DNA of 64,000 nucleotides, taken from Mesorhizobium loti (GTDB lineage Bacteria > Pseudomonadota > Alphaproteobacteria > Rhizobiales > Rhizobiaceae). Below, piece by piece: positions 1 to 64,000 of the stretch. How positions within the stretch are numbered: the stretch's first letter is position 1; each line of letters starts with the position of its first letter. A model generated the notes under the pieces. That model searched no databases, was not told where the DNA came from, and saw nothing but the letters and a program-made list of their open reading frames with translations. The translations under genes and the position numbers were made by a program. The stretch covers positions 1,240,001-1,304,000 of the forward strand of contig AP017605.1 of assembly GCA_002356515.1 (NCBI GenBank), given 5' to 3'.

Positions 1-16
1 AGCTCAGCGATGGCAT
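1..16 (-). CDS. Possible 5' end of a modE-type regulator (partial)
   Basis: Only five codons (M-P-S-L-S) lie inside the window before the left edge. What supports a gene is a strong Shine-Dalgarno sequence, GGAGGAG, five bases upstream of the ATG, and its place 76 bases downstream of modC on the same strand. ModE-type molybdate-responsive repressors of rhizobia often begin with a similar peptide and sit next to modABC. The identity is an inference from context; the start codon itself is well supported. Confidence 0.35.
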
Positions 17-92
17 CTTTGCTCCTCCGCGGTCACCTCCACTTCGGCAAAACCGCTATTCCAAAATAATATAGCGCCGATCGCCGCACCTG

Positions 93-1205
93 TCAGCCAT
101 CGACCTCGAGCGGCAGGCCGGCGCCGGTGTTGGCCTGGTCGAAGCTCACTGTCTTGACCACCGCGAAAACCTTGCCGCCGAGCCGCAGCTTCAGCGCCTG
201 CCGCGACTGTTCGGTGATGCGGGCCAGTACCGTTGCGCCATTGCAGTCGATGCCGACCTCGACCGCCGGCCCCTCGCCCGGGCGGATCGCGACGATCGTA
301 CCTTGCAGGATGTTGAGCGCGCTGAGGCCCGTCGGCCTCTCCGTGGCGATCATCACATCACGGGCACGAATGCGGACACGCACGGGAGCGCCGGGCTTCA
401 TTGCAAGGCGCGGCACACGGATCTCGCCGGCGGCCGAGCCGAGCACGGTCATGCCGAACACCTCATCGTGACTCAGCACTTTCGTGTCCAGCACCGCCCC
501 GCCCTCGCCGCGCTCCTCCGCCGGCAGCAGGTCGAGCCTTTGCATCACCGCCTCGGTCGGACCGCTGGCAACGACCTTGCCTTGCGCCAGCATCACCACG
601 TCGCTCGCCAGCCGCGCCACTTCGGCGATGGAATGGCTGACATAGACGATCGGGATCTTCGTCTCGTCGCGCAGCCGTTCGATATAGGGCAGGATCTCCG
701 CCTTGCGCGCCTCGTCGAGCGAGGCCAGCGGCTCGTCCATGAGCAGAAGTTTCGGACTGGCGAGCAGCGCCCGGCCGATCGCCACGCGCTGCTTCTCGCC
801 GCCGGAGAGTCTTGCCGGGCGCCGCCCAAGCAGCGGACCGATGCCGAGCAGTTCGACAACGGCATCCATCTCGGCGTAGCGCTCTGATGGCGGCGTGAAC
901 CAGCGGCCGTAGCGCAGATTGCTGGCCACGCTCATATGCGGGAACAGCCGCGCGTCCTGGAACACCATGCCGATCCGGCGCCTGTGCTTCGGCACGAAAA
1001 TGCCGGCATCGGTATCGACCAGCACGCGGCCGTCGACCGCGATGCGGCCCTTGTCGGGCCGGATCAGCCCGGCGATCATGTTGATGAGCGAGGTCTTACC
1101 GGAGCCTGACGGCCCGAACAGCGCCGTCAGCCGCCCGGCGCTCTCGAAGCGCGCCTCGATGGCGACATCGCCGAGCTGGTGGCCGATGTCGACGAGGACG
1201 CTCAT
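93..1205 (-). CDS. modC: Molybdate ABC transporter ATP-binding protein ModC
   Basis: Cytoplasmic ATPase that powers molybdate import with ModA and ModB. The 370-residue protein has a Walker A motif (GPSGSGKTS, about residues 31-39), an ABC signature (LSGGEKQR), Walker B (LLLMDEP) and an H-loop (YVSHS), followed by a C-terminal MOP/TOBE oxyanion-binding domain from about residue 293 to the end, the arrangement typical of ModC. Its start overlaps the end of modB by 4 bp, so translation is probably coupled. It is the third gene of a leftward modABC operon. Length and domain order match the family and nothing is missing. Confidence 0.96.
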   Translation of the reverse strand: MSVLVDIGHQLGDVAIEARFESAGRLTALFGPSGSGKTSLINMIAGLIRPDKGRIAVDGRVLVDTDAGIFVPKHRRRIGMVFQDARLFPHMSVASNLRYGRWFTPPSERYAEMDAVVELLGIGPLLGRRPARLSGGEKQRVAIGRALLASPKLLLMDEPLASLDEARKAEILPYIERLRDETKIPIVYVSHSIAEVARLASDVVMLAQGKVVASGPTEAVMQRLDLLPAEERGEGGAVLDTKVLSHDEVFGMTVLGSAAGEIRVPRLAMKPGAPVRVRIRARDVMIATERPTGLSALNILQGTIVAIRPGEGPAVEVGIDCNGATVLARITEQSRQALKLRLGGKVFAVVKTVSFDQANTGAGLPLEVDG

Positions 1206-1906
1206 TCGATATCCATCCGACGCCCGACTCGCCGCGCCAGCACTTCCGAGGCGACCAGCGCCGCCATCGAGATGACGATCGAGATCAAGGTCAGTCGCAG
1301 CGCGCCCTCATCGCCGCCCGGCACCTGCGTGAACGTGTAGATCGCCGAGGGCAGTGTCTGCGTCTCATTGGGAATGTTGGAGACAAAGGTGATCGTCGCG
1401 CCGAACTCGCCCATCGCCTTGGCGAAGGCCAGGATGGCGCCGGCGATCAGGCCGGGCAGGATCAGCGGCAGCGTGATGGTGGCGAACACCCACAGAGGAT
1501 TGGCGCCCAACGTCCCCGCCGCCGCCTCCATCTTGCGGTCCACCGCTTCGATCGACAGCCGGATCGCCCGCACCATCAGCGGAAAGCCCATGACGGCGCA
1601 AGCCAGCGCCGCACCCGTCCAGCGAAACGAGAAGACGATGCCGAAATGCTCGGCCAGGAAGGCGCCCGCCGGACCGCGCTTGCCGAAGGTAAGCAGCAAG
1701 AGATAGCCGGTCACCACGGGCGGCAGGATCAGCGGCAGGTGGACCACGCCGTTGAGCAGCGTCTTGCCCCAGAATTGTCCGCGGGCAAGCAACAGGGCAA
1801 TCAAGATGCCCGGCGGTAGGCTGAAAAGCATCGCCACGGTCGCCACCTTGATGGACAGCCGGACCGCATTCCATTCGTCGGGAGTGAGGTCCAGCAGCCA
1901 GGTCAT
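1202..1906 (-). CDS. modB: Molybdate ABC transporter permease ModB
   Basis: Inner-membrane permease of the molybdate importer, 234 residues with about five hydrophobic helices. The cytoplasmic EAA loop that contacts ModC is visible as EAAAGTLGANPLWVF followed by LPLILPG. The gene sits between modA, 20 bp upstream, and modC, with which it overlaps by 4 bp. Length is normal for ModB. Identification rests on the EAA motif, the hydrophobic pattern and the flanking modA and modC. Confidence 0.95.
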   Translation of the reverse strand: MTWLLDLTPDEWNAVRLSIKVATVAMLFSLPPGILIALLLARGQFWGKTLLNGVVHLPLILPPVVTGYLLLLTFGKRGPAGAFLAEHFGIVFSFRWTGAALACAVMGFPLMVRAIRLSIEAVDRKMEAAAGTLGANPLWVFATITLPLILPGLIAGAILAFAKAMGEFGATITFVSNIPNETQTLPSAIYTFTQVPGGDEGALRLTLISIVISMAALVASEVLARRVGRRMDIE

Positions 1907-1926
1907 ATTGCGCTATCGGGCCCTTT

Positions 1927-2721
1927 TCAGTTGCTCGGCGTGAGCACGGTAAAACCCTGTTCCTTGAAGAGCGCGCCGGCCTTGGCGGACTGCAGGCATT
2001 TCAGGAAAGCCGGCGTATCCTTGTCCTTCGAATCGGCGATCTGGGCAACCGGATAGATGATCGGCGGATGCGAATCCTCGGGGAAGGTGCCGACCACTTT
2101 CACGCCCTTTTCGGCATGCGCGTCGGTGGCATAGACGATGCCGAGCGCAGCCTCGCCTGTCGAAACCAGCTTGAGCGCCGCGCGGACATTCTCGGCCTGC
2201 GCCACCTTGCCCTCGACCGAGGACCAGACGCCGAGCGATTCCAGCGCCGCCTTGCCGTACTTGCCGGCCGGCACCGCCTTGAAGTCGCCCATGGCGAGCT
2301 TGCCGTCGCCGACCAGCTTGGCGAGGTCGAAACCCTTCTCGATCTTGGTTGCAACCGTCGAATCCTTCGGCGCCACCAGCACGATCTCGTTGCCGAGCAG
2401 CTTCACCTCGGTGTCCGGCTTGGTCAGCTTCTTGTCGGAGAGATATTTCATCCAGTCGAGATCGGCTGAGATGAAGACGTCAGCCGGTGCCCCGCCCTCG
2501 ATCTGCTTGGCCAGTGCCGAGCTCGCCGCATAGGAGACGGTCGCGGCCTCGCCGACATCGGCCTGACAGGATTTGTTCACCGCATCGAGCGCGTCCTTGA
2601 GGCTGGCCGCCGCGAACACCACGACCTTGTCTTGCGCATATGCGGCCGGCACCGCCGCCATCAACGTCGCCGCAAGACCGCCAATGGCGATCGCCCTCAA
2701 CCCGAAATCTTTGCGCGTCAT
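1927..2721 (-). CDS. modA: Molybdate-binding periplasmic protein ModA
   Basis: Periplasmic receptor that binds molybdate or tungstate and hands it to ModBC. The 264-residue protein opens with a Sec signal peptide (hydrophobic stretch about residues 9-24, cleavage likely after AAYA at about residue 29). The mature start VVVFAAASLKDAL is the standard ModA N-terminus carrying oxyanion-binding serines. A GGAGAG ribosome-binding site precedes the ATG. It is the first gene of the operon, divergent from the molbindin at 2933, with a Mo-box-like palindrome in the shared gap. Confidence 0.96.
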   Translation of the reverse strand: MTRKDFGLRAIAIGGLAATLMAAVPAAYAQDKVVVFAAASLKDALDAVNKSCQADVGEAATVSYAASSALAKQIEGGAPADVFISADLDWMKYLSDKKLTKPDTEVKLLGNEIVLVAPKDSTVATKIEKGFDLAKLVGDGKLAMGDFKAVPAGKYGKAALESLGVWSSVEGKVAQAENVRAALKLVSTGEAALGIVYATDAHAEKGVKVVGTFPEDSHPPIIYPVAQIADSKDKDTPAFLKCLQSAKAGALFKEQGFTVLTPSN

Positions 2722-2772
2722 CGAAAACTCTCCCTGGTTTGAAATCCGTTCGGCGCGAAGCCTGCCGATCGA

Positions 2773-2790
2773 TATATCCGTATGAATATA
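2773..2790. promoter_or_regulatory. Candidate Mo-box (ModE-binding palindrome)
   Basis: The 18 bases TATATCCGTATGAATATA form an imperfect palindrome (TATAT / ATATA arms around 8 bases), flanked on the left by ATCGA and on the right by AAC. Known ModE operators have the shape ATCG-N-TATAT...ATATA-N-CGAT. It lies about 52 bases upstream of modA and between modA and the divergent molbindin gene, where a repressor could control both. Binding by ModE is inferred, not shown. Confidence 0.45.
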
Positions 2791-2932
2791 ACAAGGGAAG
2801 GCCTGGCAGCTTTCGAAAACGCCTATGCCCGTCGATTGTTCTGCTAAGACGAGCGGGAAACCCTAATGCGTGCCGCCCAAAAGTGACCTCGGTTTTGGGG
2901 GAACGACATGCATAGAAGCAAAGGAGAGCCCA

Positions 2933-3142
2933 ATGAAGATCAGCGCCCGCAACGTCCTCAAGGGAACGATCACCGAGATCGTCAAGGGGGCCACCACTTC
3001 GCATGTCAGGATTGACATTGGCAGCGGCGCCATCGTCACCGCCTCGATCACCAACGAAGCGGTCGCCGACCTGAAACTCGAAAAGGGCAAGCAGGCCTAT
3101 GCCGTGGTCAAGGCCTCGGACGTGATGGTCGGGGTCGACTGA
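2933..3142 (+). CDS. Molbindin (single MOP-domain molybdate-binding protein)
   Basis: A 69-residue cytoplasmic protein made of one MOP domain, starting MKISARNVLKGTI and containing the ITNEAVADL and AYAVVKASDVMV segments typical of Mop proteins. Such proteins assemble into hexamers that store or buffer molybdate or tungstate. An AAGGAG ribosome-binding site 6-7 bases upstream decides this ATG over a longer open frame that starts at 2870. It is transcribed away from modABC, so it probably shares Mo-dependent control. It ends 10 bp from the converging thyA. Confidence 0.93.
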   Translation: MKISARNVLKGTITEIVKGATTSHVRIDIGSGAIVTASITNEAVADLKLEKGKQAYAVVKASDVMVGVD

Positions 3143-3152
3143 GTCCAGCGGC

Positions 3153-3947
3153 TCAAACGGCGATCGGCGCCTTGATGCTGGCATCGGCGACGTAGTTTTC
3201 CAGCTGGAAATCCTCGAAGCGGAAGGCGAACAGATCCTTCACCTCCGGATTGATCCACATTGTCGGCAGCGCCCTCGGCGTACGCCGCAATTGTTCGCGT
3301 GCCTGTTCGAAATGGTTCGAATAGAGATGCGCATCCCCCAGCGTGTGGACGAAATCGCCCGGCTTCAGCCCGGTCACCTGCGCCACCATCAGCGTCAGCA
3401 GCGCGTAGGACGCGATGTTGAACGGCACGCCGAGGAAGATGTCCGCCGAACGCTGGTAGAGCTGGCAGGAAAGCCGGCCCTCGGACACGTAGAACTGGAA
3501 CAGGCAGTGGCAAGGCGGCAGCGCCATGGCTTCCACCTCGGCCGGGTTCCACGCCGAGACGATCAGCCGCCGCGACTGAGGATTGCGACGTATCTCCTTC
3601 AGAAGATTGGCGATCTGGTCGATCGAGCCGCCATGGCCGTCCGGCCAGGAGCGCCACTGCTTGCCGTAGACCGGGCCAAGGTCGCCATTCTCGTCGGCCC
3701 ATTCGTCCCAGATCGTGACGCCGTGGTCGGTGAGGTATTTGATGTTGGTGTCGCCGGCCAGGAACCACAGGAGTTCATGGATGATCGACTTCAGGTGCAG
3801 CTTCTTGGTGGTGGTGACCGGAAAGCCGCGCGCCAGATCGAAGCGCATCTGGTAGCCGAAGACGGAGCGCGTGCCGGTGCCCGTGCGGTCGCCGCGATCG
3901 GCGCCGTTGTCCAGCACATGCTGCAAGAGGTCGAGATACTGGCGCAT
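3153..3947 (-). CDS. thyA: Thymidylate synthase ThyA
   Basis: Folate-dependent enzyme that methylates dUMP to dTMP. The 264-residue protein matches E. coli ThyA in length and nearly throughout: the DRTGTGT N-terminal motif, [19 protein letters not shown], the nucleophile Cys146 in ALPPCH, and [13 protein letters not shown]. The ATG at 3947 (MRQYLDLLQ) is preferred because it aligns with the E. coli start; an upstream in-frame TTG at 3977 would add ten residues without family support. The usual partner folA is not next door; the upstream neighbour on this strand is a DUF2853 gene. Confidence 0.97.
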
Positions 3948-4126
3948 CGGTTCCGGCTCGATTCGAGGTTTCGCCAATCATAGCGCATGTCAGCGCTGAC
4001 GCCACACCTGTCTGAGGTCTTCCCCACCAGGATAGGAAGCGGAGCCGTCTTTGGAACTCGCCCTGGCGGGCCGGATGCGCAGAAGGCCGCGCTGATCGGC
4101 CGCCAGAGTAGAACTATTCTGAGGTC

Positions 4127-4438
4127 TCACAGGGAGCCGAGTTTGCCCAGATCCTTGGCCACCAGATAATAGAAGGTCACACGGCTCTTGGTGTTGTCGG
4201 CGTGCATCGCCTTGCAGGTCTTCTCGATCGAGGCGTCGGCCTTGGCCCCGTCGCTGACGCCGAGCTTCTTGGCCACCCAGCTCTCCTTGACGCGCTCGAG
4301 CTCCTTCGGATCGGTGCAGGACACCAGCGAAGAATCGCGGTTCCTGAGCGCAATGCCCAGATGCTTGACAATCTTTTCGACCGCGTCGGCGCTGGCGCCC
4401 GCGTCGTACTTCTTCACATCCGCAAAATAGTCGGCCAT
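4127..4438 (-). CDS. DUF2853 family protein
   Basis: A 103-residue soluble, helical protein resembling the DUF2853 family (MADYFADVKKYDAGA at the N-terminus, WVAKKLGV in the middle, FYYLVAKDLGKL at the C-terminus). Function is unknown. The ATG at 4438 is chosen over an upstream start because GAGGGG stands seven bases in front of it and family members begin MADYF. It is transcribed away from the tmRNA gene and followed by about 180 bases without a gene before thyA. Confidence 0.8.
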   Translation of the reverse strand: MADYFADVKKYDAGASADAVEKIVKHLGIALRNRDSSLVSCTDPKELERVKESWVAKKLGVSDGAKADASIEKTCKAMHADNTKSRVTFYYLVAKDLGKLGSL

Positions 4439-4634
4439 CAAAATTCCCCTCGTCGGCGCCACGGATCCGATCGATGAGGGCTGTGGCGCGCTTCGCAATC
4501 TGTGCGCTAGGTCGGTAACTCCTCACCGCTCGCAAAGCTTCCGTTGAGACCGCGCCCAAGTCAACCCTTGCCGTCGCAATTTGACATGAGCGACAAAGCC
4601 TCATTGCGGCCTTTCATTTCCGCGCAACGCCCCC

Positions 4635-4640
4635 TATATT
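4635..4640 (+). promoter_or_regulatory. Candidate -10 box of the tmRNA promoter
   Basis: TATATT stands about ten bases upstream of the first stem of the tmRNA acceptor piece. The hexamer 17 bases further up (TTTCAT) is only a weak -35 match. Placement is suggestive; no transcription start can be read from sequence alone. Confidence 0.35.
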
Positions 4641-4647
4641 CGTTTTG

Positions 4648-4968
4648 TCGGCTTGACCGACTATGGCGATAAATGGGCGATGAAATAAGCCGTTCGGACC
4701 CGGGGGCGGTACCCGGCGCCTCCACCAAAAGCCGCTGTTGACGACAGAGCGGTTTTTGCTGGGGGCGAAATAGGATCGACGAAGGTGTAAAGATCGTACT
4801 TTTGCCCGGCATTGTACCACCGTCATCGGGCTAAACTTATAGTTGCCAACGACAACTATGCGGAAGCTCGTCTCGCTGCTTAATGCAGTGCGAACGCTTC
4901 AAATCAAGCCCTAGGGGTTCGCACTTCTAGGCGGGGTTCGGAGGTACCTGGCAACAGAAACCTCCACT
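4648..4968 (+). ncRNA. ssrA: Transfer-messenger RNA, circularly permuted two-piece form
   Basis: tmRNA rescues stalled ribosomes and tags the incomplete protein for proteolysis. Acceptor piece first: stem GGCTT (4650-4654) with AAGCC (4687-4691), T-stem CCGGG/CCCGG (4700-4704, 4712-4716) with a seven-base loop, acceptor strand CGCCTCC and encoded ACCA ending at 4727. A short spacer hairpin follows. The coding piece begins GGGGGCG at 4761, which pairs with CGCCTCC. The tag frame 4845-4883 reads ANDNYAEARLAA then TAA. A GTGCGAAC/GTTCGCAC helix follows. Outer ends are estimated. This permuted order is the alphaproteobacterial form. Confidence 0.95.
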
Positions 4969-5077
4969 TCTCCCCCTCTCAATCACGTCATGCGTAACGG
5001 CCGCTTTTTGCGTCCGGACTTCGCACGGTCTCGGCCACGAAGCCCCGCATCGCGTGCTTCCTTCTCCATGGGCAAAA

Positions 5078-5629
5078 ATGCAAAACGATTCCGATCGATT
5101 CTTCGTGCTGACCGGCGGCCCGGGCTCCGGCAAGACCACCCTGATCGAAGCCTTGCGCCGGGTGGGCTTTGCGACGTCAGTCGAAGCCGGACGCGGCATC
5201 ATCCGCGACCAGCGCGCCATTGGTGGATCCGCCCTGCCCTGGGAGGATCGCACGCTATTCGCCGAACTGATGCTGTCCTGGGAGATGCGCTCATATCAGA
5301 ACGCGATCGAACGGAAGGGGCCGGTCTTCTTCGATCGCGGCGTGCCTGACACGCTTGGCTATCTCAGGCTGAGCGGCTTGCCCGCGGCAGCACACATCAG
5401 AACCGCCGCCATGCGTTTCCGTTACAATCCGCGCGTGTTCATCGCTCCGCCCTGGCCGGAAATTTTCGCGCAGGATGAAGAACGCAAGCAGACACCGGAC
5501 GAGGCCGAGCGCACTTACCATGCGCTGGCCGGCGTCTATACGGAGCTGGGCTACGAACTGGTTCCGCTGCCCCTGGCGCCGGTCGAGGCGCGGCTGCGTT
5601 TCGTGCTGGCCAAGGCAGGGCTGAAATAA
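5078..5629 (+). CDS. AAA family ATPase (AAA_28-like P-loop protein)
   Basis: A 183-residue single-domain P-loop NTPase. Walker A GGPGSGKT lies at residues 13-20, a Walker B-like VFFDRG in the middle, and the protein ends after a KAGLK tail. Its shape fits the AAA_28 group of small ATPase or kinase-like proteins; the substrate is unknown. The start is uncertain: ATG 5078 gives MQNDSDRFFVL, whereas a GTG at 5054 would add eight residues; neither has a good ribosome-binding site. The gene is followed directly by a strong terminator. Confidence 0.75.
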   Translation: MQNDSDRFFVLTGGPGSGKTTLIEALRRVGFATSVEAGRGIIRDQRAIGGSALPWEDRTLFAELMLSWEMRSYQNAIERKGPVFFDRGVPDTLGYLRLSGLPAAAHIRTAAMRFRYNPRVFIAPPWPEIFAQDEERKQTPDEAERTYHALAGVYTELGYELVPLPLAPVEARLRFVLAKAGLK

Positions 5630-5630
5630 A

Positions 5631-5655
5631 AAAGGCCGGGAAAACCCGGCCTTTT
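5631..5655. terminator. Bidirectional Rho-independent terminator
   Basis: A perfect seven-base stem GGCCGGG/CCCGGCC closed by an AAAA loop, with an A-run before it and TTTT after it. It ends both the rightward ATPase gene (stop at 5629) and the leftward efflux gene (stop at 5675). Confidence 0.92.
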
Positions 5656-5674
5656 CATGGGTTTGCAAACAGTG

Positions 5675-6880
5675 CTACTCCGCCGGCGCTTCGACCACCT
5701 CGCGCGAGCGGCCGAGCGTGACCTTGGCCAGCGTGAAGGAAATCACCGCGCAGAGCGTGATGCCGGCGACCATCGGCAGCGGCGTGCCGTCGAAGAACAA
5801 GCCGGCGACGCCCATGGCGAGCGCGCCGATGGCGAAATGCAGCGTGCCCATCAGCGCCGACGCGGTACCGGCGATCTCGCCATGCTCTTCCATGGCCAGC
5901 ACCGACGTGGTCGGTATGACGAGGCCGAGGAAGCCGTAGCCGACGAACAGCAACGCCGCCATCACGTCAAGCCGGTCGACGCCCGTCGCCATGATCGCCA
6001 ACAGCACCACCATCGTCGACGCATAGCCGGTGACTGCCACCCACACCACGCGCTTCAGCCCGAAGCGCCCGGCCAGCAGTCCCGTCAGCTGCGACATGCC
6101 GATGAAGGCCACCGCATTGATCGAGAAGAACACGCTGTAGACCGAAGGCGACAGCCCGTAATGGTCGATCAGGATGAAGGACGAGCTCGACAGATAGACA
6201 AAGAAGCTCGCAATGCCGAAGCCGGCGATCGCCACCAGGCCGAGGAAGTTGCGGTCGCCCAGCAGGAAGCGATAGCCGGCAAGTGCGGTGCCGAAGGAGG
6301 AACCGACGCGTTCCTCAGCCGGCCGCGTCTCCTTGAGCGAGGTCGCGAGCAGGATGGTGGCGAGCGCTGCCGCGCCGGTCACCGTCCAGAACACGGCGCG
6401 CCAGCCGAAATTCTCGATGATCTGGCTGCCGGTCAGCGGCGCCAGGATCGGCGACACCGAAAACACCAGCATCAGCAAGGACATCAGCTTGGCCGCCTCA
6501 TTGCCGGTGTGCAGGTCGCGCACGATGGCGCGGGGTATGGCCATGCCGGCGCTGGCGCCGAGGCCCTGCAGGAAGCGGAAGGCGATCAGCCACTCGATGG
6601 TCGGCGCCATTGCCGAACCGATGCCGCCGACCATGAACAGCGCAAGGCCGCCATAGAGCGGCAGCTTGCGGCCGACCATGTCGGAGATCGGCCCGACGAC
6701 GATCTGGCCAAAACCCATCGACAGGAAGAAGATCAGCAGGCTCATCTGCACGGCGGCGGTGCCGGCGTGCAGATCCGCGCCAATCGACGGCAGTGCGGGA
6801 AGATACATGTCGATGGCGAACGGGCCGATGGCGGACAACAGGCCGAGCACGACCGCGATGCGGAGGAATTTGGGACTCAT
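5675..6880 (-). CDS. Bcr/CflA family multidrug efflux MFS transporter
   Basis: Inner-membrane drug:proton antiporter of the major facilitator superfamily, 401 residues with about 12 helices. N-terminal AIDMYLPALPSI is the hallmark of the Bcr/CflA (DHA1) group, and GPISDMVGRKLPL is the loop 2-3 MFS signature. It is divergent from a TetR regulator at 7069 and ends at a shared terminator, the usual layout for a TetR-controlled pump. The substrate cannot be told from sequence; bicyclomycin-, chloramphenicol- or sulfonamide-like compounds are exported by relatives. Confidence 0.92.
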   Translation of the reverse strand: MSPKFLRIAVVLGLLSAIGPFAIDMYLPALPSIGADLHAGTAAVQMSLLIFFLSMGFGQIVVGPISDMVGRKLPLYGGLALFMVGGIGSAMAPTIEWLIAFRFLQGLGASAGMAIPRAIVRDLHTGNEAAKLMSLLMLVFSVSPILAPLTGSQIIENFGWRAVFWTVTGAAALATILLATSLKETRPAEERVGSSFGTALAGYRFLLGDRNFLGLVAIAGFGIASFFVYLSSSSFILIDHYGLSPSVYSVFFSINAVAFIGMSQLTGLLAGRFGLKRVVWVAVTGYASTMVVLLAIMATGVDRLDVMAALLFVGYGFLGLVIPTTSVLAMEEHGEIAGTASALMGTLHFAIGALAMGVAGLFFDGTPLPMVAGITLCAVISFTLAKVTLGRSREVVEAPAE

Positions 6881-7011
6881 GATATTGGCTTCTTTCGAAA
6901 TCTGGTTGCCGCCGCCAGGCGACGTCTAACCCTAGGACGTTCCATCCCATGAGACACCGACACCGAAGGAGCGAATTCTATTCGTCCCCGGTGCGAAATC
7001 TCTTTATCGTA

Positions 7012-7040
7012 TGTCCACAAAATTAGACACTCTTGTCCAA
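7012..7040. promoter_or_regulatory. Candidate TetR operator overlapping the regulator promoter
   Basis: Two overlapping inverted repeats share the motif TGTC: TGTC (7012-7015) with GACA (7026-7029), and TTAGACAC/TCTTGTCCAA (7023-7040), which has TTnGACA and TGTCnAA arms six bases apart. The site ends just before a TATATA box at 7056-7061 and lies in the gap between the efflux gene and tetR, as expected for an autoregulating TetR protein. Confidence 0.5.
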
Positions 7041-7068
7041 ATCGTCAATCACCTCTATATAGATTTTC

Positions 7069-7758
7069 ATGAGAGCGAGCGTTTCTCCTGACACTTTCCC
7101 GCCACGCGGCCACGAGGCCAAGCGCCTGTCCATCGTCGACGCCGCCGCCGGCGTGTTCTGCCGCGAAGGCTTCGCCGGCGCCAATATCGACCTGATCGCC
7201 GCGGAGGCCGGCGTGTCACGCCAGACCGTCTACAATCACCATGGCGACAAGGAAAAGCTCTTCATGGCCGTGGTGCGCGACCTCACCGAGCGCTGCAATG
7301 TCGGCATCTTCGCCACCATCGCCACCTTTCCCGACCAGCCAGGCGATCTCGAAGCGGATTTGATCGGCTTTGCCGTGCGCCTGAACCAGAACTGCATCTG
7401 CAACCGCGACGGAAAATTCCTGCGCAAGCTGATCCAGACCGAAGGCGAGCGCTATCCCGAATTGTTTGCCGAATGGCGCGAACAAGGTCCGGGCAGGACA
7501 TGGCCGGCAATTGCCGCCCGCTTCGCTCGCCTCGCCTATGGCGGCCACCTCACCATCGACGACCCCGACGTCGCGGCGCGCCAATTCCTCGGCCTGGTCA
7601 ATGCCGAACTGCAGACCACCTTCATGCTCGGCGGCACGCCCGGCGAGGACGAGGTGGTGCAATCGGCGACGAATGGCGTGCGCACTTTCCTGCGCGCTTT
7701 CGGCAAACGCCCTGCCCCGGGCAGCGTCAAAAAGCACACTGCGCTGGCTAACGCATAA
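7069..7758 (+). CDS. TetR/AcrR family transcriptional regulator
   Basis: A 229-residue one-component repressor. The N-terminal helix-turn-helix is at about residues 22-62 (IVDAAAGVFCREGFAGANID, then AGVSRQTVYNHHGDKEKLF), followed by an all-helical ligand domain. It is divergent from the Bcr/CflA pump and probably represses it until a substrate binds. No ribosome-binding site is seen, and a TATATA box ends only seven bases before the ATG, so the transcript may be leaderless. No other start upstream of the HTH is better. Confidence 0.9.
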   Translation: MRASVSPDTFPPRGHEAKRLSIVDAAAGVFCREGFAGANIDLIAAEAGVSRQTVYNHHGDKEKLFMAVVRDLTERCNVGIFATIATFPDQPGDLEADLIGFAVRLNQNCICNRDGKFLRKLIQTEGERYPELFAEWREQGPGRTWPAIAARFARLAYGGHLTIDDPDVAARQFLGLVNAELQTTFMLGGTPGEDEVVQSATNGVRTFLRAFGKRPAPGSVKKHTALANA

Positions 7759-7904
7759 CATTTGCAGTTGCCGCCAGGCCGCCTTGCCGATCAAATCGTT
7801 GGCAATAGTCCTCGCTTAGGCGTGGCGGCCGCCTATATCAGGTTTACGCCGCGCTCAAGCTTGATTACAGCTATGCGGACGATTCAACGGAACCCGACCA
7901 CCAC

Positions 7905-8441
7905 ATGGCCGACGACCACATCCGCTACGACATTCTGGCCCAGGAGGCGTTGCGCGGCGTCATGCGCAAGGTCCTGGCCGAAGTCGCACGCACCGGCCTC
8001 CCCGGCAACCATCACTTCTTCATCACCTTCCTGACCGGCGCGCCCGGCGTGCGCGTCTCCTCGCGGCTGCGCGAACGCTATCCCGAACAGATGACCATCG
8101 TCATCCAGTTCCAGTATTGGGACCTCAAGGTGACCGACACCGGCTTCGAGGTAGGCCTGTCCTTCTCCGACGTGCCGGAGAAACTCGAAATCCCGTTCTC
8201 AGCCGTGCGTGGCTTCTACGATCCCTCGGTCAATTTCGAGCTCGAGTTCGACGTCAAGACCGATGCCCAGCCCGACGAGGAGCCGGCCCAGCCGGCGGCC
8301 GAGCCGCTGACCATCGTTTCCGAGAAGAAGCCGAAGGCCGAGACGAAGGCTGCCGCCGAGCCGGAGAAGAAGCCCGCCGCGGCTGACGCCGGCGCCAAGG
8401 GGGCCGAAGTGGTTTCGCTCGACGCCTTCCGCAAGAAATAG
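7905..8441 (+). CDS. sspB: SspB-type ClpXP adaptor
   Basis: A 178-residue protein of the alphaproteobacterial SspB type. The folded domain spans about residues 1-115 (YDILAQEALRGVMRKVL, HHFFITF, RYPEQMTIVIQFQYWDL, IPFSAVRGFYDPSV). An Ala/Pro/Lys/Glu-rich flexible linker follows, and the C-terminus VVSLDAFRKK resembles the ClpX-docking tail of SspB. SspB binds tmRNA-tagged proteins and delivers them to ClpXP. The tmRNA gene itself is only 3 kb upstream. Two small genes follow closely (12 and 10 bp gaps), suggesting one transcript. Confidence 0.9.
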   Translation: MADDHIRYDILAQEALRGVMRKVLAEVARTGLPGNHHFFITFLTGAPGVRVSSRLRERYPEQMTIVIQFQYWDLKVTDTGFEVGLSFSDVPEKLEIPFSAVRGFYDPSVNFELEFDVKTDAQPDEEPAQPAAEPLTIVSEKKPKAETKAAAEPEKKPAAADAGAKGAEVVSLDAFRKK

Positions 8442-8452
8442 GCTCCCGGGCC

Positions 8453-8647
8453 ATGGCCGACATCGTCAACCTCCGCCAGGCTCGCAAGCAGAAGGCGCGG
8501 GACGAGAAGACGCGCGTCGCCGAACAAAACCGGGCCCTGCACGGCCGTTCCAAGGCGGAGAAGCAACGCGACAGGCTGATTGCCGACAAGGCCGAGAAAT
8601 TTGTCGCCGGCCATCGCCTCGATCCGTCCGGCAAGGACGAGCAGTGA
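8453..8647 (+). CDS. DUF4169 family small basic protein
   Basis: A 64-residue, Lys/Arg/Glu-rich, probably single-helix protein (MADIVNLRQARKQKARDE...). The MADIVNLRQARK start is characteristic of DUF4169, a family found almost only in alphaproteobacteria beside sspB. Function is unknown. It lies 11 bp after sspB and 10 bp before an RHH gene, so it is probably co-transcribed with both. Confidence 0.85.
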   Translation: MADIVNLRQARKQKARDEKTRVAEQNRALHGRSKAEKQRDRLIADKAEKFVAGHRLDPSGKDEQ

Positions 8648-8657
8648 GTCTCCGGCC

Positions 8658-8882
8658 GTGAGCGTCGTCGAAAAGCGCTCGGTGACCATTCGCGGCCATC
8701 GCACCAGCTATTCCCTCGAAAAACCCTTCTATGACGATCTGGTCGCCATCGCTGCGGCGCGAAAACTGACGCTGGCCGCACTCGTCGCCGAAGTCGACGA
8801 GACGCGGCCCCGCGACACCAACCTGTCCTCGGCGCTGCGGCTCTATGTCCTGGAATGGGCGAAGCGTGGGGCGAACGCCTAG
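8658..8882 (+). CDS. Ribbon-helix-helix domain protein
   Basis: A 74-residue protein of the RHH_4 type: a beta strand (RSVTIRGHRTSYSL), then two helices (EKPFYDDLVAIAAARK, TLAALVAEVDETR). Members are presumed small DNA-binding regulators; the target is unknown. GTG 8658 is chosen because it gives the family N-terminus (SVVEKRSVTIRGH); an ATG at 8580 would lie inside the upstream gene. Its TAG stop overlaps that of the converging ClC gene within the palindrome CTAG (8879-8882). Confidence 0.82.
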   Translation: MSVVEKRSVTIRGHRTSYSLEKPFYDDLVAIAAARKLTLAALVAEVDETRPRDTNLSSALRLYVLEWAKRGANA

Positions 8883-10675
8883 ACTCCCTCGACCGCGTCC
8901 GTCTTATTCCCGCGCCTTGTGCCGAAATCAAGCAAGGTCGAGCGGTCACGCTCCTCGGCCTGCTTGCGCGACCGCACGCGCATCAGATCCTTCCAGCCGA
9001 CATAGCCGACCAGTTGCAGGCTTTCGCGGGCGACGACCGGCAGATGCGAGACGTTGGCCATCAGCAGCTTGTCCGAAAGGCCTTCCAGATATTCGTCGGG
9101 ATAGGCAAGCGTCACCTTGCTGCCGGCCAACAATTCGCCGAGCGTCGTCGTCCTGTGCTTGCCGGCACGGCGCCAGCGCAGGATCGCCGGCGGATCGATG
9201 AGGCCGAGCACCTGCCTGTTCTCGTCGATGACCGGGAAGCTCGGATGCCGCGTTTCCGGCGCGGTCAGGAACGCCGCAGCGCCATGCAGCGTCATCGTCG
9301 CCGGCACGCTTTCGACCTGCGACGTCATCACCTCGCGCACCCTGGTCAGGGCGAACGGATCGACGCGATATTCGCGCACCAGATGATGCCCACGCCTCGC
9401 AACTTTTTCAGTCAGGATCGAGCGCTTCATCAAAAGCACGGTCACGGCATGCGCCGTCGCGCAGGCTGCGATCAAGGGGACGAGCACATGCGTGTTGCCG
9501 GTCAGTTCCACGGCGAAGAAAGTAGCCGTCAGCGGTGCCCGCATCGTGCCGCCCATGGTCGCGGCCATGGCCAGCAGCGCCCAGAAGCCCGGATCCGCCG
9601 CCGGCAGGATGCCGGCGAGCACCGCCCCCATGGCGCCACCCATGATCAGCAGCGGCGCCAGCACGCCGCCGGACGTCCCTGAACCGAGCGCCACCGACCA
9701 GATGATGGCCTTGACCACCAACAGCATCAGCGCGGCGGCAGCAAGCGTGCGGCCATCCAGCATGTCGGCGATGTTGTCATAGCCGACACCGAGCGCCCGT
9801 GGCTCGATCAGTCCGCCGATGCCGACCACCAGGCCGCCGATCATCGGCCACCACATCCAGTGGATGGGCAGTTTCTGGAAGGCATCCTCGCAGGCATAGA
9901 CCATCTGGGTGAGCAGCCCCGACAGCAGGCCGGCGCAGATACCGACCAGAACCCAGCCGCCAAGCCCGACAAACGAGACCGCCATGCCACCCTGAAACGG
10001 AAAGATCGGCCCGGGCAGATGCAGCACGGTACGCTCGACTTCGGCAATGATCGCGGCAACCGCCACGGGGATGAAGGAGCGCGGCGTCCATTCGAACAGC
10101 AGCAGTTCCACCGCCAGCATGATGGCCGCGATCGGCGTGCCGAACACGGTGGTCATGCCGGCGGCGGCACCCGCCACCAGCAACGTCTTGCGTTCGTTGT
10201 CGCTGACCGGCAGCATTTGCGCGATCAGCGAGCCGATGGCGCCGCCGGTCATGATGATCGGCCCTTCGGCGCCGAACGGCCCGCCGGAGCCGATCGAGAT
10301 TGCCGACGACAGCGGCTTCAGGATCGCCACCTTGGCGCCGAGTTTTGAACGCCCGAGCAGGATCGCCTCGATCGCTTCGGGAATGCCATGGCCACGGATC
10401 TTCTCGCTGCCGTAGCGCGCCATCAGGCCGATGATCAGCGCGCCGATCACCGGCACCACCACCGCGGCAAGCCCAAGCGGCGTATCCTGCAATTTCAGAT
10501 CGGCGAGCGTGAACTGGCCGAAATAGGCGATGTTGGTGGCAAGCCGGATCAGTTTCAAAAGCACGATGCCGGCGAACAGCGCTGCCGTGGCCACCACCAC
10601 GGCTATGGTGGCAATGGTCAGCACGCGCGCGTCGGTGGTGAAATCCCTGAGATGGCCGTTTTCGGAGGGCTTCAT
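8879..10675 (-). CDS. ClC family chloride channel/antiporter with CBS pair
   Basis: A 598-residue inner-membrane ClC protein followed by two C-terminal cytoplasmic CBS domains (about residues 455-590). The anion pathway motifs are present: GSGGP, then GAEGP with the gating glutamate that is typical of Cl-/H+ exchangers, and GSGTSGGVLAP. CBS domains usually bind adenine nucleotides and gate the channel. The ATG at 10675 is chosen because an earlier in-frame ATG at 10765 would place the start inside the putative MarR operator. Divergent from a MarR regulator. Confidence 0.9.
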   Translation of the reverse strand: MKPSENGHLRDFTTDARVLTIATIAVVVATAALFAGIVLLKLIRLATNIAYFGQFTLADLKLQDTPLGLAAVVVPVIGALIIGLMARYGSEKIRGHGIPEAIEAILLGRSKLGAKVAILKPLSSAISIGSGGPFGAEGPIIMTGGAIGSLIAQMLPVSDNERKTLLVAGAAAGMTTVFGTPIAAIMLAVELLLFEWTPRSFIPVAVAAIIAEVERTVLHLPGPIFPFQGGMAVSFVGLGGWVLVGICAGLLSGLLTQMVYACEDAFQKLPIHWMWWPMIGGLVVGIGGLIEPRALGVGYDNIADMLDGRTLAAAALMLLVVKAIIWSVALGSGTSGGVLAPLLIMGGAMGAVLAGILPAADPGFWALLAMAATMGGTMRAPLTATFFAVELTGNTHVLVPLIAACATAHAVTVLLMKRSILTEKVARRGHHLVREYRVDPFALTRVREVMTSQVESVPATMTLHGAAAFLTAPETRHPSFPVIDENRQVLGLIDPPAILRWRRAGKHRTTTLGELLAGSKVTLAYPDEYLEGLSDKLLMANVSHLPVVARESLQLVGYVGWKDLMRVRSRKQAEERDRSTLLDFGTRRGNKTDAVEGV

Positions 10676-10754
10676 GGCTGGCTTTCTGGCGGTGGCCGGA
10701 TCTCGGATATGCCGGCATGGCGAAGACGCCAGCCGGCTTTGTCGGCTCGCTATG

Positions 10755-10769
10755 TATCGTAACACGATA
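10755..10769. promoter_or_regulatory. Candidate MarR operator
   Basis: The perfect inverted repeat TATCGT-AAC-ACGATA sits midway in the 142-bp gap between the ClC gene and the divergent marR-type gene. Position and shape fit a MarR dimer site that would control both genes. Confidence 0.5.
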
Positions 10770-10817
10770 TAAATTCAAGCCGGTTTTGCAGCAAAATCGT
10801 TTGAGCCTTTTGCCGGA

Positions 10818-11264
10818 ATGGAACAAATGTCTGGAATGACGCAGCCCAGGAAATCCCGCCCCGCCATCGAACTGGCCGACTATCAGCGGCTGTCCGAGTT
10901 CCGCTATCTGATCCGGCGCTTCCTCGAATTCAGTCAGCTGCAGGCGGAAGACGCCGGGCTCACGCCGCGCCAGCACCAGGCGCTGCTGGCGATCAAGGGC
11001 TATCCGGGCGGCGGACCGGTGACGGTCGGCGACCTGGCGGAGCGCCTGCGCATCCGCCACCACAGCGCCGTCGAACTGGTCAACCGGCTCGGCGAGGCGG
11101 GACTGGTCGTGCGGGATCAGGACAAGGACGACCATCGCCGCGTGCTGCTGCGGCTGACCGAACGCGCCGACGATTGCCTGGCCGAACTCTCGGCAGCCCA
11201 TCTCGACGAGCTTTCGCGCATCGAACCCGTGCTGAGGCGCCTGCTTGATCAGGGCAGCGAGTGA
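10818..11264 (+). CDS. MarR family transcriptional regulator
   Basis: A 148-residue winged-helix regulator. The central wHTH reads VTVGDLAERLRIRHHSAVELVNRLGEAGLVVRDQDKDDHRRVLLRLT (about residues 65-112), with dimerisation helices at both ends. It is divergent from the ClC gene, with a palindromic candidate operator between. Three in-frame ATGs (10818, 10827, 10836) are possible; none has a strong ribosome-binding site, so the first is used. The effector is unknown; many MarR proteins sense phenolic compounds or oxidants. Confidence 0.9.
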   Translation: MEQMSGMTQPRKSRPAIELADYQRLSEFRYLIRRFLEFSQLQAEDAGLTPRQHQALLAIKGYPGGGPVTVGDLAERLRIRHHSAVELVNRLGEAGLVVRDQDKDDHRRVLLRLTERADDCLAELSAAHLDELSRIEPVLRRLLDQGSE

Positions 11265-11289
11265 CGCTCAGGCGTCTTGAATGAGCGGC

Positions 11290-12216
11290 TCACCATGTTC
11301 CGATGAATGCAGCGCAGGCCAGAAGGACCCCGGTTAGAATATTCGCAAGGAACAGACGATAATTCACCTCCGGGCGGGCAAGGTCGATCCGCCAGACCTG
11401 CCAGGCAAGGTGCGCGGTGATCACCAGCATGCCAATGGCGTAAGGCAGCGACATGCCCAGCAGGCAGCCGCCAAGCGACCACGCTGCGATCGTCAGGACA
11501 TAAAACAGGCCAATGCACGCCCTGCCGTACCGCCCGAAGAGGATTGCCGTCGATTTGAGGCGAAGACGGGAATCATCTTTCACGTCAACATAGGCATAGA
11601 CAGTGTCGTACCCGATCTGCCACGCGATGGCTCCGGCCCACATCAGCACGGCTCCGACCGGCACATGTCCTGAAATCTCGGCCCATGCCATGAGCATCCC
11701 CCAATTGAACGCTGCGCCCAGCACGGCTTGGGGCCAATGCGTGAATCGCTTGCAAAGCGGATAGATGAACACGAGCGGCAGAACGCATATCGCGATCAGG
11801 CGCGCATAGGGGGTCAGAAAGAACAGGAGGGAAGCCGCAAGCGCAAGCTGAACGACAAGAAAAACAAAGGCTTGCGAGGTGCCGATCTGCCCGCTCGGCA
11901 ACGGCCGAAATCGGGTCCTCTCGACGTGGCCGTCAAACCTTCGATCTGCAATGTCATTGACTGTGGCGCCGGCGCTTCTCATCAGCAGAGCGCCGAGAGA
12001 GAAGACCGCCAGTTGGCGAAGATCCGGAAACCCGTGCGACGCTTGAATAAGCGCCGCCCAACAAGGAAAAAGCGTCAGCCATATTCCCACCGGGCGATCC
12101 AGCCGTGCCAGTCGCGTATATGGCCGCCACGCGGGCGGCAATCGGCGATCCACCCAATCGCCCCGATGAATATCGCTTAAATCCGGGCGGCTCAAAGTCG
12201 TCATCGCTGGATCCAA
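11290..12216 (-). CDS. UbiA family prenyltransferase (4-hydroxybenzoate polyprenyltransferase-like)
   Basis: A 308-residue integral-membrane aromatic prenyltransferase with about eight helices. Both Mg-diphosphate binding motifs are present: NDIADRRFDGHVERT at about residues 88-102 and DVKDD at about 212-216. This is the fold that makes 3-polyprenyl-4-hydroxybenzoate in ubiquinone synthesis. Base composition appears less G+C rich than neighbouring genes, and no other ubiquinone gene is nearby, so it may be a second, specialised or acquired copy rather than the housekeeping ubiA. The start could be the second ATG at 12204. Confidence 0.8.
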   Translation of the reverse strand: MDPAMTTLSRPDLSDIHRGDWVDRRLPPAWRPYTRLARLDRPVGIWLTLFPCWAALIQASHGFPDLRQLAVFSLGALLMRSAGATVNDIADRRFDGHVERTRFRPLPSGQIGTSQAFVFLVVQLALAASLLFFLTPYARLIAICVLPLVFIYPLCKRFTHWPQAVLGAAFNWGMLMAWAEISGHVPVGAVLMWAGAIAWQIGYDTVYAYVDVKDDSRLRLKSTAILFGRYGRACIGLFYVLTIAAWSLGGCLLGMSLPYAIGMLVITAHLAWQVWRIDLARPEVNYRLFLANILTGVLLACAAFIGTW

Positions 12217-12255
12217 ATTCCAGGTGCAGTGCCCCCGGGGTGATTCACCGTCTGC

Positions 12256-15200
12256 CTACTGCAACGACTTCAACAGATTGTCGATCGTGAACGGATTGGC
12301 CTTCGGCTTGGCCGGCGGATTGTCGCTGGCTTCCGGCAGCGGCGCGCGCTCGACCTTCGGCTCGGCGGCCTTGCGCTCGGCCTCCAGTCGCGCTTTTTCC
12401 TGCGAAGCGATACGCTTCGCCTCCTCGGCCTTCTGCCGCTGTTCTTCATCGGCTTGCGCCTTGGCTGCCTCGTCAGCGGCCTGCTGTTCGGCCGCCGCCT
12501 TTGCATCAGCATCAGCCTTGGCCTTCGCGTCGGCATCCGCCTTGGCTTTGGCCTCAGCATCGGCCTTTGCTTTCGCTTCCGCGTCGGCCTTCGCCTTGGC
12601 CTCCGCTTCAGCCTGGGCCTGGGCGTCAGCCTCCGCTTTCGCCTTGGCATCGGCCTCGGCTTTCAGCCGCGCCGCCTCTTCCTGCTGGCGCAATTCCTCG
12701 GCGGCCTTGTCGCGCGCGTCCTGCAGCGCCGCGTAATAGCGCACTTCGCGCCGCAGCCGCTGCTTCTCCAGCAACGCCGCCTGCATCGCCTCGACGCGCT
12801 GCTGCTCCTTCTCCAGCGCGCGCTGGGTCAGGAACTGCGCCAACGGCTCGCTGTCGAACTGCCGCTTGACGGCGCCGAACGGTCCTTCAGCGGTGAAATT
12901 GACGACCGGCTCGGAGCCGACCAGCGCCTCGTCGCCGGGCCGGTAGGTGATGGCGCCCTTGGCGGAAACCGTGCTGGTGTTGAGATCGGCCGTGACATCG
13001 GCGGACAAGGTCGCCGCCGGATTTTCAAGGCTGATCGGTGGCGCCCGCAGCATGCCGCCGGCAATTGTGAAGGCGATGTCGGCGTCCTTGGCCGGGAAAT
13101 TGCCATCCGCGGCGATCCCGGGCGCAAAGCCCGCGGTCTTGGCCGCATCGATGTCGCGCCCGATCGCATCCGCCTTGGCAAGGAAGGCGCTGAACGCATC
13201 GGGATTGACGCCGGCGACCTGCAAACCCTTGAGCGCCGCCGTGCCGGAACCCGACAGGGCAGCGATCATCGCATCGACCGACTTGCCGCTGGTCGACAGC
13301 GTCGTCGAGAAATCGCCGACGCCGCCAATGCCGGCATCCGGCAACACGTTTGCCAGATCGGCACCGGCCAGTTTCATCTGGCCGGTGAACAGCCCGGTGC
13401 CATCAGTGTTTTTCAACTCGAACAGCCCGGTCAGCGCCCCGCCAAGAAGTTTCGCCTTGAGGTCCGAGACGCGGATGCCTTCCTGGTCGAGCTTCAGCGA
13501 AAAAGAAGCATCATAGGCGGTGGCGAGCGGTCCGGCTGCAAGGGCCGCCGTCGTCAGGTCGAGGTCGGCGGTGAACGGCAGGCTGGATTTCTGGCTGAAG
13601 GGCGCTGCCGGCCAGACGCCACCCTTGGCGCTCTTGTCAGCCGCATTTTTGTCGGCCCCATTTTTGTCGGCAAGGAAAGCGGAATCGCCGAACAGCGCCA
13701 CTGCCATCGGATCGAGGTCGAGCTCGTCAAGCGCCAGCGCGCCGGCCAGATGCGGCAGGCCGTCCTTGACGTCGATGTTGACGTCGCCGGACACCGCTGC
13801 CTCATTGATGGCGCCGCTGACATTGTCCAACACAAGCAGACCGTTGCCGTAATCGCCTTGTGCCGAAAGCGACGTCGACATGCCAGCGCCCATGCCGGGC
13901 AGGCCGATGCCTGTCGTCATCAGCCAGGGTTCGATGTCTGCGGCATCGAGGTTGATCTTGCCCTTGGCGGTCGGGCCCTGCGGCGTATCGGCAACGGTCC
14001 CTTCGAAGCCGGCCTTGAAGTCATTGCCGGCAAGGCTGAAAGTCGTCCCCAGGCCACCGCCAAATGTGCCCTTGGCCTGAATGTCGGTGGTTGCCTCGCC
14101 CAGCATGCCGAGCGGCAGCGCCGGCAGGCCGTAAAGCGCAAGCAGCGCGGTGGCGTCGGGGTTTTTGGCGTTGAAGGTCAGCGTCACCGGCGCTTCAAGC
14201 AATTTGTCGGGCGCCCCCTTCCCCGACAGCGAGGCAGAAAATGCCGTGCCGCCGGCCTTGCCTTGTCCGCTTACCGCCAGGCCGGTCGTGCCATCGCCAT
14301 TGTCGGCGGCACTTGCCACGAGGTCGACGCGGGCGTCCTGGAACAGGTCCGGATAGGCGGCCGCGCGGCTCGCCAGCCCCTTCAGCACCGCATTGTCGGG
14401 ATAATGCTGCGCGGCGACATCGATCAGCGGCTTCAGGTCGACGGCGACAACCGATGCATCGAGCTTGCCGGTCGGGCTCGCGGGAAAATCCTTGATCCGG
14501 CCCGTCGCGCTGATCGAGGCGCCGGCCAGCCCGCCGAGCGAGAGCCGGTCGACTTCAAGCAAGCCGTCGCGCAGCCTGAGCGCGGTGTCGACCGTGTCGG
14601 CGGTCAAACCGCCGGCGCTGACCGGGCCGGCCTTTATCTGGAAATCGAGATCGCTGTTGGCAAAACGGTTGGCGCCCTTGTCGCTGACGAAGATCGAGGC
14701 GAAGGCCGCCAGCCCGTCGACATCGAGTTCACCGCCCTCGAGCCGCATCAGCACCGATGGCTTTGCGTCGTCAGGCTGGCTGGAATCGATGCGGCCGGAA
14801 AACTTCGCCTTGCCGAGGATCAGTTCGAGATCGCTGAAGGATTGATGGTTTTCCGAGAGATCGACCTTGGCCTTGAAACCGGCGGCGGGCAGACGACGGA
14901 TCGCCTCGTCGACATCCCTGGAAAGCCAGGCGGCAAAACCAGAGGGTTGCGCCACGGCCAGCAGCAACGAACCGGTGAAGCCGAAATGGCCCTGCACGTT
15001 GAGCGCAAGCATGCCATCGGCTTCCAGCGTGGTGCGGCCGGGCAAGGTCGCGGCAAGCGATTTGATCGACCAGCCGCTCTCAACGGGCTCGGCGGAGAGA
15101 TGCACGTCACGCACCGTCGTGTCGCCCGCCACCACCGCCGGCAGCTTGACCTCGACGGTGCCAGGAATGGTCGGCTTCGGCAGATCGAGCAACGCCTGCT

Positions 15201-16245
15201 CCAACCCGGCAATACGTTGATCCAGTGTAAGGCCGGTGCCGGCCTGGCCCCCCACCGCCTCGTCGAACTGCACCTGTGCGCCATTGGCCTCGATGGCGAA
15301 GCTCGGCTTCTGGCCGAGATCGACCGAAGCCTTGCCGTCGGCGGTGTAGGGATTGTCCAGCGGCCCGGTCTCGAAACGGAATTCGTCGACGCCAAGCTTC
15401 TGGTGGTCGAGCGAGAACTTGCCGTTCAGGCGAAAACCGGGATCGGGCTTGCCGGCACTGACCTTCACCGTCTCGCCATCGGTGCCGCGCAATTGGGCTG
15501 AATTCTTGTCGGCGCCGGAAATCTTGAACTGGCCGGAATAGACAGCGGCACCGTTGACGATGCCGGCATTGCCGTCGGTTTCGATGACCAGCGGATAGGC
15601 GTCGGGATCGGCCTTCAGCCGCAGCCGCATCTGGCCATTACCCTCGGCCTTGCCGGTCGACGCCGCGATCGTGGTGCGCAATCCGTCCAGCCGCAGCGTG
15701 CCGTCCATGCGCCACGGACCGGCCAGCGACTTGGCCGAAATGGTCGAGTTGATCTCGGAAAAGATATGGCTGCGTCCGCCGGCGGCATGGCGCAGCTCGA
15801 TCTGCCCTTCCGTCACCGTCAGCTTCTCGATCGAGATCTGGTTGAGGTCGAAGGGCGAGGACGGCCGCATCGCCCAGTCGACGGTGCCGTCATTGGCAAT
15901 GTCGATCGTCGCCTTCGGATGCACCAGCCGCATGTCAAAGATCAGCACCTCGCCGCGCAGGAAAGGCGCCAATTCCGCATCCATCGAAAACGTCTCGACG
16001 GTCATGGCCGGCCGGCCGTTGGGACCGCCGGCGACGGCGACGTTGGAGAAGGTCACCGAGGGGAATGGCAGCAGCCGCGCCGTAGCGTCGCCCTGCACGG
16101 TCACCTTTCTGCCAAGGATGGCGCTTGCCTCACGCTCGAACTGGGCGCGGTAGCCGGTCCAGTCGACAAAGTACGGCACCACCAGCGCGGCGCACAGCAC
16201 CAGCACAAACAAGCCACCGAAGATCACGAACAGGCGTGCGAGCAT
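12256..16245 (-). CDS. AsmA family envelope protein with Ala/Lys repeat tail
   Basis: A very large (1329-residue) protein anchored by one N-terminal membrane helix (about residues 5-27) with the bulk in the periplasm. The opening [20 protein letters not shown], then [20 protein letters not shown], is the AsmA N-terminal pattern, and an AsmA-like C-terminal region lies at about residues 850-1110. AsmA-like proteins form long beta-groove bridges thought to move phospholipid toward the outer membrane. The last 200 residues are a highly charged coiled coil with [12 protein letters not shown] repeats. A single-gene unit; nothing in the sequence shows its regulation. Confidence 0.88.
12475..12690 (-). 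repeat. Tandem coding repeats in the AsmA tail
   Basis: Imperfect repeats of 18-24 bases encode runs such as KAKADAEA and KAKADADA. The copies vary at wobble positions and stay in frame, so this is a protein-level coiled-coil repeat rather than a CRISPR or mobile element. Confidence 0.85.
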
Positions 16246-16377
16246 CAGCTCCGAACAGGTTGATTGAAATTCTGCCGCACTCTACCCGCATCCGCGTGTC
16301 GATAAAGAGGCAATTCATCCTGTATTGCCTCATCCCGGGCGATCTGAAACAAATCCGGCAAAAGCGGAGATTCTCGA

Positions 16378-17346
16378 ATGTCGGGCAAGAACTGGGACCG
16401 CGTGCCGATCGACGCGCAGAGCGTCGATGCGCCGCTTTCACAATCGGCGATTTTCCTCGTCGTCACGGTCGCCGCGGAACAGGCGGCCCTGGCCAAGGTC
16501 TGCTCCGTGCTCGGCGAACTTGACGATCTGGTCAAGAATGTCGGGTTCCGCGACCTTGGCGGCCGCCTGTCTTGCATCGCCGGCATCGGCCGCGATCTCT
16601 GGGACCGTCTCAGCCCCGGCCGGCGGCCGCTGGAGCTGAAACCCTTCGCGCCGATCAAGGGAGCGGTCCATTCGGCGCCATCGACACCGGGCGACCTTCT
16701 CTTCCACATCCGGGCAGAACGGCCCGATATGTGCTTCGAGTTCGAACGTATCCTGCTCGACCGGCTCGGTCCCGATGTAACCGTTGTCGACGAAGTGACG
16801 GGTTTTCGCTATTTCGATGCCCGTGACCTGCTCGGTTTTGTCGACGGCACCGCCAATCCGACCGGCCTCGACCTGCCCGCCTCGGCGCTGGTCGGCGACG
16901 AGGATGCCGACTTTGCCGGCGGCTCCTATGTCGTCGTCCAGAAATACCTGCACGACATGCAGGCCTGGGCGCGCATTCCAACGCCGGAGCAGGAAAAGAT
17001 CATCGGCCGCACCAAGATCGACAACATCGAGATCGACGATGACGACGCGCCGCGCAAATCGCACAAGTCGCTGGCCACGATCGAGGATGCCGACGGCAAC
17101 GAATACGACATATTGCGCGACAACATGCCGTTCGGCAGGCCCGGACAAAATGAGTTCGGCACCTATTTCATCGGCTATTCCAGGTACCTCTGGGTCACCG
17201 AAAAAATGCTGCAGCGCATGTATGTCGGCGACCCGCCGGGCGCCTATGACCGCCTGCTCGACGTCTCGACGCCGCAGACCGGCACGACATTCTTCGCGCC
17301 GACCCGTCCGATGCTGCAGGCGCTTGTCAAGGGCGCACAGCAGTAA
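16378..17346 (+). CDS. Dye-decolorizing (DyP-type) heme peroxidase
   Basis: A 322-residue heme peroxidase with the DyP signature GFVDGTANP (about residues 159-167), in which the aspartate acts in peroxide cleavage, and the distal arginine region LRDNMPFG. No Sec or Tat signal is present, so the enzyme is cytoplasmic, like the YfeX subgroup. The C-terminus (ALVKGAQQ) shows no obvious encapsulin-targeting extension. It stands alone: convergent to a basic hypothetical gene downstream and divergent from the AsmA gene. The physiological substrate is unknown. Confidence 0.92.
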   Translation: MSGKNWDRVPIDAQSVDAPLSQSAIFLVVTVAAEQAALAKVCSVLGELDDLVKNVGFRDLGGRLSCIAGIGRDLWDRLSPGRRPLELKPFAPIKGAVHSAPSTPGDLLFHIRAERPDMCFEFERILLDRLGPDVTVVDEVTGFRYFDARDLLGFVDGTANPTGLDLPASALVGDEDADFAGGSYVVVQKYLHDMQAWARIPTPEQEKIIGRTKIDNIEIDDDDAPRKSHKSLATIEDADGNEYDILRDNMPFGRPGQNEFGTYFIGYSRYLWVTEKMLQRMYVGDPPGAYDRLLDVSTPQTGTTFFAPTRPMLQALVKGAQQ

Positions 17347-17396
17347 CGTCCCGCCGCACGGTAAGGCTGGGCCTGACGGCCCCTATCCGCGGGACC

Positions 17397-17918
17397 TCAG
17401 CGTGCGTCGCGCTTGGCTTGCGCCACCTTGCCCGCCTTGCGCTGCCGGCCGAGTTCCGCCGGCCGCACCAGCTTCGGCGCCCGCTCGTTGGCCACGGCCC
17501 GCATGCCCTGGTGAGCCGTCCGCGAATTGTGCGCGGGACCGTCCGCCGGCGCGCCTTGCTTCAAGGCCAGCGCCTTGCGTGCATTGCCGACCAGTGAAAT
17601 ACGAGCCGCCAGTTGGCGCCGCCGCTCGGCCTCGCCATTCAGCCGCCGCATCGCGTTTGCCAGCACCGCGAGCTTGACCTGCGAACCGCCGTCGGCCTTT
17701 GACGGCGCAGCGCCTTTCGGCGCGCCCTTGCCGCGTATCTCACGCCGGCGGCGGTGCGCCTCGGTCTGCGCCTTGTCGCGCTGCTCCCGCAGCAGCTTGA
17801 CCAGGCCGGAAAGGTCGGCATCGGAAAGCTCCTGCACCGCCGGATGGTGCGATTTCTCCACCAATTCCTTTTCATCGGCGCTCAGCGCGCGAGCTTCTTC
17901 CTTGCGTGAAATGGCCAT
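17397..17918 (-). CDS. Hypothetical strongly basic protein
   Basis: A 173-residue protein not recognised as a named family. It is rich in Arg, Lys and Ala throughout, with an acidic patch near the start (EEARALSADEKELVEKS) and a helical middle (LSGLVKLLREQRDKAQTEAHRRRREIRGK). No signal peptide or membrane helix. The ATG at 17918 is chosen because GAGGAGGA stands nine bases upstream. High charge suggests binding to nucleic acid, but nothing proves it. Its stop faces the DyP gene; the next gene upstream on this strand starts about 680 bases away. Confidence 0.65.
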   Translation of the reverse strand: MAISRKEEARALSADEKELVEKSHHPAVQELSDADLSGLVKLLREQRDKAQTEAHRRRREIRGKGAPKGAAPSKADGGSQVKLAVLANAMRRLNGEAERRRQLAARISLVGNARKALALKQGAPADGPAHNSRTAHQGMRAVANERAPKLVRPAELGRQRKAGKVAQAKRDAR

Positions 17919-18098
17919 GACGATCCTCCTCCTCTGGCGGCACGCCTGTCCTTTCAGGCTTGCCGCCCGGGGAGCCTCGACCCGAATGGTGGCGCGGTCA
18001 AGACGAGCCTTTGTGTCCCGGCGTGTTCGGGTTGTCTTCATCAGGCCCGAGCTTATGTGTCGCGCGTGACGACCTTGCGAGACCTTCGCCTGGAGAGT

Positions 18099-18602
18099 TC
18101 AGGCGCGCTGTCCGACAGCCTCCATCAGCACGGTCAAAACCGCTCCCTTGTGAAGACTGGTCGAGAAACTCTCGGCAATGAACTCGAGCGTCGAATCGTG
18201 GAACGCCACGATGAAATGCCGATAGTTTGAAAACAGTTCGGGCGTATGGGAAGAATGAACCCGATTTGCCTTTTCCAGAGAAGCGATCCACGACGAGTTG
18301 CGGACCTCAAATGCCTCGTGGGCCCGCAAGCCCAACGGATAAAGACGATGGCCACTGATGGCCTCGTCATTAGGCGGGCCGAACTGAAATGCCAGATAAG
18401 GCTCTGCCGTCAGGATGGCGACTGACTGGTTGCCTGTCAGCGGCGAAACCGAGCGCGGATTCGTGCCATCGAAAGACGGATCCGGAGTATTGGCGAGGTA
18501 GGCGACGAGCAACCTGCCTTCATCCGCAAACACATGAGGCAGCGGAGCGCCAGCGGACAACAGCGGCACCTCGATCGGCAGCAAGGTCTCGGCGGTTGAC
18601 AT
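18099..18602 (-). CDS. Hypothetical protein coupled to the lactate dehydrogenase-type gene
   Basis: A 167-residue soluble protein with no recognised domain. It begins MSTAETLLPIEVPLLSAG, contains an aromatic stretch around EPYLAFQFGPPND, and ends LMEAVGQRA. The start codon follows the TAG stop of the upstream FAD enzyme gene with no gap, so the two are almost certainly co-transcribed and perhaps translationally coupled. The YRHFIVAFHDSTLEFIAESF region looks like a beta strand and helix of a small sensor- or immunity-like fold, but no function can be assigned. Confidence 0.65.
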   Translation of the reverse strand: MSTAETLLPIEVPLLSAGAPLPHVFADEGRLLVAYLANTPDPSFDGTNPRSVSPLTGNQSVAILTAEPYLAFQFGPPNDEAISGHRLYPLGLRAHEAFEVRNSSWIASLEKANRVHSSHTPELFSNYRHFIVAFHDSTLEFIAESFSTSLHKGAVLTVLMEAVGQRA

Positions 18603-20021
18603 CTAATGGCCGTCGCCGGGCAATATCTTGCCGGGATTCATGATGTTTTGCGGGTCGAGAGCCTGCTTGATGGAACGCATGATGTCGACACCATGGCCAA
18701 GCTCGGGCCGCAGGAAGCCGATCTTGCCCTGGCCGATGCCGTGTTCGCCGGTGCAGGTGCCGTCCATGGCAATCGCCCGCATGTTGAGCCGCGCGACGAA
18801 TTTTTCCGACAGCGCGATCTCCTCGGGATCGTTGACATCCATCAGCACCAGCACGTGGAAATTGCCGTCGCCGGCATGGCCGACGATCGGCGCGATCAGG
18901 CCCATTTCGGCGATATCGGCTTCGGTCTCGGTGACGCATTCGGCAAAGCGCGAGATCGGCACGCAGACATCGGTCGACAGGCCCTTGGCGCCCGGCCGCA
19001 GCGTCAGCGAGGCCCAGTAGGCATCGTGCCTGGCCTTCCACAGTTTGGTGCGTTCCTCGGCGACGCTGGTCCACAGGAACGGCCCGCCGCCATTCTCCTC
19101 GGCGATCATGCCGAAAGTCTCGGCCTGTTCGGCGACGCCGGCATCGCTGCCGTGGAATTCGACGAACAGGCACGGGCTCTCGGGATAGTCGAGCTTGGAA
19201 TAATTCTTCATCGCCCGCATCTGCAGCGCATTGACCAGTTCGATGCGCGCCACCGGAATGCCCATCTGGATCGTCGCGATGACGGCGTTGCAGGCCGCCT
19301 CGACACTCGGAAACGGGCAGACGCCGCCGGAGATCGCCTGCGGAATGCCTTGCAGCTTCAGCGTCAGCGCGGTGATGATGCCGAGCGTGCCTTCGGAGCC
19401 GACCAGCAGCCTGGTCAAATCATAGCCGGCCGAGCTCTTCTTCGCCCGCTTGCCTGTCGTCACCGTCTCGCCGTCGGCCATGACCGCCGTCAGCGACAGC
19501 ACGTTCTCGCGCATCGTGCCGTAGCGCACCGCATTGGTGCCGGAGGCGCGAGTCGCCGCCATCCCGCCGAGCGAGGCATTGGCGCCGGGATCGATCGGAA
19601 AGAACAGGCCGGTGTCGCGCAGATGCCGGTTCAGATCCTCGCGCGTCACGCCGGGTTCGACCGTGCAGTCGAGATCCTGCGGATTTACCGAGAGGATGCG
19701 GTTCATGCGCGAGGTGTCGACCGAGATGCCGCCGCCCGGCGCGTTGGTGTGGCCCTCCAGCGAGGAGCCGACGCCGAAGGCGATGACCGGCACGCGGTGC
19801 GCGGCGCAGGCGCGCACGATCTCCTGCACCTCGGCGGTCGTTTCGGGGAAAGCGACGCCATCGGGCGCCTGCGTCGGAATATAGGTGGTGGTGTGCGCGT
19901 GCTGCGCGCGGATGGCCTGGCCGGTCTGGAAGCGTTCGCCCAGCTGTTGCTTGAGGATGCCGAGCACCGCGGCGATGCCTTCCTCGTTGCGGTCGACCGG
20001 ATTGAGGTCGCTCAGAGCCAT
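18603..20021 (-). CDS. FAD-binding D-lactate dehydrogenase / glycolate oxidase family enzyme
   Basis: A 472-residue flavoenzyme of the VAO/PCMH family. The FAD_binding_4 domain lies at about residues 50-195 (IAFGVGSSLEGHTN, IDPGANASLGGMAATRASG) and the FAD-oxidase C domain includes HAGDGNFH, CTGEHGIGQGK and DPQNIMNPGKI. Relatives oxidise D-lactate or D-2-hydroxyacids and pass electrons to cytochrome c or quinone. No iron-sulfur partner gene (glcF-like) is adjacent. GCGGAGGAATTC before the ATG at 20021 settles the start; an upstream ATG at 20051 is less likely. An unknown gene follows with zero spacing. Confidence 0.88.
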   Translation of the reverse strand: MALSDLNPVDRNEEGIAAVLGILKQQLGERFQTGQAIRAQHAHTTTYIPTQAPDGVAFPETTAEVQEIVRACAAHRVPVIAFGVGSSLEGHTNAPGGGISVDTSRMNRILSVNPQDLDCTVEPGVTREDLNRHLRDTGLFFPIDPGANASLGGMAATRASGTNAVRYGTMRENVLSLTAVMADGETVTTGKRAKKSSAGYDLTRLLVGSEGTLGIITALTLKLQGIPQAISGGVCPFPSVEAACNAVIATIQMGIPVARIELVNALQMRAMKNYSKLDYPESPCLFVEFHGSDAGVAEQAETFGMIAEENGGGPFLWTSVAEERTKLWKARHDAYWASLTLRPGAKGLSTDVCVPISRFAECVTETEADIAEMGLIAPIVGHAGDGNFHVLVLMDVNDPEEIALSEKFVARLNMRAIAMDGTCTGEHGIGQGKIGFLRPELGHGVDIMRSIKQALDPQNIMNPGKILPGDGH

Positions 20022-20123
20022 GAATTCCTCCGCGAATGGACCAGCGCCCACGCTTGTTATGCGATTATGGATGCGTAGTCTCCGCAGCTAGGCTCTGTCC
20101 AGCACCAGAACAAGGAAGTTTCG

Positions 20124-20603
20124 ATGCCCATCCCCGCCCCGTTTGTCTCCAAGCCCATGGACATCGAGAAGGACTGGATCGACTACAACGGCCATCTCAA
20201 CATGGCCTATTACAACGTGCTTTTCGACCGCTGCTCGGACGAGGCCTTCGAGGCGATGGGCATGGGGCTGGATTATGTGAAGGGACGGCGGCTCACCATC
20301 TACACCGCCGAGGTCCATGTCTGCTACGTCCAGGAACTGCATCTGGACCACAAGGTCCAGGTATCCTTCCAGCTCATCGACCATGACGCGAAGCGGCTGC
20401 GCGCCTATCAGGAAATCCGCCATGTCGACGGCTGGCTCGCCGCCACCTCCGAGACGCTGTCGCTGCATGTCGACATGTCGGGGCCGAAGGTCGCACCCTT
20501 CCCCGCCGATGTGCTGGCCAAGGTCGAAGCCATGCGCGGCGCCCATTCGGTGCTGCCGATGCCGGAGCGCGCCGGCCGCTCGATCGGCATCAAGCGCAAA
20601 TAG
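20124..20603 (+). CDS. Hotdog-fold acyl-CoA thioesterase
   Basis: A 159-residue cytoplasmic thioesterase of the 4-hydroxybenzoyl-CoA type. The active-site motif DWIDYNGHLNMAYYNVLFD is at about residues 17-35, with the catalytic aspartate candidate in DYNGH. Some close relatives are betainyl-CoA thioesterases of carnitine catabolism, but no carnitine genes are nearby, so the substrate stays open. Divergent from the FAD enzyme gene, with about 100 bases between the two starts. Confidence 0.85.
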   Translation: MPIPAPFVSKPMDIEKDWIDYNGHLNMAYYNVLFDRCSDEAFEAMGMGLDYVKGRRLTIYTAEVHVCYVQELHLDHKVQVSFQLIDHDAKRLRAYQEIRHVDGWLAATSETLSLHVDMSGPKVAPFPADVLAKVEAMRGAHSVLPMPERAGRSIGIKRK

Positions 20604-20863
20604 CGCGAAGCCGATATCCATCCAGCTTCCGCACGGTGAGGCATTAGGTCTGACTTCAAAGCCACACCCTGAACTCAAAATCGCAGAGCCCCCAATATCC
20701 ACCAGCAGTGGTGCTTGAAGCAGGTTTGGACCGGCGTTAACCTTACCGAGGTTTTAACGGGAACAAGCCAATTGAGCCGTTGAACGACTCAGCGGAGGGG
20801 TCGAAAACCATCCGCAGAGAGTTGTTTACGGGCGGCGGGGCGAAGCCGGTTCGAGGGACGTGC

Positions 20864-21061
20864 ATGAAAACCGACATCAAGGTCGAGGTGGACAGGCTGG
20901 CCGCTGATCCGCGCATCACCGACTACGATTTCTGGCGTTCGCTCAAGAACGTCGACAACGAGATATTCCACATCGCCAACAACAACGAACCGATCCCGTT
21001 CGACATGATCCGCTGGCGCAGCATTTTGAAGCGCGCCCGCCTGAAGCGCGGTCACGCATAG
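20864..21061 (+). CDS. Small hypothetical protein
   Basis: A 65-residue basic protein (MKTDIKVEVDRLAADPRITDYD..., ending KRARLKRGHA), not recognised. GAGGGA seven bases upstream supports the ATG at 20864 rather than an earlier open frame. No signal or membrane segment. The pattern DYDFWRSLKNVDNEIFHIANN suggests a helical fold. It ends 34 bases from the converging Lrp gene and is preceded by about 260 bases without a gene. Confidence 0.6.
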   Translation: MKTDIKVEVDRLAADPRITDYDFWRSLKNVDNEIFHIANNNEPIPFDMIRWRSILKRARLKRGHA

Positions 21062-21095
21062 CGCTGTCATCGGGCAACCAATCAAATCGCGCCAT

Positions 21096-21575
21096 TTACG
21101 GCGATCGCTTAACCGCCGCCAGCGGTGAGCGTGCCACCACCGGCGACGACTGGATGATGGCCGTGTTGGTCATCGCATAGGGGATGATCCGGTCGATCAC
21201 CCGTTCGAGTTCGGCCACCGAGCCGACATGCGCGAGCGCGATGAAGCAGTCCTCGCCGGTCACGCGGTCGCATTGCGCGATCTCCGGCGTTTCGCGGATG
21301 ATCTCGGCCACCACGGACAATTGCCCCGGCACCGGCCGGATGCGCAGCCATGCCGACAGCTTCAGGCCGAGCGCGGCGGGGTTGATCCTGACCGAATAGC
21401 CCTCGATCACGCCGTTTTCCTGCAGCCGCTTGATGCGCTCGGCGACACTCGGCGCCGACAGGCCGACCGAACGCGCCAGCTCCGCCGTGCTGGCCCGCGC
21501 ATCCTTCTCCAGCAGGCGCAGGATCTTCATGTCGGCCGCGTCGAGATCAACATTTTCAGTTCGAAGGCGTTTCAC
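21096..21575 (-). CDS. Lrp/AsnC family transcriptional regulator
   Basis: A 159-residue regulator with an N-terminal HTH (DMKILRLLEKDARASTAELARSVGLSAPSVAERIKRLQENGVI) and a C-terminal RAM/AsnC ligand domain. Lrp-type proteins sense amino acids. The GTG at 21575 is preferred over the longer upstream frame because GAGGAG stands eight bases before it and it gives the normal family length. It is divergent from an EamA exporter at 21665, which it likely controls. Confidence 0.9.
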   Translation of the reverse strand: MKRLRTENVDLDAADMKILRLLEKDARASTAELARSVGLSAPSVAERIKRLQENGVIEGYSVRINPAALGLKLSAWLRIRPVPGQLSVVAEIIRETPEIAQCDRVTGEDCFIALAHVGSVAELERVIDRIIPYAMTNTAIIQSSPVVARSPLAAVKRSP

Positions 21576-21664
21576 TGAAAACTCCTCGCTTCTGGGAGTA
21601 TATTTGCCAGAGATGCCGGCCATCCTCCATATAAAGCGGAAAAATCGCCTGCGATACTGATCCG

Positions 21665-22564
21665 ATGAACGATCAGACGCAAGCACCAGCTGCCCACCCT
21701 GCTCCCGTCCTCGACAGCCTGGCGACAAAACTGCCGCCGCATGTCTGGTTCGGCGTCAGCGCCATCTTCCACTATCTCGGCCCGGCCTTCGCCGTGCTGC
21801 TGTTCCCGCATGTCGGGGTGCTCGGCATGGCGTGGCTGCGCATCGCCACCGCGGCGCTGATCTTCGCGCCGCTGACGCGCCCCTGGCGAAGCTTCGCCCG
21901 CGCCGATCCTCCGACACGGCTGCTGTTGCTGGCCTTCGGCGTCTGCCTGGCGGTGATGAACTGCTCGTTCTACCTGGCGCTCGACCGCTTGCCGATCTCG
22001 CTGGTGGCGGCGATCGAATTCGTCGGCACCATCGGCGTCGCGGTGGTCGGCTTGCGGAGCGCCCGCAACCTGGCTGCCCTTGCCGTGGCCGTCACCGGCA
22101 CCTTGCTGCTCATCGACGTCAAATGGTCCAGCGATCCGGTCGGCCTGTTCTGGGCCTTCCTCAACGGCGCGCTGTTCGTCGGCTACATCGTGCTCGGCCA
22201 CCGCGTCGCCCGGTCCGGCGCCGGCGACGGCATTGCCGGCCTTGGCGCCGCCATGGCGGTTGCCTTCATTCTGGTGCTGCCAATCGGCTTTGCCGATGCG
22301 CTGCCCGCCTTTTTCTCACCGCCGCTGCTCGTCGCCGCCATCGGCGTCGGCATCTGCTCCTCGGTCATTCCCTACATCTGCGACCAGCTTGCCATGTCGC
22401 GGCTTCCGCGCTCCAGTTTCGCGCTGATGCTGTCGCTGCTGCCGGTCACGGCAACGCTGATCGGCGTCATCGTGCTGCGCCAGATTCCAGGCTTCTACGA
22501 TTGCCTGGGGATCGCGCTGGTGGTCGCCGGCGTCGCTTTTCACAAGCCGGCATCGACAGACTAG
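21665..22564 (+). CDS. EamA family (RhtA-like) metabolite exporter
   Basis: A 299-residue inner-membrane protein with about ten helices in two EamA repeats. The overall pattern, including the second repeat ICSSVIPYICDQLAMSRLPRSSFALMLSLLPVTA, resembles the RhtA threonine/homoserine exporter. The 89-bp divergent gap to an Lrp regulator fits an Lrp-controlled amino-acid exporter. The actual substrate is not shown by sequence. Confidence 0.88.
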   Translation: MNDQTQAPAAHPAPVLDSLATKLPPHVWFGVSAIFHYLGPAFAVLLFPHVGVLGMAWLRIATAALIFAPLTRPWRSFARADPPTRLLLLAFGVCLAVMNCSFYLALDRLPISLVAAIEFVGTIGVAVVGLRSARNLAALAVAVTGTLLLIDVKWSSDPVGLFWAFLNGALFVGYIVLGHRVARSGAGDGIAGLGAAMAVAFILVLPIGFADALPAFFSPPLLVAAIGVGICSSVIPYICDQLAMSRLPRSSFALMLSLLPVTATLIGVIVLRQIPGFYDCLGIALVVAGVAFHKPASTD

Positions 22565-22652
22565 ACGCCAGGAAAACCTTTATCATCAATTGCTTGCACG
22601 AATGCCGAGTCGGTTCCCTATTCTCGACTGGCTGCGACAAGACGTCCAGGAT

Positions 22653-22678
22653 TGAACCAATTCCTCACTTGAGCCGTT
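22653..22678 (+). promoter_or_regulatory. Candidate EcfG (general stress sigma) promoter
   Basis: TGAAC-N17-CGTT resembles the alphaproteobacterial EcfG consensus GGAAC-N16/17-CGTT with one mismatch in the -35. It ends 28 bases before the LOV kinase start. HWE/HisKA_2 kinases are often part of the general stress regulon, which makes the match plausible but not certain. Confidence 0.35.
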
Positions 22679-22706
22679 GACCCCACGAACGGCTTGGAGT
22701 GACACA

Positions 22707-23855
22707 ATGGACTGGAAACGGACCAGGGAGCCTGCCGACGCCTGGCACATGACGGACGACCTTCATGCCGAGCATGGCAAGGGCGACCCGTTCGCGGCGG
22801 CCATCCGCGCCACCCGCATGTCGATGATCATCACCGATCCCCGGCGGCCCGACAATCCGATCGTCTTTGCCAATGACGCCTTCCTGCGTCTGACCGGCTA
22901 TGAACGCCACGAGGTGCTGGGCAAGAACTGCCGGTTTCTGCAGGGGCCGAAAACCGATAAGGCCGCGGTTGACCAGATACGCGCGGCAATCGAGGACAAC
23001 GCCGATGTCAGCGTCGACATACTGAACTACCGCAAGGATGGTTCGACCTTCTGGAACGCGCTCTATATCAGCCCTGTCTCCAACGACAAAGGCGAGGTCC
23101 AGTTCTTTTTCGCCTCGCAACTCGATGTCTCGGACCGCAAGAGCTCTGAGCATCGCATCACCGCCGACAAGGACCGCTTCGAGAAGGCGGTGAAGGAACG
23201 CACCGCCGAACTGGAAGCAACACTGGAGGCGCAGACCACCTTGCTGCACGAGGTCGATCATCGGGTGAAAAACAACCTGCAGATGATCTCCTCGCTCATC
23301 ATCATGCAGCGCCGGACCATAAAGGATGAGGCGACCAGGCATTCGCTGACCACCATGCTGGAGCGTATCGAGGCGCTCAGCACCGTGCATCGCCGGCTGT
23401 ACCAGTCGAAGGATGTCAGCCGGTTCGACGTCTCGGATTTCGCCAAGGACCTGGTGACGGATCTGCTGACGGCGTCGGGGCGCTCCGGGATCAAGTCGAA
23501 ACTCGAGCTCGAGCCCATTGTGATCTCAGCCGAGAAGGCGACGCCTGTCGCGCTGATGGTCAATGAACTCGTCACCAATGCCTTGAAGCACGCTTTCAAG
23601 GAGGGACCGGACGGGACCACGGCGGGCCGCATCGGCATCAAGATGAGCCAGCCCGACGGCCACTTCAACATCGAGGTCTCAGACGATGGCGTCGGCATGG
23701 CCGAAGCCAATGGCGACGCTTCGTTCGGCATGCGGCTGATCAAATCGCTCGCCCGCCAGTTGCACGCCGATATCGAATGGCGCGACGCCGGCCCCGGCAC
23801 CACGGTCGTGATCTCGATGCCAAACGAACCGCAGCAAAAAAGGACTCTCTCATGA
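22707..23855 (+). CDS. Blue-light LOV-domain histidine kinase (HisKA_2/HWE type)
   Basis: A 382-residue soluble photoreceptor kinase. The LOV domain (about residues 27-143) contains GKNCRFLQG with the photoactive Cys75 that forms the flavin adduct in blue light. A coiled-coil linker (FEKAVKERTAELEATLEAQ) follows, then the phosphoacceptor box HEVDHRVKNNLQ with His185, and an ATPase domain with N-box MVNELVTNALKHAF and G-box DDGVGM. The start at 22707 has GGAG upstream; a TTG at 22677 would only add ten residues. It overlaps the response regulator gene by 4 bp. Confidence 0.93.
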   Translation: MDWKRTREPADAWHMTDDLHAEHGKGDPFAAAIRATRMSMIITDPRRPDNPIVFANDAFLRLTGYERHEVLGKNCRFLQGPKTDKAAVDQIRAAIEDNADVSVDILNYRKDGSTFWNALYISPVSNDKGEVQFFFASQLDVSDRKSSEHRITADKDRFEKAVKERTAELEATLEAQTTLLHEVDHRVKNNLQMISSLIIMQRRTIKDEATRHSLTTMLERIEALSTVHRRLYQSKDVSRFDVSDFAKDLVTDLLTASGRSGIKSKLELEPIVISAEKATPVALMVNELVTNALKHAFKEGPDGTTAGRIGIKMSQPDGHFNIEVSDDGVGMAEANGDASFGMRLIKSLARQLHADIEWRDAGPGTTVVISMPNEPQQKRTLS

Positions 23856-24298
23856 TTGAACCGCTCAAGGTCCTGATCGTCGAGGACGAAGCGCTGTTGG
23901 CGATGGAACTGGAAAGCCTTGTCGAGGAGGCCGGCCACAGCGTCGTCGGCTGGGCGACGTCTTCGGCGGAAGCAAAAAGCATGGTTGAGTCCACGGATGC
24001 CGACATCGCCTTTGTCGACATCCACCTCACCGACGGCCCGACCGGCGTCGACGTGGCCCACTATATCGGCGAGAGGAAACGTTCGATGGTGGTGTTCATG
24101 ACCGCCAATCCGAAGCGCATTCCCGATCATTTCGCCGGTGCGATCGGCGTCATCGCCAAGCCCTACACGATGAACGGGCTGACATCGGCGTTGCGATACC
24201 TGCAGGAAGGCGTGCGCCGCCCGCCGCCCGTTTCCGCGCGGCCGGCCGGCTTCACCCTGTCACCGGCCTTCGCGGCGGTCTGGGTACCCGCGGTCTAA
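23852..24298 (+). CDS. Single-domain response regulator (LOV kinase partner)
   Basis: A 148-residue receiver domain with no output domain. The acidic pair E11-D12, phosphoacceptor Asp56 in FVDIHLTD, Thr84 and Lys103 in AKPY are all present. A 25-residue Pro/Ala-rich tail follows. ATGA overlap with the kinase (23852-23855) implies coupled translation and a cognate pair. With no DNA-binding domain, it probably passes phosphate on or acts by protein contact. Its stop overlaps that of the converging hydrolase gene. Confidence 0.92.
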   Translation: MIEPLKVLIVEDEALLAMELESLVEEAGHSVVGWATSSAEAKSMVESTDADIAFVDIHLTDGPTGVDVAHYIGERKRSMVVFMTANPKRIPDHFAGAIGVIAKPYTMNGLTSALRYLQEGVRRPPPVSARPAGFTLSPAFAAVWVPAV

Positions 24299-25188
24299 GC
24301 CAGTTTCTCCTTCAGGAAAGCGATCGTCCTGCCCCAGGCGAGATCGGCCGCCTTCTTGTCGTAGCGCGCCGCCGACGTATCATTGTTGAAGGCATGGTTG
24401 GCGCCTTCATAGACATAGACCGTGTACTCGACATGCGCGGCGTCGAGCTCCTTCTTGAAGGCGTCGATACCGGCATTGGTGCGATCGTCGAGGCCGGCAT
24501 AGTGCAGCAGCAGCGCGGCCTTGATCTTCGACGCGTCGGCGGCGTTCGGCTGCATGCCGTAATAGGCGACGCTGGCGGCGAGATCGGGCGCGTTGACGGC
24601 CAGCATGTTGGCCGTGCCGCCGCCCCAGCAGAAGCCGATGGCGCCGACCTTGCCGTTGCCATCCTTGTCGGCCTTCAGGAAAGCGACGGTCGCCACGGCG
24701 TTGGCGACGGTCTGCGCCGGATCGAGTTTGGTGAACATGTCGCGCGCCTTGTCCTCGTCGGCGGGCGTGCCGCCGAGCGGCGACAGGAAATCCGGCGCAA
24801 GCGCCACGAACCCTTCCAGCGCCACGCGCCGGGCAACGTCACGTATATGCGGGTTGAGCCCCCTATTTTCATGGATGACGATGACTGTGCCGAGTTTGCT
24901 CGTCTGGTTCGCCGGTTTGACCAGATAGCCCTTCATCTCGCCGCCGCTGCCGGGATAGCTGATGTCCTCGCCTTTCACGCGGGCATCGTTTTCGGCGACG
25001 ATCGCCGCCTGGGCGGAATTCGCCGCCAGCATTGGTGCGATGGCCGCCGCCGCGGCACCCGATCCGGCAAGCCTGGTCAGTTGTTCCATGAAGCGGCGAC
25101 GATCGAGCGTCAGATGCGTGTATTCGTCATAGGCATCGATCATCGCCTGGGTGATGGCAGGCTTGTCAGGGATGGTGGATTTGGTCAC
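24295..25188 (-). CDS. Dienelactone hydrolase family protein, Tat-type signal
   Basis: A 297-residue alpha/beta hydrolase. The catalytic triad is readable as Cys187 (GFCWGG), Asp234 (AGLDDR) and His265 (ANHAF), with spacing as in classical dienelactone hydrolase. Residues about 30-62 form a twin-arginine style leader (RRRFMEQL, then an Ala-rich hydrophobic core ending NSAQA), preceded by an unusually long polar N-region, as in E. coli YghX-like proteins. The GTG at 25188 is chosen because GAGGAG stands seven bases upstream. The natural substrate is unknown. Confidence 0.87.
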   Translation of the reverse strand: MTKSTIPDKPAITQAMIDAYDEYTHLTLDRRRFMEQLTRLAGSGAAAAAIAPMLAANSAQAAIVAENDARVKGEDISYPGSGGEMKGYLVKPANQTSKLGTVIVIHENRGLNPHIRDVARRVALEGFVALAPDFLSPLGGTPADEDKARDMFTKLDPAQTVANAVATVAFLKADKDGNGKVGAIGFCWGGGTANMLAVNAPDLAASVAYYGMQPNAADASKIKAALLLHYAGLDDRTNAGIDAFKKELDAAHVEYTVYVYEGANHAFNNDTSAARYDKKAADLAWGRTIAFLKEKLA

Positions 25189-25420
25189 GGGGCGCTCCTC
25201 GATCTCGGTGTCCTTGCGTTCGCAAGATAGGGGCGAGCCGCGCATCGTCCAGTCACGGCTCAGTGACGCTCTCTGACCGTCGGCGAGCGGCTGCAACGGA
25301 TCATCACATTCTTGTCATCGGCGACAAATCCTGGTGGCGCTGCCACAATGTTAGGGAAGACTGACCATCGGCCGCCCCATGGCGCGGCCGCTGCCTCGAA
25401 GGGCCTGATCTGAAAGGAAA

Positions 25421-25582
25421 ATGTCGATGACCATGCCTTCGCCGATCCTGGCAACCGCCTTCATGGTTGCCGCAACCGCCATTCTGGCGATGCGCGCAAC
25501 TGTTGTCGCGGCAAGCCGAAAATCCATGGTCAAGGTGCGCAGCCGCCAGCACCATCCGGCAAACACGAAAACCCAGGGTTGA
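25421..25582 (+). CDS. Small single-helix membrane protein (hypothetical)
   Basis: A 53-residue reading frame with AAAGGA four bases ahead of its ATG. Residues 3-29 are hydrophobic (PSPILATAFMVAATAILAM...), followed by a basic tail (RKSMVKVRSRQHHP), the layout of a small inner-membrane protein. It lies 9 bp upstream of the next rightward gene, suggesting one transcript. No family recognised. Confidence 0.5.
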   Translation: MSMTMPSPILATAFMVAATAILAMRATVVAASRKSMVKVRSRQHHPANTKTQG

Positions 25583-25591
25583 GATAAAGTC

Positions 25592-26029
25592 ATGGACATA
25601 CAGGATATCGTGAACACTGTCTCGCAGAAGGCCGGTCTCGATCAGGCAACGACCGAAAAAGTCGTCGGCACCATTTTCTCGGTGCTCGAGCACGAGGCGG
25701 AAGGCACCAGCGCCTCATCCTTCTTCGCCAAGATCCCGGGCGCCGATGCATTGGCGCAGAAATATGACGTCATGGGCGCCGCTCCTGCCGGCAGCGGTGG
25801 CGGTTTCCTATCGTCGCTGCAAGGCGCGCTTGGCGGCGTTCTCGGCGAAAAGGCCGGCGCGCTGGTCAACGGCCTCGCCGCCCTCAAGGAATCCGGCCTC
25901 GATCTGGCGCAGATCCAGAAGGCCGGCGCCACGCTGGTCCAGCAAGCCGAAGCCGCCGCCGGCCCCGATTTGACCAACCAGGTGCTCGGCTCCGTGCCCG
26001 GCCTCAAGAGCCATCTGGGGCTCGGCTAG
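25592..26029 (+). CDS. Hypothetical helical protein, DUF2780-like
   Basis: A 145-residue protein of predicted helices interrupted by a Gly-rich stretch (APAGSGGGFLSSLQGALGG) and ending LGSVPGLKSHLGLG. The pattern resembles DUF2780/VcgC-like proteins, but the assignment is tentative. No signal peptide or clear membrane helix. The start at 25592 follows the small membrane protein gene by 9 bp, so the two are likely expressed together. Convergent with the PQQ dehydrogenase. Confidence 0.6.
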   Translation: MDIQDIVNTVSQKAGLDQATTEKVVGTIFSVLEHEAEGTSASSFFAKIPGADALAQKYDVMGAAPAGSGGGFLSSLQGALGGVLGEKAGALVNGLAALKESGLDLAQIQKAGATLVQQAEAAAGPDLTNQVLGSVPGLKSHLGLG

Positions 26030-26039
26030 CGCAACCCAG

Positions 26040-28355
26040 CTACTTCGGCAGCGCGTAGGCCATCACATAATCCCCCGGCTTGGTGCCGACCGAGCCGTGG
26101 CCGCCGGCGACGATGACCACGAACTGGCGCCCGTCGGCGACCGTATAGGTCATTGGCGTCGATTGCCCGCCGGCAGGCAGCCGTGCCCGCCACAGCTGCT
26201 TGCCTGATGTCAGGTCATAGGCGCGCAGATAGTCGTCGACCGCGGCACCCAGGAAGGCGACACCGCCGGCGGTGATCATCGGCCCGCCAATGCCGGGTAC
26301 GCCGACCTTCAGCGGCAGCGGCAATGGCGTCATGTCGTAGACGGTGCCGTTGCGGTGCTTGTAGGCGATCGTGCCGGTCCTGAGATCGACGCCCGCGACA
26401 TAACCCCAGGGCGGCGCCTGGCAGGGAATGCCGAGCGGCGACAGGAACGGTCCCATCACCACCGCATAGGGCGCGCCTTCATTGCGGTTCAGCCCCTGCT
26501 CGCTGCCGCGCCCTTCATCCGGCGGTGGCACCTGGTCGCGCGGAATGAGCTGCGACTTGAACGCCAGGTAGGTCGGCATGCCGAACATCACCTGCCGCAC
26601 CGGATCAACCGCCACGCCACCCCAGTTGAAGGTACCGAAATTGCCGGGATAGATCAGCGATCCCTGCAGCGAGGGCGGCGTGTAGCGGCCTTCATAGCGC
26701 AATTTGTGGAAGGCGATGCGGCAAGCCAGCTGGTCGAACATGGTGATGCCCCACATATCGGCATCGGTCAGCGGCTTCGGGTTGAAGGAGAGATCGGACG
26801 AAGGCTGCGTCGGCGAGGCCTTGTCGCCCTCGATGGCACCACCGGGCGCCGGCACTTCCTTGACCGCGATCACCGGATCGCCAGTGCGTCGGTCGAGCAC
26901 ATAGAGATCGCCCTGCTTGGTCGGCCCGACCAGCGCGGGCACGACCGAACCGTCGGCCTTGGTGATGTCGATCAGGCTCGGCTGCGCAGGCACATCCATG
27001 TCCCAGAGGTCGTGATGCACGGTCTGCCGCACCCATTTCAACTGCCCGGTGTTGAGGTCGAGCGCGGTGATCGAGGAGGAGAATTTCTCGACATTGGCGC
27101 TGCGCCCGGCGCCAAGCTGGTCCGGCGTCTGGTTGCCGAGCGGCACGTAGAGCAAACCGAGCTTCTCGTCGGCGCTCGGCGTCGACCACATGTTGGGCGA
27201 GTTGGCGGTGTAGGTCTGGCCGGCCGGCAGCGGCGTCGTCTGGTCCGGATTGCCGGAATCCCAGTTCCAGATCAGCTTGCCGGTGGCCGCATCATAGGCG
27301 CGGATGACGCCTGACGGCTCCTGCGTCGAATAATTGTCGTTGACGGCGCCCCCGACGATAATCTTGCCACCCGCGATCAGCGGTGCCGAGGTCGAGTAAT
27401 AGTAGCCCGACTTCGGGTATGGCATGCCGGTCAAAAGGTTCAGCGTGCCACCCTCGGCGAAGGCGGGACAGACCTGGCCGTTGGCAGCGTCGAGCGCGAT
27501 CAGCCGCGCATCCGACGTCGGCAGGTAGACGCGGGTCGCGCAGGGCTGCCCGGCGGCGCCGGCGGCATCGGCATAATAGGACACGCCGCGGCAGGTCTGG
27601 TGCTGGCGGTCCTTGTCGAGCTTGATCTTGGGATCATAGCGCCATTTCTCCTTGCCGGTCGCGGCATCGACCGCGATGGCGAAATTGTGCGGCGTGCAGA
27701 TGTAGAGCGTGTCGCCGATTTTCAGCGGCGTCACCTGATAGGTGGTCTCGCCGACGTCGTCCGGTCCCTTCACGTCGCCGGTGCGGTAGGTCCAGGCCGG
27801 TTGCAGATTGGCGACATTGTCCGGCGTGATCTGGTCGAGCGGCGAATAGCGCTGGCCGAACTGGGTGCGGCCGTAATAGTGCCACTCGCCTGCCGGCACA
27901 TCATTGCCGAGATTGGCGTTGGGGATCACCTTGTCGGTGTCGAGCGCGCCGGCGATGTCCTTCGGGTCCGTCGTCATCGAATAGCCGGCCACCGCCAGCG
28001 AGGCCAGCACGGCGAGGATCAGCGGTGCGCGCCCGTCAGGACCGGCAAGGCCGCGCCGCGCCCATGGCGTCAGCAGCCACAGCGCCACCAGAACGATGAT
28101 GCCGCCGCGCGGACCGAGTTCCCACCAGTCGAAGCCGGTTTCCCAGACCGCCCAGGCCAGCGTGCCGATCACGATCGCCGCGTAGAGCCACAGCGCCGTG
28201 GAGCGGCGCCGGTAAAGCAGCCAGGCAGCGATCAGGAAGGCCAGGCCGACGACGATGTAGTACCAGCTGCCGCCCAGCGAGGCCAGCCAGATGCCGCCCG
28301 CGCCGAGCGTCAGGCCGAGGAGAAAGAGGATGAGGGAGGTTATGGTGACAGCCAA
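26040..28355 (-). CDS. Membrane-bound PQQ-dependent dehydrogenase (glucose/quinate/shikimate family)
   Basis: A 771-residue quinoprotein that oxidises a sugar or cyclic polyol in the periplasm and passes electrons to ubiquinone. The N-terminal 140 residues hold about five membrane helices; the rest is an eight-bladed propeller with tryptophan-docking blades (e.g. GEWHYYGRTQFGQRYSPLDQI) and PQQ/Ca motifs (WDMDVPAQP, GTFNWGGVAVDP). The start is taken as TTG 28355, with AAGGAG seven bases upstream, giving MAVTITSLIL; a longer frame starting at 28529 lacks this support. No pqq synthesis genes are in the window. Confidence 0.9.
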   Translation of the reverse strand: MAVTITSLILFLLGLTLGAGGIWLASLGGSWYYIVVGLAFLIAAWLLYRRRSTALWLYAAIVIGTLAWAVWETGFDWWELGPRGGIIVLVALWLLTPWARRGLAGPDGRAPLILAVLASLAVAGYSMTTDPKDIAGALDTDKVIPNANLGNDVPAGEWHYYGRTQFGQRYSPLDQITPDNVANLQPAWTYRTGDVKGPDDVGETTYQVTPLKIGDTLYICTPHNFAIAVDAATGKEKWRYDPKIKLDKDRQHQTCRGVSYYADAAGAAGQPCATRVYLPTSDARLIALDAANGQVCPAFAEGGTLNLLTGMPYPKSGYYYSTSAPLIAGGKIIVGGAVNDNYSTQEPSGVIRAYDAATGKLIWNWDSGNPDQTTPLPAGQTYTANSPNMWSTPSADEKLGLLYVPLGNQTPDQLGAGRSANVEKFSSSITALDLNTGQLKWVRQTVHHDLWDMDVPAQPSLIDITKADGSVVPALVGPTKQGDLYVLDRRTGDPVIAVKEVPAPGGAIEGDKASPTQPSSDLSFNPKPLTDADMWGITMFDQLACRIAFHKLRYEGRYTPPSLQGSLIYPGNFGTFNWGGVAVDPVRQVMFGMPTYLAFKSQLIPRDQVPPPDEGRGSEQGLNRNEGAPYAVVMGPFLSPLGIPCQAPPWGYVAGVDLRTGTIAYKHRNGTVYDMTPLPLPLKVGVPGIGGPMITAGGVAFLGAAVDDYLRAYDLTSGKQLWRARLPAGGQSTPMTYTVADGRQFVVIVAGGHGSVGTKPGDYVMAYALPK

Positions 28356-28550
28356 GATGATACTCCTTCGACTGTTGCGCGCTCGCGCGGCCATGGGCGA
28401 CCCGGCGCACCGTTCCTGCCCTCGGTCCAGCTTTCTCCCGCCTGCCCCGCCTGTCAAGCTGACCCACACGCCAAGGTGGCAATTCATCTTGCCTGCATCA
28501 GGGTTTTCCAGCAGTCTCCATTGGATCATCTCTGCCGTGGAGCAAGCAAA

Positions 28551-29387
28551 ATGCCGTCATTCCTTCCGCCGCTGACGCGCATGGCGCTTGTGCTCTACTG
28601 CCTCGTGCCGCTCATCGCTGGCACTGTGGCCGCGCCGGCTCAGACAATCAGCGAGATCAACAAGGCGAATGGCTTTCACGAGATGCTGATGGGCATTGGC
28701 CCGGGTTTCACCGCGGCCGTGAAATCGGCGCCGGGAACGCCGGTGCAAAAAGTCCAGGACGCCCTTGCCGCCGCCATGGAAGGTGCCTTTGACCCGAACA
28801 AGATGGAGACGGCTATCGAAGCGCGAATGGCGGACAAACTGAGCGCCAAGGACCTGTCCGACCTCGCTGCTTTCTATGCTTCGCCCTTGGGCAAACAGGT
28901 CACCGCGCTGGAGATCCAGGCTGCCGCACCGGAAACGAGAGAGGCCAAGAAGATCGAGGGCGCCAAAATCCTCGGCGAGCTTGCTTCCAGGGATCCGGCC
29001 AGGCTCGCACTTTACAGGAAGATGATGGACGATATCAGCGCCGTCGACACCGGCGAAGCCGTCGCCTTGAACATGGGCTATGCGATGCTCACCGAAATGC
29101 TGGGCGCGGCCGGAAAGCCCCTGCCCGACGACCAGGTCATGGCCCTGCTGCGCAAACAAACCGAAGGGCTTCGCCGTGACATCGACAGCGATGCCATGGA
29201 ATCTGCAGCCTATATCTACCGGGATATGTCGATGGCCGACCTGAAGCTCTATGAGGCTTTCCTGGCCTCACCCGCCGGCGGCCGCTATTACGACCAGATG
29301 CAGGTCGCGCTCGGCGCGGTGATGACGGACGAGGCGCGCTCCTTCGGCCATCGATTCTTCGTCGCCCTCGGTTACCGCAAGGCTTGA
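28551..29387 (+). CDS. DUF2059 domain protein, secreted
   Basis: A 278-residue protein with a Sec signal peptide (residues about 8-30, ending AAPAQT) and two helical DUF2059-type segments: LSAKDLSDLAAFYASPLGKQV (about residues 100-120) and MSMADLKLYEAFLASPAGGRYYDQM near the end. Function is unknown; members are periplasmic. The ATG at 28551 has GGAG eight bases upstream and is the only start that gives a signal peptide, although the frame is open far upstream. Divergent from the PQQ dehydrogenase. Confidence 0.85.
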   Translation: MPSFLPPLTRMALVLYCLVPLIAGTVAAPAQTISEINKANGFHEMLMGIGPGFTAAVKSAPGTPVQKVQDALAAAMEGAFDPNKMETAIEARMADKLSAKDLSDLAAFYASPLGKQVTALEIQAAAPETREAKKIEGAKILGELASRDPARLALYRKMMDDISAVDTGEAVALNMGYAMLTEMLGAAGKPLPDDQVMALLRKQTEGLRRDIDSDAMESAAYIYRDMSMADLKLYEAFLASPAGGRYYDQMQVALGAVMTDEARSFGHRFFVALGYRKA

Positions 29388-29469
29388 ACGGTCGTATCCG
29401 GCACTTTTACCCAGAACAAAACGTAGACAGTTCTGGTCTTTCCCCACCGAATCACTACATTCGGGGGAG

Positions 29470-32139
29470 ATGTCCGGCTTTTCGGAAGACATGCCCTTTT
29501 TCGACGAACCCAATGCGCGGCCCACGGCCCCGTCGGGTATTGCCGCGCGCGCCATGGCTGCCCGCGGCGGCCAGAACAGCGCGCCCGATTATCTGAAGGG
29601 ACTCAACCCCGAACAAAGGCTGGCGGTGGAGACCACCGAGGGCCCGGTTCTGGTGCTGGCCGGGGCCGGCACCGGCAAGACCCGTGTGCTCACCACCCGC
29701 ATCGCCCACATCCTCGCCACCGGCAAGGCCTTCCCGTCGCAGATCCTGGCCGTCACCTTCACCAACAAGGCCGCGCGCGAGATGAAGCAGCGCATCGGCA
29801 TCCTGATCGGTGAAGGCAATGTCGAGGGCATGCCGTGGCTCGGCACCTTCCACTCGATCGGCGTGAAGCTGTTGCGCCGTCATGCCGAACTTGCCGGCTT
29901 GCGTTCCGACTTCACCATCCTCGACACCGACGATGTCATCAGGCTGATCAAGCAGCTGATCCAGGCCGAGGGCCTCGACGACAAGCGCTGGCCGGCCAAG
30001 CAGTTCGCGCAGATGATCGACGGCTGGAAAAACAAGGGCCAAGGCCCGGCCGATATCGCCGAGGGCGACGCGCGCAGCTTCGCCAACGGCAAGGGCCGCG
30101 AGCTCTACAAGGCCTATCAGGAGCGTCTGCAGACGCTGAACGCCTGCGATTTCGGCGACCTGCTCTGCCACCCGATCCGCATCTTCCGCGCCAATCCGGA
30201 CGTGCTGAAGGACTATCACCGGCGCTTCAAATACATCCTTGTCGACGAATACCAGGACACCAACACCGCCCAATACATGTGGCTGCGGCTTTTGGCGCAA
30301 AGACCTACCTCCCCCTCGATGGGGGAGGTCGCGCCGCGGAGCGGCGCGGGTGGGGGTGGCAGCGCCGGCGCCAGTCACCCCTCCCCGTCGCTTCGCGACG
30401 ACCCTCCCCATCAAGGGGAGGGTAAAGCGCGATCGACCGAAACTCGCGCCACTGTCAACATCTGCTGCGTCGGCGATGACGACCAGTCGATCTATGGCTG
30501 GCGCGGCGCCGAGGTCGACAACATCCTGCGCTTCGACAAGGATTTCCCGGGCGCCACCATCATCCGGCTGGAGCGCAACTACCGCTCCACCGCGCACATC
30601 CTTGGCGCCGCCTCCCACCTCATCGCCCACAATGAAGGCCGTTTCGGCAAGACGCTGTTCACCGACCGCAACGATCCCGAAGACGGCAAGGTCAATGTCC
30701 ACGCCGCCTGGGATTCCGAGGAGGAAGCCCGCGCCATCGGCGAGACCATCGAGGCCTATCAGCGCCAGAAGCACAATCTCAACGACATGGCGATCCTGGT
30801 GCGCGCGTCTTTCCAGATGCGCGCCTTCGAGGATCGCTTCATCACGCTCGGCCTCAACTACCGCGTCATCGGCGGCCCGCGCTTCTACGAGCGCATGGAA
30901 ATCCGTGACGCGCTGGCCTTCTTCCGTGTCGTCGCCAACAGTGGCGACGACCTCGCCTTCGAGCGCATCGTCAATGTGCCGAAGCGCGGGCTGGGCGAAG
31001 CCACCATCCGCCAGATCCACGACACGGCGCGTGCGCTGCGCATCCCGATGCTGGAGGCCGCTGGCAACCTTGCCGAAAGCGACGAGTTGAAGCCGAAACC
31101 GCGCGCGGCGCTGCGCGAAGTCGCCGCCAACTTCGAACGCTGGCAGAAGGCGCTGGAAACCAAGCCGCACACCGAGCTCGCCGAGACCATTCTCGAGGAG
31201 AGCGGCTATACGGACATGTGGAAGAACGACCGTTCGGCCGAAGCGCCGGGCCGGCTGGAAAACCTCAAGGAACTGATCCGCTCGATGGAGGAGTACGAGT
31301 CGCTGCGCTCCTTCCTCGAACACGTGGCGCTGGTCATGGATGCCGAGCAGAATGCCGGACAGGACGCCGTCTCCATCATGACGCTGCATTCAGCCAAAGG
31401 CCTCGAATTCGAGACGGTTTTTCTCCCCGGCTGGGAGGAAGGCCTGTTTCCCCACCAGCGCGCGCTTGACGAAGGCGGCCGCTCCGGGCTGGAGGAAGAA
31501 CGGCGCCTCGCCTATGTCGGCCTGACGCGGGCCAAGAAGAACCTGCATCTGTGGTTCGTCTCCAACCGCCTCATCCATGGCCTCTGGCAATCGACCATCC
31601 CGTCGCGCTTCCTCGAAGAACTGCCGGAATCCCATGTCGAGATCGCCGAAAGCGGCAATTCCTATGGCGGCTACGGCAATCCCTATGGCGGCGGCTCCTT
31701 CGCATCGGGCCGTGGCGGCCGGCAGAATCCGTATGGCGCCTCGCGCTTCGACAATGTCGGCGCCAACACCGAAAAATCCGGCGCCTTCTCCAACACCTAT
31801 TCGACGCCCGGCTGGCAGCGCGCGCAGGCCAACCGCACCGAAGCGACCGACCGCAACTGGGGCACGCGCTCCGGCCATCAGGTCGAGCGCATCGGCTATG
31901 GCGAAACCGACAGCGGCTACGGCGCCGGCCGCACAAGCGTAAAGGGCCGCACCATCGATGGCGAGCTGGTCGCCAAATCCGTCTCCGACACGCCCTCCGC
32001 CTTCAGCGTCGGCGACCGCGTCTTCCACCAGAAATTCGGCAACGGCAACATCTCCGCCATCGAAGGCAACAAGCTGACCATCGACTTCGACAAGGCCGGC
32101 CAGAAACGCGTGCTGGACGGGTTTGTGGCTGCGGTGTGA
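29470..32139 (+). CDS. uvrD: ATP-dependent DNA helicase UvrD/PcrA with an inserted segment
   Basis: An 889-residue superfamily 1A helicase for nucleotide excision and mismatch repair. Motif I GAGTGKTRV is near residue 70, motif II VDEYQDTN near 258, motif III GDDDQSIYGWRGA near 335, then ERNYRS, TLHSAKGLEF and the VGLTRAKKNL motif, with a Gly-rich tail. Between motifs II and III there are about 45 extra residues; E. coli UvrD has about 30 residues in all there. These come from an in-frame palindromic element (30307-30423). GGGGGAG abuts the ATG at 29470, so ATG 29500 may also be used. Confidence 0.93.
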   Translation: MSGFSEDMPFFDEPNARPTAPSGIAARAMAARGGQNSAPDYLKGLNPEQRLAVETTEGPVLVLAGAGTGKTRVLTTRIAHILATGKAFPSQILAVTFTNKAAREMKQRIGILIGEGNVEGMPWLGTFHSIGVKLLRRHAELAGLRSDFTILDTDDVIRLIKQLIQAEGLDDKRWPAKQFAQMIDGWKNKGQGPADIAEGDARSFANGKGRELYKAYQERLQTLNACDFGDLLCHPIRIFRANPDVLKDYHRRFKYILVDEYQDTNTAQYMWLRLLAQRPTSPSMGEVAPRSGAGGGGSAGASHPSPSLRDDPPHQGEGKARSTETRATVNICCVGDDDQSIYGWRGAEVDNILRFDKDFPGATIIRLERNYRSTAHILGAASHLIAHNEGRFGKTLFTDRNDPEDGKVNVHAAWDSEEEARAIGETIEAYQRQKHNLNDMAILVRASFQMRAFEDRFITLGLNYRVIGGPRFYERMEIRDALAFFRVVANSGDDLAFERIVNVPKRGLGEATIRQIHDTARALRIPMLEAAGNLAESDELKPKPRAALREVAANFERWQKALETKPHTELAETILEESGYTDMWKNDRSAEAPGRLENLKELIRSMEEYESLRSFLEHVALVMDAEQNAGQDAVSIMTLHSAKGLEFETVFLPGWEEGLFPHQRALDEGGRSGLEEERRLAYVGLTRAKKNLHLWFVSNRLIHGLWQSTIPSRFLEELPESHVEIAESGNSYGGYGNPYGGGSFASGRGGRQNPYGASRFDNVGANTEKSGAFSNTYSTPGWQRAQANRTEATDRNWGTRSGHQVERIGYGETDSGYGAGRTSVKGRTIDGELVAKSVSDTPSAFSVGDRVFHQKFGNGNISAIEGNKLTIDFDKAGQKRVLDGFVAAV
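30307..30423. repeat. Intragenic palindromic element inside uvrD (117 bp, 39 codons)
   Basis: The element has dyad symmetry about position 30365. End hairpins are ACCTCCCCC/GGGGGAGGT (30307-30329) and ACCCTCCCC/GGGGAGGGT (30401-30423). Inner hairpins are CGCGCCGC/GCGGCGCG (30330-30348) and CGTCGC/GCGACG (30386-30400). The centre is GCGCCGGCGC. Its length is a multiple of three and no stop is introduced in the uvrD frame. It resembles rhizobial intergenic mosaic elements in build and Rickettsia palindromic elements in being translated. Confidence 0.85.
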
Positions 32140-32204
32140 GCCGCCGCTTGTCCCGTTGTCCTACAAGCGATCACTTTCTCATTCTCTGATAGAGCCCTCC
32201 CTGC

Positions 32205-32392
32205 CTTCGTCATCCACGGGCGAAGCAGGAGCGAAGCTCCGTCGCGGAGACCCGAGGATCCATGCCGTGACCTTGGCCGTGGAACGCAGCGGAGCAGAAT
32301 TCTGGACCGTGGTGATGCGTTGGAGTCCCGGCATGGATCCTCGGGTCTGCGCTGCGTCGCTTCGCTCCTTGCTCCGCCCGTGGATGACGAAG
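32205..32392. repeat. 188-bp long imperfect inverted repeat (MITE-like)
   Basis: Arms of about 64 bases (32205-32267 and 32329-32392) match in inverted orientation with few mismatches, from CTTCGTCATCCACGGGCG inward to CCCGAGGATCCATGCCG. The apex is CAGAATTCTG near 32300. It fills most of the 305-bp gap between uvrD and the ABC permease, with which it is convergent. No open frame or transposase is present. Confidence 0.85.
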
Positions 32393-32444
32393 CGACGGAC
32401 GTCTGTCGCAATCGTCAAGGCACGCGGCCCGTCAACGAAACGCC

Positions 32445-33491
32445 TCACCGATACCGTGCCTGGTTCCACTTATGGCCGAGCAGCGACAGGATGATGATCA
32501 GCCCGTTGAAGAACTGCACGTAAAAGCCGCTCAACCCCGCTGCCACGACGCCGGTCTGAATGAACGACACAGTGACCGCGCCGATGGCGCCGCCGGCAAC
32601 CGTGCCGATGCCGCCCCAGGTCGGGGTGCCGCCGACGAACACCGAGGCCAGCACCGGCAGCAGATAGCCGTCGCCGGCCGTCGGCCACCAGGTGAAGTTG
32701 ATCATCACCGAGAACGTGCCGGCGATCGCAGCGCCGATGCCGACGAAGACGAACACTTTCACCCGCACCCGCTTGACGTCGATGCCCATCTGCTGGGCGC
32801 TGTCGGGATTGTCGCCGACCACCTTCACCTGCGCGCCGAAGCGGTGCCTGTTGTAGAGCATCGCCGAGAGCACGACGAAGGCGATGGCCCAGAAGATCTG
32901 CACCGGAATGCCGTAAACCTGGCTGGAGAAGATCTTGTAGGCCGGGCTGCCAGCAAGGCCGGTCAGCGCCATCGACTTGCCTTCGTTGATGATCTGGATC
33001 AGGCCACGCAGCAAGAAGTTCATGCCGAGCGTGGCGATCAGCGACGACAGCCCGCCATAGACGACCAGCGAGCCGACGAGGAAGCCTAGCAGAATGCCGG
33101 TGAGAACAGCCGCCGCAATGCCGAGGAACGGATTGTAGCCGGCCTGCACCACCAGCGCGAAGACCCAGGAGGCAAAACCCATCGTCGCCGGAAACGACAG
33201 GTCGATCTCGCCGCAAGTGACGACGAAGACCAGCGGCACCACCACGAACAGCGCAACAGGCAGCGTCGTCAGCACCGAACTGTAGAGGTACCAGGTGGTG
33301 AACACGGTCGGGTTGGCGATCATGAACACCGCCATCATGACGACGAACACGGCGAGCGTGCCGAGCGAGGCGCGGTTGTCGAGGATGAAGCCGCGCAGCC
33401 AATGGTCGGATGGGTGTTTCCACTCTTTGCGGGCGGATCCGCCATGCGCGCTGAGAGGACTTTCGAGATCGGGTTCCATGGTCTTGCTCAT
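32445..33491 (-). CDS. Sugar-type ABC transporter permease
   Basis: A 348-residue RbsC-like permease (BPD_transp_2 family) with about ten helices; the motif GFASWVFALVV and the VGDNPDSAQQMGIDVKRVRV loop are typical. It is the last gene of a leftward operon and overlaps the ATPase gene by 4 bp. Together with the ATPase and binding protein upstream it imports a sugar or polyol. The substrate is not readable from sequence, but the accompanying isomerase and dehydrogenase suggest a cyclitol, pentose or rare sugar. Confidence 0.92.
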   Translation of the reverse strand: MSKTMEPDLESPLSAHGGSARKEWKHPSDHWLRGFILDNRASLGTLAVFVVMMAVFMIANPTVFTTWYLYSSVLTTLPVALFVVVPLVFVVTCGEIDLSFPATMGFASWVFALVVQAGYNPFLGIAAAVLTGILLGFLVGSLVVYGGLSSLIATLGMNFLLRGLIQIINEGKSMALTGLAGSPAYKIFSSQVYGIPVQIFWAIAFVVLSAMLYNRHRFGAQVKVVGDNPDSAQQMGIDVKRVRVKVFVFVGIGAAIAGTFSVMINFTWWPTAGDGYLLPVLASVFVGGTPTWGGIGTVAGGAIGAVTVSFIQTGVVAAGLSGFYVQFFNGLIIILSLLGHKWNQARYR

Positions 33492-34285
33492 CGCACTCGC
33501 TGCTCCGCTTCGACGGCCTCGTGCAGTCCGGCCAATCCGCCGGGATGCGCGACGTCTTCCATGAAATTGATCAACTCTTCCGCCGACTTGACCGCGCTGC
33601 GGTCGGCGGTCAGCGCCACCTTGCCGCGATCGAGCACCACGAAGCGGTCGGCGATGTCGAAGACATGATGGATATTGTGGCCGATGAACAGGATTGAGCG
33701 GCCGCTCGCCCGCACCTGGCGCACGAAATGGAACACCTTGGCGGTCTCGGTCAGCGACAGCGCCGTTGTCGGCTCGTCGAGGATGATCAGCTCGGCCTGC
33801 TTGTAGATGGCGCGCGCGATCGCCACGCCCTGGCGTTCGCCGCCCGAGAGCTGGCCGACGATCGAGTGCGGCGTGAACACTTTCGAGGTGAAGCCGATCT
33901 CGCGCATCAGCCGGCTCGCCTCCTCGATCTCCTTGTTGACCTTCAGCCAGCCCATGAAGCCGGTCAACTCGCGGCCCATGAAGATGTTGCGCACGATGGT
34001 CTGCTGCACCGCCAGCGCCCGGTCCTGGAACACCGTCTCGATGCCGGCATCGCGCGAGCGCGCCGCACTCCAGCCGCTCACCGGTCTGTCGCGCACGAGG
34101 ATCTCGCCGCTGGTCGGCCTGACCACGCCGGACAGGATCTTGATCAGCGTCGACTTGCCGGCGCCATTGTCGCCGATCAGGCCGACCACCTCGCCGCGGT
34201 CGACGCTGAGATCGACGCCGCCCAACGCATAGACCTGACCATAGGACTTCTTGATATCGCGCAGTTCGATGATGCGCTCGGCCAT
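33488..34285 (-). CDS. Sugar-type ABC transporter ATP-binding protein
   Basis: A 265-residue single-domain ATPase with Walker A GDNGAGKST, signature LSGGERQGVAIARA, Walker B LIILDEPTTALS and an H-loop GHNIHHVF. Most RbsA-type ATPases are duplicated (about 500 residues); this belongs to the half-size FrcA-type form that works as a dimer. Coupled by 4 bp to the permease; 87 bp downstream of the binding-protein gene. Confidence 0.93.
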   Translation of the reverse strand: MAERIIELRDIKKSYGQVYALGGVDLSVDRGEVVGLIGDNGAGKSTLIKILSGVVRPTSGEILVRDRPVSGWSAARSRDAGIETVFQDRALAVQQTIVRNIFMGRELTGFMGWLKVNKEIEEASRLMREIGFTSKVFTPHSIVGQLSGGERQGVAIARAIYKQAELIILDEPTTALSLTETAKVFHFVRQVRASGRSILFIGHNIHHVFDIADRFVVLDRGKVALTADRSAVKSAEELINFMEDVAHPGGLAGLHEAVEAEQRVR

Positions 34286-34372
34286 CGGATCCTCGCTTTT
34301 CGTTGTCGCATGCCGGCCTGTTCGCCGGCGGTCCTGCCGGCCGGGATTGGCCCGGCCGGCAGCCTTGGGAGG

Positions 34373-35380
34373 TCAGCGCAGCGCCTGCTTGGCGAGCTCT
34401 GAGACGATCTCATAGTTCTGCGGCGTGACGAAGCCCGCGCCAGTGTCGACATTCATCGGCGCCAGCCCCAGCACCACTTGCTGGCAGAGGCTGAGGATCG
34501 GCAGATAGCCCTGCATGAACGGCTGCTGGTCGGCCGTCAGCTGCACCCAGCCGCCCTTGAAACCCTCGACGATCTGCGGGCTGGTGTCGAAGCCGAAGTT
34601 GAAGATATCGCCCGGCTTCCGGCCCGCCGCCTGCATATAGGTCGGCACATTGCCGAGCATCTGCCCGCCGGGATAGCCGACCGCCTTGACATTGGGATTG
34701 TTGAGCAAGGCCGCGGTGATCACCGGGATGGCGAGATTCGGATCGGCTGCCCACTCGGGTACAGAATTGATTTGAACGACATCGACGCCGGCCTCTTTCA
34801 ATGCGGCGACCGTCCCACGCTCGCGTGCGCCCCGGCTCTCATTGTCGAAAGGGCCGATCATGATCGCCTTGTCACCGGATTTCAGTCCGGCCAGCTTGAA
34901 CGCCTCGGCGCCGAGCGCGCGGCCCTGCTGCTCCTGCTGGGCGCCGACATAGCCGCCGCCGAACGCCGCCGTCACCTTCGGCACCGGCACGTTCTGGTAC
35001 ATCATCTTGATGCCGTCCTTATGCGCCTGCTCGGCCAGCGGCATGATCGCGTCGTCGCCGGGATGGCCCATCATGGCGATGCCGCCGGGCTTGACCGCGA
35101 CCGCCTCGCGCAATTGCTGCACCATTTTCTCGACGTCCCAGCCCGAGAAGATGTAGTCGACCTTCGGCCCGAGATCGGCCGCCGCCTGCTTGGCGCCATT
35201 ATAGACGATGGTGCCGAAAGCGTCGCCCTCGGCGCCGCCGACGAAGAAGCGGATATGAACGTCCTTGCACCACTGCGCGTCGAGCGCCCGTGCCGGCAAG
35301 GTCGAGATGGCGGCGCAGAGCGCCGTGGCGGCGGCCATGACGGTCGTGCGCAGAAGTGTCGTTCTGATCGCTATGCTCAT
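34373..35380 (-). CDS. Periplasmic sugar-binding protein of ABC importer
   Basis: A 335-residue peripla_BP_4 family receptor with a signal peptide (hydrophobic residues about 10-31, cleavage near PARA). Recognisable segments are IRFFVGGAEGDAFGTIVYNGAKQAA near the mature N-terminus, PGGIAMMGHP and VKAVGYPGGQMLG, as in ribose and fructose receptors. It binds the substrate of the importer encoded downstream. The 87-bp gap to the ATPase gene contains a GC-rich inverted repeat (TGCCGGCC / GGCCGGCA near 34312-34363) that could stabilise the upstream message and raise receptor levels. Confidence 0.92.
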   Translation of the reverse strand: MSIAIRTTLLRTTVMAAATALCAAISTLPARALDAQWCKDVHIRFFVGGAEGDAFGTIVYNGAKQAAADLGPKVDYIFSGWDVEKMVQQLREAVAVKPGGIAMMGHPGDDAIMPLAEQAHKDGIKMMYQNVPVPKVTAAFGGGYVGAQQEQQGRALGAEAFKLAGLKSGDKAIMIGPFDNESRGARERGTVAALKEAGVDVVQINSVPEWAADPNLAIPVITAALLNNPNVKAVGYPGGQMLGNVPTYMQAAGRKPGDIFNFGFDTSPQIVEGFKGGWVQLTADQQPFMQGYLPILSLCQQVVLGLAPMNVDTGAGFVTPQNYEIVSELAKQALR

Positions 35381-35476
35381 GCACTTGTCCTCCCATTGTT
35401 TCCCTCGGCAGCCGAGGGGCTTTGACGATTTGCTGGCATTGGCACTCGACGGCCGGCTCCTCCCGCCGGCCTTCCA

Positions 35477-36385
35477 TCATGCCGGGTTCGGCAGGTAGCT
35501 CGCACCTCCCCGGCATTGCTTGAGATAGTCCAGCGCCCGCACCTGCCCGGTGATCTCGAGATCGCCGCGATAGACCGGGTCGTGCCAGCCCTCGATATCG
35601 ATGGCGCCCTTGTATCCAGCCAGCCGCAACTCGCTGATCACTCTGGTCCAGTCGCTGTCGCCGAAGCCTGGCGTGCGCATCTGCACGAAGGGCAGCCGGC
35701 CGAAAACGCCGTGCTCGCGGATGACATCCCAGCGCACGGTGGCGTCCTTGCCATGGACATGGAAGATGCGCGGTGCCCATTTGCGGATCTGCGGCATCGG
35801 ATCGATCAGATAGACGAGCTGATGACAGGGCTCCCATTCGAGCCCAAGGTTCTCATCAGGCAATTCGTTGAACATCAGCTCCCAGGCATCCGGATTGTGG
35901 GCGATGTTCCAGTCGCCGGCGGCCCAGTTGCCGTCCATGGCGCAATTCTCGAAGGCGATGCGCACGCCCTTGTCGGCGGCGCGTTTGGCCAGCGGACCCC
36001 ACACTTCGCGGAAGCGCGGCAGGCTGTCGGTCAGCTTCTTGCCGCGCAGGCGCCCGGTGAAGCCGCTGACCATGGAAGTGCCAAACAGATGCGCGTTGTC
36101 GATCACCGTCTCCCAGGCCGCGAGCACGCCGCGATCGACCTCGCCGCTCTCCAGCGGATTGCCGAACACGCCCAGGGAAGACACGATGACATCGGCATCG
36201 CCGATCGCCTCGCGTATCTGGCCGGCAAGGCGTGGAAGGTCCTTGTCGCCCAAGGTCTGCCAGAAGAAGGGCTGGATGCTTTCGAAACCGAGCGGGATGA
36301 TCTGCTTGATATAGGCTGCCGGGTCGTCGAGATTGGCCCGCACCATGGTGCCGATCCGGATGTCGAGAAGCGGGTTTGGCATCAC
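35477..36385 (-). CDS. Sugar phosphate isomerase/epimerase (TIM barrel, AP endonuclease 2 fold)
   Basis: A 302-residue xylose-isomerase-like TIM-barrel protein, likely metal dependent. Candidate metal ligands lie in AFENCAMDGNWA, LGLEWEPCHQ, FHVHGKDA and AIDIEGWHD, in the usual order Glu-Asp-His-Glu along the barrel. It probably interconverts a keto intermediate made by the Gfo/Idh dehydrogenase encoded just upstream, with which it overlaps by 4 bp. Which sugar is handled is not known. Confidence 0.88.
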   Translation of the reverse strand: MMPNPLLDIRIGTMVRANLDDPAAYIKQIIPLGFESIQPFFWQTLGDKDLPRLAGQIREAIGDADVIVSSLGVFGNPLESGEVDRGVLAAWETVIDNAHLFGTSMVSGFTGRLRGKKLTDSLPRFREVWGPLAKRAADKGVRIAFENCAMDGNWAAGDWNIAHNPDAWELMFNELPDENLGLEWEPCHQLVYLIDPMPQIRKWAPRIFHVHGKDATVRWDVIREHGVFGRLPFVQMRTPGFGDSDWTRVISELRLAGYKGAIDIEGWHDPVYRGDLEITGQVRALDYLKQCRGGASYLPNPA

Positions 36386-37413
36386 AGTCCTTCCCTAGCA
36401 ATCGCCACACGCCGGCCGGTCTCGGCGCTTTCGATGGCGCCGAAAACCATGGCCAGGCTTTTGATGTTGTCGGCGCCATGCGTTTCCGGCTCGGTGCCGG
36501 TTTCGACCGCGCGCATGAAATCCTGGATGATGCCGAGATGGCCGCCGACACGATCGGCAGGGTCGAGCAGCGGCACCTCGATCGGCTGGGTCTTGTCGAT
36601 GATACCGTCGCGGCCGGACGCAACCACCTCCGCCTTCAGCCCGTCATGGCCGTCCCACAACAGGCTGCCGCGCTCGGCAACGATGCGCCAGCTGCCCTCC
36701 CAGCTGGTGCGAAAACCGTCGGCGCACCAGGAGCCGGCATAAGTAAAAACCTTGCCGCCGCCGAGATCGAAGACCGCACTTGCCGACGAACCCTGCCGAT
36801 ACCAGGAATTGGCCGGCTCCCACTCCTGGCAATAGACGCTGGCCGGTTCGCCGCCGGCCATGTAGCGAGCGGCGTCGAATGTGTGGATCGCCATGTCGAG
36901 CAAAAGCACATGCGCCATCTCCTCGCGAAAGCCGCCGAAATGCGGCGCGACGAAGAAATCGGCATGGATCGAGGTCGCCGCGCCGATGGCGCCGGAATCG
37001 AGAAAGCGGCGAATGCGCCTGACATTGGCGACATAGCGCCGGTTCTGCACGACGGCATGGACACGCCCTGCCCGGCGTGCCGCCTCAATGATGGCACGGG
37101 CATTCTCCGGACTGTCGGCCAGCGGCTTTTCGGTCAAGAGATGGCAATTGTGGGCAAAGGCAGAGAAGGCCACGTCGCGGCGGGCGGCGGGAACCACGAC
37201 ATCGAACACCGCGTCGGGCCTGGTTTGATCGAGTACCGCGTCGAGACTGGTGCCGATGACGGCACTGGTGAGATCGTATTCGCGCGCCCTCGCCTTCGCC
37301 CGCTCGGCGTCGAGATCGACAAGGCCGACAATGGCAAGCCCGTCGATCTGCCTGGCGGCATCGAGCCACTGCCTGCTCATCGCGCCGCAGCCGACGAGGA
37401 CGACATTCATCAT
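36382..37413 (-). CDS. Gfo/Idh/MocA family NAD(P)-dependent oxidoreductase
   Basis: A 343-residue sugar or cyclitol dehydrogenase. The N-terminal Rossmann motif is VVLVGCGAMSRQWLDAA, and TEKPLADSPENA supplies the conserved Glu-Lys-Pro of the active site. The C-terminal domain carries the DMAIHTFDAARYM motif with the catalytic His. First gene of the leftward catabolic/transport operon and divergent from the LacI gene. Two adjacent ATGs (37413 and 37410) are possible starts. Confidence 0.92.
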   Translation of the reverse strand: MMNVVLVGCGAMSRQWLDAARQIDGLAIVGLVDLDAERAKARAREYDLTSAVIGTSLDAVLDQTRPDAVFDVVVPAARRDVAFSAFAHNCHLLTEKPLADSPENARAIIEAARRAGRVHAVVQNRRYVANVRRIRRFLDSGAIGAATSIHADFFVAPHFGGFREEMAHVLLLDMAIHTFDAARYMAGGEPASVYCQEWEPANSWYRQGSSASAVFDLGGGKVFTYAGSWCADGFRTSWEGSWRIVAERGSLLWDGHDGLKAEVVASGRDGIIDKTQPIEVPLLDPADRVGGHLGIIQDFMRAVETGTEPETHGADNIKSLAMVFGAIESAETGRRVAIAREGL

Positions 37414-37474
37414 CCGGCATTCCTCCCGTCCGGTCCCTCCAGACCGAATGTCACGGCATTCACGACATCACCGC

Positions 37475-37499
37475 AAACGTTTTTCCGTAAACGTTTACG
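37475..37499. promoter_or_regulatory. LacI-type double operator
   Basis: CGTAAACGTTTACG (37486-37499) is a perfect 14-bp palindrome with the central CG of LacI/PurR operators. A second core AAACGTTT lies at 37475-37482, its centre 14 bases away. The pair is in the 195-bp gap between the oxidoreductase operon and the divergent lacI-type gene. Confidence 0.85.
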
Positions 37500-37608
37500 A
37501 GAACACACCCGATAGCCTAGAATGTCAATCGGCTGCCTGCGAAAATAATCCCGAAGCCTTGGCCTGAGCGGCAGCCGGTGCTAGCCAAGGGTTGGGGGAG
37601 AACTGTCC

Positions 37609-38634
37609 TTGGCGTCCAGCATCCACGACCTTGCGCGTCATCTGAACATTTCAATCGGCACCGTGTCGCGGGCGCTGAACGGCCGCGCCGACGTCAACGC
37701 CGACACCCGCCAGCGCGTGCTCGAAGCGGCCAAAAAGCTCAACTATTCGCCGAACCAATCCGGCCGCAGCCTGCGCCAGGGCGCCACCCGTTCGATCGCC
37801 TTCATGCTGCAGCCGCATCCCGGCGACCAGCAATATGGCGAACCGTTCTTCATCCCGTTCCTGACCGGTCTGCAGGCGCGGCTCGCCGACGATGACCTGG
37901 ATCTGATGGTCGTCATGGGTGAGCCCGGCCAATATCAGCAGGAAAGGCTGCGCCGTGTGGTTGAGACGCGCCGAGCCGACGCGGTCGTGTTGGCCAATAC
38001 ACGGCGGGAAGACGATCGGATCGATTATCTCAGCAAGGCCGGCTTTCCCTTCGCCACGCTTGGCCGAAGTCAATCCGGCGGCGACACCTATCCTTCGCTC
38101 GATATCGATTTCGAGAGGGCGGGTGATGAAGCCGTCGACCGGCTGGTCGCGCGCGGCCATCGCCGCATCGCTGCCATCCGCCCTTCGCATGATCTCAACT
38201 TCGGCTACCTGTTCCTGGACGGCTATCGCAAGGCGCTGGAGCGGCACGGCATTGAAGTCGACCCCGGCCTGATCGCCGACGGCTTCATCAACGAGGCCGG
38301 CGGCTATCAGGTGACGGCGGACGTAATGCTCTCCAAGGATCGGCCCACCGCCATCATCTTCAACAATGACGCCATGGCGCTCGGCGGATGCAAGGCGCTG
38401 GCCGAGATGGGCATCCGGCCCGGCCATGATATTGCAGTGATCGTCATCGTCGACACGCCGCTTTGCCGCTATTTTTCCCCGGCGCTGACCGCCTTCCGTC
38501 CGGCGCTGGAACCGATGGGCCGGCGGCTGGCCGAAATGCTGCTGGCCTCGCTACCGGCCTTCGCCGGCCCCGAAGGCCCGCGCATCATCCGCGAAGTCTG
38601 GCCGCTGGAACTGATCGCGCGCGACAGCGATTGA
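37609..38634 (+). CDS. LacI family transcriptional regulator
   Basis: A 341-residue repressor with an N-terminal HTH (SIHDLARHLNISIGTVSRALNGRADVNADTRQRVLEAAKKLNYSPN) including hinge helix, and a periplasmic-binding-protein-like effector domain. Translation starts at TTG 37609 with GGGGGAG eight bases upstream. Divergent from the sugar operon and next to a perfect operator palindrome, it very likely represses that operon and itself until the sugar or a derivative binds. Confidence 0.93.
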   Translation: MASSIHDLARHLNISIGTVSRALNGRADVNADTRQRVLEAAKKLNYSPNQSGRSLRQGATRSIAFMLQPHPGDQQYGEPFFIPFLTGLQARLADDDLDLMVVMGEPGQYQQERLRRVVETRRADAVVLANTRREDDRIDYLSKAGFPFATLGRSQSGGDTYPSLDIDFERAGDEAVDRLVARGHRRIAAIRPSHDLNFGYLFLDGYRKALERHGIEVDPGLIADGFINEAGGYQVTADVMLSKDRPTAIIFNNDAMALGGCKALAEMGIRPGHDIAVIVIVDTPLCRYFSPALTAFRPALEPMGRRLAEMLLASLPAFAGPEGPRIIREVWPLELIARDSD

Positions 38635-38655
38635 TGAGAGAGCCGGCTAAGGCGC

Positions 38656-38970
38656 TCAATCCACCTTCTTCTCGCCCCGCTCGCCGGCCTTGACGATGTC
38701 GCCCGTGGTGAACAGGATTTCCTTCAGTTCCGCGCGCCAATCCTTTTTCTGACGCAGCAGGAATTCCAGGTCCATGCCGAAATGCTTGAACTCCTCGCCT
38801 TGCGCGTTCTGCATGATGGCCCGCGCCTGCGGATCCTTCTCCACCGAGATGCGCTGCTCGTACCAGCCGATCGCTTCCGCCTCCTCGATCAGCGAGGTGA
38901 TCATGCGGGCAAAGGTCCGCACCTTCTGCGACAGTTCTTCTGGCGGTTCGTGATACTGGTCGAAACCCAT
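38656..38970 (-). CDS. Encapsulated-ferritin-like (EncFtn family) protein
   Basis: A 104-residue two-helix ferritin-like protein. Alignment by eye with the Rhodospirillum rubrum encapsulated ferritin shows the iron ligands kept: EEAEAIGWYEQR (Glu29, Glu30, Glu32, Trp36 matching Glu31, Glu32, Glu34, Trp38) and GEEFKH (Glu60, His63 matching Glu62, His65), then LEFLLR and ILFTTGDI. EncFtn forms a decameric ferroxidase inside encapsulin shells. No encapsulin gene is near, and the Lys/Glu-rich C-terminus lacks an LTVGSLRR-like cargo signal. GGAGG precedes the ATG. It may be co-transcribed with the DUF4239 gene 55 bp upstream. Confidence 0.82.
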   Translation of the reverse strand: MGFDQYHEPPEELSQKVRTFARMITSLIEEAEAIGWYEQRISVEKDPQARAIMQNAQGEEFKHFGMDLEFLLRQKKDWRAELKEILFTTGDIVKAGERGEKKVD

Positions 38971-39025
38971 GTCGTCCTCCGGTGGTTCATTCCCATGAAT
39001 GTCTGGGAATGCCGCCGGTTCCGCA

Positions 39026-39781
39026 TCATCGCTGCAATTCCGCCAGCGCCCGCTCCAGCGGCGCCGACGAAATCTGGATCGGTCCGGAAAATGCTACATC
39101 CATGTCCAGGATCAGGTAGATCGCCCCGGCGATCAGCGCGGCCGACACCATAAGGGTTGCGGCAGTGATGGCGTTCTTCGGCGCCCTGAAGCCGAAACTG
39201 GCGAAGATCAGTGCCAGCCACGCAACCAGCATGGCGATCAGGGGCCAAGGGATAGCGCCCTCCGATTGCTCGATCAGCACCCAGCGCATTTCGAGCACTT
39301 TCTGCAGGCGCTGGCGTCCATCCTGCAGGAGGGAACCATGTACAGCGTCGGACGGCGTCAGCGCATTTAGCCGTGAGCCGATCTCTGTCAGCAGACGTTC
39401 GGACAGCTGGTTAGCGGCGATAGTCGTTTCGCTGTTTTGTGACGAGGTGTCCACCACCCGCTGCACATAGGCGACCAACGGCTGGCGCACCGCGTCGGTC
39501 TCCGGGCCATACTGGCGCAAGGTCCTGTCGAGCAGGATCAGCTCCGTCGCATAGGCGTGCACATTGTGATCGATCGATTCAAAGGTGTTCTTGGCCGAGT
39601 TGATCATCAGGCCGAGTATCAGCGAGGTCATCACCCCGAACAGATTGGCGGCGAGCCGAACCACCGTGTTCGTGTCGTCATCACGGTGCCTGGCCGGCAA
39701 TCTCGGCCAAATCGCCATGCTGGCGAACGCCGACGCCGCCAGGCACAGGAAGATCACCATTGCGATGAAAGCTTCGAGCAT
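39026..39781 (-). CDS. DUF4239 membrane protein (bestrophin-like)
   Basis: A 251-residue protein with membrane helices at about residues 3-25, 45-63, 183-202 and 208-228, and a helical soluble section between them. The pattern NLFGVMTSLILGLMINSAKNTFE is typical of DUF4239, a family with distant similarity to bestrophin channels; its function is unknown. It lies 55 bp upstream of the EncFtn-like gene on the same strand. Nothing in the sequence shows a transported ion. Confidence 0.8.
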   Translation of the reverse strand: MLEAFIAMVIFLCLAASAFASMAIWPRLPARHRDDDTNTVVRLAANLFGVMTSLILGLMINSAKNTFESIDHNVHAYATELILLDRTLRQYGPETDAVRQPLVAYVQRVVDTSSQNSETTIAANQLSERLLTEIGSRLNALTPSDAVHGSLLQDGRQRLQKVLEMRWVLIEQSEGAIPWPLIAMLVAWLALIFASFGFRAPKNAITAATLMVSAALIAGAIYLILDMDVAFSGPIQISSAPLERALAELQR

Positions 39782-39876
39782 CGCTCATCTCTGCACGGGA
39801 CGCGCCAATTGCCAATGGCAGGGCACCGGTCACACAGCGAAAGTTGCGACGGCGTCAGGCGTTCCCCGCCCCTGTC

Positions 39877-41430
39877 TCACGACACAGGTGCCGCGCCGCC
39901 CTCTTCCGTTCGCCGCGCGATGAATTCGTCGAGCGCGCCGGCGGTCGCGGCAGCCGAGGCGGGCGGCTCGAAATCGGCAACCGCGCGCCGCCAGATGCTG
40001 GTGGCGCGTTCGCTCGCCGTCTTCGATCCGCTTTGCGTCCAGTTGCCGAAGTTCGACCAATCGGCGACCAGCGGTTCGTAGAAAGCCGTACGATAACGCG
40101 CCATCGTGTGGCCGGCCGAGAAGAAATGGCCGCCCGGCTGCACTTCAGCGATCGCCTCGAAGCCGATGGAATCGTCGTCGCCGGGCGTCGCCGCACAGAG
40201 TTCAGCGACCGTCTGCAGCGCTTCGATATCGGTGATCAGCTTCTCGAAGGAGACGCTCAAGCCGCCTTCCAGCCAGCCGGCAGCATGGATGCACATCGTC
40301 GCCCCGGCCAGCACCGAGCCCCACAGTGCGAACTGCGTTTCGTGTGCGGCCTGCGCGTCCGAGATGTTGGCCGCGCTGCCGCCGCCGGACCGCCAGGGCA
40401 GTCCTGTGAAGCGCGCCAGCTGGCCGGCGCCCAGCGTCGCCTTGACATGCTCCGGCGTGCCGAAGGCCGGCGCCCCGGATTTCATGTCGACATTGGAGGA
40501 GAAGGAGCCGTAGACGACCGGCGCGCCGGGCCGCACGATCTGTGCCAGCGTCAGCCCCGCCAGCGCCTCGGCATGCTGCAGCGCCAGCGCGCCGGCCACC
40601 GTGATCGGCGCCATCGCGCCCGCCAGGCAGAACGGCGTGATGACGGAGACCTGGCCAGCCCGCGCGAAATCGATGATGCCTTGCGCCATCGGTATGTCGA
40701 GCTGGCGCGGCGAGTTGGTGTTGATGACCGTGTAGCAATGCGCGTTTGCCAGGAATTCGTCCTGCGACAGGCCGCGCGCCAGCCGGATCATCTCGAAACC
40801 GTCCTCGACCTGCGGCGTGCCGCGCGCGAAGATGAACGGAAACTTGTCGGACAGCGTCAGCTGCGCGCGGTTGACGGCATAGTGGCGAAAGCGGTTGTCG
40901 ACATCCTGCGGTTCGATGCAGGGGCCAAGCATGTGCAGCACGTCGAAATGCTGCACCAGCCGCAGCAGATCCTCGAAATCGGCCAGCGTGCCGGGCCTGC
41001 GGCCGCGTTCGAGATCGGTGACGTTCGGCGCGCCGCATCCGGCCAGGAAAGTCATCGACCCGAGTTCCAGCATCAGGTCGCGGGAACGGTCGCCGGCTTG
41101 CGCATGGATCGACTTCGGCGCCGAGGCCAACGCCGCCACCACCATGTCGCGGCCGATGCGCACCATGTCGGTGTCCGGGTCGACCAGTGCGCCGGCGCTG
41201 GCGAAATATTCTCGAGCCTGCGGCAGCAGCACCTTGATGCCGAGCTCTTCCAGCACGCGCAGCGCCGTGTCGTGGATCGCTGCCACCTGATCGTCCGAAA
41301 AGATCGGCTGCGGCAGGAACGGGTTCTTCAGCGACCGGTAATTGGGCCGGCGGCTGCTCTCGCTGCCGGCCTCGCCCGTGCGTCCGCGCCGGCGTTCGCG
41401 CCTGCTGTCTCGTGCCGCGTCATCGACCAT
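39877..41430 (-). CDS. MttB family (non-pyrrolysine) methyltransferase
   Basis: A 517-residue protein of the trimethylamine methyltransferase MttB family, without any in-frame UAG, so of the non-pyrrolysine type that in other bacteria demethylates glycine betaine, proline betaine or carnitine. Landmarks: TALRVLEELGIKVLL (N-terminal), FLAGCGAPNVTDLERGRRPGTLADF, and the C-terminal GGHFFSAGHTMARYRTAF. A corrinoid acceptor protein is normally needed; none is encoded next to it. It is the second gene after the FAD/GcvT dehydrogenase (13 bp gap), suggesting one methylated-amine pathway. Confidence 0.88.
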   Translation of the reverse strand: MVDDAARDSRRERRRGRTGEAGSESSRRPNYRSLKNPFLPQPIFSDDQVAAIHDTALRVLEELGIKVLLPQAREYFASAGALVDPDTDMVRIGRDMVVAALASAPKSIHAQAGDRSRDLMLELGSMTFLAGCGAPNVTDLERGRRPGTLADFEDLLRLVQHFDVLHMLGPCIEPQDVDNRFRHYAVNRAQLTLSDKFPFIFARGTPQVEDGFEMIRLARGLSQDEFLANAHCYTVINTNSPRQLDIPMAQGIIDFARAGQVSVITPFCLAGAMAPITVAGALALQHAEALAGLTLAQIVRPGAPVVYGSFSSNVDMKSGAPAFGTPEHVKATLGAGQLARFTGLPWRSGGGSAANISDAQAAHETQFALWGSVLAGATMCIHAAGWLEGGLSVSFEKLITDIEALQTVAELCAATPGDDDSIGFEAIAEVQPGGHFFSAGHTMARYRTAFYEPLVADWSNFGNWTQSGSKTASERATSIWRRAVADFEPPASAAATAGALDEFIARRTEEGGAAPVS

Positions 41431-41442
41431 CGAAAATCCTCC

Positions 41443-43854
41443 TCATTGCCGCATCGCCTTGCCCGAGGGATCGTAGGGCGAGGCCGCGATGATCCGTGCC
41501 GGCCGCTCGACGCCGACAATGTGCACCGAAAGCGCTGTCCCCTCCTCGGCAAAATCGTCGTCGACCAACGCCAGCGCGACGCTCTTGCCGATCGTGTAGC
41601 CAAAGCCGCCCGAAGTGACGAAGCCGACGCGCCGGCCGTCGTGCCAGACCGGCTCGAAGCCGCTGGCGTCGGCATCGACGGCGTCGATCTCAAGCGTCAC
41701 GATCCGCCGCGCCGCACCGGCATTGCGCTCCTTCAGCGCCGCCTCGCGGCCGACGAAATCGCCCTTGTCGAAGGCGATGAACCGGTAGAGGCCGGTCTGG
41801 CCCGGCGTGTAGCCCTGTGTGAATTCGCGCGACCAGATGCCAAAGCTTTTCTCCAGTCGCAGCGCATTCAGCGCGTAGTAGCCGATCTCGGCCAGGCCGA
41901 AATCCCTGCCGGCGGCGAGCAGCGTGTCACGCAACGTGGCATGCATGGTTACCGGGCAACTGATCTCGAAGCCGAGCTCGCCAGCGATGGAGAGGCGGGC
42001 AACCCGCGCTGGCACCATGCCGATGTCGAACGCGCCGCAAGCCATGAACGGCAGTGCCGCGCTGGAGACGTCCTGATGCGTTGTGCGCTCCAGGATTTTG
42101 CGCGCATTCGGCCCGGTCAGCAGGAAGCCGCTCATCGCATCGGAAATGTCGGTGACCGTGACGCCCTCTCCTGCCTGGCTCTCGAACCAGCGCATATGGA
42201 ATTCCCGGAGATAGTAGGAACCCATCAGCCAATAGTCGCCGCCACCCCAGTTGATCACGGTGAGGTCGCCCTTCAGCCGCCCGTCCGGCCCGAGCATCGG
42301 CGCCAGCCGCGCCTGCCCCGCCTTCGGCAGCCTGCAGGCAAGCAGCCGGTCGAGCCATGCCTCGGCGCTTGGCCCCGACACCGCATAGCGCGCATAGGCC
42401 GAGATATCGACGAGGCCGGCTGCGCGCCTGGCCTGCAACGCCTCGTCGCCGACGATATCGAAGGCGTTGGTACGCTTGAGCGTGGTGTTCTCGCGAAAAC
42501 CCATCGGCGCGAAATAGGCCGGGATTTCCAGCCCCCAAGACGCCGTCCATTCGCAGCCCGCGGCACTCATGCCGTCATAGGCGCCGGGGCGTTTCAGCGG
42601 GCGGCCCGCCGGCAGACGCTCGTTGGGAAAGGTCATGACGAAACGGCGCGAGTAGAATTGCCGTGTCGTCTGCGCGAGATATTCGCGGTTGGCGGCGAAG
42701 GCGCCGTAGCGGGCAATGTCCATGCCGAATATGTCGGCCTGCGGTTCGCCGTAAATCATCCATTCGGCCAGCGATTTGCCGACGCCGCCGCCCTGGCTGA
42801 AGCCGGCCATGACGCCGCAGGCAACCCAGTAGTTTTTCAAGCCGCGCACCGGCCCGACGATCGGGTTGCCGTCCGGGGTAAAGGTGAAAGCGCCGTTGAC
42901 CCATTTGCGGATGCCGGCCGTTGCCAGGCAGGGAAAGCGCTCATGCGCCTTGGCGAGTTCCGGGCTGATGCGGTCTATGTCTTCCGGGATCAGCTCGATG
43001 CCATAATTCCATGGCGCGCCATCCATGTTCCAGTGCTTGGGGTTCTGCTCGTAGACACCGAGCAGCACGCCCTTGCGCTCCTGGCGCAGGTAGGAAAAGC
43101 CGTCGAGGTCGACGGCGATGCCGATCTCCCGGTCAAGCGCCGCGATCTCGGGAATGTCCTCGGTGACGAAATAATGGTGCTCCATCGGCGTCACCGGAAG
43201 ATCGACGCCGGCCATGCGGCCGAGCTGTTTTGCCCACAGACCGCCGGCGTTGACGACATGCTCTGCAACGATGGTGCCCTGTTCGGTGACGACGTCCCAA
43301 TGGCCGTTCGCGCGAGACTTCAACTCGACGACACGGTTGCGCAGGATGATGTCGGCACCGCGCTTCTTCGCAGCGCCGGCATAGGCATGCGTCGTGCCGT
43401 AAGGGTCGAGATGGCCTTCGTTGGAATCGTGCAGGCCGCCGAGCACGCCGGTGACGTCGACGATCGGGCAGATCTGTTTGATCTCGTCCGGTGTCACCAG
43501 GCGAGCCGTCTCTATGCCGACCGACTGGAACACCGCCCAGGCCGATTTCAGCCATTCCCAGCGCTGGGGATCGCTGGCGATGTTGACGCCGCCGGTCATG
43601 TGCAGGCCGATGTCCTGGCCGGATTCGGCCTCGATCTCGCGATAGAGGTTGATGGTGTAATCCTGCAGCGCCGCGACATTGGGATCAGCGTTGAGCGCAT
43701 GGAACCCCGCCGCCGCATGCCAGGTCGAACCGGCGGTCAGTTCGGCGCGCTCAATCAGCGCCACGTCAGACCAGCCGAACCGCGTCAGGTGGTAGAGCAC
43801 CGAGGCGCCGACCACCCCACCCCCGATGACCACTGCGCGATAATGCGGCTTCAA
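41443..43854 (-). CDS. FAD-dependent dimethylglycine/sarcosine dehydrogenase-like protein with GcvT domain
   Basis: An 803-residue cytoplasmic enzyme. Residues 1-370 are a DAO-type flavin domain (VVIGGGVVGASVLYHLTRFGW near residue 10; STWHAAAGF, where the His often carries covalent FAD); residues about 420-800 are aminomethyltransferase (GcvT) domains that pass the removed one-carbon unit to tetrahydrofolate (ARKILERTTHQDVS, ELGFEISCPVTMHATL). Such proteins oxidatively demethylate N-methyl glycine derivatives. First gene of a two-gene leftward operon with mttB. Confidence 0.9.
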   Translation of the reverse strand: MKPHYRAVVIGGGVVGASVLYHLTRFGWSDVALIERAELTAGSTWHAAAGFHALNADPNVAALQDYTINLYREIEAESGQDIGLHMTGGVNIASDPQRWEWLKSAWAVFQSVGIETARLVTPDEIKQICPIVDVTGVLGGLHDSNEGHLDPYGTTHAYAGAAKKRGADIILRNRVVELKSRANGHWDVVTEQGTIVAEHVVNAGGLWAKQLGRMAGVDLPVTPMEHHYFVTEDIPEIAALDREIGIAVDLDGFSYLRQERKGVLLGVYEQNPKHWNMDGAPWNYGIELIPEDIDRISPELAKAHERFPCLATAGIRKWVNGAFTFTPDGNPIVGPVRGLKNYWVACGVMAGFSQGGGVGKSLAEWMIYGEPQADIFGMDIARYGAFAANREYLAQTTRQFYSRRFVMTFPNERLPAGRPLKRPGAYDGMSAAGCEWTASWGLEIPAYFAPMGFRENTTLKRTNAFDIVGDEALQARRAAGLVDISAYARYAVSGPSAEAWLDRLLACRLPKAGQARLAPMLGPDGRLKGDLTVINWGGGDYWLMGSYYLREFHMRWFESQAGEGVTVTDISDAMSGFLLTGPNARKILERTTHQDVSSAALPFMACGAFDIGMVPARVARLSIAGELGFEISCPVTMHATLRDTLLAAGRDFGLAEIGYYALNALRLEKSFGIWSREFTQGYTPGQTGLYRFIAFDKGDFVGREAALKERNAGAARRIVTLEIDAVDADASGFEPVWHDGRRVGFVTSGGFGYTIGKSVALALVDDDFAEEGTALSVHIVGVERPARIIAASPYDPSGKAMRQ

Positions 43855-44160
43855 GGCTTCCCTCCCGGTCCGTCAGAAGCGGCACCATATACGCACTGGA
43901 CATAAGTGTCTAGTGGAGCAAAACACGCCTCGCCTGACCGAACCAACACGTGGCGAAATGATCAATTCGTTGGCTCGGGCACACGTTTCTGTCGGCGCGT
44001 GACGAAGCCGGCGGGCATGTACCGCGCGCTGTCACGCAAGCATCATGTTCGCGCCGTAGACCGCTTCTAGGGGGGCGGCGCGCGGCATCATCGATGTACC
44101 GCCTCTTTCAGCTTTTTCGTTCTTCGGCCGCTCCGGCACATCCGTCACAAGAGGATATCC
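43855..44160. other. Divergent intergenic region (306 bp)
   Basis: No gene is seen. It holds the candidate operator at 43896-43913 with a TATATG box for the leftward demethylase operon, and an AAGAGGA ribosome-binding site just before the rightward esterase gene. Confidence 0.6.
43896..43913. promoter_or_regulatory. Candidate operator upstream of demethylase operon
   Basis: CTGGACATAAGTGTCTAG is a near-perfect palindrome (seven-base arms, one mismatch, TAAG centre) 42 bases upstream of the dehydrogenase start. On the leftward strand TAGACA could serve as a -35 and TATATG (43890-43885 region) as a -10, so a bound repressor would block transcription. Which regulator binds is unknown. Confidence 0.45.
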
Positions 44161-45624
44161 ATGAAACAGCTTTACCGAACCACCTCGCTCGGCGTCGCGC
44201 TGGCCCTGTTCACCGCCTTGACGCCGGCGCTCGCCAACAGCACCGCGACCGTCCTCGTCAACAAAGGCATGGTCGGTGTCGGCCGCATTCCGGCCGCTCA
44301 GCGCGACAAGTTCGGTGAGACGTTCGGATCGGGTTCGGGCATGGCGATCGATACCGCTGGCTGGACGCATGACGCCGGCAGCTACAAGGGGTCGCTCTGG
44401 CTGCTGCCGGATCGCGGCTACAACGTCGCAGGCACCACCGACTACCGGCCGCGCATCAACACGATCGGCATCGAATTCACCCCGGCGGCAGCAGGCGCTG
44501 CCGGCCAGGAGCAGACCGAAGTCAAGGCGACGCTGGCCGACACAATGCTTTTGACCGACGACAAGGGCACTGATGCCACCGGCCTCGATCCGCTGTCGGA
44601 TGTACGTCCTGCCGCCGGCGACATACCGATGCTGCCCGCCGCCACCAATGGCAAGCTCGCCCTCGACAATGAGGCGATCGTGCGGCTGCCCGACGGCTCG
44701 ATGTTCATCTCCGACGAATATGGCCCCAACATCTACCACTTCTCGGCGCAAGGCCGCCTGCTATCGGCGACCCAGCCGCCGGCAGCGCTGGTGCCGATGC
44801 GCAAGGGCAAGCCGAATTTCTCCTCGGACAATCCCGGCCCGGGTGCCGCCGAGCCCGACCCGAAGGATCCCGATACCGGCCGCCAGAACAACCAGGGCCT
44901 GGAAGGCATGGCGATGACGCCGGACGGCAAGTTCCTGATCGCCGTGCTGCAGTCGGCGACAAGGCAGGATGGCGGCGATTCCGGTTCGACCCGGCAGAAC
45001 ACCAGGGCGCTGGTCTATGACGCCTCCGACCTCGCCCATCTCAAGCTGGCGCATGAATATGTCGTGCCGCTGCCGGTGTTCAAGGACGCCAAGGGCAAGA
45101 CCAAGGTCGCCGCGCAAAGCGAGATCGTGGCACTGTCGGACACGTCCTTCCTGATGCTGGCGCGCGACAGCGGCAACGGCCAGGGGGTAAAGGGCGACAC
45201 CTCGCTGCTGCGCCAGATCTTCGTCGTCGACGTTTCGGCCGCGACCGACATTGCCGGCGGCGCCTTCGATGCCGCCGACAAGCCGGTCGCCCCCAAGGGC
45301 GTACTCGATCCGTCGGTGACGCCGGCCAGGCTGACGCCGTTCATCGACATCAACGACAATGCGCAGCTCAATCGCTTCGGCCTGCACAATGGCGCGCCGA
45401 ACGACCACAACAACCTGTCCGAGAAGTGGGAAGCGATGTCGCTGGCCAGCGTGCTCGATCCGAAGCTGCCCGACGACTATTTCCTGTTCGTCGCCAATGA
45501 CAACGACTTCCTCGCCCAGGACGGCTTCCAGGTCGGCGCCCCCTACAAGGCCGATGACGGCGCCAATGTCGACACCATGTTCCTGGTCTATCAGGTCACG
45601 CTGCCAGGCCTCGCCAAGAAGTAG
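44161..45624 (+). CDS. Phytase-like esterase-domain protein, secreted
   Basis: A 487-residue protein with a Sec signal peptide (residues 1-26, ending TPALA). The mature part is a beta-propeller-type 'esterase-like activity of phytase' domain: GSGSGMAIDTAGW, LWLLPDRGYN, NQGLEGMAMTPDGKFLIAVLQS, and FLFVANDNDFL near the end. Relatives are periplasmic and calcium dependent; true phytase activity is unproven. It stands alone between a divergent operon and a convergent L,D-transpeptidase gene. Confidence 0.87.
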   Translation: MKQLYRTTSLGVALALFTALTPALANSTATVLVNKGMVGVGRIPAAQRDKFGETFGSGSGMAIDTAGWTHDAGSYKGSLWLLPDRGYNVAGTTDYRPRINTIGIEFTPAAAGAAGQEQTEVKATLADTMLLTDDKGTDATGLDPLSDVRPAAGDIPMLPAATNGKLALDNEAIVRLPDGSMFISDEYGPNIYHFSAQGRLLSATQPPAALVPMRKGKPNFSSDNPGPGAAEPDPKDPDTGRQNNQGLEGMAMTPDGKFLIAVLQSATRQDGGDSGSTRQNTRALVYDASDLAHLKLAHEYVVPLPVFKDAKGKTKVAAQSEIVALSDTSFLMLARDSGNGQGVKGDTSLLRQIFVVDVSAATDIAGGAFDAADKPVAPKGVLDPSVTPARLTPFIDINDNAQLNRFGLHNGAPNDHNNLSEKWEAMSLASVLDPKLPDDYFLFVANDNDFLAQDGFQVGAPYKADDGANVDTMFLVYQVTLPGLAKK

Positions 45625-45686
45625 TCACCCCTATCCAGGCGGGCGCGCTTGACGCGTCCGCCTGAATTATCCCCGATCGTGAAGGC

Positions 45687-46481
45687 TTACTTCAAGAACT
45701 CCGCGTCCTTCGGCACGCCCGCATCGATCGGCTCAGCCGTCCTGCTCGACACCGCCATGATCTTGCCGGCAGCCGACAGGTTCGGCCGCACGAAGACCTG
45801 CGCGGGACCGTTGACGCGGCTGTAGAGGTCGATGATGTCCTGGTTCATGAAGCGCACGCAGCCCGACGAAGCGTTCTTGCCGATGGAATCCCACTCCGGC
45901 GTGCCGTGCAGCCGGTACATCGTGTCCTTGCCGTCGCGGAAGAGATAGAGCGCGCGGGCGCCGAGCGGGCTCTGCGGGCCTGGCGGCATGCCGTCCTTGA
46001 ATTTCGCCAGCTCCGGCCGGCGCTGGATCATTTCCGGCGGCGGCGTCCACACCGGCCACTTCTTCCGCGCCTGGACCACGGCGCTGCCCGTCCATCCGAA
46101 ACCAGCCTTCCCTAAGCTAACGCCGTAGCGGATGGCCTTGCCGCCGTCGCGCACCAGATAGAGGAAATGTTCGGAGACATCGACGACGATGGTGCCGGGC
46201 TTTTCTCCGGTCGGGTCGGCGACGATCTGGCGCACGAACTTCGGATCGAGCTTGGCCACCGGGATTGCCGGCAGTTGGTAGCCCTCATCCGTGCGCGCCG
46301 CGTACATGGTTGCGGTATCGCCGAACGCCGTATCCGGCGGCGGCGCTGCCACCGGCGGCGGCGGCGACACCACCTCCGTCGTGGTGCACGCTGAAAGCGC
46401 CACGGAGGCTGCGCCCAAGGCGGATGCACCGAGAAACGCGCGCCGGTTCAGGCGCTCGGAAAACAACGGACTATCGGACAT
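45687..46481 (-). CDS. L,D-transpeptidase (YkuD domain), Tat lipoprotein
   Basis: A 264-residue cell-wall enzyme that forms 3-3 crosslinks or attaches proteins to peptidoglycan. The leader is twin-arginine-like (NRRAFLGASALGAASVALSAC) and ends in a lipobox, LSAC, so the protein is probably an exported lipoprotein. The YkuD domain carries VVDVSEHFLYLV and the catalytic HGTPEWDSIGKNASSGCVRF with the nucleophile Cys in SGC. A Pro/Ala-rich linker separates leader and domain. Confidence 0.92.
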   Translation of the reverse strand: MSDSPLFSERLNRRAFLGASALGAASVALSACTTTEVVSPPPPVAAPPPDTAFGDTATMYAARTDEGYQLPAIPVAKLDPKFVRQIVADPTGEKPGTIVVDVSEHFLYLVRDGGKAIRYGVSLGKAGFGWTGSAVVQARKKWPVWTPPPEMIQRRPELAKFKDGMPPGPQSPLGARALYLFRDGKDTMYRLHGTPEWDSIGKNASSGCVRFMNQDIIDLYSRVNGPAQVFVRPNLSAAGKIMAVSSRTAEPIDAGVPKDAEFLK

Positions 46482-46667
46482 GAATCCCCCAGCAATTCAT
46501 AGGATATGACAAAGAATGCGGGCCCCACGCCCCCAAGGACCAATATCCCATTCCGGGGGCTTTGAGAACATGATTAGATCAACACACGCCAGGCGGAATT
46601 ATCCGACGCCGCGTCGGCCTGCCTCCTTGAATCGGCAATCGTCGCGGACTCAGATAAGCCTTCAGCC

Positions 46668-48140
46668 ATGAGCGAAAAAATGCCCACGCGCCGGCGCACC
46701 GGCGACCTGACCAGCGGCCCGATCCCGCGCACGCTGCTGCTGTTTGCCTTGCCGGTGCTCGGCTCCAACGTGTTGCAGTCGCTCAATGGGTCGATCAATG
46801 CCGTCTGGGTTGGTCGCTTTCTCGGTGAATCGGCGCTGACCGCCACCTCCAATGCCAACCTCGTCCTGTTCCTGATCCTGGGCACCGTGTTCGGCATCGG
46901 CATGGCGGCGACCATCCTGGTGGCGCAGTCGGTCGGCGCCCGCGACCTGCCCGAGGCGCGCCGCATCGTCGGCACCAGCGCCACCTTCTTCTTCCTGGTC
47001 TCGGTGGTCTTCGCCATCTGCGGCTGGATCTGGGTCGACGCCATCCTCAACACGCTTGGCACGCCGCCAGACGCCTTGCCGCTGGCGCGTTCCTATCTGC
47101 GCATCATCTTCGTCGCCGTGCCGATGATGAACCTTCTGTCCTTCGTCATGACCGTGCTGCGCGGTGCCGGCGATTCACGCACGCCCTTCCTCTTCATGGC
47201 GCTGGCGGTCGTCCTCGACATCGTGCTTAACCCCCTGCTGATCCGCGGCATTGGCCCCTTCCCCGAACTTGGCATCGCCGGTTCCGCCACCGCGACGCTG
47301 ACCGGCCAGACGGTGAGCGTCATCGCCATCTTGATCGTGCTCTACGCGCGCAAGCATCCGTTGCGGCTTGCCGGCGCCAATCTCGCGGTGCTGTGGCCGG
47401 ACCCTGTATTGCTGCGAATCGTTGTCTTCAAGGGCGTGCCGATGGGCCTGCAGATGATCGTCATTTCGGTGGCGGCACTGACGGTGATGGGCATCGTCAA
47501 TGCCTACGGCTCGCAGGTCGCCGCCGCCTACGGCATCGCCGCACAGCTGTGGACCTACATCCAGATGCCGGCGCTGGCGATCGGTGCCGCGGTCTCCTCC
47601 ATGGCGGCGCAGAATGTCGGCGCCGGGCGCTGGGACCGGATCGGCCGCGTCGCCGCCTCCGGCGTCGGCTTCAACCTCATCCTGACCGGTTCCCTGGTCG
47701 CGCTGCTATGGCTCTTCGACCGTTCGATCCTCAGCCTGTTCCTGAGCAGCGACAGCGCGGCGATCGACGTCGCCGCCCACATCAACGCGGTCGCGTCGTG
47801 GTCGTTCATCCTGTTCGGCATCACCATCGTACTGTTCGCCACCGTGCGCGCCACCGGTGCTGTGATGCCGCCGCTGATCATCCTGGTGATCTCGGTGCTT
47901 ATCGTGCGCACCGGCTTTGCCTATTTCATGCGCGGCATGATCGGCGAGGAAGCGTTGTGGTGGAGTTTCCCGGCGGGTTCGGTCACGTCGCTGGTTCTGG
48001 CCGCGGCCTATTACCGTTTCGGCGGCTGGCGCAGCTTGCACATGATCGAGAACAGGCCGGCCGCCGGCGAGCCGCCGGACACCGGGCTCGGCGTGCCGCG
48101 CGGCCGCGCCAACATGGCACCCGAGACGCCAAACGGCTGA
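46668..48140 (+). CDS. MATE family efflux transporter
   Basis: A 490-residue inner-membrane antiporter with about 12 helices in two MatE repeats: GPIPRTLLLFALPVLGSNVLQSLNGSINAVWVGRFLG at the N-terminus and VPMGLQMIVISVAALTVMG at the start of the second half. Exports cationic compounds by H+ or Na+ exchange. The tail after the last helix (about 30 residues) is polar and Pro-rich. No adjacent regulator is seen. The next rightward gene starts 127 bp downstream. Confidence 0.92.
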   Translation: MSEKMPTRRRTGDLTSGPIPRTLLLFALPVLGSNVLQSLNGSINAVWVGRFLGESALTATSNANLVLFLILGTVFGIGMAATILVAQSVGARDLPEARRIVGTSATFFFLVSVVFAICGWIWVDAILNTLGTPPDALPLARSYLRIIFVAVPMMNLLSFVMTVLRGAGDSRTPFLFMALAVVLDIVLNPLLIRGIGPFPELGIAGSATATLTGQTVSVIAILIVLYARKHPLRLAGANLAVLWPDPVLLRIVVFKGVPMGLQMIVISVAALTVMGIVNAYGSQVAAAYGIAAQLWTYIQMPALAIGAAVSSMAAQNVGAGRWDRIGRVAASGVGFNLILTGSLVALLWLFDRSILSLFLSSDSAAIDVAAHINAVASWSFILFGITIVLFATVRATGAVMPPLIILVISVLIVRTGFAYFMRGMIGEEALWWSFPAGSVTSLVLAAAYYRFGGWRSLHMIENRPAAGEPPDTGLGVPRGRANMAPETPNG

Positions 48141-48266
48141 ACGATTTGGCGCACCTTTCGCGAGTCGCTGGACAAGGTGCGGGCCATCCACCGTTCGCCC
48201 AGCCACATGGCGGGTAGCCGCACATCCAGCCATCGCGTAGATTTTACCAGACAATCGGGGGGCTCC

Positions 48267-48842
48267 ATGGGTAAAGGCAGGGTCGAGGCATTCACCGATG
48301 GCGTGGTGGCCATCATCATCACCATCATGGTGCTGGACCTGAAGGTGCCTGAGGGCGAGGACTTTTCGGCGCTGCTGCCGCAATGGCCGGTCTTCCTGTG
48401 CTACGTACTGTCCTTCATCAATGTCGGCATCTACTGGAACAATCTGCACAACATGTTCCACACCGTGCAGCGCGTCGACGGCCGGGTCCTTTGGGCGAAC
48501 CTGCACCTGTTGTTCTGGCTGTCCTTGATGCCCGTAACGACCGCTTTCATGGGCGAGAACCATTTCGCCACCGTCCCCGTCGCGGTCTACGGTTTCGACC
48601 TTGCAATGTGTGCGGCCAGCTATGCCATCCTGGTCCTGGCGCTGCACCGGCTGCATGGTCGGGACACCGCCTTCGCCAAGGCAATCGGCAATGACCGCAA
48701 GGGAAGGATTTCGCTCGCCGTCTATATCGCGGCCGTTGCGCTTGCCTTCCTCAACCGGTGGGTCAGTGTGGGCCTCTATGTTGCCGTCGCCCTGGTGTGG
48801 CTTGTGCCGGACACACGTTTTTCGCGCGTCCTCGAAAAGTAG
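48267..48842 (+). CDS. TMEM175-like (DUF1211) potassium channel family protein
   Basis: A 191-residue membrane protein with about six helices. The first helix contains FTDGVVAIIITIMVLDLKVP, matching the FSDG(V/I)FAI signature that lines the pore of bacterial TMEM175 channels. Bacterial members form tetrameric K+-conducting channels. The ATG at 48267 follows a GGGGGG ribosome-binding site and gives the family N-terminus; an upstream open frame is not used. It converges, with only a 2-bp gap, on the next gene. Confidence 0.87.
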   Translation: MGKGRVEAFTDGVVAIIITIMVLDLKVPEGEDFSALLPQWPVFLCYVLSFINVGIYWNNLHNMFHTVQRVDGRVLWANLHLLFWLSLMPVTTAFMGENHFATVPVAVYGFDLAMCAASYAILVLALHRLHGRDTAFAKAIGNDRKGRISLAVYIAAVALAFLNRWVSVGLYVAVALVWLVPDTRFSRVLEK

Positions 48843-48844
48843 TT

Positions 48845-49126
48845 CTATTTACGCATCGCCTTCAGCTTTTCCGCTACCGACGCGGCAAGGTCGGCATAGC
48901 GCTCCTCGAGCCGTTCGGCCGCCTTGATGATCGAAAAATCATGGCCGAATTTCTCCAGCGCCATGCGCAGTTTCTCGACGAATTCGGCCTGTTTTTCCAG
49001 CGCCGAGAACAGTGTCTTCACCTGGGCTTCGCTGATATCGGGGTTTGCCAGCATCTGCGGCACCTCGCGCCCCATCTGGTCGCCGGTGGCGGTCTGTTCC
49101 TTCAAAATTGCGATCCAGTCCGTCAA
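48845..49126 (-). CDS. Hypothetical helical protein
   Basis: A 93-residue, all-helical protein (TDWIAILKEQTATGDQMGREVPQML... ending SVAEKLKAMRK), not recognised. Heptad-like spacing suggests a coiled coil. The best start is TTG 49126 with AGGGAG eight bases upstream; the frame is open further upstream but would run over the divergent SDR gene. No signal peptide. Confidence 0.6.
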   Translation of the reverse strand: MTDWIAILKEQTATGDQMGREVPQMLANPDISEAQVKTLFSALEKQAEFVEKLRMALEKFGHDFSIIKAAERLEERYADLAASVAEKLKAMRK

Positions 49127-49261
49127 TCGAAAATCTCCCTTTGTGGGCCAGCATGCGCAGTCACGGCCCGACTGGTCAACCCGAGCACGTGCTGACGCAG
49201 GCTTGCACAAGCCTGTTCCGGCGCTAAGTTCGGCGCCATCGAGAAAAGGATCCCGTTGCCC

Positions 49262-50128
49262 ATGATCACCGACGCCGAAATCCAGACCGCCCTGCCCGCT
49301 TTTGGCCCGGGCAACACCGCCGTCATCACCGGCGCCGCCAGCGGCATCGGTCTGGCGGCCGCCAAGCGGCTTGCGCTGATGGGCATGAAGATCGTGCTCG
49401 CCGACATTGGCGGCGCGCGCCTTGACGACGCCTCCCGCGCCGTCTCGGCCATTGCCGGCAACGACGCCGTGCTTGCCGTTGCCGCTGATGTTTCGAAGGC
49501 CGATGAGGTCGATCGTCTCGCCGACCGGGCATTCGGAGCCTTCGGCGAGGTCTCGCTGCTGATGAACAATGCCGGTGTCGGGGACAATCCCGGAAAGCCC
49601 TGGGAAAACCGCGACGCCTGGAAACGACTGCTCGACATCAATTTCTGGGGTGTCGTGCATGGCGTCGAGGCCTTCGCACCGCGCATGCTTGCGTCGGCCA
49701 AGCCGGGCCTGGTCGTCAACACCGGTTCCAAGCAAGGCATCACCACACCGCCCGGAAACCTCGCCTACAACGTCTCCAAGGCCGGGGTGAAGACATTCAC
49801 CGAAGGCCTGGCGCATGCGCTGCGCAATGAACCAGGCGCCCGCCTGTCAGCGCATCTGCTCATCCCCGGCTTCACCTATACCGGCCTCACCGAAGGCGCG
49901 ACGGAAAAACCAGCCGGCGCCTGGACCGGCGAGCAGGTCATTGATTTCATGCTGGAATCCCTGGTCAGGGGCGACTTCTACATCCTGTGCCCCGACAATG
50001 ATGTGGCGCGGCCGCTGGACGAGAAACGCATGGCCTGGGCGATCGGCGACATCATCGAAAACCGCCCTGCTCTGTCGCGCTGGCACCCCGATCACAAGGA
50101 TGCGTTCGCGGCCTTCATCAAAGGCTGA
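49262..50128 (+). CDS. SDR family NAD(P)-dependent oxidoreductase
   Basis: A 288-residue short-chain dehydrogenase: cofactor motif TGAASGIG (near residue 23), NNAG, and the active-site residues in NTGSKQG and YNVSK (Tyr-x-x-x-Lys). A Gly/Pro-rich substrate loop (FTYTGLTEGATEKPAGAW) follows. The ATG at 49262 is used; a TTG six bases earlier is better spaced from AAGGA and would add two residues. The substrate is unknown. No partner gene close by. Confidence 0.9.
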   Translation: MITDAEIQTALPAFGPGNTAVITGAASGIGLAAAKRLALMGMKIVLADIGGARLDDASRAVSAIAGNDAVLAVAADVSKADEVDRLADRAFGAFGEVSLLMNNAGVGDNPGKPWENRDAWKRLLDINFWGVVHGVEAFAPRMLASAKPGLVVNTGSKQGITTPPGNLAYNVSKAGVKTFTEGLAHALRNEPGARLSAHLLIPGFTYTGLTEGATEKPAGAWTGEQVIDFMLESLVRGDFYILCPDNDVARPLDEKRMAWAIGDIIENRPALSRWHPDHKDAFAAFIKG

Positions 50129-50139
50129 TCCGTTGGCCC

Positions 50140-50565
50140 TCAGGCCGCGTGTTTTTTCGGAGTTCGCTTTTGCGCCACGGCCTTCTTTGCGGCCATGGCG
50201 GCGATCTTTTCGTCATGCCGTCGCGCCGCCCGCTCGCACTTGTCGCGGATTTCCTCGACCTCGGATTCGGTCAGGTGCTCAATGCCGATAAAACGGTTGT
50301 GCCCCGCGCTGACCCGGATCAGCTCATCGAGCTTGGCCTGGATTGCCGCACCGTCGCGATTCTGGGTGTTCTGGATCAGGAACACCATCAGGAAAGTGAT
50401 GATGGTCGTGCCGGTGTTGATCACCAACTGCCAGGTGTCCGAGAAGCCGAAGAACGGCCCACTCACCGCCCAGACGACGATGATCAGGCAGCAGCCGGCA
50501 AAGGTCAGCGGCATGCCGGCTATGTGGGCGACCCGATTGGCGATCCTTGTGAAAAGCTTTTCCAT
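50140..50565 (-). CDS. Low-affinity iron permease family protein
   Basis: A 141-residue protein with two membrane helices (about residues 15-37 and 43-63) and a charged C-terminal helix ending in a Lys-rich tail. The block PLTFAGCCLIIVVWAVSGPFFGFSDTWQLVINTGTTIITFLMVFLIQNTQNRD is the signature of the family named after yeast Fet4; the motif is well conserved but transport by the short bacterial members is unproven. GAGGGA precedes the ATG at 50565. Confidence 0.85.
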   Translation of the reverse strand: MEKLFTRIANRVAHIAGMPLTFAGCCLIIVVWAVSGPFFGFSDTWQLVINTGTTIITFLMVFLIQNTQNRDGAAIQAKLDELIRVSAGHNRFIGIEHLTESEVEEIRDKCERAARRHDEKIAAMAAKKAVAQKRTPKKHAA

Positions 50566-50967
50566 CTGTCGAGATCCCTCAATGGCTGCCGAGATGAGAA
50601 ACAATCGGCGACCGTTTCGGGTTCCCACGGGCGACAAATACGTCAGGCGCAATTGGTTACACGCAAAGCGCGCATGCGGCGGAAAACACACCTTATCGGT
50701 TAGGTGTCACAGTAACCGTGCAGGCAAGAGAGCCTGTTCCATCCGCCTCACAGCGGTATACCTCCAACCCCTTCCGCTGCGCCACCCCCGCATGGCGGAA
50801 GGGGTTTCAGTCTCCAGAGCGCGAAGCATGGTTCCCCGAAAGCAAGGGCCGGCACCCAGACAGATGGTCGCTCCACTTTCTGGCAGCTTGCTTCACAGCG
50901 TGGGCCTTGGCCTGCTGAAATGCTTGGCAACTGTGACGGCTTGGCCCAAACTGTTCTCAGCGGAAGC
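50566..50967. other. Intergenic region with a long hairpin (402 bp)
   Basis: No gene is supported here. The stretch contains the perfect 12-bp hairpin at 50766-50806 and upstream signals of the iron permease gene. No open frame with a ribosome-binding site was found. Confidence 0.5.
50766..50806. repeat. Perfect 12-bp inverted repeat
   Basis: AACCCCTTCCGC (50766-50777) and GCGGAAGGGGTT (50795-50806) can form a strong stem with a 17-base loop. There is no T-run after it, so it is either a Rho-assisted terminator for the leftward acetyltransferase gene or a small repeat element. Confidence 0.6.
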
Positions 50968-51609
50968 TTAAAGGACGTCGTTTTCCCAACGATCGAGGAA
51001 GGCCTCGATCGGCATGGCCTGGATGTCGGGAACTGCCCTCGCGAGTTTATCGACCGGCCAGTCCCACCAGGCGAGCGCTTCGATCCGCGCCGCTATGTCA
51101 GGCGCAAAGCGAGGCCGGAGCGGCTTGGCCGGCACGCCGGCGACGATCATGTAGGCCGGCACGTCCTGCGTCACCACCGCATTGGCGCCGATGACCGCAC
51201 CATTGCCGATGGTGATGCCCGGCATGACCACCGCCCCGTGGCCGATCCAGACGTCATGGCCGATGCTCACGGCCTTCGCCTGCCGCCGCTCACGGAACGC
51301 GGCATCGACACCCAGCCAACGAAAATACTCGTTCGGCCGATAGCTGACCTTGTGCTGGGTCAACCGCTCGATCGGATGCTCCAGCGCGTTGATGCGGCCG
51401 TTGGCGGCGATCGAGCAGAATTTGCCGATAGTTGTGTAGATGGCTTCCGAATGGCGCTCGAAATAGGAGAAATCGCCGACACTCACCTCGCGCAGCACCA
51501 CGCGCTCGCCGATCGAAGCATAGCGGCCAAGCTTGCACGCCTTCAGCTCCGCGGTCGGATGGATGCGCGGCTCGGGATCTTTCAGGACGAGGTTTTCGGT
51601 GCGGTCCAT
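50968..51609 (-). CDS. Hexapeptide-repeat acetyltransferase (phosphonate-type, LbH fold)
   Basis: A 213-residue left-handed beta-helix acyltransferase: isoleucine-patch hexads (LGRYASIGERVVLREVSVGDFSYF; IGKFCSIAANGRINALEHP) and the active-site segment VSIGHDVWIGHGAVVMPGITIGNGAVIGANAVVT with the catalytic His. Overall shape matches the transferase often found in phosphonate (phn) operons, but no phn gene is visible here. ATG 51609 gives the normal family length. The acceptor is unknown. CreA lies 83 bp upstream on the same strand. Confidence 0.82.
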   Translation of the reverse strand: MDRTENLVLKDPEPRIHPTAELKACKLGRYASIGERVVLREVSVGDFSYFERHSEAIYTTIGKFCSIAANGRINALEHPIERLTQHKVSYRPNEYFRWLGVDAAFRERRQAKAVSIGHDVWIGHGAVVMPGITIGNGAVIGANAVVTQDVPAYMIVAGVPAKPLRPRFAPDIAARIEALAWWDWPVDKLARAVPDIQAMPIEAFLDRWENDVL

Positions 51610-51628
51610 GCGGCGCTTTACTTCAGAG

Positions 51629-51657
51629 CAATTGCTCCTGCAAGGCAGGAGCAATTG
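51629..51657. repeat. Perfect 13-bp inverted repeat between creA and acetyltransferase
   Basis: CAATTGCTCCTGC-AAG-GCAGGAGCAATTG. It lies 35 bases beyond the creA stop and 20 bases before the acetyltransferase start on the same strand; without a T-run, it could be a Rho-type terminator, an attenuator or a mobile repeat. Confidence 0.7.
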
Positions 51658-51691
51658 TCCGTGGATCAAACAGCGCGAAAGGGTCAGACCC

Positions 51692-52210
51692 TTATTTCGG
51701 CTTGCCCTTGCTCCACACCACGTTCTGGCCATAGAGCGGCACCGTCGTGACCGACATCTTCGCCGAGCCGTTCTGCACCTGACGCGAATGCGAGAGATAG
51801 ATCAACGTCTCGTTGGTCTTGTCATAGATGCGGTTCACCACCTGCTTCTTCCAGATCAGGCTGATGCCTTGCTTGAACACCTCCTCGCCGCCCTCGCTCA
51901 TGTCGATGTCGCCGATGGTGATCGGGCCGGTCTGACGGCAGGAGATCGACGAATCGGAGGGATCCTCGAACCAGTTGCCCTTGTGCAGGCGGTCGATGAG
52001 GCTGCGGTCGAAATAGGAGACATGGCAGGTCACGCCATCCACCTTCGGGTCCTTGATCGCTTCGACGATGATGTCGTTGCCGACCCAGTCGACGCCGACC
52101 TTGCCGACTTCCTCGGCGACGGCGCTGCCGGCGCCAAGCGCAACGCATGCAGCCAAGGCGCCGCCGATCAGTTTTCGCCCAATCCGTTCGCGCCCAACCA
52201 GTTCAAGCAA
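51692..52210 (-). CDS. creA: CreA family periplasmic protein
   Basis: A 172-residue conserved exported protein of unknown biochemical role. The signal peptide covers residues about 10-32 (KLIGGALAACVALGAGSAVAEE); the mature part has KVGVDWVGNDIIVEAIKDPKVDGVTCHVSYFDR and a second conserved Cys in SISCRQTGPI, probably disulfide bonded. The start is TTG 52210, with a perfect AGGAGG five bases upstream. Divergent from the SCO gene. Confidence 0.92.
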   Translation of the reverse strand: MLELVGRERIGRKLIGGALAACVALGAGSAVAEEVGKVGVDWVGNDIIVEAIKDPKVDGVTCHVSYFDRSLIDRLHKGNWFEDPSDSSISCRQTGPITIGDIDMSEGGEEVFKQGISLIWKKQVVNRIYDKTNETLIYLSHSRQVQNGSAKMSVTTVPLYGQNVVWSKGKPK

Positions 52211-52396
52211 AGGAGCCTCCTGCGGTTCGAGTTGCCGGTATCAGGTGGGACGCGTTGTGCGGCTTTGCAAGCGGAAGCGTCAACTCCAACGGTTGCGGCA
52301 ACGCGGCACTTTGCCTGCGCAGGGCCGAACCGCTAAGACTGTCGCACCGGCGCGGCATTGAGCTGGCGCGATGATTTCTGCAGACGGACTTTTGTG

Positions 52397-52975
52397 ATGA
52401 TGCGTTCTATCCTGGTCGGCATTCTCGTCCTGATGGCGGCCGGCATCGGCTGGCTGACCTTCGACTGGTATCGCGGCCATTACGGCGGCGAACCGTTCGG
52501 CGCCCCTTTCACCCTGGTCGACCAGAAGGGCGCGCCGATCACCGAAGCCGCCTTCCGGGGGCAGCCCAGCGTCGTCTTCTTTGGCTTCACCCACTGCCCC
52601 GAGGTCTGCCCTACCACGCTGTTCGAACTCTCCGGCTGGCTGAAGACGCTCGGCGACGATGGCAAGACCTTGCATGCCTATTTCGTCTCGGTCGACCCGG
52701 AGCGTGACACCCCGGCGGTGATGAACGCCTATGTCAGCAATTTCTCCGACCGCATCACCGGCATCACCGGTGACCCGGACAAGGTCCATGCCATGGCCAA
52801 GTCGTTCGGCATCTACTGGAAGAAGGTCGACACCGGCGATGGCGATTACACGATGGACCACACCGCCTCGGTGCTGCTGCTCAACGCCAAGGGCGACTTT
52901 GCCGGCACGATCGCCTATGGCGAAAGCGCCAGCACCGCCGTGGAGAAGCTGAAGCGCCTCGCGGGCAAAGGCTGA
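52397..52975 (+). CDS. SCO1/SenC family copper/thiol protein
   Basis: A 192-residue protein with one N-terminal membrane anchor (residues 3-22) and a periplasmic thioredoxin fold. Copper ligands are Cys67 and Cys71 in CPEVCP and His155 in DHTAS, the arrangement needed for Cu delivery to the CuA site of cytochrome oxidase. The PrmA gene follows 10 bp later on the same strand, so both may be on one message. No oxidase gene is nearby. Confidence 0.92.
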
Positions 52976-52985
52976 TACAGATTCG

Positions 52986-53858
52986 ATGACCCAGACGCGG
53001 CTTCATTTCACCACCGGCAAGATCGAGGCTGAGCGCATCTTCGCGGCGCTTGAGCTGGCCTTCGAGGATGATGGTCTGCCGATCGCCATGCTCGAGGTCG
53101 ACGAGGACCAGGACATCCACGAGGTCTCGCTTTACGCCGATGGCGACGTCGACGCGGTCGAGGCGCGGGTCAAGGACATTCTCGCCGGCCTCGCTCTGTC
53201 GAAGCCGGTCGAGCGCGAGATGCTGCCCGACATCGATTGGGTGGTGCGCTCGCTGGAAGGCCTGAAGCCGGTGCGTGCCGGCCGCTTCTTCGTCCATGGC
53301 GCCCATGACCGCAGGAAGCGCCACAGCGGCGAACTCGCCATCGAGATCGAGGCCGGCCTTGCCTTCGGCACTGGCCATCACGGCACCACATCAGGCTGCC
53401 TGGAAATGCTGGAGAAAGTGGTGCGGCGCGAACACCCGCGCAATGCGCTCGACCTCGGCACTGGCAGCGCCGTGCTGGCCATCGCCGTTGCCAAGCTGGC
53501 GCACATTCCGGTGCTGGCCACCGACATCGATCCCGTGGCGGTGAAGGTCGCCGCCGCCAATGCGCGGCTCAACCACGTCAAGACACTCATCGAAACGGTG
53601 ACAGCGCCGGGTTTTCATCACCCCATCTTCGGCAAGCGCGCACCCTTCGATCTTATCGTCGCCAACATATTGGCGCGGCCGCTGATGCGGCTGGCGCCGC
53701 AAATGGCCGGGCACATCGCGCTTGGCGGCTCGCTCGTCCTGTCAGGCATTCTCGATCGCCAGCGCGACGCCGTCATCTCGGCCTATGTCGGCCAGAATTT
53801 TCGGCACGTGCGCACGCTGCACCGCGAAGGCTGGGTGACGATCCACCTCAAGCACTGA
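52986..53858 (+). CDS. prmA: Ribosomal protein L11 methyltransferase PrmA
   Basis: A 290-residue cytoplasmic SAM-dependent methyltransferase that methylates L11 amino groups. The N-terminal substrate domain is short; the catalytic domain has [20 protein letters not shown], motif [19 protein letters not shown], acidic ATDIDPVAV and the NIL motif (VANILARPL). Length is at the normal value for the alphaproteobacterial form. It follows the SCO gene at 10 bp and faces the autotransporter gene. Confidence 0.93.
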
Positions 53859-53883
53859 GACCGATCCTCGACGGTCCTAGCAC

Positions 53884-56800
53884 CTAGAATTTGATGCCCA
53901 GATTGGCCTTGAAGCCATTGTCAAAGGCATCCGCCCCGAACTGTCCAGCATAGGACAGGCCAAGCGTGGCGTTGCGCGCCAGCTGCACGTCGAAGCCGGC
54001 TTCGACCAGCATCGCATCCCTGGCGATCGGCACGCCGGCAATGGTGAAGTCGTCGCCACCGGCAAAGGCGACGGTCGACAGCGGCGTCACGTCGCCAAAG
54101 GCATGGCGCCAGCCGAGCATGCCACGCGCGGTCGCCGCAACGCCGCCAATGGTGATGTCGGTGGAGGCCCTAACGCCGAGCGTGGTGAAGGTCGCGTCTG
54201 ACGTTGAGCTGCTGCTGGTCAGCGCCGCGGCGCCGCCGCTCTCCGCGAAGCCGTCTGTGTGCAGGTTCACATAAGCGAGATTGGCGAAGGGCTCGAAGGC
54301 AAACGGCCCTGCGTCGGTCTTGTAGGCCAGTTCGCCGAAGGCCTGCGCGGTCGCGGCGTCATAGTCGGCCGACAGGCTGTCGGTGAAGCCTTGGAAAGCC
54401 ACGGAGCGCGATGTGGAAATCCGATGCCAGGTGTAGGCGGCGCCGGTACGGAAGGCGATGGCGCCCCAATTGGTCCCGCCATAAAGGCCGAGGTGGTAAT
54501 TGTCGCTGTCGCCGGAAGAATGCCTGTCGTCGGCATCGAAGCTGGTGCGGCTGTAGCCGCCGACCACGCCGATGCGCCAGGCGCCGGCCAGGCCGTCGGC
54601 GCCGACCAGCAGGCCGCCCGTCGACCGGTCGAAGGCAGCGGCATTGCCGTCGCTGTCGGTGCTGCCCCAGGAGCCAAAACCCTGCGACCAGATGGCGAAG
54701 CGGTCGGTGTCGGCGGCGACCGGCTGAACGCCGTCTTCGCCATAGGCCATGACCGGCAGCGAGGCTGTCTTGCCGCTGTCGCCGAAGGCACCGCGAAGGC
54801 GCGCCGTCACCGCGTCCTGCAGCAAGTGGCTGTCCTGCAGCAGCATGCCCTTGGCCGAGGCATGGATTTCACCCGAAAGCTGGTCGAAAGCGGCCTGCGC
54901 CGCCGCCTCGCTCGGCAAGGCGAGCACAGCGCTGACCAAGGCACTGCTGGCCGCGCTGGCCAGCCCGTCGGCAGTGGCAATCTGGTTCGGCGTCACACCC
55001 GCCGAGCCGAAGGTCTGCGTCTGGGTGACATCGACATAGGCATGCGTCGCATCCGACGTTGTGCTCAGCCTGACAAAGGCAGAGACCTGCGGATCTCCGA
55101 CCAGGGTGAAGGTTCCGCTGACGCTGGCGGCTTCGAGCACCGTGTAGCGGGTGCCCGCCACCAGGCTACCCAACCCGATATTGCTCACCGTCAAGCCGGC
55201 GCCGCTGACGATTGTCGCCGCGCCGGACACCTGGATCAGGTCGGAAAGACCAGTGGAATTGAGTTCCACCGCATAGGTCGAGCCGGCCCGAAATTGGGCG
55301 GAGTTGTTGACGGTCAGCGTGCCGATCGTGTTCTTGCCAGGCGCGACCGTGCCGGAAGCATCGAGCACGCCAACCGTGCCGCCGCCGCCGAGCGTGGCGC
55401 CGCTATCGACTGTAACCCCCGCATTGCCAAGCGAGCCGGAGACCAGCAAGGTCCCGGCCTTCACCTCGACCCCGCCCGACAACGGGCTCGAACCCGACAG
55501 CTCGAAAGTTCCCGTCCCGTCCTTGATCAGCCCGTTGGTACCGGTGATGACGCCCGAAAACACCGTCGAGCCGTTGTTGCCTCCGGTCGTCAGCTTGCCT
55601 GACCCGGCATTAACCGCTCCCGCGCCGGCAAGTGAACCGATCGCCTGGTCGAAATTGTTGAGATCGAGCGTTGCGCCGCTTTCGATCGTATAGGCGCTGT
55701 TTGCGCTGAAAATGTTGGGGCTCAGGCCCGCCTTCAGCGTACCTTGGGCGACGTCGGTGGCCGTTGCATAGGTGTTATTGCCAGCAAAACCCTCTATTGT
55801 CAGCGTGCCGGCCCCCGTCTTGGTGAACGTCCCGCTCGGCGTGCCGTCGTCTCCCATGCTGGCGGAGGTGCTGACGTCGAAGCCATTCGTGTCGATGGTG
55901 CCGCCGGCGGCGCCGAACAGGATAGAACCATTGGCCAGGGTGAGGCTCGCACCCGCCTGCAGCGTGCCGCCATCCAGCGTGATCGGCCCAACACCCAAAG
56001 CATAATCGGCCGTGGCCCGGATCGTCCCCTCCTCGATCCGGGCGCCTGAGCCGAAACTGTTGTTGTTGGTGAGCACGAGCGTGCCGGCACCGGTCTTGAC
56101 GATCGCGGATGGATCGCTGAGGTCCGAAATCTGGCCGGCATAGGTTCCGGTTGATCCGGATCCGACGTTGATCGTCTGGCTGAGATCGATGGTCAGGTCG
56201 TTGTTGATGGTGACGCCATTCTGGATATCGATCACCGTTCCGCTGAAGGCGGAAAGCACGCCGGTTCCCAACGCGTTGTTGTTGCCGAGGCTAAGCGCGC
56301 CGCCATAGAGGTTGGTGCCGCCGGTGTAGGTGTTTGCTCCATTCAAGGTAAGCAAGCCATTGCCGCTCTTGGTGAGGCCCGCGCCTGAGATCACTCCATC
56401 CGCCGTAAAATGAGCACCGGCATAAACCGTGAAAACGGTGTCGGAGGCCAGATTGAAACTGGCACCGGCGTCCAGATCGGGAAGGAGATTGTTCGTTTGC
56501 ACGTTGATCGCGGCCTGCCCGGAGGCCGCGAAGTTCAAAACGCCGTTTGTAAACCGGTAGCCACCAGAGGTGCTCGTGGCATTCAAGTTCAGCGTGCCGA
56601 CCGTATAGGGTCCGCCAGTCAGGAAAACGGTATAGCCGAGCCCCTGGTCCGGCGCATCATGGTTGAAGTTCGCGACAGCATCGACGCCGTTGGGAATCGT
56701 TTCGGGAGTCCAGTTCGCAGCTATGCCCCAATCGCCGCTGTTGTGAATGAAATCCTCGGCCGAGGCGGCACCGGAGTTGATCGGCGTTACAGCGGCCGCA

Positions 56801-56916
56801 ATCAGCCCGGCTATCAGCAGAGCCGGAAGCGACGTGGACGACAGAAGCGAGCCCGCAAGCCGCGCATTCACCTCGCCATGGCCTTTGGCACGCACTGTAG
56901 AAACGGAATGTCTCAT
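53884..56916 (-). CDS. Autotransporter (type V secretion) outer-membrane protein
   Basis: A 1010-residue surface protein. An extended signal peptide (residues 1-53, ending SGAASA) is followed by a right-handed beta-helix passenger containing PATR-type repeats (GAGTLVLTNNNSFGSGARIEEGTIRA, KSGNGLLTLNGANTYTGGTNLYGG) and a C-terminal 12-stranded beta-barrel (residues about 740-1010) that ends in Phe (LGIKF), the outer-membrane assembly signal. Passenger repeats of this sort occur in adhesins. ATG 56916 has GGGGGA upstream and gives the signal peptide; the frame is open further 5'. Confidence 0.92.
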   Translation of the reverse strand: MRHSVSTVRAKGHGEVNARLAGSLLSSTSLPALLIAGLIAAAVTPINSGAASAEDFIHNSGDWGIAANWTPETIPNGVDAVANFNHDAPDQGLGYTVFLTGGPYTVGTLNLNATSTSGGYRFTNGVLNFAASGQAAINVQTNNLLPDLDAGASFNLASDTVFTVYAGAHFTADGVISGAGLTKSGNGLLTLNGANTYTGGTNLYGGALSLGNNNALGTGVLSAFSGTVIDIQNGVTINNDLTIDLSQTINVGSGSTGTYAGQISDLSDPSAIVKTGAGTLVLTNNNSFGSGARIEEGTIRATADYALGVGPITLDGGTLQAGASLTLANGSILFGAAGGTIDTNGFDVSTSASMGDDGTPSGTFTKTGAGTLTIEGFAGNNTYATATDVAQGTLKAGLSPNIFSANSAYTIESGATLDLNNFDQAIGSLAGAGAVNAGSGKLTTGGNNGSTVFSGVITGTNGLIKDGTGTFELSGSSPLSGGVEVKAGTLLVSGSLGNAGVTVDSGATLGGGGTVGVLDASGTVAPGKNTIGTLTVNNSAQFRAGSTYAVELNSTGLSDLIQVSGAATIVSGAGLTVSNIGLGSLVAGTRYTVLEAASVSGTFTLVGDPQVSAFVRLSTTSDATHAYVDVTQTQTFGSAGVTPNQIATADGLASAASSALVSAVLALPSEAAAQAAFDQLSGEIHASAKGMLLQDSHLLQDAVTARLRGAFGDSGKTASLPVMAYGEDGVQPVAADTDRFAIWSQGFGSWGSTDSDGNAAAFDRSTGGLLVGADGLAGAWRIGVVGGYSRTSFDADDRHSSGDSDNYHLGLYGGTNWGAIAFRTGAAYTWHRISTSRSVAFQGFTDSLSADYDAATAQAFGELAYKTDAGPFAFEPFANLAYVNLHTDGFAESGGAAALTSSSSTSDATFTTLGVRASTDITIGGVAATARGMLGWRHAFGDVTPLSTVAFAGGDDFTIAGVPIARDAMLVEAGFDVQLARNATLGLSYAGQFGADAFDNGFKANLGIKF

Positions 56917-57251
56917 GAAAATCCCCCGACCAGCCATCCCTTGGCTGAATCGACCCTTGAAGCCCATGGCGACGCTACGAAAACCGCCGCCGACAGACAA
57001 GCGAATGTAGGCCGTAAAAATTACCGGAACCAAGCAACACGGTGCCCAGACAAGAAATCAGAGCAAATCCGTTGCGAATTTGCATCAATCAATAGTTGGC
57101 CACACCAGATGCCGGACTGCGAACAAGCACGGTTTCTGCCGGCTGACTGGCTCAAGATAATAGTCCTCTTTTTCAACATCGATCCTGCAAGCGGCGCGCG
57201 GCAAGCATCATGGCGTTCAACAGCGTGGCAGAATTGGTCCGCCGACACCAA

Positions 57252-57358
57252 CCTTGACCGGAAGGCCCCACTCCCGCGGTCAAGGCAAGAAAACCCGAAC
57301 CAGATAACTTGCCGTGCGAAGTGACGCACGCTCAAAAAGCAGCCTTTGCTGACTTTTT
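57252..57358. ncRNA. Candidate small structured RNA with terminator-like end
   Basis: Successive stems: CCTTGACCG/CGGTCAAGG (57252-57285), GTGCG/CGCAC (57314-57329), and AAAAAGCAGC / GCTGACTTTTT (57334-57358), the last with an A-run and a T-run like a Rho-independent terminator. Both flanking genes are transcribed away, so the terminator has no known gene to serve. Strand and promoter are unknown; the call is speculative. Confidence 0.3.
57334..57358. terminator. Terminator-like hairpin without an obvious gene
   Basis: AAAAAG-CAGC paired with GCTG-A-CTTTTT around a CTTT loop, with a T-run on both strands. Located between two divergent genes. Confidence 0.5.
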
Positions 57359-57500
57359 CTGGTTGCAATTCCCGGGTGCTGGCGGCAGCGCGGCAATGCC
57401 GCGTCGTGTCGGGGATGAGGAACGACAACCCAGCTTTCGTGCTGCTGGACCAGCCCCATTTGGTTGTCAGCCAGGCTACGCTGTAGCAGTTTGCGCCAAC

Positions 57501-57522
57501 CGGAAATCGATTCCGATTTCCG
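57501..57522. repeat. 9-bp inverted repeat upstream of aminopeptidase
   Basis: CGGAAATCG-ATTC-CGATTTCCG, 42 bases upstream of the aminopeptidase start. Sequences of this kind recur in Mesorhizobium intergenic DNA; whether it is an operator or a repeat is unclear. Confidence 0.5.
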
Positions 57523-57563
57523 GACCCATAGGCTACGGTCACGCCAGCATCAGGAGGCCCATC

Positions 57564-59408
57564 ATGTTCCAGACCTTCGATTCCGCGGGCGACCCGGCAG
57601 TCGGCAAGCCGCGCGTAGCGCTGTTGCGCCAGTGGCTGGCGGCAAATGGCCTCGACGGCTTTATCGTTCCGCGCGCGGACGAGCATCAGGGCGAATATGT
57701 CGCCGACCGTTCGGCGCGGCTGAAATGGCTGACCGGCTTCAGCGGCTCGGCCGGCGTCGCCATCGTGCTGCGCGACCGCGCCTTCATCTTCGTCGACGGG
57801 CGCTACACACTGCAGGTGCGCAGTGAGGTCGATCTCGACATCTTTTCCATCGAAAGCCTGGTCGACAACCCGCCGGCCGTCTGGCTCAAGGACAATATCG
57901 GTAAGAGCGCGCGGCTGGGTTTCGATCCCTGGCTGCACACGATCAGCGAGGTCAAGGCGCTGCAGGCCGCGGCCGACAAGACCGGCGCGGTGCTGGTGCC
58001 GCTCGAGCAAAACCCGATCGACATCATCTGGAAGGACCAGCCCGCCGCACCGGTGACCCCGGTTGAGTTGCACCCGATCGGCTTTGCCGGCGAACTCGCC
58101 AAGGACAAGCTGGCGCGGCTGGCGACGGTGATCGGCAAGGACGGCGCCACCCATGCGGTGCTGACCGACCCTTCCTCCATCGCCTGGGCCTTCAACATCC
58201 GGGGCGGCGACGTGCCGCACACGCCGCTGGCGCTCGGCTTTGCCATCCTTGCCGCCGACGGATCGCACCAGCTGTTCATGGACAAACGCAAATTCTCGCG
58301 TCAGGTCGCGGCCTATCTCACCCAGCTTGCCGATCCACACGAGCCCGGCGAATTCGAGGCGGCGATCGCAACACTTGCCAAGGGCGGCGCCAAGATCGCG
58401 CTCGACCCGGTGCTGGCGGCCGACCGGCTGCGCATGCTGGTCGAGGACAATGGCGGCACGGTGATCGCCGCGCCCGACCCGGCCCGCATCCCGCGCGCCA
58501 CCAAGAACCAGGCCGAGATCAACGGCTCGCGCGCCGCGCATCGCCGTGACGGTGCGGCGGTAGCCAAGCTTTTGTGCTGGCTGGAGCGCCAGAAACCCGG
58601 ATCGCTGGACGAGATCGCGGTCGTCACCAGGCTGGAAGAGAGCCGCCGGCAGACCGGCGAGGAAACGCAAATGCCGCTGCGCGACGTCTCCTTCGACACC
58701 ATTTCCGGCGCCGGCCCGAACGGCGCCATCATGCATTACCGCGTGTCGCGCGCCACCAGCCGCAAGCTGCAGGCGGGCGAGCTGTTCCTGCTCGATTCCG
58801 GCGCACAGTATCAGGACGGCACCACCGACATCACCCGCACCGTGCCGATCGGCCAGCCGACCGAGGAGATGCGCGAGCGCTTCACGCTGGTGCTGAAAGG
58901 CATGATCGGCATTTCCACGCTGCGCTTCCCTGCTGGCACGCGCGGCTCGGAGATCGACGCCATCGCCCGCATGGCGCTGTGGAAGCATGGCTGCGATTTC
59001 GCCCACGGCACCGGCCATGGCGTCGGCTCATACCTCGCCGTGCATGAAGGCCCGCAGCGCATTGCCCGCACCGGCACCGAAAAGCTGCTCGAGGGCATGA
59101 TGTTGTCCAACGAACCCGGCTACTACAAGGAAGGCGCCTACGGCATCCGCATCGAAAACCTCATCCTGGTGACGCCGGCTGAACAAATCGAGGGCGGCGA
59201 CATCGCCATGCACGGCTTCGAGACGCTGACGCTGGCGCCGATCGACATCCGGCTGGTGCGGACCGACCTCTTGACGCGCGACGAGCTGCATTGGCTCGAC
59301 ACCTACCATGCCTGGGTGCTGGCCGAGATCGGACCGATGCTCGACGGCGAAACGCTGGCCTGGCTGGAGAAGGCGACCGCGCCGCTGCCGCACGACGCGA
59401 AGATCTAG
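57564..59408 (+). CDS. Xaa-Pro aminopeptidase (aminopeptidase P, M24B)
   Basis: A 614-residue cytoplasmic metallopeptidase that removes an N-terminal residue preceding proline. Two creatinase-like N-terminal domains precede the pita-bread catalytic domain (about residues 315-560). Metal ligands are visible in LLDSGAQYQDGTTDITRT (two Asp), HGTGHGVG (His) and MLSNEPGYY and RIENLILV (two Glu). The three-domain length matches the eukaryote-like long form. AGGAGG six bases before ATG 57564 settles the start. Confidence 0.93.
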   Translation: MFQTFDSAGDPAVGKPRVALLRQWLAANGLDGFIVPRADEHQGEYVADRSARLKWLTGFSGSAGVAIVLRDRAFIFVDGRYTLQVRSEVDLDIFSIESLVDNPPAVWLKDNIGKSARLGFDPWLHTISEVKALQAAADKTGAVLVPLEQNPIDIIWKDQPAAPVTPVELHPIGFAGELAKDKLARLATVIGKDGATHAVLTDPSSIAWAFNIRGGDVPHTPLALGFAILAADGSHQLFMDKRKFSRQVAAYLTQLADPHEPGEFEAAIATLAKGGAKIALDPVLAADRLRMLVEDNGGTVIAAPDPARIPRATKNQAEINGSRAAHRRDGAAVAKLLCWLERQKPGSLDEIAVVTRLEESRRQTGEETQMPLRDVSFDTISGAGPNGAIMHYRVSRATSRKLQAGELFLLDSGAQYQDGTTDITRTVPIGQPTEEMRERFTLVLKGMIGISTLRFPAGTRGSEIDAIARMALWKHGCDFAHGTGHGVGSYLAVHEGPQRIARTGTEKLLEGMMLSNEPGYYKEGAYGIRIENLILVTPAEQIEGGDIAMHGFETLTLAPIDIRLVRTDLLTRDELHWLDTYHAWVLAEIGPMLDGETLAWLEKATAPLPHDAKI

Positions 59409-59425
59409 ATTTTCTGAGGCGCGAG

Positions 59426-59567
59426 GGCGTGTCGAGATTCAGGTCAGGACGAGCCGAAAACGGCGGATTCCGAGAGCCGGAGCGGAGCGTACTTTTGGGT
59501 ACGTGAGCACCGGAAGCGCAGGAAGCCGCCGTTTGCAGGCCGTCATCACCTGAATATCGACATGCCC
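59426..59567. repeat. 142-bp imperfect hairpin repeat between convergent genes
   Basis: Outer arms GGCGTGTCGAGATTCAGGT (59426-59444) and ACCTGAATATCGACATGCCC (59548-59567) are inverted copies; further in, GCCGAAAACGGCGG faces CCGCCGTTTGCAGGC, and the apex is CGTAC-TTTTGG-GTACG (59488-59503). Arms and apex share one centre near 59496. It fills the gap between the aminopeptidase and azlD stops and probably works as a bidirectional transcription barrier. Confidence 0.75.
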
Positions 59568-59863
59568 TACCCGAAGAACTGCCGGGCCACGATCAACACC
59601 GCTGCCCCGGCCAAAAACATCGACATCAGCCCGCCCCGCAGCGAGACCACGGCGGTAACAACCAGCGCCGCCCATTCCGCCGGCCCGGCATTCAACAGCT
59701 CCGGCGCCACCAGCGTCGTCAGCACCGCCGCCGGCACGGCATTGAGGCCGGCCTCGACACGGGGATGGATGTTGTCGAAGCGGGAGATGACCAGATGTCC
59801 GCCGATGCGCGTCAGATAGGTGGCGATCGCGCCGGCGATGATGATCCAGAATGTCGTGCTCAT
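59567..59863 (-). CDS. azlD: AzlD family branched-chain amino-acid export subunit
   Basis: A 98-residue membrane protein with four short helices (FWIIIAGAIATYLTRIGGHLVI at the N-terminus, AVPAAVLTTLVAPELL in the middle). AzlD is the small subunit that pairs with AzlC to export leucine, valine or azaleucine. Its start overlaps the azlC stop by 4 bp. Its stop lies in the right arm of the hairpin repeat at 59426-59567. Confidence 0.92.
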   Translation of the reverse strand: MSTTFWIIIAGAIATYLTRIGGHLVISRFDNIHPRVEAGLNAVPAAVLTTLVAPELLNAGPAEWAALVVTAVVSLRGGLMSMFLAGAAVLIVARQFFG

Positions 59864-60588
59864 GGCCTTGTCTCCACGCCGCTATGGTGCGGTGGCAGGA
59901 TGACAGCGAGCAGCACGCCGGCAATGGCGCCGATAGAGACGTGCCAGGGCGAGCCGACCGTCTTGTAGGCAATGATCGAGGCGCAGGCACTGGCGACCAC
60001 CACCGGCAGCCACAGCGGCCGCTTGCGGAACCCCAGCACCAGGCCGAGAAAGTAGATCGGCAGCAGGAAATCGATACCCAGCGCATGCGTGTCGGGGATC
60101 AGCTTGCCGAACACCGCGCCAAGCGCGCTCTCGATCACCCAGAACACATAGACCGGCAGGCCAAGCCCCAGATACCAGGCAAAGCCGACGGTCTGGCCGG
60201 ATTGCGCCCGGGCTTCGGCCACGGCGTATTGCGGATCGGTGAGGATGAAATAGCCGAGCGCTTGGCTGATGACAGGCCAGTGCGCGATGCGCCGGCCGAT
60301 ACCGGCGGAATAAAGCACATGGCGGAAGTTGACCGCGAAGATCGACAACACGATCAGCCACGGCGCGACATGCTGGCCGAACAGCTGGATGCCGACCATC
60401 TGGCTGGCGCCGCCGAACACTAGCGCGCTCATCAGGAAGGCTTCGAGGACCGAAAAACCATTGTCGACGGCAAGCGCCCCGAACAGCACCGCGAACGGCG
60501 CCGACGCCACCACGACAGGCATGGAGAGCCGCACGCCCTGCCAGAAGTCGCTTCTGCCGCCGCTCTCGGAAATCACGTCCGTCGCCAT
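59860..60588 (-). CDS. azlC: AzlC family branched-chain amino-acid permease
   Basis: A 242-residue membrane protein with about six to seven helices and the AzlC core pattern VVASAPFAVLFGALAVDNGFSVLEAFLMSALVFGGASQMVGIQLF. It forms an exporter with AzlD, translationally coupled by a 4-bp overlap. The gene is followed only by azlD. The upstream gap contains nothing recognisable; the nearest upstream gene is DUF2461, 115 bp away on the same strand. Confidence 0.93.
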   Translation of the reverse strand: MATDVISESGGRSDFWQGVRLSMPVVVASAPFAVLFGALAVDNGFSVLEAFLMSALVFGGASQMVGIQLFGQHVAPWLIVLSIFAVNFRHVLYSAGIGRRIAHWPVISQALGYFILTDPQYAVAEARAQSGQTVGFAWYLGLGLPVYVFWVIESALGAVFGKLIPDTHALGIDFLLPIYFLGLVLGFRKRPLWLPVVVASACASIIAYKTVGSPWHVSIGAIAGVLLAVILPPHHSGVETRP

Positions 60589-60703
60589 CGATCGCTCCCA
60601 GGGTCGAAACCGTCGATGTAGGTAGTGCAGCCCGTCTTGTCACACGAATTCGCTTGAGCCAAACGATCAGCGGAAATGATCGTCGCCACGCTCCAGATGA
60701 AAC

Positions 60704-63673
<2,970 letters not shown>

Positions 63674-63745
63674 TCCTGAACAGCAGGATGGAGCCATATC
63701 CTGACTCGCTGCCATATCCTAAATCGGCCATCACGCCGTATAGTC

Positions 63746-64000
63746 TCATGCCGCGTTTGTATTTTCGCGCAGCAGTCGCTCGGCGGCGGCGCGAGCCTCG
63801 TCGGTGATCGTTGCGCCGGCCAGCATGCGGGCGATCTCTTCCTGCCGCGCCGGCCTGTCCATCTCGGCAATGCCGGTCGCTACCCGGTCCGTGCTGCCCG
63901 ATTTGGAGATCAGGAAATGCGTCGCCGCGCGCGCCGCCACTTGCGGCGCATGGGTGACCGACAGCACTTGCACGCGCTTCGACAGCCGCGCCAGCCTTTG
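63746..64000 (-). CDS. recN: DNA repair protein RecN, C-terminal part (partial)
   Basis: The last 84 residues of RecN, an SMC-like ATPase acting in double-strand-break repair; the rest lies beyond the right edge. The D-loop/switch region is seen as KRVQVLSVTHAPQVAARAATHFLISK, with the switch His in THAPQ, followed by the family ending IARMLAGATITDEARAAAERLL. It is in the same direction as ligA, 151 bp upstream. Reading frame is open to the edge without interruption. Confidence 0.93.
   Translation of the reverse strand, partial: QRLARLSKRVQVLSVTHAPQVAARAATHFLISKSGSTDRVATGIAEMDRPARQEEIARMLAGATITDEARAAAERLLRENTNAA

Follow-up and report, generated by a model that had tools for sequence, protein, structure and literature searches.

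In-frame palindromic repeats are already known from Rickettsia and elsewhere, with UvrD among the affected proteins according to a survey of intragenic REPs (PMC3733652). For example, the RPEs of Ogata et al. are dispersed palindromic repeats of 105 to 146 bp, some of which lie in frame in conserved genes, and a guanylate kinase carrying an RPE is described in review as both translated and active (PMC2229807, PMC10969869). In addition, REPs of the GTAG/CGTC type have been reported inside genes, many of them for replication and repair and including a UvrD/REP helicase, for which the passages concerned name neither the species nor the position within UvrD; in two species of Xanthomonas, recB contains different REPs at roughly corresponding positions (PMC3733652). 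The survey behind these reports covers Bradyrhizobium, and Mesorhizobium is not named in its main text. Finally, small repeats of other sequence and from other hosts are also translated in host ORFs, including the bacterial MITEs ERIC, YPAL, and Correia, which have in-frame copies (PMC2229807), and the PARCEL repeats, which form repeated domains, mostly in membrane proteins (PMC2996958).

The element described here resembles RPEs in its behavior, being dispersed, palindromic, and in frame in conserved genes. However, it belongs to another host group, and in Mesorhizobium several families share the loop of one gene throughout the genus, with turnover. RIME and the Sm repeats of Sinorhizobium are also palindromic repeats of rhizobia, about 100 bp long; PMC2780559 mentions both. 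RIMEs are named as intergenic, whereas our element is intragenic. The GTAG/CGTC REP units are 20 to 40 bp long and tagged (PMC3733652), whereas our element measures 117 bp and lacks the REP end tag, having neither GTAG nor CTAC and a CGTC solely in its interior, at position 80. In the open-licence literature, we found no paper on in-frame palindromic elements of Mesorhizobium or other rhizobia. New here are the repeated filling of a single loop, the turnover of what it holds, and the slow evolution of the repeat arms.

The element lies in a helicase gene of the window, the 64,000-nucleotide stretch of Mesorhizobium loti DNA that we analyzed (Table 1). Pfam placed UvrD-helicase (PF00580) at residues 45 to 279 and UvrD_C (PF13361) at residues 365 to 695 of the 889-aa protein, and its matches in the PDB were UvrD/PcrA. 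As the original prediction held, the 117 bp make up exactly 39 codons, in frame between DEYQDTN and VGDDDQ, which we take to be helicase motifs II and III. The loop is 14 residues long in near-empty relatives (proteins of 845 to 846 aa) and 58 in the window, a difference of 44 that agrees well with the predicted gain of about 45. A spacing of about 30 residues between the two motifs, assumed to be usual for UvrD, was mistaken: counted on the alignment, it is 19 in E. coli UvrD and 68 in the window. The loop presumably belongs to domain 1A, distant from the ATP site. It is predicted to be disordered, with pLDDT below 50 and no secondary structure at residues 281 to 328 in an AlphaFold2 model that is weak overall (mean pLDDT 58, pTM 0.38). 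The codons beside it are under strong purifying selection (pN 0.000 to 0.007).

The DNA of the element folds into the four small hairpins anticipated from its letters plus a longer central stem. Its folding energy was -50 kcal/mol compared with a mean of -30.7 for shuffled sequences (z = -6.66), and none of 200 shuffles was as low. The ends are inverted repeats of 26 nt (81% complementary), like the terminal inverted repeats of a MITE, and the element matches its own inverse at 73% over 107 nt. An Rfam search of the gene gave one sub-threshold match, outside the element, which we regard as chance.

Table 1. Features of the helicase gene and its loop, in window positions
Feature	Position	Strand	Basis
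uvrD/pcrA-type ATP-dependent DNA helicase gene	29470..32139	+	ORF, 889 aa; Pfam, PDB matches
Helicase motif II codons, DEYQDTN, residues 259-265	30244..30264	+	Translation; aligned with E. coli UvrD
AQRPT...VNICC, whole variable loop of 58 residues, from helix after motif II to motif III strand	30295..30468	+	
Family A palindromic repeat, 117 bp, 39 codons, residues 280-318	30307..30423	+	
Hairpin 1, 9-bp stem	30307..30329	+	Inverted repeats, DNA folding
Hairpin 2, 8-bp stem	30330..30348	+	Inverted repeats, DNA folding
Central stem linking both half-elements	30353..30381	+	DNA folding
Hairpin 4, 6-bp stem	30386..30400	+	DNA folding
Hairpin 5, 9-bp stem, mirrors hairpin 1	30401..30423	+	Inverted repeats, DNA folding
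Host linker 3' of element, KARSTETRATVNICC	30424..30468	+	Synonymous divergence
Helicase motif III codons, VGDDDQ, residues 334-339	30469..30486	+	Translation; aligned with E. coli UvrD

A search of the same genome with the 117-bp unit, named beforehand as a test that the proposed insertion might fail, found the unit repeated: there were 28 matches on both strands, at about 19 distinct places by our own count, and the best full-length copy elsewhere was 83% identical. As judged from sequence matches, several kinds of repeat are dispersed in Mesorhizobium genomes. Besides family A, family B had 148 matches in the window's genome and matches in all six genomes searched, family C had matches in six of six (partial ones only in the window's genome), family E in three of three, and family F in two of three. 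In at least one genome, each of these five queries matched elsewhere at an E value of 1e-20 or better. The palindromic form of A, B, C, and E extends across nearly their full length. A GC-rich loop type, D, which may not be of repeat origin, is low in copy number, with one to two matches in five of six genomes and one to three in four of five.

Sequence comparison across genomes places the five named families (groups A-B-C and E-F) in one and the same UvrD loop. Among 117 Mesorhizobium genomes, the loop was of type D in 65, C in 21, B in 20, A in 6, near-empty in 2, and E, F, and a short D in 1 each; a multi-copy palindromic repeat (A, B, C, E, or F) thus fills the loop in 49. These loops came from 119 genomes of the genus, after removal of G116, in which the loop is split over two contigs, and G067, in which the anchors were not found together. 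Labels were assigned by motif, except that 13 of the 139 distinct rows were labeled manually and L048 and L217 by eye. The concern that relatives would carry an unrelated loop of the same size was borne out in part, in that the loop of most relatives differs and frequently has a similar size. It was not borne out for the 49 loops that belong to multi-copy palindromic families. On a gene tree of 139 distinct flanks, built with the loop excluded and without L048 and L217 (flank missing), loop type requires 47 changes. Furthermore, sister sequences differed in their loops at flank identities of 97.8% (L062, C; L140, D), 96.1% (L063, A; L150, C), and 96.5% (L060, empty; L045, D).

Most likely, the segment is one copy of a palindromic repeat that occurs dispersed in the genome; it would have inserted into uvrD and, to go by its frame, be translated as an unstructured loop. 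This is the insertion into a tolerated loop that had been proposed at the outset, and it fits with a dispersed repeat in frame, a loop predicted to be disordered, and intact helicase motifs. Under such a mechanism, repeats would insert at many sites, and selection would purge those that break proteins. Survivors would be found in linkers and loops where a disordered peptide rich in Pro, Ser, and Gly does little harm, and the UvrD loop may be such a spot. Recombination could later replace or shorten loops or swap them between lineages, almost always in steps that are multiples of three bases. Because the repeats that fill the UvrD loop stay in frame, selfish-looking DNA seems to keep adding apparent new protein at one tolerated spot.

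Few insertions are needed if the type switching arose by conversion. One or a few ancient insertions might have been rewritten into A, B, C, E, and F by ectopic gene conversion or recombination with other copies, which we consider unlikely. Arms are common to A, B, and C, which form one related group, E and F form a second, being 82% alike across 55 nt, and the loop of L136 (G) resembles both groups, so that repeat conversion or mosaicism could mimic new insertions. In addition, A and B loops have part of the 3' linker in common (RS..ETRATV), and 42 of 68 loops read from other genera are long. Yet, A, B, C, and D differ from one another in element boundaries and linkers, by several codons, E has no match to A or C at an E value of 0.01, and the remaining 26 loops from other genera are short, with some repeat-like loops in those genera having other linkers. 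(The family search matched 98 genomes, two of them Mesorhizobium; of the other 96, 68 were read and 28 left out.) The opposite view, that the loop is ordinary, fast-evolving, disordered host sequence with a likeness to repeats by chance, draws on the low-copy D loops, which are the majority. It is very improbable as a general account, and for A, B, C, E, and F chance resemblance is already refuted by their matches elsewhere and, for A, B, C, and E, by their palindromic form; it may apply to D.

Inserted repeats could also be adaptive, altering the activity or regulation of UvrD so that differing loops are selected, along the lines of what has been speculated for repair genes tagged with REPs (PMC3733652). 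Repair genes do recur, since an N-terminal extension of UvrB in G106 joins UvrD, REPs in repair genes have been reported (PMC3733652), loop turnover is high, and whole loops including linkers have pN/pS of 0.34 to 0.69 (groups with at least three pairs), which implies some constraint. We nevertheless find adaptation improbable. The pN/pS of the A element, 0.96 in comparison with the window copy and 0.68 when all pairs are taken, is well above that of the flanks and similar to that of other copies in the genome (0.77), different peptides are interchangeable, and in-frame copies likewise occur in the window's genome in FtsY (two), CobG, CobN, an ABC ATPase, and pyruvate dehydrogenase E2. Least credible of all is that the segment is absent from the protein, through ribosomal bypass, RNA removal, or a broken uvrD. 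The loop of G100 (L211), with a length that is not a multiple of three, would suit such an explanation. Nearly all UvrD loops nevertheless preserve the frame. Of 197 rows, 195 are in frame and free of stops, as are 139 of 141 loops when each distinct one is counted once and all 68 of those from other genera, whereas control B copies, those outside four B-bearing genes, do not keep length modulo 3 (12 of 32 divisible by three). Intact helicase motifs and the very low pN beside the loop also argue against it, and from the frame we infer that the insert is read as protein, as an unstructured loop.

While the encoded peptide would be under weak constraint, the DNA of the repeat arms seems to change slowly. 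Synonymous divergence in A, B, and C loops was 0.03 to 0.09 in the arms compared with 0.22 to 0.43 in adjoining linkers; the host linker 3' of the window's element had a pS of 0.258 among eight A carriers, near the gene's synonymous divergence. The A group used for these rates omits L214 (Ns) and L124 (a different allele), and the B and C tests were confined to rows that share a single loop length (6 of 25 for B and 10 of 23 for C). The case for slow arms is strongest in A; slowness in B could reflect sameness across the family, as many other genomic B arms are 93 to 100% identical. Stem pairing was retained in 308 of 308 cells across 11 B rows and in 98.6% of 356 cells across 13 C rows, one of which, L135, belongs to a different genus and probably represents an independent insertion. 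Among the 11 B loops, two stem pairs vary, and both were compensated in every case. With a weakly constrained peptide and arms several-fold slower than adjacent codons, conservation may act on the nucleic acid, whether through constraint on its structure, repair templated by the hairpins, or conversion from copies elsewhere. We raise tentatively, and with more doubt than belief, the idea that the UvrD loop is a genus-wide landing pad in which palindromic DNA is retained for its nucleic-acid structure. If true, a coding gene would contain a hairpin that is conserved for reasons other than its protein and is exchanged among lineages. It would be a cassette inside a repair gene on which selection or repair operates at the level of DNA or RNA.

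Comparison of occupied with near-empty loops yielded no clean target-site duplication, and no true pre-insertion site was found among them. The window's genome has two Y1_Tnp genes, next to which the sole match to A, B, or C is 17 nt long (E value of 0.004); a cognate RAYT for the repeats is thus unsupported. We also rejected separate fresh insertions from an active master as the source of the uvrD A copies. In five genomes whose A loop is intact (G000, G066, G088, G092, and G099), uvrD copies were 97 to 99% identical to the window's, compared with 78 to 83% for the best full-length copies elsewhere, although shorter, partial matches outside uvrD reach 89 to 90%. By eye, the few variants among these uvrD copies travel with linker variants.

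The loop amounts to a natural replicate experiment in the passage of selfish DNA into protein, with one loop of one gene, more than 100 genomes, several families, and dozens of replacements. Such replicates allow direct questions on whether the inserts are filler that is merely put up with, whether a repair helicase works differently with them, and whether their hairpins are kept as nucleic acid. More generally, core genes of rhizobia (UvrD, FtsY, CobN, CobG, and others) can hold repeat-derived segments that break assemblies and may confuse gene trees. In-frame copies were also found in the conserved genes for XdhC and hydantoinase B. Most B places in the window's genome interrupt no recognized gene (4 of 41 do), as seen in 40 regions that come from the best-listed matches and are not random picks. 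Some ORF spans the element at 15 of 42 places: four were judged to be interrupted genes, L341 and L355 have the element ahead of a gene or at its start, and the rest look like non-coding frames by eye. Among plasmid records, B-like sequence occurred at 528 places in 147 records, 64 of them from Sinorhizobium, and A-like sequence at 14 places in 11 records.

The palindromic element that the original prediction placed within the UvrD helicase is real and was correctly read. Both its coordinates and its description, a 117-bp unit with four hairpins lying in frame, were borne out, although DNA folding added a fifth, central stem that had been missed. The element (type A) folds far more stably than its shuffles (z of -6.66 as DNA and -6.84 as RNA). 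It is also easy to translate because of its composition, with five of six frames free of stops compared to a mean of 3.7 in shuffles. AlphaFold2 assigned no secondary structure to the variable loop between helicase motifs II and III (block means of 25-37 pLDDT), which it flanked with a helix at residues 266-276 and a strand at residues 331-335 in a model that was weak as a whole. From sequence comparison, the best explanation of the element is that a dispersed palindromic repeat, putatively translated, is tolerated in this disordered loop, which would serve as a recurrent landing site for such repeats.

Features of uvrD and its A element in the window
Feature	Position	Strand	Basis
UvrD/PcrA-type helicase gene, 889 residues	29470-32139	+	ORF, domain and structure matches
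A element, codons 280-318 of uvrD, reading TSPSMGEVAPRSGAGGGGSAGASHPSPSLRDDPPHQGEG	30307-30423	+	
Hairpin of A element	30307-30329		single-strand DNA folding
Hairpin of A element	30330-30348		single-strand DNA folding
Central stem of A element, hairpins on both sides	30353-30381		single-strand DNA folding
Hairpin of A element	30386-30400		single-strand DNA folding
Hairpin of A element	30401-30423		single-strand DNA folding

Loop sequences were obtained from 117 of 119 Mesorhizobium genomes and 80 named loci, two sets whose genomes overlap, giving 197 rows and 141 distinct sequences. Types were assigned by sequence motif, with 13 of 139 distinct rows placed by hand and L048 (B) and L217 (D) by eye. 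Among the 117 genomes, 65 carry type D (AEGRKPDRAS...), 21 type C (SPLEGEVPAKRAEGV...), 20 type B (ISPLEGEMSGRTEGG...), and six the window's type A; two have a near-empty loop of 14 residues, while E, F, and a short D-like loop occur once each. Type G was found at one named locus, L136. Across the 197 rows, length ranges from 14 to 204 residues, the longest loop (L209) being probably a poly-C assembly artifact. The loop is in frame without a stop in 195 of 197 rows and 139 of 141 distinct sequences, and shortened loops that resemble internal deletions (L085, L164) are likewise in frame. The exceptions are L214, which has Ns, and L211, a C-type loop in genome G100. At 203 nt, the latter is not divisible by three and splits the uvrD of G100, either as a pseudogene or through sequencing error.

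Loop type has turned over repeatedly. A tree built from the flanks of uvrD (139 distinct sequences, 2145 columns, loop excluded) requires 47 changes of type, and its starred branches force minimums of 7 (A), 16 (B), 17 (C), and 32 (D). Loops differ even between sister flanks, including L062 (C) and L140 (D), which are 97.8% identical over 1500 nt, L063 (A) and L150 (C) at 96.1%, and L060 (empty) and L045 (D) at 96.5%.

Most of these types are repeated elsewhere. A search of the window's own genome (8.45 Mb, four contigs) with the 117-bp unit, the check proposed for the original prediction, returned 28 matches on both strands, which were merged by hand into 19 distinct places. The element occurs once in the 64-kb window, and the best full-length copy elsewhere in that genome is 83% identical. 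B gave 148 matches in the same genome and was matched in all six genomes searched, as was C, with partial matches only in the window's genome. E was matched in three of three genomes (25 to 89 matches each) and F in two of three (78 and 37), with no F matches in the third, the window's own. The commonest loop, D, is GC-rich, with hairpins and one to three matches per genome where found; counting the uvrD copy where present, a first query gave one or two matches in five of six genomes and a second gave one to three in four of five. Given so few matches, D may be an element that is old or low in copy number, or it may not be a mobile element at all. By sequence likeness, the repeat families are not all independent, falling into two related groups, A-B-C and E-F. 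Arms are common to A, B, and C (A/C 83% over about 50 nt; B/C 77-78%), E matches F at 82% over 55 nt, and G is similar to C as well as to E. Each of A, B, C, and E is self-inverse along almost all of its length.

Within uvrD, the arms change slowly. Among eight A carriers with six distinct loops, pS was 0.034 and pN 0.023 over the 117-nt element, and pS was 0.323 in the 60 nt before it and 0.258 in the 45 nt after. The element had 7 variable columns out of 117 and the linkers 12 out of 57 (Fisher p 0.004); at third codon positions, the counts were 3 of 39 and 9 of 19 (p 0.001). The same pattern in pS held for arms versus linkers of A (0.048 vs 0.222), C (0.029 vs 0.425), and B (0.086 vs 0.377). 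Selection on nucleic acid, hairpin-templated repair, or conversion are possible causes. At the protein level, the signal is mixed. For the A element, pN/pS was 0.96 when compared with the window copy, 0.68 across all pairs, and 0.77 for seven other A copies in the same genome; for the arms it was 0.33 (A), 0.83 (C), and 0.51 (B). Whole loops, linkers included, ranged from 0.34 to 0.69 versus 0.04 to 0.31 for their flanks, in groups with three or more pairs. Thus, the peptide is far less constrained than the helicase, though not constraint-free, and the arm DNA is slow to change.

All 308 cells of 11 B loops kept stem pairing; five of them, at two pairs, carried changes on both sides, and one-sided changes were absent. 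Of 356 cells in 13 C loops, 98.6% remained paired; double changes numbered four, one-sided changes two, and broken cells five. Part of this variation may have been brought in with different copies on insertion instead of arising in place. In five genomes, the A copy in uvrD shares 97-99% identity with the window's, compared with 78-83% at best for full-length copies elsewhere, and element variants accompany linker variants by eye. This near-identity and linkage point to descent in place for A.

In-frame copies are not restricted to uvrD. In the window's own genome, A is in frame at four of 19 places, including UvrD, two copies in the N-terminal region of FtsY (L002, L003), and a 705-aa ORF that had no Pfam or NCBIfam match. 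B is in frame inside recognized genes at four of 41 places examined. TIGR02435 matches CobG full-length around its insert; in CobN, TIGR02257 aligns to residues 5-470 and NF008973 resumes at residue 560. In an ABC transporter ATPase (L349:1221-2267, +), B lies within the nucleotide-binding domain and splits the ABC_tran (Pfam) match into two stretches, and in pyruvate dehydrogenase E2 it occupies the linker between lipoyl and E3-binding domains. For 32 B copies outside the four genes, length modulo 3 was 0, 1, and 2 in 12, 12, and 8 cases, with ends set by BLAST, in contrast to UvrD loops, almost all of which are multiples of three. In other genomes, C copies occur in E2 linkers (G022, domains checked; G057, sequence only), XdhC (G057, G084), and, in G106, both a hydantoinase B domain and an extension at the N-terminus of UvrB whose true start is uncertain. 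G057 also has a D-like stretch in frame in a primase-like ORF (D5_N, DUF5906; L252:511-2412, -). E2 linkers hold B in the window's genome and C in two further ones (L232, L240, L245), much as the UvrD loop holds several types, so more than one family has also used a gene other than UvrD. In the window's genome, at 6053343 and 6055611, a pair of IS200-like Y1 transposase genes (L377, L378) lie about 2.3 kb apart, with no flanking A, B, or C beyond one 17-nt match.

Earlier reports describe in-frame palindromic elements in Rickettsia and comparable examples from enterobacteria and Neisseria (PMC2229807, PMC10969869), as well as REPs within genes of several species, many of them replication and repair genes, with UvrD/REP helicase named and different REPs at about the same recB site in two Xanthomonas species (PMC3733652). 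The kind is therefore already known, and the surprise of the original prediction was partly anticipated. Our literature search found no report of such in-frame elements for Mesorhizobium or other rhizobia. As far as that search shows, what is new is how many families use one loop, how they turn over, the set of core genes affected in a single genome, and the slow change of the arms.

The loop also varies outside the genus. UvrD has 19 residues between motifs II and III in Escherichia coli and 68 in the window, as counted on the alignment. Across 68 further genera of the family, one genome each, loops were short in 26 and long in 42 by the script's cut-off, and length was divisible by three in all 68. 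Several long loops resemble other palindromic repeats by eye, among them one from another genus (L258, the same loop as L124) with an A-like element and different linkers. Finally, the palindromic loop seems to break assemblies: L209 (G001) has a long poly-C run, L214 (G018) has Ns, and in G116, uvrD is cut across two contigs at the loop (L224, L225).
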